Below, piece by piece: positions 1 through 34,632 of a stretch of DNA of 34,632 nt (its first letter is position 1; each line of letters begins with the position of its first letter). The DNA comes from Planctomycetota bacterium (GTDB lineage Bacteria > Planctomycetota > Planctomycetia > Isosphaerales > Isosphaeraceae). The stretch covers positions 1 to 34,632 of the forward strand of contig JAJYDB010000016.1 in the NCBI GenBank assembly GCA_021777845.1, in the 5' to 3' direction. The notes beneath the pieces are model-generated. The model did not search any database. It was not told the DNA's origin and was given only the letters and a program-made list of their open reading frames with translations. The translations under genes were made by a program, and so were the position numbers.

Positions 1-873
<873 letters not shown>

Positions 874-1151
874 ACCCCGATCCGCTGCCGCGGATCCGGT
901 GGACCAAGACGCTTCCGATTCCTGTTTTGACTCGCGACGGGCATGCCCGCCGCAGACTCGAAATGATCCCCGCGCTCTTTTGAACGAGACGCGAGCCTTT
1001 GTTTGCCCATGTTGCTCTTTTTAGCTTGACCGCGTGTCGACGCTTCGGCGTCGTCCCACCCTCGAAACACCGTCGCGCACGGTCGTTCGGATCCGTCCGA
1101 ACGACCCGCGCGACGCGGCGTACGGAGGTCTTAACCAACCCCCGCACGCGT
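874..1151 (+). other. 23S-5S internal transcribed spacer, no tRNA
   Basis: This spacer of about 278 bases separates the two rRNA genes. I looked for cloverleaf-like segments with a T-loop (GGTTCRANTCC) and found none. It holds a short inverted repeat around 925-945 (GACGGGCATGCCCG) and T-rich stretches near 995-1025, which could be rRNA processing elements. No open reading frame here looks coding. Confidence 0.7.
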
Positions 1152-1261
1152 TTCCGGCGACCATACCGGCGGGGTCACACCCGTTCCCATTCCGAACACG
1201 GCCGTTAAGCCCGTCGGGCCCATGATAGTGCCTTTGGCGCGAAAGTCGGTCATCGCCGGAA
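1152..1261 (+). rRNA. rrf: 5S ribosomal RNA
   Basis: The conserved 5S core CCCGTTCCCATTCCGAACACGG is present near 1190-1202 in its normal place. The two ends pair as helix I: TTCCGGCGA at 1152-1160 with TCGCCGGAA at 1253-1261. The length of about 110 nt is normal. It follows the 23S gene on the same strand and is followed at once by a strong terminator, so it is the last gene of the rRNA operon. Confidence 0.95.
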
Positions 1262-1272
1262 TTTTACACCAG

Positions 1273-1313
1273 CCGCATTCGTCTCCTCAACGAGACGAGT
1301 GCGGTTTTTTTTT
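1273..1313 (+). terminator. Rho-independent terminator of the rRNA operon
   Basis: A 13-bp stem (CCGCATTCGTCTC, 1273-1285, with GAGACGAGTGCGG, 1292-1304; one G-T wobble) closes a 6-nt loop and runs straight into nine T residues (1305-1313). It lies 12 bases after the 5S gene. Confidence 0.93.
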
Positions 1314-1349
1314 GCGCGCCCAGCCCGTGCTTTTGATTGGGCACAGTGC

Positions 1350-2117
1350 ACAGGGAGTTTGAATTTTTGAAGACATCCACGGTCGCGACCATGTCGCCTT
1401 TCGGCGAGAAGTCCCGCAGGAATCGATCTCGGAGCAATGAGATGGGTCGTCGCGTTTTGGCATCCCAGATCATCACTTTGAAGAGGTGGTCAGGCCCGAA
1501 CACTCGCAGAGACGGAAAAATTCGATGCGCGGTTCTTAGGAACTGTAACCAGCGAGTTAGACGAGGGGGATAATTCGCCTAAGTCGCAACCCATCGACCG
1601 TCCGGCAAGAGTAGAAGTTTCCCTCGGCGGATAATCGCCCGCATGTCCAGTGACGGCTACGACGAGACCAGTCGCGTGGGACGGCCATAATTCCAGCTAA
1701 CGCCGTCGTCGAGCAATGACATATCCACCGCTCGGGTCGAACCCAAAACCTCCCACTGTCTCATTCGGACCGACCGCCCCCTCATAACCCACAAATCGTT
1801 CTCTTTCTCAAGGTTCCGTAGAGTCACGTCAGGGCTGTCGGGTTGCCAATACGCAACGGTTTGAGCCTTGCGAGAAAGAGCGTACCCTGGGTATCGAACC
1901 GCCGCCGGTGGGATCAAGTACGCTTGAGCCGAGTTCACCCTGCTGTTTCCCAAATCTCAACCAATGTGTCGTCTCGAGGGTACTTTGGAGTGCATGCGAT
2001 CAGCCTCGATCCGACTTTGGAGTAGCGGAATCCCCTCGATCCATCGCCCACAACGGTCAGGCTCGATCCATGCCGGCGGGTCTCTAAATTCCAGATGACA
2101 ATCGTATGCGGCGGATC
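1350..2117 (-). pseudogene. Decayed WD40-repeat protein gene, multiple frames
   Basis: Three leftward segments in different frames each look like WD40 blades. Segment 1 (2117 down to 1935, stop at 1935-1937) reads HTIVIWNLETRR and later DDTLVEIWETAG. Segment 2 (about 1953 to 1657) has YALSRKAQTVAYW and DVTLRNLEKEND. Segment 3 (about 1503 to 1350) has FKVMIWDAKTRRP and FSPKGDMVATVD. Each shows the blade ending (V-x-[IL]-W/N-[DN]-[AL]) and the next blade's FSPKG-like start. Stops and frame changes separate the segments, no start codon or N-terminal region precedes the first, and the gene runs into nothing on its 3' side. I infer a relic of a WD40 protein, such as the common planctomycete kinase- or cytochrome-linked beta-propellers. 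Exact ends are uncertain. Confidence 0.7.
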
Positions 2118-2155
2118 GGGATCCGACGCGGAATTAATTCGCTGAGTTCGAGGGA

Positions 2156-3148
2156 TTAGGAACCACTCGCGGCGCGGAGAACGGTTTCGAGCGCAACCAT
2201 TTGTGCCTGACCGTCTTCAGCCGGGTCAACAAGACGGCCGTGGTTTTCGATGGCGTCGCAGAAGGAGTCGACCATTGCGGCGTATTGGTCACGACTGTCG
2301 AAGCTGATTTGTTCGCTCTGCGATTCGCGTCGAATTATCGCAAAGGGTTTTGCCGGCGGCAGATAAGCGTCGGGAACCTCGATCGTGCCACTCGCGCCGA
2401 CGAGCTCGTAAGCACATCGAAAAGGCTGGTCGAAAGCACAGTCGAAAGTTGCCAGCACGCCGTCGGGAAACGCAAGAGCCGCGGTTAGGCCAAGATCGAC
2501 GCCTGTTGGCCCGAATCGGCCGACAGCTTCAATCCGGATTGGCTCGGCACCAGCGAAGAATCGAGCTGTATTCAGGCCATAACATCCAACGTCCCAGAGA
2601 GATCCGCCGCCGCGAGCGGGATCGAGTCGCCAGTCGTTCAGGTCGATTGTGAATGAGAACGAGGAGCGGATCAGTCGCAACTCGCCGATCGCGCCCGATC
2701 GCACCAGGCGACGAACCGCCATCGAGCGCGCTTGGTGCCGCCACATGAAGGCTTCCATGAGAACGACACCGCGCGCTCGGCAATACTCAACCATGTGATT
2801 TGCTTCTTGGGAGTCGAGTGCAAGCGGCTTTTCGCAGAGAATGTGCTTGCCTGCCGCGGCGGCCGCCTCGACCCAAGGGCGGTGAAGTTCATTTGGGAGA
2901 GGGATGTAAACAGCGTCAATCGTTGGGCTTGCGATAAGCTCTTCGTAGCTTGAACACGTGGCGGGGATTTGGAACTCGCTTGCCCAAGCTTGGACGTTCG
3001 CGAGGTTCCGACCAGCGATGGTATCGAGGGTGGCATGGTGAGAGCCCCGAATTCCGGGGATTAAGCCTCGGCGGGCGATCCGCGCGCAGCCGAGGATGCC
3101 AAACCTTATGCGTCGACGCCCGAGAGTCTCAAGGTTATCGGCCGACAT
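2156..3148 (-). CDS. Gfo/Idh/MocA family oxidoreductase
   Basis: This 330-residue protein is a predicted cytoplasmic NAD(P)-dependent sugar or polyol dehydrogenase. The N-terminal Rossmann fold starts at residue 15 (RFGILGCARIA, a GxxGxxxIA-type nucleotide loop). The family EKP motif is CEKPLALD (Glu106-Lys107-Pro108). The substrate domain carries GGGSLWDVGCY at about 180-190, the segment that usually ends with the catalytic residues; here it reads CYGLN, as in dihydrodiol dehydrogenase or xylose dehydrogenase-like members, rather than the inositol dehydrogenase GxH form. The length is typical for the family. The ATG is preceded by AGGAGG ten bases upstream, so the start is well supported. 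It stands alone, divergent from the hydrolase gene at 3447. Substrate cannot be told from sequence. Confidence 0.93.
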   Translation of the reverse strand: MSADNLETLGRRRIRFGILGCARIARRGLIPGIRGSHHATLDTIAGRNLANVQAWASEFQIPATCSSYEELIASPTIDAVYIPLPNELHRPWVEAAAAAGKHILCEKPLALDSQEANHMVEYCRARGVVLMEAFMWRHQARSMAVRRLVRSGAIGELRLIRSSFSFTIDLNDWRLDPARGGGSLWDVGCYGLNTARFFAGAEPIRIEAVGRFGPTGVDLGLTAALAFPDGVLATFDCAFDQPFRCAYELVGASGTIEVPDAYLPPAKPFAIIRRESQSEQISFDSRDQYAAMVDSFCDAIENHGRLVDPAEDGQAQMVALETVLRAASGS

Positions 3149-3446
3149 GATCGCGCAACCTCCTGGTCAAAAGCATTCAAAAGCAAGCCCGCAACCGGGG
3201 GACTATTTGCCTTGCCGCGTCTTTCGCGTTCAGCTTCGCTCAAAGCGAGTCAAAAGCCAAGTCACGAGGTTGAGTTATAAACGGACCCAGCTGACCCTAA
3301 TCAGGGCCTAGGCTCGCATTCCCAGGTAGAGGCAAAGCGGCTATGATCGCCTAGCGGGCGTTGGCCACGGAAGGCCCTCGTCACGGTTCGCGGTCTCAGT
3401 TGGCCTCAACGCCGCGGCCGGACTCGATCGGGAAGGATACCGAGCC
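3149..3446. other. Divergent intergenic region, no gene seen
   Basis: This region of 298 bases lies between the leftward oxidoreductase and the rightward hydrolase. It must hold both promoters. An AT-rich TATAAA at about 3274 is a possible -10 for the rightward gene, but I see no convincing -35. A small CCCTAATCAGGG hairpin lies near 3295-3306. No tRNA or coding frame is supported. Confidence 0.5.
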
Positions 3447-4670
3447 TTGACTCAGGCTTTTCGCCCTCGCGGAACTCACATCATCGCCCGACTGATCGCA
3501 TTTTCGGCGTTTGCCCTCTGCGGTTGCGCCTCGATGCGGATGAACGCGCCGTCGATCGACCTGCGTCCATGCACAGACGGTTTTGCCTACACCGACGACG
3601 GCTGGCGGCTTGGCATTCGGCACTATCGTCCCGAGCACCCAGACCCGCGCAAGTTGCCGGTCGTGCTCTGCCACGGGCTAGGGCTCAACGGCACTTTTTG
3701 GACGATCACCGACGCGCATCTACCCAGTCAGCTAGTCGCGCACGGTTACGAAGTCTTCGTTCCGGACCTGCGCGGTTCGGGTTCGAGCCGTCGCGTGGGA
3801 CGAATCGGCCAGGTAAACGAGATCATCCGCCAAACGCCGTTGCTGGCGATCAAAGAAGCCGAATGGACCGTCGACGACCTCGCAATGTACGACGTTCCGG
3901 CGATTCTCGATTATGTCCAGGCTGCTACCGGCCGCGACCGTGTGAACTGGGTTGGACACAGCTTAGGTGGAATGCTCATGTTCGCGCACCTCGAGCGCAC
4001 GGCTCATCCTGAACGCATCGCGACCTTCGTCGGGATGGGGAGCACAATCGCGCAAGCTGAAGTGCCGCAAAGGGATATGTTGCGAGCAAACCACGCTTTG
4101 CGGACGCTTTGCCGGCTGGTGAGTACGAGTAGAATGGCGAGGCCGATGTCCGTTGCCCGGCCGCCGGGTTTAGGTCGCGTCGACGCGTTCTATTACACTT
4201 CAACAAACGTCGACCGCCGGACCATCTCGCGGTTTTACGGGTATGTGCTCGAGGATCTCAGCAAGGGAGCGCTCAAGCAGCTCGATCCTTACCTGGCGCG
4301 CGGCCATTTTCTCTCAGCCGACGGTACGATTGACTACGTCCACGAATCGAAAGGTCTCACCACGCCGACGCTGCTGATCGCGGGCGAAGCCGACATTATG
4401 TCTGATATCCCTTCCACCATAATAACTTACGAAGGGATTGGCAGCCCCGACAAGACGCTCATGCGGTTCGGCAAGCGCGAGGGACAGATTGACGACTACG
4501 GGCATTGCGACCTGGTCTGGAGCCGTCATGCGCCGCACGAGATTTTTCCGCCGCTGATTGATTGGCTCGATCGTCGGCAGCCGGGGGTACTTGCGTTGCC
4601 GCAACATCCTCCGCAGGTGGTGCCGTCGCCGCAATTGCCTTCCTCACAAAGCGTTGCTTCGCCAACATGA
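3447..4670 (+). CDS. Exported alpha/beta-hydrolase, probable lipoprotein
   Basis: This 407-residue protein is a predicted esterase or lipase of the alpha/beta-hydrolase fold. Residues 1-30 form a signal peptide ending in ALCGCAS, a slightly unusual lipobox (Cys at -2), so lipid anchoring is likely but not certain. The oxyanion segment is VVLCHGLGLNGTFW. The nucleophile elbow GHSLGG places the catalytic serine at residue 172. The acid is probably the Asp in LIAGEADIMSD and the histidine is in DDYGHCDLVW, so a full triad is visible. The C-terminal ~25 residues are proline/serine/glutamine-rich and look disordered. The start is TTG with GGAAGG ten bases upstream; no better start precedes the signal peptide. 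It is monocistronic, facing a convergent Nudix gene. Substrate is unknown. Confidence 0.88.
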   Translation: MTQAFRPRGTHIIARLIAFSAFALCGCASMRMNAPSIDLRPCTDGFAYTDDGWRLGIRHYRPEHPDPRKLPVVLCHGLGLNGTFWTITDAHLPSQLVAHGYEVFVPDLRGSGSSRRVGRIGQVNEIIRQTPLLAIKEAEWTVDDLAMYDVPAILDYVQAATGRDRVNWVGHSLGGMLMFAHLERTAHPERIATFVGMGSTIAQAEVPQRDMLRANHALRTLCRLVSTSRMARPMSVARPPGLGRVDAFYYTSTNVDRRTISRFYGYVLEDLSKGALKQLDPYLARGHFLSADGTIDYVHESKGLTTPTLLIAGEADIMSDIPSTIITYEGIGSPDKTLMRFGKREGQIDDYGHCDLVWSRHAPHEIFPPLIDWLDRRQPGVLALPQHPPQVVPSPQLPSSQSVASPT

Positions 4671-4728
4671 CATCCGACCGGCGTCTTCTGCCGCCGACAA
4701 TCCCACACGCGGGATAAATTGCGGACGC

Positions 4729-5439
4729 TCAATTTTGTCCCGCATGCGGGATCAAGGTGGTGCAGAGCGCGTCGAGGCAAATTTGCGACCAGGTCTCGAG
4801 GTCGTCGCGAATCGCCGCGAGGTCGTCGAGATTTAAAAAGCCGGTTTCGACGAGTCCATCCTCGCGCGCGACGACGTTGGGGGTTTCAAGTCGAAAGAGG
4901 TGGACGATTCCTAGGTGAACGCGTCCGACTGGGGTAGCGTCGTCGTTTATAAGTCCAAAACGCGAAATCATACCTGGAGATCGGATTTCGACTTCTTCTT
5001 CGAGTTCGCGACGAACTGCGGTTTCGTAGGCATCGAGCGTGGAAAGTCCGGGACCTTGGGCGTCGGCCTCATCGACGTGGCCACCAACGCCGATGGAACG
5101 TTTGCGACGCAAACGGACCTCGCCGGAGCCGTCGCCGCGTCGGTAGCAAAAAACCTGGTCTCCAGATCGAAAAACGACATAAGGAATGATCTGCTTGTAA
5201 CTTGGGTCGTCTTCGACAATGCTGCGGGGTCGAAATGAGACGAGTTCGGGGACGAGCAGGGCTTCGACGTAGCGGTCGGCGTCGGGGGAGAAGCCTTGGA
5301 AACGTCCGAGTTGGTCGAAAGCCGCAGATGGGACGACGAGGACGCGTTCGTCTTTGGGGTTAGAGGGAGCATTGTTCACGCGGGACCTTTGACTTTCGCG
5401 GGTTTTTTCGGCGGGTTGTCCTGCGGATGCGTTAGGCAT
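4729..5439 (-). CDS. Nudix-family phosphohydrolase with enlarged Nudix box
   Basis: The protein is a predicted Nudix hydrolase acting on a nucleoside-diphosphate-linked compound. The order is: a segment with VVPSAAFDQLGRFQGF, then SYKQIIPYVVF and YRRGDGSGEVRL, then the Nudix box. The box begins SIGVGGHVD and ends AVRRELEEEVEI. The catalytic REL-EEE half is intact, but the first Gly and the REL are about ten residues further apart than in the classical G-x5-E-x7-RELxEE pattern. This combination matches what I recall of the predicted MutT-type phosphoesterase group COG4112. The start is uncertain: I chose ATG at 5439 (236 aa); the frame is open to an ATG at 5529 (266 aa), which would overlap yraN by 23 bases. 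Neither has a clear ribosome-binding site. It lies just downstream of yraN, probably co-transcribed. Confidence 0.85.
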   Translation of the reverse strand: MPNASAGQPAEKTRESQRSRVNNAPSNPKDERVLVVPSAAFDQLGRFQGFSPDADRYVEALLVPELVSFRPRSIVEDDPSYKQIIPYVVFRSGDQVFCYRRGDGSGEVRLRRKRSIGVGGHVDEADAQGPGLSTLDAYETAVRRELEEEVEIRSPGMISRFGLINDDATPVGRVHLGIVHLFRLETPNVVAREDGLVETGFLNLDDLAAIRDDLETWSQICLDALCTTLIPHAGQN

Positions 5440-5506
5440 GCCGCTCGGGGTGCTCACCTTGAGCACCTGGACGCACTCTACCAGGTTGGGGAGGGGGGCG
5501 CCACAA

Positions 5507-5893
5507 TTAGTCGTAGGCTTCGAAGGCATTGCGATAGTGTTTAATGTCAGGCGGCTGATTATCGTCAGGCCAAGTGATTGCGATCACGTCGAAGCGCCCT
5601 GGGTGATTCTGGAGACGGTGTTTGTGAGCGAAACGGCGGGCGGCCCTTGTCAACCTGCGTTGTTTTTCAAGGGTGACAGCCTCGGCGGGGCAACCGCGGC
5701 GTCGCGTTTTCACTTCGACGTACACGAGGGTGCGGTCGTCGACGGCGATCAGGTCGATCTCGCCGTGACGAACGCGCACACCCCTGGCCAGAATTCGCCA
5801 ACCGAGTTTTTTGAGGTAACGCGCAGCGGCCAACTCGCCGCGGTCCCCGAGGCAGCGGTTCCAGAACGCGCGCAAGCGTCGCATCGGGTCCAT
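5507..5893 (-). CDS. yraN: YraN family (UPF0102) nuclease-like protein
   Basis: This 128-residue protein has the compact restriction-endonuclease-like fold of YraN. The core motif HGEIDLIAVD followed by VYVEVKTRRR gives the PD-(D/E)xK signature (Asp in EIDLI, then E-x-K). The N-terminal GDRGELAAARYLKKLGW and the C-terminal FDVIAITW are also typical, and the length is normal. Bacterial genomes often carry yraN near rnhB or rRNA maturation genes; here it lies between a small lipoprotein and a Nudix gene. The precise cellular role of the family is not established; a nuclease role in DNA processing is inferred from the fold. The start is the first ATG (5893), with a second ATG three codons on; no ribosome-binding site decides between them. 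Confidence 0.94.
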   Translation of the reverse strand: MDPMRRLRAFWNRCLGDRGELAAARYLKKLGWRILARGVRVRHGEIDLIAVDDRTLVYVEVKTRRRGCPAEAVTLEKQRRLTRAARRFAHKHRLQNHPGRFDVIAITWPDDNQPPDIKHYRNAFEAYD

Positions 5894-5965
5894 GTTGGAA
5901 TGCCGTAATCGGTTGTTGCGAGAGCCTTTACAGGATCACTGCAACTGTAGGTCATTTCCCCCGGG

Positions 5966-6229
5966 TCATTTTATGCCGAGGTCGTTTTCGATCTCGCGAC
6001 CCTCGCTGCTCATCGCTCCCGAGAGGCGGCTGTTCTTGAAGAAGCCCTTTGGAGCAACCGAGCCCACGTTTTTGTCGGCGTCGTCCGCCGAATCCGCGGA
6101 TGACGCGTCGACCTGATCGCGGGGCCGCAGTCCGTGTCGCGTCGACTCGCAGCCGAGCAGCCCGGGAGTGATCAGCACCGCGGCGAACACAACGCGCAAC
6201 AGTTTACGCGGTAACGAGATCGATTTCAT
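5966..6229 (-). CDS. Small lipoprotein of unknown function
   Basis: This 87-residue protein starts MKSISLPRKLLRVVFAAV and has a clear lipobox, GLLGC, so it should be cut and lipid-anchored at that cysteine. The frame is open further upstream, but GGAGGAG seven bases before the ATG at 6229 fixes this start. The middle is rich in Ser, Ala and Asp (DASSADSADDADKN). The last part, FFKNSRLSGAMSSEGREIE, ending NDLGIK, resembles, as far as I recall, the tail of other short planctomycete lipoproteins, so it is probably the conserved part. It lies 72 bases upstream of yraN on the same strand and may share its transcript. I do not recognise a function. Confidence 0.8.
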   Translation of the reverse strand: MKSISLPRKLLRVVFAAVLITPGLLGCESTRHGLRPRDQVDASSADSADDADKNVGSVAPKGFFKNSRLSGAMSSEGREIENDLGIK

Positions 6230-6409
6230 CGCGACTCCTCCGTGAACCCGCGTTTCGGTGGATGATCGGGGCCAAGAATAGGCCCTATACGATATGAGTC
6301 CGCGCCCTTCTGGAGCTGACGCAATCCAACGCGACCTGGATTGTGCCGCAAACATGTTCGGAGGTCCAGACCTGTTCGGAGACGGTGCCGGAGGTGCCGC
6401 GCAAGGGGG

Positions 6410-7303
6410 TCAGTCTTTCTTCACAAAGCGTTTCATAAGCGTGACTTCATTGCCTTTCTCGTTGTATCGGAATTCGTCGACGAGGCCCTTGGCGAGCATG
6501 ATGCCGAAGCCGCCTTCGCGGAGGCCGAGGTCGTTGCGGAGTTCGAGGTGCCCGATGGGATCTTCATCTGAGGCGGCGTGTGGGATATCGCCGGGGTTAA
6601 AGCCGGGTCCTTGGTCGCTGATGATCAGAACGACCTTGTCGGGGTCGATCCGGTAGGTGATGCGGAGCACGAGGTCGGCGTTCTTGCGGTGTCCCCACTC
6701 GATGGCGTTGCTGCCCATTTCCATCACAACTTGTTTCAAGTCTTTGATTTGGCGCTCCGTAAGCGGCGTATGGGCATAGAGGTCGGCGAGCATATCGTTG
6801 GCTTGTTGCAGGTGAGTGCTTTCGCTGCGGATGTCGAAATTGATCTCGCCGGTGGTGCCGTGGGTTTCGCGTTCGATGCGCCATTTGACTGCCTCGTCGA
6901 CGACGTCGAAGAGTTGCGCAGGTGTGAAGGGTTTGGTGAGGTAGCCGTTGGCGCCGACGCGCACGCCGGCGGCGCGGTGGCTGGCGTCGCTGAGCGCCGT
7001 GACCATGATGACAGGGATGAGGTTGGTGTCGCGGTTGCGTTTAAGTTGGTCGCAAACCGCAAACCCGTCGAGGTCCGGGAGCATGAGGTCGAGGAGTACG
7101 AGATCGGGCGCGTGCTCGTGGACGGCCGGTATGACCTGTCGGCCTGAGTAGAGCTGAATCGGCGTAAAGTCGCGCGCTTTGACGAGGCTAGCCAGGATAT
7201 CGTTGGCATCGCGCTCATCATCAACAATTAAAACGGTGCGCGGCATGGGCACGAACTCGACAGAGGGCGAGGTCGGATTCGGGTCGACAACATCGGGCGG
7301 CAT
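6410..7303 (-). CDS. Response regulator fused to RsbW-like HATPase
   Basis: This protein of about 297 residues joins a receiver domain to a GHKL ATPase. The receiver (about 20-140) has the acid pair in IVDDERD, the phospho-acceptor Asp72 in LVLLDLMLPD, and Lys124 in LTKPF. A linker leads to an anti-sigma/serine kinase-type ATPase (about 180-297). Its N-box is EMGSNAIEWGH, the G1 loop SDQGPGFNPG and the G2 segment EGGFGIMLAKGLVDE. There is no phospho-acceptor His domain, so I expect phosphorylation of the receiver to control an RsbW-like kinase or anti-sigma activity, as in partner-switching systems; no STAS partner is visible nearby. Start is uncertain: ATG at 7303 was chosen; TTG at 7330 and ATG at 7246 are possible, none with a ribosome-binding site. 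It is divergent from the exbB-like gene. Confidence 0.9.
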   Translation of the reverse strand: MPPDVVDPNPTSPSVEFVPMPRTVLIVDDERDANDILASLVKARDFTPIQLYSGRQVIPAVHEHAPDLVLLDLMLPDLDGFAVCDQLKRNRDTNLIPVIMVTALSDASHRAAGVRVGANGYLTKPFTPAQLFDVVDEAVKWRIERETHGTTGEINFDIRSESTHLQQANDMLADLYAHTPLTERQIKDLKQVVMEMGSNAIEWGHRKNADLVLRITYRIDPDKVVLIISDQGPGFNPGDIPHAASDEDPIGHLELRNDLGLREGGFGIMLAKGLVDEFRYNEKGNEVTLMKRFVKKD

Positions 7304-7527
7304 TGTCGCGCGCCGGGTGGCGGCCGGCAAGGTATCGCGTGCAGGTCACATCCCCGCGCCCTTGCCGGCATGCGCATGCCCAAGGCACAATAAATATACC
7401 GTACAAAGGCGGTTTCGGGACGGGGTCGTGTCCGTTCGGGCACGCGAAGCCGGCGCGAATCGCGTTCTTGACCGCTGCGAGCGGGGGTTTTCTCGCCTGG
7501 ATTCGTATCTTTTCGGGACCATTCGGC

Positions 7528-8235
7528 ATGGAAATCACGAGAATCATTGACACGTTTGGTTATGTGATCTACTTTGCGCTGGCGATGCTGGCGGTTTGGG
7601 GCGTATACAACGCGATCATGCTGTATCGGAATCTCGGGAAGAAATCGCTGGCGGACCCCGCGCCGTTGTTGAAGCAGATGGGCGACATGCTGAAGGCGGG
7701 CAAAACCGAAGCAGCGGTCGCGGCGTGTCAGAACCCTCCCTATTGGCATACCGCGCTCGCGCAGTTGATGGCGGTGGCGCTGCGGAACCGCGAAAAAGGG
7801 CTGGCGAAAGTCAAATTGCTGCTGGTGATGGAATTCCACACTCAGGTGATTGCGGGGATGGAAAATCGATTGGCGTCGATTTCGACGATTGTGCGGATGG
7901 GGCCCTTGCTTGGGCTTTTGGGGACGGTGGCGAGCATGATCGGTGCGTTCGGGCGCATCGGCGGTTCGGAGAAGGTGAATCCAACCGACCTTGCGCGCGA
8001 CATTTCGCTGGCGTTGTGGGCGACCGGCTCGGGGTTGTTGATTGCGACGCCGATGATGATCGCGGGCAACGATATCCACGCGAAATTGCGTCATTTGCGC
8101 GACAACACTGAGCGTCAGTTACAGGACTTTCTGGAGATACTCGAGCAAATTGAGGTGTCGGCAGCCGCATCGCGTCCAGCGGCGCAGACACCGCGCGCAG
8201 GTTCGGGGCATGTTCGAGCTTTGCTGCCGCGCTGA
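7528..8235 (+). CDS. MotA/TolQ/ExbB proton channel family protein
   Basis: This 235-residue inner-membrane protein is a predicted subunit of a proton-driven ExbB-ExbD type motor. Transmembrane helix 1 is at about residues 9-30 (FGYVIYFALAMLAVWGVY). After a cytoplasmic stretch, the family core RMGPLLGLLGTVASMIGAF forms helix 2, and LALWATGSGLLIATPMMIAG forms helix 3. The C-terminal ~50 residues are a cytoplasmic tail with a helical part and a basic, proline-containing end. The frame is open back to 7303, but the upstream part is not membrane-like and overlaps the divergent regulator, so I used the ATG at 7528; a ribosome-binding site is weak. It is followed by an exbD gene 200 bases later and then a second exbD-like fusion. 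Confidence 0.92.
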   Translation: MEITRIIDTFGYVIYFALAMLAVWGVYNAIMLYRNLGKKSLADPAPLLKQMGDMLKAGKTEAAVAACQNPPYWHTALAQLMAVALRNREKGLAKVKLLLVMEFHTQVIAGMENRLASISTIVRMGPLLGLLGTVASMIGAFGRIGGSEKVNPTDLARDISLALWATGSGLLIATPMMIAGNDIHAKLRHLRDNTERQLQDFLEILEQIEVSAAASRPAAQTPRAGSGHVRALLPR

Positions 8236-8435
8236 GACAAACGCGTTCGCTTGCGTCGATTTGGCGGTTCCTAACGACTTTGAGAAGCGTTGTCGCAATC
8301 GGACTCGTCGCGATCGACGATACAAGACGAACGAGGGCCGGTGTTTAGCCTGAAAACTGGACGCAGTCGATCCGTTGTGATTTCGGCTCGGGTCGACGTC
8401 GCGAATTTCCAAAAGAGCCGCGGACGCGAATCGCC

Positions 8436-8861
8436 ATGTTGTTGAGACGCCAGTTCAACGAAGAGCGTGACGAGCACATCGACATGACGCCGATGGTCGA
8501 CGTTGTGTTTCAGCTCATGACTTTCATGCTGTTTTCGGTGCAGATGGCGCGGACCGACGATATTAAAGTGCCCGAGGCGAAGCACGGCGTGGGCGTGGAG
8601 GAGACGGTCGCAACGATCATCAACGTGCTGCGACCGAGCGCCGCGGGGGCGGAGCCTGTCATCAAGCTCGAGAAGGGCGACCGCGTGACGCTCGAGGAAG
8701 CGAAAAAGGTGATCGCCGCGGGGGTTGCCAAGGGAAAACGCAAGGTCGTCTTGGAAGCAGACGGCGACGTTCCACACGGCGAAGTGCTTAAAATCGCCGC
8801 GGCGGCCGCTGAAGTCGAGGGAGTAACAGTGCATATCGGCGTCCAAGAGCCGTCCAAATAG
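8436..8861 (+). CDS. ExbD/TolR family transport protein
   Basis: This 141-residue protein has one transmembrane helix near the N-terminus and a periplasmic domain. The key motif is HIDMTPMVDVVFQLMTF, with Asp22 in the position of the proton-carrying Asp25 of E. coli ExbD. The periplasmic part (about 45-141) has the usual fold, including LEEAKKVIAAGVAKG and KVVLEADGDVPHGEVLKI, which matches the TolR/ExbD alpha-beta domain. Length is normal. It should assemble with the ExbB-like protein encoded 200 bases upstream. The spacer 8236-8435 has no gene that I can see. Confidence 0.94.
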   Translation: MLLRRQFNEERDEHIDMTPMVDVVFQLMTFMLFSVQMARTDDIKVPEAKHGVGVEETVATIINVLRPSAAGAEPVIKLEKGDRVTLEEAKKVIAAGVAKGKRKVVLEADGDVPHGEVLKIAAAAAEVEGVTVHIGVQEPSK

Positions 8862-8927
8862 CGGTGGAACACCGCGACGAGTCTTTAATACGCTCCGATC
8901 GATCGCATTCGCGAGAGGAACGAATCG

Positions 8928-10334
8928 GTGACGACCTGGGATGTCTTTCATTCCGAACGTCTTGAAATCGAGCGCGGGCTTGCGACCGACGCAATTCGGG
9001 CGGCACTCGCGGCCGGGAGGCTGCGCGACGACGATTTAGTACGACCAACCGGCTCGAACATCCCCTGGACCGCTATTGCCGACGTCGCCGAACTTGTCTC
9101 CGCGACAACGACCGCGAAGATGCCTGTCGAGCCGGAAGTCAAAGCACCACCGGAAGTTAAATCGGCCGCGAAGTCCGAAAAGCCGCCTGCACCGGCCGTT
9201 GAGGTCCAGTCCTCCGAGCCGCCTGAATCGAAAGGGTCGACCGATTTCGACCCCACGCATCAGGCGGCCGAATTCTCGATTTCCGACTTCGTCGACGAAT
9301 CCGACTCGGACTTTGAAGAGACCGCCCCTGACGCCTTCGACGATGAAATCGAGGTGCTCGATGCGCTCGATATCCTCGAAGAAGACGGCGCACCGGTTTT
9401 AACGCCTCAGGGCGGTCTGACACCCGTGGACGACGACCTTGCCGTGCTCGACGAGTCCGACCTCATTGAAGTAGACGACGCCGAAGAGAAGCCGTTCGAC
9501 CCCCACACGCTCTTCGAGGTTGACGACGAGGACGACGACCAGGATCTCGACCATGAGGCCGTCGCGGCTGAGAGCGAGAGCGACGAACTTGAGGATGTCG
9601 CCAAGCAACTTACGGCCGACGCCCCTTCGCTTGAGCTTGATATCGAGCCCGACCTCGCCGACATGCCCGCAGGTGCATTTGACCTGCGTCCCGCCAGGCT
9701 CGACGCTGTGATCGACGATGACGAAGGTGCCGGCGACGACGATGAAGTTTACTTCGTCGCGGTGCCTGAGCCTCTGCCAGGCGATTTCGAGGAGGAGGAT
9801 CCGTTCGAGGAGGACGAGGACGCCGCGGAATTTACTCTCGCCCGCGGCAAGGCTGAAACGGTGGAGGAACTCGACCTGGCGGCGATGGTCGACGTTGCGT
9901 TCCAGCTTGTGCTGTTTTTCCTCGTGACCGCCACCACCGTCCTATACAAAAGCCTCGAAATCCCGCGTCCGAACGCCGACGCACCAAACCCCGGCGCGGT
10001 TCAAGGTCAGTCGCGCTCTCTGGAGGATCTCAAGGATGACTTCATTTTGGTTGAGATTGACGCCTCGGGCGGGGTCAAAATCGACCGCGAGAACGTGGCG
10101 GCTTCGATGAACGCATTGGTCGAAAATCTGCGAGCCGCCCGCGAGCGCACGAACCGAAAGTCGATGCTCCTCTCGGCCGACTTCAGCACGCCTCACAAAA
10201 ACGCGGTGATGGCGTACGACGCCGCCAGCGAAATCGGACTCGGAATCGCAATCGCAAACCCCACTCCGCCGCCGGCAAATACTCCGCCGGCCACACCCTC
10301 GCCTCCGGCTCGCCCAACCGCGTCGGGCGGTTGA
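8928..10334 (+). CDS. GYF-like, acidic linker, ExbD-like fusion protein
   Basis: This 468-residue protein has three parts. Residues about 3-58 resemble the GYF_2/DUF4339 type domain (WDVFHSE, then IRAALAAGRLRDDDLVRP and PWTAIADVAELV), normally a cytosolic protein-binding module. Residues about 65-305 are a very acidic, low-complexity linker rich in Asp, Glu, Pro and Ala. From about 312 comes an ExbD-like end: EELDLAAMVDVAFQLVLFFLV, with Asp322 in the proton-carrier position, a single transmembrane helix, then a periplasmic domain (about 360-445) and a Pro/Ala-rich tail. It is therefore much longer than a normal ExbD (about 140 aa). Start is GTG with GAGAGGAA seven bases upstream. It lies 66 bases after exbD, so it should be in the same operon and could be a second ExbD subunit of the same motor. 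Confidence 0.88.
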   Translation: MTTWDVFHSERLEIERGLATDAIRAALAAGRLRDDDLVRPTGSNIPWTAIADVAELVSATTTAKMPVEPEVKAPPEVKSAAKSEKPPAPAVEVQSSEPPESKGSTDFDPTHQAAEFSISDFVDESDSDFEETAPDAFDDEIEVLDALDILEEDGAPVLTPQGGLTPVDDDLAVLDESDLIEVDDAEEKPFDPHTLFEVDDEDDDQDLDHEAVAAESESDELEDVAKQLTADAPSLELDIEPDLADMPAGAFDLRPARLDAVIDDDEGAGDDDEVYFVAVPEPLPGDFEEEDPFEEDEDAAEFTLARGKAETVEELDLAAMVDVAFQLVLFFLVTATTVLYKSLEIPRPNADAPNPGAVQGQSRSLEDLKDDFILVEIDASGGVKIDRENVAASMNALVENLRAARERTNRKSMLLSADFSTPHKNAVMAYDAASEIGLGIAIANPTPPPANTPPATPSPPARPTASGG

Positions 10335-10364
10335 TTTTGAACCGATGCTCAACGCGGAACACAC

Positions 10365-10393
10365 TTGCAGGAGCATCAGAGGAAGTGTATTAT
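10365..10393 (+). promoter_or_regulatory. Sigma70-like promoter for DUF1549/DUF1553 gene
   Basis: TTGCAG (10365-10370) and TATTAT (10388-10393) are separated by exactly 17 bases, close to the consensus TTGACA-N17-TATAAT. Transcription would start near 10400. That leaves no room for a leader before the GTG at 10404 and favours the ATG at 10458, which has a ribosome-binding site. Inverted hexamers ACACTT (10361-10366) and AAGTGT (10383-10388) overlap the two boxes and might be an operator. Confidence 0.5.
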
Positions 10394-10457
10394 TTAACAA
10401 TCAGTGAACACCCCGCCGAGTAACAATCCCGCCGAGTCCGTTCGCCCGGGAGAGCCT

Positions 10458-12707
10458 ATGTGTCGTAAGACGAGCCGTCGAACTACGTCGCGACTTCTCG
10501 TCGTCCTGCTGCTGCCGGCGGCGATCGCTGCGCTTCAGGAGTCGGCGCATGCGGGCTCGGACTCGAAGGCGGAGGCGCCTTGGTGGAAACAGCCGCCGCA
10601 ACGTGTCGATCCACCCGCGCCGATCGGCGGCCCGGTCCGGAATCCGATCGACGCGTTTGTACTTAAGTCCTTGCAAGACAGTAGTTTAGCCCAAGCGCCG
10701 GAAGCCGACCGCAAAACCTTGATCCGGCGTCTGAGTTTTGACTTGATTGGTTTGCCGCCGACGCCTGAGGAAGTGGAGGCGTTCGAGCGCGACGACCGTC
10801 CGGACGCCTACGAGCGGCTCGTCGATCGCCTGCTTGACAGTCCTCATTACGGCGAGCGCTGGGGTCGACATTGGCTTGATCTGGCACGTTATGCCGAGAC
10901 AACAGGTTACGAGCGCGACAGCGATAAGCCCCACGCTTGGAAGTACCGCGACTACGTGATCGCCGCCTTCAACCACGACCTCCCCTATGACCGCTTTTTG
11001 CTCGAACAACTCGCCGGCGACGAAATCCCGGACGCCTCGCCCGCTAGTCGAACCGCCACAGGCTTTTATCGGCTTGGACTTTACGACGATGAGCCAGCTG
11101 ATCCTTTGATGGATCGCTTCGACCAGCTCGACGACATCGTGCGCACGGTCGGAACCACGGTGCTGGGACTGACGCTTCAATGCGCACGCTGTCACGACCA
11201 TAAGTTCGACCCGATCACACAGGCGGATTATTACAAGTTTGCCGCTTTTTTTGTCCCGGGACGCCAAACGGTCCGCGACAGCGAGCCGAGTATTACACTC
11301 GCCGCGGGAGGGCAACCCGAAGAGGCGCGGTCCGCCGAGTTTGAAAACCAAAAACGGGCCTTGCAGAGGCGAGTTGAGGAGATTCGAGCGGGTCGACTCG
11401 CTCAGATCAAGCTGGAACGCGTGCTGCGCAACGCCGACAACGACACCCTGGCCGCTTACCAGACACCGCGCGAGCGGCGCGACCCTGAGCAAACGACGCT
11501 CCTTCGCAGCGTGCAGGGAATGCTGCGGGTGGAGGAGGGGGAATTACAGAAGAGTTTCACCGCCGCGGAAAAGTCGGAAATCGAGAAGTTAGTCCATTCG
11601 ATTTTTGAGGTCGAGATCGTAAAGACGAGATCGATCAATCGAGTGCTCGGATTCACCGACGCGAGCTCGACCCCGGAGCCGACGCGCGTTCTCGTGCGAG
11701 GCGACGCGCATCGTCCCGGCGCCGTGGTATCGCCGGGATTTCCGTCGGCGATCGAGGCGCGCCCGCCGACGATCACGCCGCCGTCTACGGGAGGGACAAC
11801 CGGCCGTCGTCTGGCATTGGCGCGTTGGTTGACGCGCGACGACCATCCCCTGACTGCGCGGGTGATGGTTAATCGGATCTGGCAGCATCATTTTGGACAA
11901 GGGATCGTGGCCTCGCCGAGCGACTTCGGCGCGATGGGCGACTCCCCCGCCAACCCTGCCTTGCTTGATTGGCTGGCGCGCGAGTTCGTCACCCGCGGCT
12001 GGAGCGTGAAGGCGATGCACAGGTTGATGCTGACGTCGACGACGTATCGACAGTCGGGACGCTGGAACGAGACCGCTGCGGAGAACGACCCGGTCGCGGC
12101 CTCGCTTTGGAGGATGCCGCCGCGTCGCCTCGAGGCCGAGCCGACCCGCGACGCGGTGCTCGCGGTATCGGGCAGCTTGAATTTGGAGATCGGTGGTCCG
12201 AGCGTAACACCGCCGATCGACGACGTCGTTTTGCAAACGCAGTCGCGTCCGGGCGAAAACTGGCCGAAAGTCGACGAGCGGGCCGCTTTTCGGCGGAGTG
12301 TTTACGTGAAGGTGAAGCGGATGCTTGCCTTGCCCGAGCTTGAGGTGCTCGACGCGGCGGATAATGCGGAACCTTGCCCTCGCCGCGCCGTCACCACGAC
12401 TGCGCCGCAGGCGTTGACGCTGCTTAACAGCGCCTTCATGCACGACCAGGCCGCTCGCTTCGCCGCGAGGCTTCTACGCGAGGCCGGCGACAGCCCCTCG
12501 GCGCAAGTTGATCGCGTCTTCAAGCTTGCCTTTGGCCGTGGGCCGAGTATGCCCGAGCGCGACCAGGCGCTCGCGTTCCTTGAGTCGCAGGCCAAGCTCA
12601 TCGCGCGGCGGCCCCGTCCCGAAGACCGCGTCGAGCCCGCGCGCGAGGCCCTCCGCGCGTTGTGCCTCGTGATCCTAAATGCCAATGAGTTTGTGACGGT
12701 CGACTGA
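10458..12707 (+). CDS. DUF1549/DUF1553 exported protein (no PSCyt1 domain)
   Basis: This 749-residue protein begins with a basic signal peptide, MCRKTSRRTTSRLLVVLLL, ending around AHAG. The DUF1549 (PSCyt2) domain covers about 35-250, with the family segments RLSFDLIGLPPTPEEVEAF and GERWGRHWLDLARYAET. The motif CARCHDHKFDPI gives a CxxCH haem site at Cys242/Cys245/His246. The DUF1553 (PSD1) domain is in the C-terminal half: LTARVMVNRIWQHHFGQG, RRLEAEPTRDAVLAVSG and TAPQALTLLNSAFMHDQ. It lacks the N-terminal PSCyt1 cytochrome domain that its paralogue at 14285 has. The frame is open from GTG at 10404; I chose ATG 10458 because GGGAGAG lies just before it and the signal peptide then starts normally. 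Followed by a DUF1501 gene. Substrate unknown; redox role in degradation is inferred. Confidence 0.93.
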   Translation: MCRKTSRRTTSRLLVVLLLPAAIAALQESAHAGSDSKAEAPWWKQPPQRVDPPAPIGGPVRNPIDAFVLKSLQDSSLAQAPEADRKTLIRRLSFDLIGLPPTPEEVEAFERDDRPDAYERLVDRLLDSPHYGERWGRHWLDLARYAETTGYERDSDKPHAWKYRDYVIAAFNHDLPYDRFLLEQLAGDEIPDASPASRTATGFYRLGLYDDEPADPLMDRFDQLDDIVRTVGTTVLGLTLQCARCHDHKFDPITQADYYKFAAFFVPGRQTVRDSEPSITLAAGGQPEEARSAEFENQKRALQRRVEEIRAGRLAQIKLERVLRNADNDTLAAYQTPRERRDPEQTTLLRSVQGMLRVEEGELQKSFTAAEKSEIEKLVHSIFEVEIVKTRSINRVLGFTDASSTPEPTRVLVRGDAHRPGAVVSPGFPSAIEARPPTITPPSTGGTTGRRLALARWLTRDDHPLTARVMVNRIWQHHFGQGIVASPSDFGAMGDSPANPALLDWLAREFVTRGWSVKAMHRLMLTSTTYRQSGRWNETAAENDPVAASLWRMPPRRLEAEPTRDAVLAVSGSLNLEIGGPSVTPPIDDVVLQTQSRPGENWPKVDERAAFRRSVYVKVKRMLALPELEVLDAADNAEPCPRRAVTTTAPQALTLLNSAFMHDQAARFAARLLREAGDSPSAQVDRVFKLAFGRGPSMPERDQALAFLESQAKLIARRPRPEDRVEPAREALRALCLVILNANEFVTVD

Positions 12708-12740
12708 CGACGTCCCCTCGGGCCGTCCGGGAGCAAGATC

Positions 12741-14171
12741 ATGACCCCTTGCGGACGCACGCGTCGCGAGTTTCTGTGGCAGACCGGCGCTGGTTTCACC
12801 GGTCTGGCCTTGACTTCGATGTTAGCGGAGGACGGCTTCTTTCGTAAGGTCCGCGCCGCCGAACTTCCCCCCGTCGACGACCCGCTCGCGCCTAAGCCGC
12901 CGCACTTCGCCGCGAAGGCCAAGAGCGTCATCTTCTTGTTCATGTACGGCGGGCCGTCGCAGGTTGACCTCTTCGACCCGAAGCCCGTTCTGACGAGCAA
13001 AAACGGGCGCACCGTCAAGCTTGAAACCCGCAAAGGAGCGGTCGGCGACGTCACGCTCATGGGCACGCCGCGCAAGTTCGCGAAGCACGGCCAAAGCGGC
13101 ATCGAAGTCTCGGACCTCTATCCAAACCTCGCGAACCGCGTCGACGACATGGCCGTGATCCGTTCGATGCACGCCGACAGCTTTGCGCACGGGTCGGCTA
13201 TGGTTCAGATGAACACAGGTACGCTTTTTCAAGGCCGACCGTGTTTGGGAAGTTGGGTGACATACGGACTCGGGACGCTGAACCGCGATTTGCCGAGTTT
13301 CGTCGTGCTCTTGGATCCGCGCGGCGGTCCGATCGGCGGAGCACCGAACTGGAGCGCCGGCTTCATGCCCGCGACGTACCAGGGAACGCAGTTTCGCGCG
13401 GCGGGAGACCCGATCTTGAACCTCTCGCCGCGATCGCCGACGACGCGCGCCGAGCAACGCGCCGAGCTCGATTTTCTCGGTCATCTGAACGAGATGCATC
13501 GCGACCTGCGCCCGCACGAAACCGAGCTTGCAGCGAGGATCAACAGTTACGAACTCGCGTATCGGATGCAGGCGACGGCGCCCGAGGCCGTCGATGTCGG
13601 TCGCGAAAGCGAGTCGACGCGGCGTCTGTACGGAATGGACGACCCGAAGTCGGCGGATTTTGGTCGCAAGTGTTTGACGGCACGACGGCTCGTCGAGCGG
13701 GGCGTGCGCTTCGTCCAAGTTTATTCCGGCGGCGGGCATCTTGACCAGAATTGGGACGCGCACGGCGACGTGAATAAGAATCACAACGTGCACTGCGGCG
13801 AGACCGACCGCCCGATCGCGGGACTTTTAACCGATCTCAAACAGCGCGGGCTGCTCGACGAGACGCTCGTCGTTTGGTCCGGCGAATTCGGACGGATGCC
13901 GAGCAGCCAAAACGGCGTCGGTCGGGACCACAATCCGCAGGGGTTCACGGCGTGGCTCGCAGGCGGAGGCGCGAAGGGGGGTGTCGTCCACGGCGCCACC
14001 GACGAAATTGGTTACGCCGCCTCCGAAAGCCCGGTCCACGTGCACGATCTCCACGCGACGATCTTGCACTTGCTGGGCCTCGACCACACGCTGCTCACCT
14101 ACTTCCACGGCGGTCGCGAGCACCGACTGACCGACGTCGCGGGGAAGGTTGTTCGCCCGGTTCTTGCGTGA
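12741..14171 (+). CDS. DUF1501 domain protein, Tat-exported
   Basis: This 476-residue protein starts with a twin-arginine signal, TRREFLWQTGAGFTG (Arg8-Arg9), predicting folded export by Tat, often taken as a sign of a metal-containing protein. The rest is one DUF1501 domain, which has an alkaline phosphatase/sulfatase-like fold. Recognisable segments are KSVIFLFMYGGPSQVDLFDP, the C-terminal LLDETLVVWSGEFGRMP, VGRDHNPQGFTAWLAGG and HVHDLHATILHLLGLDH, which carry the conserved Asp, Glu and His residues expected for metal binding. It follows the DUF1549/DUF1553 gene by 33 bases and is almost certainly co-transcribed; this pairing is the usual arrangement in planctomycetes. The sulfatase-like activity is not demonstrated for the family. 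The paralogue at 17721 shares its domain order. Confidence 0.94.
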   Translation: MTPCGRTRREFLWQTGAGFTGLALTSMLAEDGFFRKVRAAELPPVDDPLAPKPPHFAAKAKSVIFLFMYGGPSQVDLFDPKPVLTSKNGRTVKLETRKGAVGDVTLMGTPRKFAKHGQSGIEVSDLYPNLANRVDDMAVIRSMHADSFAHGSAMVQMNTGTLFQGRPCLGSWVTYGLGTLNRDLPSFVVLLDPRGGPIGGAPNWSAGFMPATYQGTQFRAAGDPILNLSPRSPTTRAEQRAELDFLGHLNEMHRDLRPHETELAARINSYELAYRMQATAPEAVDVGRESESTRRLYGMDDPKSADFGRKCLTARRLVERGVRFVQVYSGGGHLDQNWDAHGDVNKNHNVHCGETDRPIAGLLTDLKQRGLLDETLVVWSGEFGRMPSSQNGVGRDHNPQGFTAWLAGGGAKGGVVHGATDEIGYAASESPVHVHDLHATILHLLGLDHTLLTYFHGGREHRLTDVAGKVVRPVLA

Positions 14172-14284
14172 GTTACGGCGGATTTGATTTCCTTCCAAAA
14201 TTCCGGCTCCGCTCGCGACGCACGCATAGGTTGGAATCTCGCCGGCAACGGCTTTTGCATCGCGATCATGAGAATCCATCAATC

Positions 14285-17200
14285 ATGACCTCACGTTTGT
14301 CATCCTCCTTGGCCGTGATCCTGTTCGGGCTCGTCGCGACGTCGACGACGCTCGGAGCCGGTGAGCCGACTCCCGCGGACGACGCATTTTTCGAGACGAA
14401 GATTCGCCCGCTGCTCGTCGAACGTTGCTTGAAGTGTCACGACGGGGCAAAACCGAAGGGGGGGCTCACACTGACCTCGCGCGGCGCGATTTTAAGCGGC
14501 GGCGCGAGCGGACCCGCCGCGGAACCCGCTCGACCCGCTGAAAGCCTCATTGTCGAGGCGATCAAATACGGCGGTCAGCTCAAAATGCCTCCGAAGCAGA
14601 AGCTCGCCGACGCTGAAATCAAGGCCCTCGAACATTGGGTGGAGATTGGCTTGCCGTGGCCCGAGTCGCGCGTCAAGGCGGCCTTATCGCATCAAAATGA
14701 GAAAGGATTCTCCCCTGAACAACGCATGTTTTGGTCCTTTCAACCGCCGCGCGACGTTCCCTTGCCAAGCGTTCAAAATAAGACGTGGCCTCGTAATTTC
14801 GTCGACAACTTCATCCTCGCGAAGCTCGAAGCCAAAGCGTTGAAGCCCGCCCAGGCAGCCGAGAAACGGGAGTTGATTCGCCGTGCGACGTTCGATTTGA
14901 CGGGGCTGCCGCCCACTCCGGAGGAGGTCGAAACGTTTGTCGCCGACACATCGCCTGACGCGTTCGCGAAGGTTGTCGACCGCTTGCTCGCGTCGCCTCG
15001 ATACGGCGAGTGTTGGGCTCGACACTGGCTCGATCTGGTCCGCTACACCGACTCGTTCGACGCGCGGATTGCCTCGGGCGACAACGCAATGGATCTCAAC
15101 GACGCCTGGCGGTATCGCGACTGGGTCGTCAACGCGTTCAACAACGACTTAGCATACGACCAATTTCTTACCTATCAGCTCGCCGGCGACTTGCTGCCGC
15201 GCACCTCTGCGAGCGGTTTTGACCCGAACGCAATTGTCGCGACCGGCGTGCTCGCGATCGGCAACTGGGGCGGCGGCGACGCCGACAAGGAAAAGCTCCT
15301 CACCGACATCGTCGACGACCAGGTCGACCTAGTCGGCCGCGCCTTCATGGGGCTGACGATCGCGTGCGCCCGTTGCCACGATCACAAGTTCGACCCGATC
15401 CCGACTCGCGACTATTACGGGCTCGCGGGCATCTTTTTCAGCTCGCACATCCTGCCCAGCGTCGGCCCTAAAACAAACGGGCCGCCGATGCTCCGCATCC
15501 CGCTTGAATCGCCGGCGCAATTGCAGGCGCGGCTCGATTGCGACAACCAGATCTCAACGCTCGACACCAAAATGTACCGCAAGCTTGACGAATCCAAACG
15601 AGCGTTGGCCGTTCATATGCTTTCTCAGACGAAAGCGTACGTGCTTGCCGCTCGGGATTTTCAAGCGAGCGGCCTCCCGCTCGACGATGCCGCGATCGCG
15701 TCGTTCTCGGCCGCGCGCGGGCTGGTTCCGTTCGCGACCAGACAGTGGGTTGCGGACCTAGGGTTTGGAGACGATCCGCTCTTGAGCCCGGAGCCGCGCG
15801 AAAGGGCGTATCAGCCGAACATTATGCGTTGGATCGGGACCGACGACGCATCCGCGTTGGTCAACCGCAGTGACGTCGAGGTTGCGATCACGACGCTCAA
15901 ACTGCCGCCGCACTCGGTTGCCGTTCATCCCAGCGTGCGCGACGGCGTTGTGGTCGGCTGGAAGAGTCCGCTCGCCACTACTTTGCGCATTGAGGGTCTC
16001 ATCGCCGACGCCGACTCCGTGGGCGGCGACGGAATTGCATGGGCTCTCGAGTATCGCAACCGTCGGTCGGGCGGTCGCAGAATACTCGCCCGAGGCGACA
16101 TTGCCAACGGCGGCTCGTCAAGAATCGACGGTGATTCGCTCAAGAAAGTCGTCGTTGAAATTGGGGACGCGATCGAACTGGTTATCCTCCCAAAGACGAC
16201 ACATGTGTGTGATACGACAGTCGTTGAGCTTAAGCTTGTTGATGCAAGTGATCCGTTGGGCAAGACGCCGAAGGTCTGGAGTTTAACTGCCGACACGCTT
16301 GCCGACGCGTCGCGCACCAACCCTCGCGGCGACCGACTTGGACACGCCGACGTCTGGCGCTTCGCCGGCTTGAAGCACGCCTTGCCGTCTGCGTCGGCGC
16401 CTGGCACGTCGAAGTCGTCGGGGGGCTCGGTCGCGGAGACTCCCACGCCGTCGGCGCTTTGGCACGAGGTTTCGGCTCAAGTTAACCTCGCCGATCGCTC
16501 CGCGGTGATGCAAGCCGCCGAGAAATTTGCCGATCGATTCAAGTGCGTCGACGTCGGCAGTCCGTTTTGGGTCCGGGAGCCCCGCGACGAGGTTGCGCTG
16601 CTGAAGACTGATCGAGCTGCGTTGCAGGAGATGCGTACGCGTCTGGCCACCCTCCGAAAACAAAAGGCCCCGCCGGTTGCGTACGCGGTCGGAGTTGAAG
16701 AGGGGGGTGTGCCGGGTACGAACCACGCCGGGGTGCACGACGTGCGCGTCCACATCCGCGGCCAATACTCGCGCCTCGGCGAACTTGTCCCGCGACACTT
16801 TCCCTCGATCTTGACGCCCGCCGCGCCGCCTCGTCTCACCGAGAGCGGACGTCTCGAACTGGCGCGTTGGCTGACGAGGCCCGAACATCCGCTCACGGCG
16901 CGCGTCCTTGTAAACCGCGTCTGGCAGCACCATTTCGGACGCGGCATCGTCGCGACCGCGAGCAACTTCGGCAAGCTCGGCGAGCGTCCGACGCATCCTG
17001 AATTGCTCGATGCGCTCGCGCTTCGTTTCATCCGCGACGGCTGGTCCATCAAGCGCCTACATAAACTAATTATGCTTTCTTCTACGTATCAACAAGCGAG
17101 CATTGCCGATCCCGAAACACGCAGCAACGACCCCGACAATCTGCTGTTCGGCGCAATGTCGCGTCGCCGGCTCGAAGCCGAAGCCTTGCGCGATGCGCTG

Positions 17201-17650
17201 CTCGCCGTCGCCGGCACTCTCGATACGACCTCCGGCGGGCCCGCCTTCCGTGAGATGAAAACACCACGCAGAACAGTATACATGTTCACTGTGCGATCTG
17301 ATCGGTCGTCGTTCGGGCCGCTCTTCGACGCCGCCGACCCGACCGCGATCGTCGATCGTCGCGCGTCGTCAACCGTCGCGCCGCAAGCGCTCTTCCTTTT
17401 AAACAATGCGTTTGCGATAAGCGCCGCCGAAACGCTTGCGCGCCGCACCCTCGCGATCGCCCCCGACGACCCTCCGCGGGCCCGCATCGACGGACTCTAT
17501 CGACGTCTCTTCGCAAGGCCCCCGACGGCCGCCGAACTCGAGCTCGGGCTCGATTCGACCCGCCCCCGAACCGGCGAAACCCGCGAGGCGATTTGGACCG
17601 AGTATTGTCAAATGTTGCTCTGTACGAATGAGTTTATGTATGTTGACTGA
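14285..17650 (+). CDS. PSCyt1-DUF1549-DUF1553 exported cytochrome-type protein
   Basis: This 1121-residue protein has a signal peptide (MTSRLSSSLAVILFGLVATS, cut near AGA). The PSCyt1 domain (about 30-125) has a haem c site, CLKCH (Cys48, Cys51, His52), and a likely axial Met101 in LKMPPKQKL. DUF1549 follows (about 165-370), with TFDLTGLPPTPEEVE and a second CxxCH in CARCHDHKFDPI (Cys361, Cys364, His365). Between about 530 and 690 a beta-rich insertion (LATTLRIEGLIADADSV, VVVEIGDAIELVILP) looks like a carbohydrate-binding-type sandwich. DUF1553 forms the end (LTARVLVNRVWQHHFGRG, VAPQALFLLNNAF). The frame is open back to 13874, but that part overlaps the previous gene and is arginine-rich noise; the ATG at 14285 begins a proper signal peptide. 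No clear ribosome-binding site. Confidence 0.94.
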   Translation: MTSRLSSSLAVILFGLVATSTTLGAGEPTPADDAFFETKIRPLLVERCLKCHDGAKPKGGLTLTSRGAILSGGASGPAAEPARPAESLIVEAIKYGGQLKMPPKQKLADAEIKALEHWVEIGLPWPESRVKAALSHQNEKGFSPEQRMFWSFQPPRDVPLPSVQNKTWPRNFVDNFILAKLEAKALKPAQAAEKRELIRRATFDLTGLPPTPEEVETFVADTSPDAFAKVVDRLLASPRYGECWARHWLDLVRYTDSFDARIASGDNAMDLNDAWRYRDWVVNAFNNDLAYDQFLTYQLAGDLLPRTSASGFDPNAIVATGVLAIGNWGGGDADKEKLLTDIVDDQVDLVGRAFMGLTIACARCHDHKFDPIPTRDYYGLAGIFFSSHILPSVGPKTNGPPMLRIPLESPAQLQARLDCDNQISTLDTKMYRKLDESKRALAVHMLSQTKAYVLAARDFQASGLPLDDAAIASFSAARGLVPFATRQWVADLGFGDDPLLSPEPRERAYQPNIMRWIGTDDASALVNRSDVEVAITTLKLPPHSVAVHPSVRDGVVVGWKSPLATTLRIEGLIADADSVGGDGIAWALEYRNRRSGGRRILARGDIANGGSSRIDGDSLKKVVVEIGDAIELVILPKTTHVCDTTVVELKLVDASDPLGKTPKVWSLTADTLADASRTNPRGDRLGHADVWRFAGLKHALPSASAPGTSKSSGGSVAETPTPSALWHEVSAQVNLADRSAVMQAAEKFADRFKCVDVGSPFWVREPRDEVALLKTDRAALQEMRTRLATLRKQKAPPVAYAVGVEEGGVPGTNHAGVHDVRVHIRGQYSRLGELVPRHFPSILTPAAPPRLTESGRLELARWLTRPEHPLTARVLVNRVWQHHFGRGIVATASNFGKLGERPTHPELLDALALRFIRDGWSIKRLHKLIMLSSTYQQASIADPETRSNDPDNLLFGAMSRRRLEAEALRDALLAVAGTLDTTSGGPAFREMKTPRRTVYMFTVRSDRSSFGPLFDAADPTAIVDRRASSTVAPQALFLLNNAFAISAAETLARRTLAIAPDDPPRARIDGLYRRLFARPPTAAELELGLDSTRPRTGETREAIWTEYCQMLLCTNEFMYVD

Positions 17651-17720
17651 GTGTTAACGAGAGTTGAGCCCCAACCTCGCTTAATACTCCGTTCAGGCAT
17701 ACATTTATTCGGATATTAAT

Positions 17721-19157
17721 ATGTTTGATAGCGGATCAGACAGCGGTTCCCACTCGCGTCGGCGCGTTTTGAAGACGTTTGCGGGCGGCTTTGGAATGTT
17801 GGGTTTGGCGGGGCTGCTTGCCGACGAAGCACGCGCCGGGGCGACTCGAGGACGGGCCGACGACCCGCTCGCCGAGCGTCCGACAATGTTCAAACCGCGT
17901 GCGAAGCGCGTCATTTTCCTCTTCATGTCGGGAGGACCGTCGCACGTCGACCTCTTCGACCCCAAGCCGCGGCTCGACCGCGACAACGGCAAGCCGCTGC
18001 CCTTCGAGATGCCGAAACTGGTGCGCACGAAGACGGGAAATCTACTGCGATCGCCCTTCAAATTCGCGCCTCGAGGTCAATCGGGCATTGAGATCAGCGA
18101 CCTGTTCCCGAAGCTCGCGACCCGCGCCGACGACCTGTGTGTGATTCGATCCATGGTCGCCGACAATATTAATCACAACGGCGCATGTCTTCAAATGAAC
18201 ACTGGTGAGCAAGCGTTCTCGCGGCCGAGCATGGGTTCGTGGCTCTTGTACGGACTGGGCAGCGAGAATCAAGACTTGCCGGGGTTTGTCGTGATCAGCC
18301 CTTCTCAGCCCGCTCAGGGCGCGCCGCTCTGGAGTTCGAGTTTTCTGCCGGCGTCGTATCAAGGGACGCTCGTGTCGGACCTTGATCAACCGATCGCCGA
18401 CCTAAAGAACGATCGCCTCGACTTGTCGCGACAGCGTCGGCAGCTCGACGGGCTGCGGAAGTTGAACGAGATCCACAAGGCTTCGCGCGCGGAGGACAGT
18501 CGCTTGGGCGCGCGAATCGCGTCGTTTGAACTCGCGTTTCGGATGCGGACCGAAGCGCCTGAGGCTTTCGGTCTTGCGGGCGAGTCTCCCGCGACGCGCA
18601 AGCTGTACGGGCTCGACGAGCCGACGACGTCGATTTTTGGCCGCCAGTGCTTGCTGGCACGTCGTTTGTCGGAGCGCGGCGTCCGCTTCGTGCAGGTTTA
18701 TCACACGCAGACCTCGAAGCACGCAAGCTGCCAACTTTGGGATCAACACGGCGGCCTCAAATCCGAGTTGCCCGCGAACTGCGCCGCGACCGACACCCCG
18801 ATCGCGGGATTGCTTACCGACCTGAAAGCACGTGGATTGCTTGACGACACGATCGTCGTCTGGGGCGGGGAATTCGGACGCACCCCGACCGCCGAGGGAA
18901 CCGACGGTCGCGAACATCATCCGTTCGGGTTCACGATGTGGCTCGCGGGCGGCGGGGTCAAAGGCGGGATCGTACACGGTGCGACCGACGAGTTCGGCTG
19001 GCATGCTGTCCAGGATAAAGTTCATGTTCACGATCTGCATGCAACGATTCTGCACCTGCTAGGCATCGATCATACGAAGCTGACGTACCGCTACGCCGGC
19101 CGCGACTTCCGCCTCACCGACGTCGCGGGCGAGGTTGTGACCCCAATCTTGACGTGA
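17721..19157 (+). CDS. DUF1501 domain protein, Tat-exported (second copy)
   Basis: This 478-residue paralogue of the protein at 12741 begins with a Tat-like signal, HSRRRVLKTFAGGFGMLGL (Arg13-Arg15). The DUF1501 segments are all present: KRVIFLFMSGGPSHVDLFDP, GLLDDTIVVWGGEFGRTP, REHHPFGFTMWLAGGGV and VHDLHATILHLLGIDH. It lies 70 bases after the PSCyt1-DUF1549-DUF1553 gene and is probably read from the same transcript. No Shine-Dalgarno is visible before the ATG (the leader is AT-rich). It is expected to be in the periplasm with its partner cytochrome protein. It ends 41 bases before the convergent methyltransferase gene. Confidence 0.94.
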   Translation: MFDSGSDSGSHSRRRVLKTFAGGFGMLGLAGLLADEARAGATRGRADDPLAERPTMFKPRAKRVIFLFMSGGPSHVDLFDPKPRLDRDNGKPLPFEMPKLVRTKTGNLLRSPFKFAPRGQSGIEISDLFPKLATRADDLCVIRSMVADNINHNGACLQMNTGEQAFSRPSMGSWLLYGLGSENQDLPGFVVISPSQPAQGAPLWSSSFLPASYQGTLVSDLDQPIADLKNDRLDLSRQRRQLDGLRKLNEIHKASRAEDSRLGARIASFELAFRMRTEAPEAFGLAGESPATRKLYGLDEPTTSIFGRQCLLARRLSERGVRFVQVYHTQTSKHASCQLWDQHGGLKSELPANCAATDTPIAGLLTDLKARGLLDDTIVVWGGEFGRTPTAEGTDGREHHPFGFTMWLAGGGVKGGIVHGATDEFGWHAVQDKVHVHDLHATILHLLGIDHTKLTYRYAGRDFRLTDVAGEVVTPILT

Positions 19158-19198
19158 TGCAAGACGCCGTCGCGTTCGGAGCGTACCGCCGCTCGTGA

Positions 19199-20158
19199 TC
19201 AGCTCCGCCGCGTGCCGGTTACGTTCACGCCGCTGCCGATGATGAGGTTTCGGCCGAAGGCCCAGTCGTAAAGCTTGCCCGAGTGCGCAGGGGGCAGGAC
19301 GCGTAAATCGGCGAACCCCGCCCCCTCAAACCAATCGAGCAGTTCGCGCTCTGTGTGATGCGACTGGTGCCGCGGCGCATACCAGTCAAAGTTGTCGCAA
19401 ACGCGCAGCGTCCAGTCGGGATGATTCGAGAAGTTAATTACTTTATTGAGTGACTTCTTAAGGATTGGGATCGACCCTAGGACTCCAAGCGCGACGCACG
19501 CGGGCTCGAGCACCCGAGCGGGCAAGCGCGTCGTGACGGCGCGCAGAGCCGAGTTTAACCATTCTTGCGGAAGCGAGTTGCGCCGATAGAGCCAGACCGC
19601 AAGTCGACCGCCGGGTTTGACCCGACGAGCGATCGCATCGAAAGCGCGCCGAGGGTCCGGGCTGTGATGCAACACGCCGATCGAAAAAACGAGGTCAAAG
19701 GCGTCCTCCACGAGCGGCGGGTCGAGTAGATCAGCCTGCACAACCAGTGCTTCAGGGTAAGGAGCGCAAAGCTTGCCGGCCCGGTTGACCGCGTCGCTCA
19801 GGTCGAGACCCACGATGCGCGCTCCCTGTCGGGCGGCGAGTAGTGCATACCGGCCGCCGCCGCATCCGGCGTCCAAGACAAGCTTTCCGACGAGGTCGCG
19901 CGGATCGACCCCCGTCTTAACGCGAAATACAGCCTCGTCTTCGTCGTCGCGCACAACGTCATATCGATTCCACTGCCGGCCAAAACTGGCCACGTATTCC
20001 TGGACGTGCAAGCGCGGCACACCGTCGACGACGGGATAGGATGCGCGACAGGCGGCGCACTCCAATTGCGTGCACGATCCGGCTGTATCAGTCCCGGAGA
20101 TCGAGAGCGAGTCGCGGCATCGCGGGCAACGCAGCAGCGAGACGAGGTCGTGGTTCAT
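19199..20158 (-). CDS. Methyltransferase with Trm112-like zinc ribbon
   Basis: This 319-residue protein starts with a Trm112-like zinc ribbon (about 1-50): LLRCPRCRDSL and LECAACRASYPVVDGVPRL, giving two CxxC pairs. A class I SAM-dependent methyltransferase domain follows, with motif I VLDAGCGGGRYALLA, the acidic end of beta-2 IVGLDLSDAV, and LVFSIGVLHHSPDP for motif IV; the last is the type-11 methyltransferase style. The C-terminal region (about 200-319) is specific and resembles the family of ribbon-headed methyltransferases that act on lipids, sugars or quinones. Substrate cannot be told. The frame is open seven codons further (20179), but the ATG at 20158 begins the ribbon; no ribosome-binding site for either. 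It is divergent from tilS. Confidence 0.88.
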   Translation of the reverse strand: MNHDLVSLLRCPRCRDSLSISGTDTAGSCTQLECAACRASYPVVDGVPRLHVQEYVASFGRQWNRYDVVRDDEDEAVFRVKTGVDPRDLVGKLVLDAGCGGGRYALLAARQGARIVGLDLSDAVNRAGKLCAPYPEALVVQADLLDPPLVEDAFDLVFSIGVLHHSPDPRRAFDAIARRVKPGGRLAVWLYRRNSLPQEWLNSALRAVTTRLPARVLEPACVALGVLGSIPILKKSLNKVINFSNHPDWTLRVCDNFDWYAPRHQSHHTERELLDWFEGAGFADLRVLPPAHSGKLYDWAFGRNLIIGSGVNVTGTRRS

Positions 20159-20347
20159 GATGAGGCGATTGTACAACACGGATGCCTGCCGCGCGACGAC
20201 AAACAGTTCTCGCCCCGCGACGGTACTTGCGTGGTTGGTGATTCCGCTCCGTATTTGATATAAAACGCGTTGGAGCGGCGACCGCCGAACCCTTTACTCC
20301 ATAATATATGACGATTCCCCACTTGCTCCGTACGAGACTCCACTCCA

Positions 20348-21814
20348 ATGTCGGAAGCGATGAGCAAAGACCCCGACTGGATCGCCCCCGTGAAACGGCA
20401 GGTGCGTCACTGGATTGCTCAGGCGGGACCGGAAAACCCGGCGGCACTCCGGTGGGTCGTCGCGGTTTCGGGCGGGAGCGACAGCGTCGGCCTCTTGCTC
20501 GTTTTGCGCAAAGCCATGTATAATATGGGGTTACAACTTTCTGTCGCTCATCTCGACCACGGTGCCCGCGGTGAGGAGTCGCGCGCCGATGCGGCATTTG
20601 TCGTTCAACTTGCCGAGCAGCTAGGGTTACCGGTCGATCTGGGCAGCCGCCGGCCGACGCGCGCCGCACATTTTGAGACCGACGCTCGCGACGACCGCCT
20701 CGCCTGGTTGACCAAAGTCGCGCGCTCGCGAGGTGCGCGATTCGTCGCTTTCGGACACACGCTCGACGATCAGGCTGAAACTCTACTCCACCGGATAGTC
20801 CGGGGTACTGGTCCACGCGGGCTGGCAGGTATTCCTGCACAACGGTTTCTCGACCGCGCGGCGGGAGTTGTCGCGGCGCGACCTTTATTGCGAACCCGGC
20901 GACAAGAAATTCGTGATTGGCTCTGCGAAACAGGCCACATTTATCGCGACGATGCTACAAATTGCGACATAACCCGCACTCGCGCCCGAATTAGGCACGA
21001 CCTTCTGCCGAAGCTTGCCGCCGATTACAACCCGCGGATTCTCGATGCGCTTGCAAACTTGGCCCGCCTATCGCACGCGGCGACCACGGCCTCCGATCGA
21101 CGCGTGGGGTCGCTGTCGGCACTCGTCGTCCGCGCCGTCGAGCGCGATCCCATCCTTGGAACAAGTCGCATCATCCTTAGTTGGAGTGACTTGCAACCAA
21201 TGGACAACTTTGAGCGGGCCGAGGTGCTGCGACACGTCTGGCGTGAGGCATCGTGGCCTGAGCGCGGTATGACGGCACAAAGCTGGAGGCGGCTAGCGTT
21301 GATCGCACAGTTGGGTCGCGGTGGGACGAAGCGCGATGTGGGAGCAGGCGTGACCGTCGAGGTCCATGAAGGGTCGGTCATGCTGAGCCGAGCGGCACGC
21401 AAGCGACCGGACGCGGTTGCGATGCCGGTCTTACTACCGATTCCAGGTCGGGTGATGTGGATGGGGATCGAAATCACGGCGGGGCTCGATGCCGAGACGC
21501 CGTTCCAGGAGGCGGTCGACCTCGACCAAGTGCTGCGTGGTTTGGGGACGGGAACCCTGTGGGTCCGGTCGGCGTTGGGGTCCGACCGCTTCGCGCCCCT
21601 CGGGATGGAGGGGCATGGCAAGCGGCTGGTGGACTTTTTGAGGGAGCGCGGCGTACCGCGCGAGGATCGCGGGCGGGTGCCGATCGTCGTCGCTGCCGAT
21701 GAGGTGATTTGGGTAGCCGGGCATCGAATTGCGGACCGAGTGAAGCTGACCGACGACACAAAGCGGGTGTTGTATCTGCGCTGGGCTTCCCCGGCGGACT
21801 CCGCCGCGCCTTGA
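20348..21814 (+). CDS. tilS: tRNA(Ile)-lysidine synthase
   Basis: This 488-residue protein is TilS, the cytoplasmic enzyme that changes C34 of the tRNA(Ile) CAU anticodon to lysidine so that it reads AUA. The N-terminal PP-loop is AVSGGSDSVGLLL (SGGSDS at 41-46). It is followed by AHLDHGARGEESRADAAF, GHTLDDQAETLLHRIVRGTG and GLAGIP, all typical of the N-type ATP pyrophosphatase domain of TilS. The C-terminal TilS domain is visible in LGSDRFAPLGMEGHGKRLVD and IVVAADEVIWVAGHRIADR. Length is at the upper end of the usual range. A second ATG lies four codons on (20360); neither has a strong ribosome-binding site. It is divergent from the methyltransferase; the 190-base space between them has an AT-rich stretch (TAATATATG) near 20300. 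Confidence 0.96.
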   Translation: MSEAMSKDPDWIAPVKRQVRHWIAQAGPENPAALRWVVAVSGGSDSVGLLLVLRKAMYNMGLQLSVAHLDHGARGEESRADAAFVVQLAEQLGLPVDLGSRRPTRAAHFETDARDDRLAWLTKVARSRGARFVAFGHTLDDQAETLLHRIVRGTGPRGLAGIPAQRFLDRAAGVVAARPLLRTRRQEIRDWLCETGHIYRDDATNCDITRTRARIRHDLLPKLAADYNPRILDALANLARLSHAATTASDRRVGSLSALVVRAVERDPILGTSRIILSWSDLQPMDNFERAEVLRHVWREASWPERGMTAQSWRRLALIAQLGRGGTKRDVGAGVTVEVHEGSVMLSRAARKRPDAVAMPVLLPIPGRVMWMGIEITAGLDAETPFQEAVDLDQVLRGLGTGTLWVRSALGSDRFAPLGMEGHGKRLVDFLRERGVPREDRGRVPIVVAADEVIWVAGHRIADRVKLTDDTKRVLYLRWASPADSAAP

Positions 21815-21917
21815 GCGAATCTTCAATTCTGAACGCTGGCCGTGCCGATTAAGTCATTGAAGACCATGTGCGGTCCGTCGAGTCTGCATGCGGGTCTGCC
21901 GCGAGTGAATCGGGGGC

Positions 21918-22931
21918 ATGCGTTCGATGCGTCGCCGGCAAGTTAGGCTGTTTTTTGTTTGTCTCGTCGTGGCGACCCCCGCCCAAGGCGACGACGGTCC
22001 GCCACCGCTCTCGAAGCCGCTTGTCGCGCCGTCGCCCGCGTCGGAGGATGTCGCCGGGCTCCGGCCGCCTCCCGCTTTCGCAAAGCCTCCCGTTTCCGCA
22101 GGCGCACTCAAAAAACCCAGAAATCCCGCGATCACAAACCTTCCCGAATCCGCAAACCCCGTAGTCGTCGCGCCGCCTGCGCGTCCCTTCATGGTCGTGC
22201 CTGCTCCAGGGCGTGTTCGTGGACCCGCGATAGTAAAACCTCCGATCACGAGAGGTGGATTACGCGGCGAGCATGCGACCAACTTGCCTCCCGCGATCGA
22301 ACAGAGCCGGCCGACGGAATCGCGAGGACAGGGTTCGGTGCTCGAGCCCACGCCCGAGGCGAGGGCGCGGTCCGGTGTGCAACTCGAACGCCCACTTGAA
22401 CTTGAGGCTGCACCGACGGTTGACGAGTTGCCGCCGCCGGTGCTCTCGGAAGTTGCGCCCGCGACTGGTACCGGCCGCTCTCAGATGAATGCACGCGCGA
22501 TTAGGCCGGGGTTGGGGGCATTGAACGAGTCATTGCCGAGGGCTCGCGATGCTCGACCGCGTTCCGAAGTTGCGCCGAGAACGCCTGAGCCGAAACCCGA
22601 AGTACAGCGTCCGTTGGGGTTTTTTGGACGACTGTTCGGCTCCCCGCCGCCGGTCAACCCTGGACGACGAAATCCGGCAACGGCGAGCGAGATCAGAGTC
22701 GAGCCGCGCAGCGACCCGGCGGCTGACGCAGCGCTGAAGCGTCGGATTGAGCGGCAGATCGATGCGCGCGTTGGAGACCGCGTGGGGAAGGTTGAGGTTC
22801 GTGTGGTTGGCAGGAACGTTGTGATTCGCGCCCATGCAACTCGCTTTTGGCAGCGTCGAAGCGTCCGTCACGAGATTGAGTCGCTGCCGTCGCTCGCAGG
22901 TTATCACGCACGGGTTGATATCATCGACTAA
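21918..22931 (+). CDS. Exported proline-rich protein with BON-like C-terminus
   Basis: This 337-residue protein begins with a basic and hydrophobic leader (MRSMRRRQVRLFFVCLVVAT, cut near AQG) and is therefore exported. Residues about 25-240 are proline-, alanine- and arginine-rich without predicted structure. A short GFFGRLFGSPPP segment comes before the last ~80 residues, which look like a BON domain: LKRRIERQIDARVGD, VEVRVVGRNVVIRAHA and RHEIESLPSLAGYHARVDI follow the alpha-beta pattern of such domains. BON domains bind phospholipid or other ligands at the cell envelope, so a periplasmic or outer-membrane role is inferred. A second ATG is at 21927. It lies between tilS and pdxH with ~100-base gaps either side. 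Confidence 0.72.
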   Translation: MRSMRRRQVRLFFVCLVVATPAQGDDGPPPLSKPLVAPSPASEDVAGLRPPPAFAKPPVSAGALKKPRNPAITNLPESANPVVVAPPARPFMVVPAPGRVRGPAIVKPPITRGGLRGEHATNLPPAIEQSRPTESRGQGSVLEPTPEARARSGVQLERPLELEAAPTVDELPPPVLSEVAPATGTGRSQMNARAIRPGLGALNESLPRARDARPRSEVAPRTPEPKPEVQRPLGFFGRLFGSPPPVNPGRRNPATASEIRVEPRSDPAADAALKRRIERQIDARVGDRVGKVEVRVVGRNVVIRAHATRFWQRRSVRHEIESLPSLAGYHARVDIID

Positions 22932-23050
22932 AACTACAGGAAGGCGTTTGGTCGTCGCGAAAGGTTATAGGCTGGTCGGTCAGAGCGTTCGCGGCTACGG
23001 TTTGGGTGAGTCTGCGGCCGATTGGCGGTCGCATTTGAGCGGAGCGCGTA

Positions 23051-23689
23051 ATGTCCATCGAGACGATGCGTCAAGAGTACTCGTACGGGTCTCTCGACGA
23101 GTCTGATGCACCTGCGGAGCCGTTCGCGCTCTTTGCGCGTTGGTTTGGGGACGCCGCAGCGGCGAGCGTGCCGGAGCCGAATGCGATGACGCTGGCGACG
23201 TCGACTTTGAACGGAGCACCGTCGGCGCGGGTGGTGCTGTTAAAGGCGTTCGATGCGAGGGGCTTCGCGTTTTTCACGAATTACGACAGCAGGAAGGGAG
23301 GCGATCTGGAGTCGAACCCTTGTGCGGCCTTGGTTTTCTTTTGGCCGACGCTGGAGCGTCAGGTGCGGGTGGAGGGGAGAGTGGAGCGCGTCGATGAGTC
23401 GGAGTCGGATACTTATTTTCAGATGCGTCCCCGGAGTGCGCGACTTGGCGCGTGGGCGTCTCGGCAAAGCTCAGTGTTGCCCTCGAGGGGGGCGCTCGAA
23501 GAGCGGATGCGCGTGCTGGACGCCGAATATCCGGGCGAGACGCCGATTCCTCGACCACCGTTTTGGGGCGGTTTTCGCGTGGTTCCAAGGGCGGTTGAAT
23601 TCTGGCAGGGGCGATCGAGCCGGCTGCACGACCGCCTGTTGTATCGACGCCTCGACGCGAACTGGACGCTCGTACGCTTGGCGCCGTGA
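23051..23689 (+). CDS. pdxH: Pyridoxamine 5'-phosphate oxidase
   Basis: This 212-residue protein is PdxH, which uses FMN and oxygen to convert pyridoxine or pyridoxamine 5'-phosphate to pyridoxal 5'-phosphate. The FMN-binding part reads PSARVVLLKAFDARGFAFFT and NYDSRKGGDL, followed by VRVEGRVERV. The family signature near the C-terminus, VEFWQGRSSRLHDRLLYRR, is intact, including the arginines and histidine that hold substrate phosphate and pyridine ring. Length equals the usual 210-220. The ATG follows GGAGCGCGTA; GGAG is nine to ten bases upstream, so the start is well placed. Monocistronic as far as can be seen, facing the frameshifted membrane gene. Confidence 0.96.
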   Translation: MSIETMRQEYSYGSLDESDAPAEPFALFARWFGDAAAASVPEPNAMTLATSTLNGAPSARVVLLKAFDARGFAFFTNYDSRKGGDLESNPCAALVFFWPTLERQVRVEGRVERVDESESDTYFQMRPRSARLGAWASRQSSVLPSRGALEERMRVLDAEYPGETPIPRPPFWGGFRVVPRAVEFWQGRSSRLHDRLLYRRLDANWTLVRLAP

Positions 23690-23700
23690 GGCAGCGCACG

Positions 23701-24363
23701 CTATTTGCTCACCAGAATCATGATCCCCAACAAAGTAATCGCAACGAGCATGATGATCGCGGCTTTTGGCGACCGGGTCGATCACGACCTCGATGCGAGG
23801 TTCTCCGGTCTCGAAGTGCGGAGCGAGTTCTATCGCCGGGCGATAGCGATCCGAAAAGACAAAGCCTGTGCGTTTCGACCACGTGATGAGCAGGCCCGCA
23901 ACGCCGCTGAGCATTGGCAGGCCGGTCGCGATCAGCATGTCTGCGGAAATCCAGCCGCCCTCGCTCAGAACCAACGTGTCCGCCACGTTCGAACTGATGA
24001 CGAACAACCAACCGCCGAGCCGGGGCGCCCAGAGTCGAAGCAGCAGGAGCCCGCGAGCATCATCGCGTCGAGAATCGCGAAGACGATAATCGGACGAAAA
24101 CAATCCCAATCGATGAACCTCTTCGCACCGAAGATCTCGACGACCATGACGGCAAATCCCAAAAACAAAAGGGCGGAGGCCGCGGCCGCAACCAAAAGAG
24201 CGAGCGTCTTGACGGCCCTTTCGCGTCCCAAATAACGACGGCGCGGTTCTATCGGGTCGTTGATGTCCTCGATGTGCTTTGGCTTGGGTGAGTCGATCCG
24301 ATTGCGCGGGGCGAGATAGGGGGTGAACGCGTCGGCTTCCTTGGGCGGAGTATGAGAAGACAT
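23701..24363 (-). pseudogene. Frameshifted membrane protein gene (two frame breaks)
   Basis: Read leftward, the gene needs three frames. Frame 1 (ATG 24363 to about 24050) gives MSSHTPPKEADAFTPYL and two hydrophobic helices (LALLVAAAASALLFLGFAV and IIVFAILDAMMLAG). Frame 2 (about 24050 to 23767) continues LLLLRLWAPRLGGWLFVI, an exterior segment, and a third helix (GLPMLSGVAGLLITW). Frame 3 (about 23767 to 23701) gives KAAIIMLVAITLLGIMILV and the stop TAG at 23701. Restoring one G at 24050-24052 (minus-strand GGG) and removing one A at 23764-23767 (minus-strand AAAA) restores one 220-residue, four-helix membrane protein. Both breaks are single bases in homopolymers, so this may be a true pseudogene or sequencing error. 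Region 24364-24532 upstream has no other gene; a minus-strand TATAAT lies at 24532-24537. Confidence 0.75.
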
Positions 24364-24532
24364 GAAACACGCTCACGTCTGTATTATCAACATCGAAGGT
24401 GGCCGCGATTCAAAGGTCCGTGTGGTTTGATCGGCCCTGACGCCAGGAATTCAGAAATGCCGGTCGCGGAAGGTCGCCGATGAATGACAGCCTCGATCAT
24501 TACTCAGGTTACACGGCTTCGGCAAACACTCA

Positions 24533-25849
24533 TTATAATAGGTGTCTTGCTTTGATTTGCAGATATTGGTTGACGACCGACGACGTGAGCTCGTCGGGGA
24601 AGACGTCGAGGGTAAGGACGCCGCGGCGTCGGAGCGCGACGAGGGTGCGTTCGCGCCAGTTGAGCACGGCGGCGGCGGCGGCGGCGCGGTAAAACGAGGC
24701 GGCGTCGTTGGTCGGGCTGTCGGCCATGGCGAAGATTTCGCGGTCGCGGAGAAAGACGCCGAGCGGGAGGTGTTTGCCGACGAGGTTGCCCAAGTGGTCG
24801 GAGGCGAGCGCGGCTTCGACGTCGTCGAAGACGTTGGTCATGAGGACGACGAGCGAGCGTTTGCGGCAGCGTTTTTCGAGCTCGACGAAGGCGCGGTCGA
24901 GGCGAGGCTCGACGATTTCAGGGAAGATATTGTGGACGGCGTGTGCGAGTCGACTCACGCGCCGGGTGCCGCCCGCGGGCGGAAGGAAAGCGCGAATGCG
25001 GTCCGAGAAGGCGATCAGGCCGACTTCGTCGCCGCGGATGAGCGCGACGTGCGCGAGCAGGAGCATCGCGTTGAATGCGTGGTCGAGCGGCGTCAGGCCG
25101 TCGCCGACGTCGCCTGCCATCATCCGGCCGCAGTCAATCATGAAGATGATACGCTGGCTTTGATTGATCTGGTGCGCGCGGACGGTAAGCTTGCTCCGGC
25201 GGGCGCTGGCGCGCCAATCGATGTGGCGCGGCTCGTCCCCCTCGGAGTAGTCGCGAAGGCGCTCAAATTCATTGTCGGCGCCGAGGCGTCGCGATCGTCT
25301 CACGCCGAGCGCGCTGAGGCGGTCGCGGCGAGCGAGCACGGCATAACGCTCGATCTGGCGGAGGTCGGGATAGACGCGCAGAACCGATTCGGCGGGTACC
25401 GAAAGGTTGCGTTGCCAAAATCCAAGTCGGCTTGAAACCAGTGCATAAACACATCGCATTCTGTAGGTGCCGCGACGCTTGGGCGTGAGGTTGTAGACGA
25501 GCTCGACGCGACTGCGGCCGGGGGCGCGGACCTCGAATTCATCGGGGTCGGCGCTAAAGTTTTCGGGCGTGTCGTCGCGGATGCGGAGGACGCGCGCGGC
25601 GCGGCCCAAGTTGTCGACCCAAAGCTCGACGCGCTGCGGCTCGCCGATCGACGCGGTGACGCCGACGACGCGCTCGGCGCGAAAGTTGCGCGCGCCGCGA
25701 AGGGTCGCGAGGTCGATGAGTGCGACGAGCGCGATAACGACGTCGACGGCGATTAAAACCGGCCGCGCCGGCTCAATCACGAAGAGCGACAGCGCGATGA
25801 TCGCGGGCAAAACCAGTAGCCGTGCGAGTGGTCGGCCGGGCCAAATCAT
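24533..25849 (-). CDS. DUF58 domain-containing membrane protein
   Basis: This 438-residue protein starts with two close hydrophobic helices (LLVLPAIIALSLFVIEPA and VLIAVDVVIALVALIDLA), then a beta-rich domain, then DUF58. The DUF58 core reads NEFERLRDYSEGDEPRHIDW. The following part has a von Willebrand A-like pattern: IIFMIDCGRMMAG (DxGxM in place of DxSxS), then VGLIAFSDRIRAF and LVVLMTNVFDD. So the metal-adhesion site looks altered but partly kept. It overlaps the MoxR gene by four bases (ATGA, 25846-25849), so the two are translationally coupled. It is the last gene of the seven-gene cluster and the usual partner of MoxR ATPases. Confidence 0.92.
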   Translation of the reverse strand: MIWPGRPLARLLVLPAIIALSLFVIEPARPVLIAVDVVIALVALIDLATLRGARNFRAERVVGVTASIGEPQRVELWVDNLGRAARVLRIRDDTPENFSADPDEFEVRAPGRSRVELVYNLTPKRRGTYRMRCVYALVSSRLGFWQRNLSVPAESVLRVYPDLRQIERYAVLARRDRLSALGVRRSRRLGADNEFERLRDYSEGDEPRHIDWRASARRSKLTVRAHQINQSQRIIFMIDCGRMMAGDVGDGLTPLDHAFNAMLLLAHVALIRGDEVGLIAFSDRIRAFLPPAGGTRRVSRLAHAVHNIFPEIVEPRLDRAFVELEKRCRKRSLVVLMTNVFDDVEAALASDHLGNLVGKHLPLGVFLRDREIFAMADSPTNDAASFYRAAAAAAVLNWRERTLVALRRRGVLTLDVFPDELTSSVVNQYLQIKARHLL

Positions 25850-27186
25850 CGGAGCGGGACCTCCACCGATCGGAGCAGCTCGACGAGCAGCTCGTCGACG
25901 CCGCGGCCCTCAACCTCGGCCTCGGGCGTGAGCACGACGCGGTGCCGCAGCGCGGCGCGGACGACCTCTTGAACGTCGTCGGGCACGGCATAGTCCCGAC
26001 CTTCGAGCGCCGCCGCGGCGCGCGCTCCCCGGAGCACAGCCACCCCCGCGCGCGGCGATGCGCCGAGCGAAAGCGTCGGCCATTGACGTGTCTTCCGGAC
26101 GATCGCCGCGATGTAGCCGAGGACGCGCTCATCCACCCGTACCCGTGCCGCCAGCCGCTGCATTTCAAGCACCTCGTGCGGGCTCGTCACCGCCGCGAGC
26201 CGCTCGTCGAGGCCCGCGTCCGGGGGCGTTTCAAGCGTATGCAACCGCAGGATCGCGGTCTCTTCTCGAAGCGAAGGATAATCAATTACAAGCTTAAACA
26301 GGAATCGATCAAGTTGCGCTTCGGGGAGATGATAGGTGCCCTCGGATTCGATCGGGTTTTGCGTCGCGAGCACGATGAACGGGCGCTCGATGTGGTGGTT
26401 CACTCCGTCGACCGTCACGCGTGCTTCCTGCATGATTTCGAGGAGCGCGGCGTGAGTTTTCGCGGGGGCGCGGTTGATTTCGTCGGCGAGCAGAAGCTGA
26501 GTGAAGACGGGTCCGGGCCGGAAGCGGAAGTCGTGGATGCGTTCGTCGTAAATCGGCGAGCCGGTAACGTCGCTGGGCATGAGGTCAGGGGTGAATTGGA
26601 TCCGGTTGAAGGCGCAGCCGAGGAGCCGCGCGAGCGCTCGCACGAGCAACGTTTTGCCCAGCCCCGGGACGCTCTCAATGAGCACGTGACCGTCGGCGAG
26701 GAGTGCCGTCAGAACGCCGCGGATAAGCGCGTCTTGGCCGACGAACACCTTGTTGACCTCAACGACGATGCTCCGCGCCCAGAGAGCAACGGGCGAGGGG
26801 GGGTGGTCGTCGCTCGGCGGCGTCCAAGACTCGTCGACGTGTCGGGTTGCGGCTTCGGGATCGCTCGGTGTTCCGTCGGACTGCTCACCCTCGTTGGTTG
26901 GGTTTGCGCCGAAGCCGCCGAAGGTGCGCGGCGGGGCTGGTGCAAAACCGCCCTGCCCAGGCGCGGGATGTGCCTCGGCGCGGGTCTGCGGAGCGGGCGC
27001 CGCGAACGGAGCCCGATGCGACGCGGCGTTGGGCACAACGTCGAATCCGAGGTCGGCCGTCGGGGTCGCGGCGGCGGGAATATCGAGCGGCGCGCCGCAC
27101 GACTTACACGTCACGCGACGCCCGCCGAGCGCGTCGTCGACGCGATAAGATCGGCCGCACTGACCACAGGCAAACGAAATCGGCAT
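25846..27186 (-). CDS. MoxR-type AAA+ ATPase with N-terminal zinc ribbon
   Basis: This 446-residue protein has an extra N-terminal module. Residues 5-36 form a zinc ribbon (ACGQCGRSY and TCKSCGAPL; Cys7, 10, 27, 30). A proline/alanine-rich linker (about 37-125) follows. The MoxR AAA+ domain covers about 132-446: Walker A ESVPGLGKTL (171-180), Walker B LLLADEINRAP (231-241) and sensor 1 FIVLATQNPIESEGT. Classical MoxR proteins are about 310-330 aa and have no ribbon. MoxR ATPases are thought to be chaperones that activate or assemble VWA/DUF58 partners; the partner here is the next gene, overlapping by four bases. The ATG has AGGA seven bases upstream. The 65 bases before it carry a small inverted repeat (GTCTTGTTAAGAC, 27220-27232). 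Confidence 0.93.
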   Translation of the reverse strand: MPISFACGQCGRSYRVDDALGGRRVTCKSCGAPLDIPAAATPTADLGFDVVPNAASHRAPFAAPAPQTRAEAHPAPGQGGFAPAPPRTFGGFGANPTNEGEQSDGTPSDPEAATRHVDESWTPPSDDHPPSPVALWARSIVVEVNKVFVGQDALIRGVLTALLADGHVLIESVPGLGKTLLVRALARLLGCAFNRIQFTPDLMPSDVTGSPIYDERIHDFRFRPGPVFTQLLLADEINRAPAKTHAALLEIMQEARVTVDGVNHHIERPFIVLATQNPIESEGTYHLPEAQLDRFLFKLVIDYPSLREETAILRLHTLETPPDAGLDERLAAVTSPHEVLEMQRLAARVRVDERVLGYIAAIVRKTRQWPTLSLGASPRAGVAVLRGARAAAALEGRDYAVPDDVQEVVRAALRHRVVLTPEAEVEGRGVDELLVELLRSVEVPLR

Positions 27187-27251
27187 CTGATCGTCCTAAA
27201 ATGTGTTCTTATCATCAGTCTTGTTAAGACATGATGCAAAGGCAATTGTGC

Positions 27252-28517
27252 CTACGAGGAGATGTCGGAAGTTCCGGAGTGCCGACGGCGTCGATACGTT
27301 TCGAGAATCGCGCGCGCCTCGGCGAGTTGACCTGCACGTCGCATCAAGACGCCCAACGCTTCGGGGTGCGCCGCCGGTCGCTCGCTGCGCGACGGCGCGT
27401 CGCGGCGCGGCCTGCCGAGAATCGGCGCCGCCGCGAGCGCCGCCGCCAGCCCGAGCAGAGCTAAATGCGAGAAGACCCAGCCGAACGGGTCGACTTGGAG
27501 CAGGGCGAAGACCGACGGGTTTTCCTCGCCGCTCAGGCTGTTTCCCTCGACAAACGCCACCCGCCGGGGCTGGAGGCCGACCTGGTCCGCAAGCTCGATC
27601 GTGAGCGGCCGCCGCGCGCGGTTCAAGAGGCCGCCGTTCAGCACGAACGACCCGTTCGCGACCACCACCACGTTTGAACCGTTAAAGACTCGCCATGTGA
27701 TCACAAGCGGCTTATCATCGCCCGTCAGCAACTCGTCCTCCTCGCCTTCGGCGATCAGCGGCCATCGCATCGGGATCGCCGCGGCTTTCGGGTCGTCGAT
27801 CCATCGCGCCCACAGACCGTCAAGTGTTTTTGCGACTGGGTGTGGATCCGTTGGCGGCGAATTCGTTGCCGGGGTTGTTGGAACCGCCTTTGCGGCGGGC
27901 GTTCCCGCGGGTTTTCGCGGAGCCAACGGGGGCGATGCCGGTCGCGTTGGGGGCCCGCCGGTTTTCGCGCGGAACGGAATCGGCGGCGCGATCGGCCCGA
28001 CGGGAACACCTTCCACGCCGAACCAATCGCCTTTGTCGGCGGCCTCGCGGACGCGCGGGACCGTCCACGAACCGCTCCGCTTTTCCGCCGCGGTCAGCTT
28101 GTCTTGGACGCGTGCGCGCAGACCGTCGTCGGCGTCCGCGGGAATCTTAGCCTGCACCGCGCGCCAGTACGCGACCACTTGCTCTTCGTCGCGCGCGATA
28201 AAAACCAACGTTCGTCGCGCCCCGGCGCTCAACCATTGCTCATACCAATCCGCCTCTTCGAGCTCGATCCCGCCTGCGTAGGGGGCAACACGTACGATCG
28301 CGTCCGCCCACGTCGACAAGCCGTCGGTGAGCCGAAACGCCGAGCGCACTTGATGCCCGCGCCCCTTCAGCAACTCCGCGAACGCCTTCGTGCCGTTGAT
28401 GCTCGCGCTGCCCGACCGTCCGTAAGACACATCCAGCTCGCGCGCACACCCAACAGTCAAAACCAAACATGCGGGGGCAAGCCAAGAGGCAATGTTTGCA
28501 ATTATGCAAGAACGCAT
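27252..28517 (-). CDS. DUF4350-type lipoprotein/membrane protein
   Basis: This protein of about 421 residues starts with a signal segment, IIANIASWLAPACLVLTV, ending in a lipobox VGC, so it is a probable lipoprotein. Next comes an N-terminal domain with TKAFAELLKGRGHQVRSAF and RTLVFIARDEEQV, typical of DUF4350, which looks like a degenerate Rossmann or GATase-like fold. A proline/alanine-rich linker (about 195-245) separates it from a second part that ends in a transmembrane helix, FSHLALLGLAAALAAAP, and a basic cytoplasmic tail with RPAAHPEALGVLMRRAGQ. Start is uncertain: ATG 28517 was chosen, ATG 28535 gives six more residues. It lies between the DUF4129-type and MoxR genes, where DUF4350 proteins are normally found. 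Confidence 0.83.
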   Translation of the reverse strand: MRSCIIANIASWLAPACLVLTVGCARELDVSYGRSGSASINGTKAFAELLKGRGHQVRSAFRLTDGLSTWADAIVRVAPYAGGIELEEADWYEQWLSAGARRTLVFIARDEEQVVAYWRAVQAKIPADADDGLRARVQDKLTAAEKRSGSWTVPRVREAADKGDWFGVEGVPVGPIAPPIPFRAKTGGPPTRPASPPLAPRKPAGTPAAKAVPTTPATNSPPTDPHPVAKTLDGLWARWIDDPKAAAIPMRWPLIAEGEEDELLTGDDKPLVITWRVFNGSNVVVVANGSFVLNGGLLNRARRPLTIELADQVGLQPRRVAFVEGNSLSGEENPSVFALLQVDPFGWVFSHLALLGLAAALAAAPILGRPRRDAPSRSERPAAHPEALGVLMRRAGQLAEARAILETYRRRRHSGTSDISS

Positions 28518-28577
28518 AACATAATCTCGGACCATATATCATTGCAGTCTATTAAATGGAAAGCATCGATTGTATTG

Positions 28578-29510
28578 TCAGTTCCGTCGCATCGGACCGG
28601 TGATCCCGGTTGCTGCCTCGGTCGTTTTGGAGATGCGTTCCTCGAAGGCTTGGGCGCGGCTCCAGACGCTTTCAAACGCTTCATTTGTTGGCTCGATGCG
28701 GCCGTAATAGACGTCCTCGAAGAGTCGAAGGGTTGCCGACGAGCAGTCGCGCAAGGTCTGGTCGTCGACGCCGCGGACAAACCAGCGCGCCGTACGTCCG
28801 GGGGCGAGCCTGATTTGGCGGACTCGGTCCAGCGTGAGCAACTGATGCGCGAACAGGCAAACGACAGCGCCGGCGAGGTCGCCGCGGGCGCGACGCTCGA
28901 AGGCCTCGGCCCATGGGTCGTGAGAGGTCGGTCGGACGCCGAGCGGCAGATCCTCAACTCGTGCCGCCAGGCCAACGGTCCGCGACGAACCCGCGCGCGC
29001 CTCGCCGCCGACCAGGGTCGGCCGATAGCGCCGCCAAAGCTCGATCGCAATCACGATCAGCACCGCGAGCAACAGCAACACCAAGCCGGTCGCGACCACG
29101 CCTCCTGAAAGCAGCCAATGCAACGCTCGGAAAATCCACCCCCCCCAACCCCAGCCGCGCAAACCAGTGCCGGGCCACTTCCACGGCCAACGCAGGCTTG
29201 CCATCCATCGACCCGTCCCCGTCTTCCAAAACCACTCGCCCCACGTTTCGGGCGGATACATCGGCCGGACATCGTCCTTGGAGCTGTCGTACCAGGGAAA
29301 ATCCCCGCTCGCGAGCGCTCTCGACACCTCGTCGCTTCGCACGCTCGATGATGCCCCGACGTCGATCGATGGATCGACGCTCTTGTCATTCCACGACGCG
29401 AGTGCACGATCGTGTGCGGGATATCCAATCGCAACAACGCAGAGAACCGCCGCGAACAGCGAGGCGGCCCGAGGCCGTAACGAGTGTCGGCGCGTGCTCC
29501 GAAGCGTCAT
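28578..29510 (-). CDS. DUF4129-type membrane protein
   Basis: This 310-residue protein has a signal anchor near the N-terminus (AASLFAAVLCVVAIGYPA), an exterior region with many Trp (WGEWFWKTGTGRWMASLRW), one central helix (VVATGLVLLLLAVLIVIAI), and a cytoplasmic C-terminal domain. That end holds DPWAEAFERRARGDLAGAVV, LFAHQLLTLDRV and RTARWFVRGV, the pattern of DUF4129, a small helical domain typical of MoxR clusters. The frame is open to 30140, but the upstream part lies on the previous gene. ATG 29510 overlaps the previous stop by four bases (ATGA) and has GGGGAG upstream, so the start is secure. Confidence 0.86.
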   Translation of the reverse strand: MTLRSTRRHSLRPRAASLFAAVLCVVAIGYPAHDRALASWNDKSVDPSIDVGASSSVRSDEVSRALASGDFPWYDSSKDDVRPMYPPETWGEWFWKTGTGRWMASLRWPWKWPGTGLRGWGWGGWIFRALHWLLSGGVVATGLVLLLLAVLIVIAIELWRRYRPTLVGGEARAGSSRTVGLAARVEDLPLGVRPTSHDPWAEAFERRARGDLAGAVVCLFAHQLLTLDRVRQIRLAPGRTARWFVRGVDDQTLRDCSSATLRLFEDVYYGRIEPTNEAFESVWSRAQAFEERISKTTEAATGITGPMRRN

Positions 29511-30283
29511 CGGAGGCTCCCCTGTTGCGCGCGACCGACGGCGCGGAGCCGCAGTTCGACTTCCCACCCTTCGAGCCGAATCCGCTGGTCGATGTAGCCG
29601 AAAAACCGCGTGATCGCCATGAACGCGATGGCAAGCCAAACCGCGAAGTGAATCAACGGGTCGGCGAACGGCGTCTCGTCGACCGGCCGCCACGTCAACG
29701 TATTCGTCGTCAAAGCCCCGAGCAGGGTGCGCGTGCCGAGCCAAAAGCAAACGACGAACGCGAGACCAAAACCGATTCGAGCGAGCCATTGACCGAGGAA
29801 TTCGCCGCCGCGCTGAGCGCACAACGCCGTACTTCGCTTCATCGCCCGCCCAAACGAGCCCCCTTCGAGCAGGAGAACTTCGTTCAAAAACGCCTGCCGA
29901 GCCGAGAAAAACAGATACGTGATCCCAACGATCATCGACAACCCGCGTAAAAGCGTTTGATACACGAACAGCCCCGGCGTCGATCGCACGACTCTCCACG
30001 TCACCTGCCGCGCACTCAGCCGCTCGCCGAACATCATCCCCCCCAAAACGACCGTCAACGGAGCCGTCGCCCACGGCGATTCGAACAGCCAAAGCAACAG
30101 ATACCAACCGTCGGTCCAATCCGAAAAGCCCGCGAGCCACGCGTTCAAAGCCGCGAACGGCGCAATCCCGGCCGCCGCCGCCAGGCCAAGTGCTACCGGA
30201 CGCCGACGCACCGTCGCCAACGACAAGTCGAGCAGCTCGAGAAACGTCCGCTCGCGGATCACCACCAACGTCCCGCCGCGCAT
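29507..30283 (-). CDS. Integral membrane protein of MoxR/SpoIIM cluster
   Basis: This 258-residue protein has about five or six hydrophobic segments: ALGLAAAAGIAPFAALNAWL, WYLLLWLFESPWATAPLTVV, GLFVYQTLLRGLSMIVGITY, IGFGLAFVVCFWLGTRTLL, and FAVWLAIAFMAITRFFGYI. I do not recognise a named domain, but membrane proteins of this size commonly sit between SpoIIM-like and DUF4129 genes in this neighbourhood. The frame is open far upstream (30802), over the previous gene. I chose ATG 30283, after GAGGGAGA at about 12 bases; ATG 30334 is the alternative (275 aa). It overlaps the next gene by four bases, so the two are coupled. Confidence 0.75.
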   Translation of the reverse strand: MRGGTLVVIRERTFLELLDLSLATVRRRPVALGLAAAAGIAPFAALNAWLAGFSDWTDGWYLLLWLFESPWATAPLTVVLGGMMFGERLSARQVTWRVVRSTPGLFVYQTLLRGLSMIVGITYLFFSARQAFLNEVLLLEGGSFGRAMKRSTALCAQRGGEFLGQWLARIGFGLAFVVCFWLGTRTLLGALTTNTLTWRPVDETPFADPLIHFAVWLAIAFMAITRFFGYIDQRIRLEGWEVELRLRAVGRAQQGSLR

Positions 30284-30351
30284 GCTTGAATTCGTCTCCC
30301 TCAAGATGTGCTCGTCGCTTCGACCGAATTGCATAAGACGATCGTGATGCG

Positions 30352-31329
30352 CTAACTCAGAGACTCGGTCGCATCGGCCGGTCCTCGTCCGCACAAACCG
30401 ACGTATCCCGCGAGGGCCGCCGCGGAAAGTACCGCGATCGTCGCCTTGCTCGCATAGCTGACGTCGCTTCGCGCCGAGATAAACCCCTCGATAAACGCCG
30501 CCAAAATAAACAGCGTCACCGACGCCGCCACGATCGGCAACGCCCCCGTCGCCTCGCGACGCAGCGACGCAAGTCGACTCTGTCCGCGCGTCGCGATCAA
30601 CCCCCAGCCCAGACGCATCCCCGCCGCCCCCGCCAACACGATCGCGCTCAACTCGAAACTGCTGTGCGCCGTCACAAACGTGTAAAACCGCTCGGCGTGC
30701 GGCGTCGTCGCCATATGCCCGAACACCGTTCCAAGAATGATTCCATTCGACAACAACTCGTATAAACTGCCGATCCCGAGAAACACCCCGAACGCAAAGC
30801 ACTGCAAACCGATCGACGCGTTGTGCTGGATGTAGTACCCGGCCATCATCGTGTCGTCGCGGCCCCTATCTTCAAGCGACCCGGCATACATCTCTTCCAT
30901 TTGATCGACCTGGCGATCGCCGATCAGTTCGCGCGCCAGTCCCGGCCGACCCGCCGCGAGCAGTCCGCACAGGAGAAACGAGCCGAAAAACGTCGCCGCC
31001 GCGATCCGGACCGCGCCGTCGGTGCGCAGACGCCGCGGAATGGTCTCGAACACGAGCTTCGACCAGCGGTCGACGTCGAACCCGCGCGAACGGTAGACCG
31101 CGTTGTGCGCGCGACCGACAAGCCCGTGCAGATAAAGCTGCGTATCGCGCGGCAGGTCGTGCGCCTCGGCGAGCATCAGGTCGGCGCAGGCCGATCGGTA
31201 CAACTCGCCGAGCAACGCGACGTCGGCGACGCCCGGTCGCCTGCCGCGCATGCGCTCGATTCGGTCGAGCAGCATATCGAGCTCGCGCCACGACTTTTCG
31301 CGGTCTTTCAGTAGTTCGGCGACCCGCAT
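30352..31329 (-). CDS. SpoIIM-like (stage II sporulation protein M) membrane protein
   Basis: This 325-residue protein belongs to the SpoIIM/DUF95 family. The N-terminal ~105 residues are cytoplasmic and helical. Five membrane segments follow: AATFFGSFLLCGLLAAG, LQCFAFGVFLGIGSLYELLS, FELSAIVLAGAAGMRLGWGL, ALPIVAASVTLFILAAFIEG, and ATIAVLSAAALAGYVGLC. The family signature is in YTFVTAHSSFELSAIVLAGA. In spore formers SpoIIM helps engulfment, but similar proteins are common in non-sporulating bacteria beside MoxR, RDD and DUF58 genes, as here, so no sporulation is implied. The start ATG 31329 gives a normal length. It lies 54 bases after the RDD gene and about 70 bases before the next gene. Confidence 0.9.
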   Translation of the reverse strand: MRVAELLKDREKSWRELDMLLDRIERMRGRRPGVADVALLGELYRSACADLMLAEAHDLPRDTQLYLHGLVGRAHNAVYRSRGFDVDRWSKLVFETIPRRLRTDGAVRIAAATFFGSFLLCGLLAAGRPGLARELIGDRQVDQMEEMYAGSLEDRGRDDTMMAGYYIQHNASIGLQCFAFGVFLGIGSLYELLSNGIILGTVFGHMATTPHAERFYTFVTAHSSFELSAIVLAGAAGMRLGWGLIATRGQSRLASLRREATGALPIVAASVTLFILAAFIEGFISARSDVSYASKATIAVLSAAALAGYVGLCGRGPADATESLS

Positions 31330-31383
31330 GAATCACGCTCGCGGATTAAGAATCACGTGAAGTAATCGCTCGTTCCATGGTTT

Positions 31384-32202
31384 TCATTCACCGAGGAATA
31401 CACGATGATACACCGCGCACAGAACGGCGTCGGCGCTAGCGCGCGGCGGCAGGTTGAAACGGGCCCGCAACGGGCCGGCAAGGTGCTCGGCCATCTCCTC
31501 GCGACGCGCCGGCCCGAACTTCGACCGCGCGAGAACGTAATCCGAGAGCGCTCTCGAAAGGTCGGATCCCGCCGCGATCCTCATCGGCAGCCACGGCAGC
31601 AGGTCAAGCACGGGCTTATCGACGATCCGCGTCACTCCCGCGCGACTGCGATTCTCCTCGACCACGACGATCGTTCCAGCGGCGAGGTCTCCGAGCCTCT
31701 GAAACCGCGACGTCAGGAACATCGACGTCAAGCCCGGCAAATAGAAGAACGGCAGCAGTCCATCGGCCGCTCCGACGACGTTCCGGACCACCGCCTGGCT
31801 CGCGTTGATCGCCACGCCGTTGTCCGAGAGCACTCGCAAGCCCGCGGCGCGCTTGCCGAGCGTCCGACCGTTAAACATCGCCTCGCAGAACGCCTGATAG
31901 CCCCACGACATCACGAAATACGCAACCAGAATCGGACCCAGGCTCGAAAAGCCGCCGACCGCAAGAATCGCCATCGCGATCGACACGACGGCCATAACGG
32001 CCCATATGAATAATTGATCGAGAATGTAGGCGTAAGCGCGCCGAAACGGCCCCGCGAGCGGGTACTCGAAGATGATCCGCTCGGGCGTCGTGAGCCGAAC
32101 CGTCGTGTCGATCGCGCCGCGGCCGAAGGCTTCGGACGCTCTGGATTCGACGGGGGCGATGTCGGGCGTTTGAGGTGCGGCGGCGCGGGTTGCGGTGGCC
32201 AT
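31384..32202 (-). CDS. RDD family membrane protein
   Basis: This 272-residue protein has the RDD domain at about residues 48-185. The first helix has the Arg and Asp that name the family (FRRAYAYILDQLFIWAVMAV). The second helix is SLGPILVAYFVMSWGYQAF, followed by the typical GRTLGKRAAGLRVLSDNG, and then a re-entrant or third helix near GLLPFFYLPGLTSMFLT. The C-terminal ~75 residues form a cytoplasmic extension. It is the first gene of the seven-gene leftward cluster. RDD proteins are thought to be membrane transport or assembly factors, but no function is assigned here. The start is ATG 32202, with no clear ribosome-binding site. Confidence 0.92.
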   Translation of the reverse strand: MATATRAAAPQTPDIAPVESRASEAFGRGAIDTTVRLTTPERIIFEYPLAGPFRRAYAYILDQLFIWAVMAVVSIAMAILAVGGFSSLGPILVAYFVMSWGYQAFCEAMFNGRTLGKRAAGLRVLSDNGVAINASQAVVRNVVGAADGLLPFFYLPGLTSMFLTSRFQRLGDLAAGTIVVVEENRSRAGVTRIVDKPVLDLLPWLPMRIAAGSDLSRALSDYVLARSKFGPARREEMAEHLAGPLRARFNLPPRASADAVLCAVYHRVFLGE

Positions 32203-32410
32203 AGGGGGTTGCGACTCGATGCCCGTCCGACTCGATGCCCGCCGAACTCACGAAGTCCGACGCGCGTCATGCATGGCATGCTACCCCGCCGAGAGTCGAT
32301 TCGCAACCGTCACGACGCAACCTATGATCGCGCCGCCACGCGACCCGCCGCGGCTTCGCGATGACGCGATCAAAAAAACAATCACGCTGATTGCTCGACC
32401 CAAATTGAAA

Positions 32411-32443
32411 CAAGGCGCGTCGACTTGTCGCCGGCGCGCCTTG
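32411..32443 (-). terminator. Possible terminator after sigma factor gene
   Basis: CAAGGCGCG (32411-32419) and CGCGCCTTG (32435-32443) form a perfect 9-bp stem with a 15-base loop, 36 bases after the sigma factor stop. On the minus strand it is followed by TTTCAATTT, a weak U tract, so it is an imperfect intrinsic terminator. It separates the sigma gene from the RDD-to-DUF58 cluster. Confidence 0.5.
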
Positions 32444-32478
32444 CTTGAAATGCTTCCGAATCACGCGGCGATGCCTGC

Positions 32479-34287
32479 TTATTTCGGCGTCGCTTGGATT
32501 TCGCGGTGCCCCTCGACTTTGACGCTGGTCGGGACGGCCGCTTCCAGCACGCGGATTTGCTCGCGAATCGACCCCAGCAACGCTTCGAGCGACTTTAGCG
32601 TCTCGCCTCGCGTCGGGACCATCTGGACGTTCGCGCTCGCGTCCTTGATCAGTTCCCGCACGCCGGCCTCAGCCTGCCGTAGCTTCTCCACCGCCTTTTT
32701 TGCGGCCGCCTGCCGCTCGACGACTTGGGTCACAACTGTACTCAACCGGCCGGAAATCTCAGTCTCGCGCAGCTTCGTGCGTTCGAGCTTCAACCTCGCC
32801 TGGAGCACCAACTCGTCGACGGTTTCCGACGCCTTGACGGCTTGATCGAACGGCGTCTCAACCTGCGTCACGGCGAAGACAACACCCGTCTGCGCGGTCG
32901 CCTTTGATGTCGGTGTCGCTGGTTTGGGTGCCGCCGGCGGCTGCGCGCGCGGCTTGATTTCTGGATCAACTTTCTGTCGCACCTCCTCGAGAAGTTTGAT
33001 CTCGCTTTCAATTTGACCAAGCAATGACTGAACTTCCTGATTCTTCCGTTCGAGCTGTTCGTCGATGACTCCGTCCGTGCTCAAGAACTGCGCCAACTTA
33101 TTCCGCACCGCCTCCATTTTCTTTTTCGCGGCCAAATGGGTTCCAAGCGACTGCTGAATTGCCGCGGCTCGCCCGTCGCGTTCCTTGCCGAGCGCCTCAA
33201 GCATTGCCTCGATGTCCCTCTCGGTCTCGCTGACGTACCCGTCGAGATCCTGCGTGTTCTGCAAAATCTCGTCCAAGCCCGAATCGCGACGGCCTATCAT
33301 CATTCCCGCCATCCCGCCCGCTGCCGACGCGGGTCGCGGTACGGTCTTTTTCATGATCGCGCCCGCTTGCGGCCAGGGGACCGGCCCGCGAATCGGCTCG
33401 GCGCCGGTGTCGATCGCGTTTCCCGCCCGGAGCGTGATCAATCCAACCCCAGTCGCCCCGACCGCCGCGACCGTCGTCAACATCGCCGCGATTTTGAGCT
33501 TGCTCATAATCATTGTATGCACAACTCCTTGAGTAAGAACGGAAATTGATCCCGACATCGCGTAAGTCGCCGCATAGGCCGCCGAGCGGACCGTCGCGTC
33601 CGCGAGCGCCGCCGGCACGAGCCGCGTCGACGCCCCGAACGCCCGCGCCGCGGGCAAAAACGCCGACGCGTCAAATCCTCGACGCGCGAGCCGCGCCCGT
33701 AGTTGGTCGCGACCCCGCGCCAGTCGCCCGCGGACCGTCCCAACCGGCCAGTCGAGCCGCTCCGCGGCCAACTCGTGCGTCAAACCCTCGAGGTAGCACA
33801 GCACGAGCGGCGTCCGATATTTCAACGGCAGCCGCGCGAGCTCCTCGTGCAGCACCGCGTCGCGTTCACGATCGTCGATGTGTTCGCTCGGCTCCTCAAA
33901 CTTCGGACGCGATTCCGCCGCGCGCCGCTCGCGACCAAGCCGTCGCGACCTTTGCGTCCGCGACTTCGCCACAGCCCGCAGCGCGGCCCCGTGCAGCCAA
34001 CTCGCCAGCGATCCGCGGTTCTGGACGCTCCCCGCCTTCCGCGCCAGCACCAAGAACGTCGCCTGAAAGGCGTCGTGTGCGTCATGCAACTCCAGACGAC
34101 CGCGGCAGATGTTCAAAACCATCGGCCCGTGACGCTCGACCAACACCCGAAACGAAACCTCCGAGACATCCGCGTTCGCTTCGAGAAATCGCTCCAGAAG
34201 CTCTCCGTCGTCAAGCGCGCCAAGCGCCCCCGACTCGAACAAAACTCGTAAGCCGCGCGCGACCGACCCTGAACCCATCCGCGACAT
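32479..34287 (-). CDS. ECF sigma factor with transmembrane anchor and coiled-coil tail
   Basis: This 602-residue protein begins as a planctomycete-type ECF sigma factor. Region 2 is at about 40-110 ([35 protein letters not shown]). Region 4 is at about 150-203 ([16 protein letters not shown], then [20 protein letters not shown], the helix-turn-helix). A hydrophobic helix follows at about 264-286 ([20 protein letters not shown]). The remaining ~310 residues are mostly charged, heptad-like helix (for example [19 protein letters not shown]) with a proline/alanine linker near 455-485, so an extracytoplasmic coiled-coil sensor is likely. An anti-sigma gene is not seen. ATG 34287 has GGAGG five bases upstream; a TTG at 34299 lies inside the frame but overlaps that site. 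Confidence 0.92.
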
Positions 34288-34382
34288 CGCAGCCTCCAAC
34301 CTCGATCCCGGAGCTCCGCCGAAAACGCCGGCGTCGCTCGATTCTCTGCCTCATAGCCCCCGCCGCCAGTCTCTCCAATACA

Positions 34383-34408
34383 TTTCCTCTCACAGTTTTC
34401 CTCTCACA
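34383..34408. repeat. Direct repeat of 12 bp upstream of sigma factor gene
   Basis: TTTCCTCTCACA occurs at 34383-34394 and again at 34397-34408, separated by GT (period 14 bases). It lies about 100 bases upstream of the sigma factor start, where an operator for self-regulation could sit. No known binding protein is recognised. Confidence 0.6.
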
Positions 34409-34465
34409 ATTGTCGCATAATCACCCCGCGACGCCACCGAAAAACCGAGCCGGACGGGTGCCCCA

Positions 34466-34485
34466 GCCGGCAAAATCTTGCCGGC
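34466..34485. repeat. Perfect 8-bp inverted repeat
   Basis: GCCGGCAA (34466-34473) and TTGCCGGC (34478-34485) pair perfectly around AATC. No T tract follows on either strand within a few bases, so it is not a good terminator; it may be a scattered intergenic hairpin repeat. Confidence 0.6.
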
Positions 34486-34632
34486 ACTTCCGGGGAAACG
34501 AGGTCGATGAAGGTCCGCGGACATCGAGGCGATGTCGGCAACGACCCCCGATTAGACCATTTTTCAGCTCGCCGTAGCGTTGTATCCACAATGTCTCATG
34601 TAATTCAAGCACTCCTTAGGAATAAAGAGGTC

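Follow-up and report, generated by a model that had tools for sequence, protein, structure and literature searches.

An ExbD paralog of Planctomycetia with a predicted GYF-fold head on a long acidic tether, encoded in a conserved exbB-exbD1-exbD2 trio

Introduction

In the motors of the Exb/Tol type, an ExbB/TolQ pentamer encloses an ExbD/TolR dimer whose transmembrane Asp binds a proton, and the N-terminus of ExbD lies in the cytoplasm. In the gliding motor of Myxococcus, the cytosolic domains of GltJ, which has a zinc ribbon in addition to its GYF domain, are thought to position or switch the machine. The AglR-AglQ-AglS motor associates one TolQ-like and two TolR-like subunits encoded by genes in a row (PMC3169522), the same machine includes the TonB-like proteins GltG and GltJ (PMC5349195), and one of the listed effectors of MglA, the polarity GTPase, is GltJ (PMC12288465). 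In the PVC group, a cluster has been described that combines a tolQ-like gene, two heterologous tolR-like genes, a single-TM vWA transducer and a TPR gene (PMC12204202), and this is the closest published statement to the locus examined here. Ton systems with ExbB, ExbD1 and ExbD2 likewise have more than one ExbD gene, and they are linked to TonB and to TonB-dependent receptors.

The window analysed here, a stretch of 34,632 nucleotides, corresponds to contig 107 in the genome (4.85 Mb, 92% complete) of a planctomycete of the family Isosphaeraceae, labelled f1 in our family numbering. It shares with the Agl motor the association of one TolQ-like and two TolR-like subunits, and with the PVC cluster the association of an ExbB/TolQ-type gene with two different ExbD/TolR-type genes. 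The product of the second exbD gene carries a cytoplasmic head on a long acidic linker. An earlier note, made from the sequence of the window, knew of no described ExbD with a GYF-like head; our own non-exhaustive search of the open-access literature agrees with it, since we came across no account of an ExbD headed by a GYF domain, a zinc ribbon or a kinase. Proteins built in this way are probably listed, uncommented, in domain databases.

Results

The trio and the parts of ExbD2

The features of the window on which the analysis bears are the following.

6410..7330, minus strand: receiver + HATPase_c_2 (RsbW-type) gene, divergent from exbB, candidate regulator (PF00072, E=1.5e-25; PF13581, E=5.4e-23)
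7528..8235, plus strand: exbB-type proton-channel subunit, 235 aa (PF01618 MotA_ExbB, E=1.3e-19; start in agreement with orthologs; gene 1 of the trio in 20/20 Isosphaeraceae loci)
8436..8861, plus strand: exbD1, 141 aa, ordinary ExbD with Asp22, without head (PF02472, E=1.5e-16; falls in the ExbD1 clade)
8928..10334, plus strand: exbD2, 468 aa, predicted GYF-fold head + acidic linker + ExbD (ORF, Pfam, ortholog profiles, AlphaFold2 with Foldseek)
8928..9101, plus strand: GYF_2-like head, aa 1-58 (family-wide GYF_2 matches, hhalign, AlphaFold2 with Foldseek)
9102..9851, plus strand: acidic linker, aa 59-308, with prolines near the head (composition)
9855..10244, plus strand: ExbD domain, aa 310-439 (PF02472), one TM helix followed by a periplasmic domain
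9891-9893, plus strand: codon of Asp322, within the ExbD domain
10266..10331, plus strand: Pro/Ala-rich C-terminal tail, aa 447-468 (sequence; orthologs likewise Pro/Ala-rich)

The exbD2 ORF is intact and starts with a GTG codon, and a Shine-Dalgarno-like stretch, GAGAGGA, read directly, ends 8 nt 5' of it. The ExbD domain of its product matches PF02472 over residues 310-439 (E=7.9e-17, 62 bits), its sole hydrophobic helix begins at about residue 314-327, and Asp322 is the Asp of an MVDV motif. The linker, predicted to be cytoplasmic and presumably disordered, counts 83 D/E, 12 K/R and 24 P over residues 60-308. Three readings of the earlier note are thus borne out by the Pfam matches and the composition: the ExbD-like end with Asp322 and one membrane helix, the long Asp/Glu linker, and the position of the gene behind a normal exbB and exbD pair on the same strand.

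A promoter/terminator scan was uninformative: it detected no promoter-like site, and terminator-like sites were fewer than the shuffled mean. Upstream, 14 of 20 further Isosphaeraceae loci likewise have the receiver-HATPase gene next to exbB. Downstream of the trio, between 10404 and 17650, lie PSCyt2/PSD1 (DUF1549/DUF1553) and DUF1501 genes, which form pairs typical of planctomycetes and are apparently unrelated to it.

Conservation in Isosphaeraceae

The window protein has matches in 90 of 99 relatives. An ExbD2 match is present in all Isosphaeraceae genomes that are at least 90% complete, and the members of the family with a weak match or none are incomplete MAGs. In every well-assembled Isosphaeraceae genome examined, ExbD2 is the third gene of exbB-exbD1-exbD2, a trio found in 20/20 loci of this family that were examined. 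All 27 Isosphaeraceae orthologs read to their start keep the head, the acidic linker and the ExbD domain, a number that excludes a chance fusion, and their linkers (121-256 aa, 21-36% D/E, net charge -26 to -72) conserve acidity rather than sequence. The three-part architecture is general in Isosphaeraceae and no peculiarity of the window genome. In other families, heads of this kind can be present on both ExbDs. The search for the same domain order in Planctomycetota that the earlier note proposed was fruitful: the trio and a headed ExbD2 were recovered across Isosphaeraceae and the class Planctomycetia.

As a separate observation, about 20 of 29 ortholog linkers (for example L012, L013, L034 and L037) contain within their otherwise acidic sequence the short motif [VLIF]A[LFI]P[VAT], some proteins having it three times; the window protein lacks it.

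The head of ExbD2

With the window head alone, Pfam gives GYF_2 only 14.1 bits (E=0.04) against a curated cut-off of 25.8, and a naive search of the window protein thus came close to dismissing a GYF head. The result is different at the level of the family, where GYF_2 matches 19 of 23 ortholog heads (best E=2.7e-6) and two of them pass the curated threshold (G041, 27.7 bits; G037, 26.9 bits). The profile search over residues 3-58 by which the GYF assignment was to be judged gives a match below the cut-off, no more than suggestive, for the window protein taken alone, and matches above the cut-off for two of its orthologs. In profile-profile alignments, whose E-values are those of single pairwise comparisons, the head profile matches bona fide Isosphaeraceae GYF_2 domains (hhalign, prob 90, E=1.5e-6) and the GYF-like heads of other families (prob 97.5, E=5.7e-12; prob 96.3, E=1.7e-9), which in turn match GYF_2 with prob 92-93.

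Structure prediction points in the same direction. A single-sequence prediction of the head was all helix with a pLDDT of 63, and the addition of one ortholog gave the GYF fold: from this two-sequence alignment, AlphaFold2 returned a model with a pLDDT of 88.8 and a pTM of 0.72, in which two strands are followed by a helix, a strand and a helix. When this model was submitted to Foldseek, GYF-domain chains (16 in number) filled ranks 1-16, the first being the GYF domain of GltJ (7z3c, E=4.7e-3, prob 1.00), and beyond the GYF chains there was no other match with appreciable probability. The alignment of the head profile with the single GltJ GYF sequence is weak (hhalign, prob 12, E=0.0026) and the GltJ GYF domain matches the Isosphaeraceae GYF_2 domains (E=5.5e-16), so that the link with GltJ rests on the structure and on the GYF_2 profiles. 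A PDB sequence search with the head profile yielded chance hits only. Taken together, the ortholog matches and the Foldseek ranking support the GYF-type head first proposed from the window sequence, and the head of ExbD2 is predicted to adopt this fold.

The ligand is another matter. Known GYF domains bind proline-rich peptides through the signature GPF-x4-[MV]-x2-W-x3-GYF. Ten residues are invariant in the heads of Isosphaeraceae orthologs (W4, D5, F7, L12, E13, D35, D36, L37, R39 and W47), and the hallmark residues GPF, pocket Trp and GYF are mostly replaced; in alignments of the window head, GPF becomes RGL, the pocket Trp becomes Ala and GYF becomes GRL. Since these pocket residues are lost, it is doubtful that Isosphaeraceae heads bind proline peptides in the usual mode, and the earlier expectation of such a ligand is weakened. 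In families f3 and f8, the Trp of the canonical pocket is invariant among the ExbD1 heads. Directly after the head, PP or PPP occurs in most orthologs, PPG motifs are nearly absent, and the proline content varies widely. The proline-rich cytoplasmic tails of the transducer-like protein described below (Isosphaeraceae G012 and G005) were considered as a GYF ligand and set aside, as they are not general.

Exchangeable heads across Planctomycetia

Our survey of headed ExbDs covers the Planctomycetota. When a profile was built from the membrane and periplasmic domain of ExbD2, the strong orthologs that it found (E<=1e-39) were confined to the class Planctomycetia, and the matches dropped off clearly outside it. 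The head profile of Isosphaeraceae, run against the whole phylum, gave only borderline matches outside this family because the heads found elsewhere are too diverged, and the genomic loci were therefore read instead. Besides Isosphaeraceae, the trio is kept in nearly all other Planctomycetia loci examined.

The head of ExbD2 varies with the lineage. A zinc ribbon (CxxC...CxxC) occupies the N-terminus of ExbD2 in 29 loci (families f2, f5, f7 and one f9 locus), often followed by a long acidic or proline-rich linker. GYF-like heads are found in families f1, f3, f4, f6, f8 and in locus L148, and in f3, f8 and L148 they are present with short linkers on both ExbD1 and ExbD2 (loci L086, L094, L095, L121-L132 and L148). 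In L142, the exbD2 gene (2051-3640, G381:C1) fuses in one frame a Ser/Thr kinase (Pkinase, E=1.1e-48) with ExbD (E=1.6e-19); the kinase is of the Hanks type and looks complete, it was found as an ExbD2 head in one genome, and its gene lies within a transducer-exbB-exbD1-exbD2-propeller operon. ExbD2 has no head in L090 and L147, which indicates that the head is dispensable for the motor in some lineages.

In a tree of 110 ExbD domains, ExbD1 and ExbD2 are separate (SH-aLRT 99), and each clade holds nearly all families. The two proteins thus form two ancient clades, maintained separately for a long time across the class. Parsimony gives about six changes of head state on the ExbD2 side of this tree, many forks of which are unresolved. 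The motor core was inherited and its cytoplasmic head exchanged, and the heads that occupy the ExbD2 slot (zinc ribbon, GYF-like, kinase) are all interaction or signalling domains.

Genomic context

In families f2, f5 and f7, the typical arrangement places upstream of the trio a HEAT/squalene-cyclase-like repeat protein and a protein with a single TM and about 300 residues (profile A6), and downstream of it a large protein with a TM helix, a TPR-like region and a PQQ/BamB-type propeller, to which an FHA domain is added at the N-terminus in several cases. Of 99 relatives, 95 have a match to profile A6. In Isosphaeraceae the A6 gene is unlinked to the trio, yet it still adjoins the HEAT and FHA-propeller genes. 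Two further loci of the window genome are concerned.

L181 (G000:C336), 1589-10562: HEAT/SQHop-like repeat protein, single-TM transducer-like protein, FHA-TM-TPR-PQQ propeller protein and SBP_bac_5 protein, unlinked to the trio
L117 (G000:C30), 3383-8270: ExbB, two ExbD and a vWA protein, additional to the trio

The window genome therefore holds the same gene set as the operon of the other families, split into two clusters. The transducer role of the A6 protein is a guess from synteny: a recognisable TonB_C domain was not found in it, and an SHLS-type motif was not seen in its TM helix in the alignment. With positive controls, the window genome gave no match to TonB_C (PF03544), to the TonB-receptor barrel (PF00593) or to TolB_N (PF04052); as this genome is 92% complete, single absences are not absolute.

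Discussion

Comparison with the described systems

The likeness with GltJ (AgmX) is the presence of a cytosolic GYF domain, the best structural match of our head, on an inner-membrane protein of the AglR/Q/S (TolQ/R/R) motor, and the zinc ribbon of GltJ is the other type of head seen on Planctomycetia ExbD2. The difference is that GltJ is a TonB-like transducer, whereas the head described here is borne by an ExbD with its proton-binding Asp. AglQ and AglS (162 and 194 aa) begin their ExbD domain at residues 15 and 28, which leaves no room for a head and a long linker, and a TonB_C domain of the GltG/GltJ type was not found in the window genome. By the tests made, the trio is not a member of the Agl-Glt system. 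In contrast to the PVC TolQRR-vWA cluster, the trio adjoins REC-HATPase and DUF1549/DUF1553 genes and is without a vWA or TPR neighbour; it is the separate cluster of contig C30 that resembles that system. As for the Ton systems with two ExbDs, the TonB and TonB-dependent receptors to which they are linked were not found in the window genome.

A proposed motor docked from the cytoplasm

The model that we favour, and consider somewhat probable, is that of a heteromeric Tol/Exb/Agl-type motor of Planctomycetia in which the head of ExbD2 docks a cytoplasmic partner and thereby allows the motor to be positioned or switched from within the cell. An ExbB pentamer would presumably surround one ExbD1 and one ExbD2, a mixed dimer being the simplest reading of two ancient, co-encoded and differently equipped ExbDs. 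The N-terminus of ExbD2 would lie in the cytoplasm, with the GYF-fold head at the end of a flexible tether, some 250 residues long and strongly negative. The head would act as a docking module, binding either a protein of the cytoplasm or that part of a membrane protein partner which faces the cytoplasm, and the docked partner would position or switch the motor. Candidate partners, which we do not rank, are the cytoplasmic domain of the FHA protein, the cytoplasmic tail of the transducer-like protein and the product of the divergent REC-HATPase gene. The output would probably be a force transmitted to the periplasm via the single-TM transducer-like protein and the FHA-TM-TPR-propeller protein. 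ExbD2 would then act as the fusion of a GltJ-like docking function with a channel subunit, the Agl-Glt machine of Myxococcus serving as a working analogue for docking. The combination of a long polyanionic tether with a head swapped for interaction or signalling domains makes partner docking or switching the likeliest role, in our interpretation. The second, cytoplasmically regulated ExbD of the earlier note keeps its first element, as a cytoplasmic tether is the natural reading and is strengthened by the zinc-ribbon and kinase heads; its regulation is what we infer.

The head and linker might also do less. They could only order the assembly of ExbD1 and ExbD2, or keep the motor close to a scaffold or to a region of the cytoplasm that is rich in charges, without conveying any signal. 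The GYF-like heads with short linkers on both ExbDs of f3 and f8 would suit a head-head pairing of this kind, and the linker, in which acidity and not sequence is conserved, also speaks for this reading; however, the Isosphaeraceae trio has its head on ExbD2 alone, and the kinase of L142, which looks catalytically complete and occupies this very site, argues for signalling, so that we hold a purely passive adaptor to be unlikely. It is quite improbable that the head regulates its own protein by folding back on the proline-rich linker or on the tail of a neighbouring ExbD2, thereby keeping the channel shut or the tether compact as long as no competitor is bound, in a resting state that requires no external partner. 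The prolines just after the head and the general affinity of GYF domains for such peptides speak for it, but the pocket residues are not conserved, the prolines vary widely with hardly any PPG among them, and the mechanism is impossible for the relatives with zinc-ribbon or kinase heads.

That the trio is an ordinary energiser of the TonB or Tol-Pal type, with an N-terminal extension of no relevance, is hardly credible. Its ExbB and ExbD domains are indeed typical, but the 92% complete window genome gave no match to TonB_C, to a TonB-dependent receptor or to TolB_N, and a folded head with 10 invariant residues is kept throughout the family. Beyond the docking model, a wider proposal can be made tentatively, and we judge it rather less than probable: the HEAT protein, the transducer-like protein, ExbB, ExbD1, ExbD2 and the FHA-TM-TPR-propeller protein would form a distinct trans-envelope motor of Planctomycetia with an exchangeable signalling head on ExbD2, gated or positioned by cytoplasmic signals, possibly a phosphorylation read by the FHA protein.

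Significance

The ExbB/ExbD, TolQ/TolR and MotA/MotB motors are usually thought to be controlled via the periplasm or by partner proteins. In the family described here, the proton-binding subunit itself bears the cytoplasmic interaction domain, and this domain is swapped (GYF, zinc ribbon, kinase) on a motor that is kept. Such exchangeable heads suggest a cell-envelope motor that can be controlled or positioned from inside, and their swapping makes cytoplasmic control of a motor directly testable in cultivable planctomycetes. More generally, the ExbD2 family points to a conserved and so far undescribed machine of the envelope, in a phylum whose cell envelopes are unusual.
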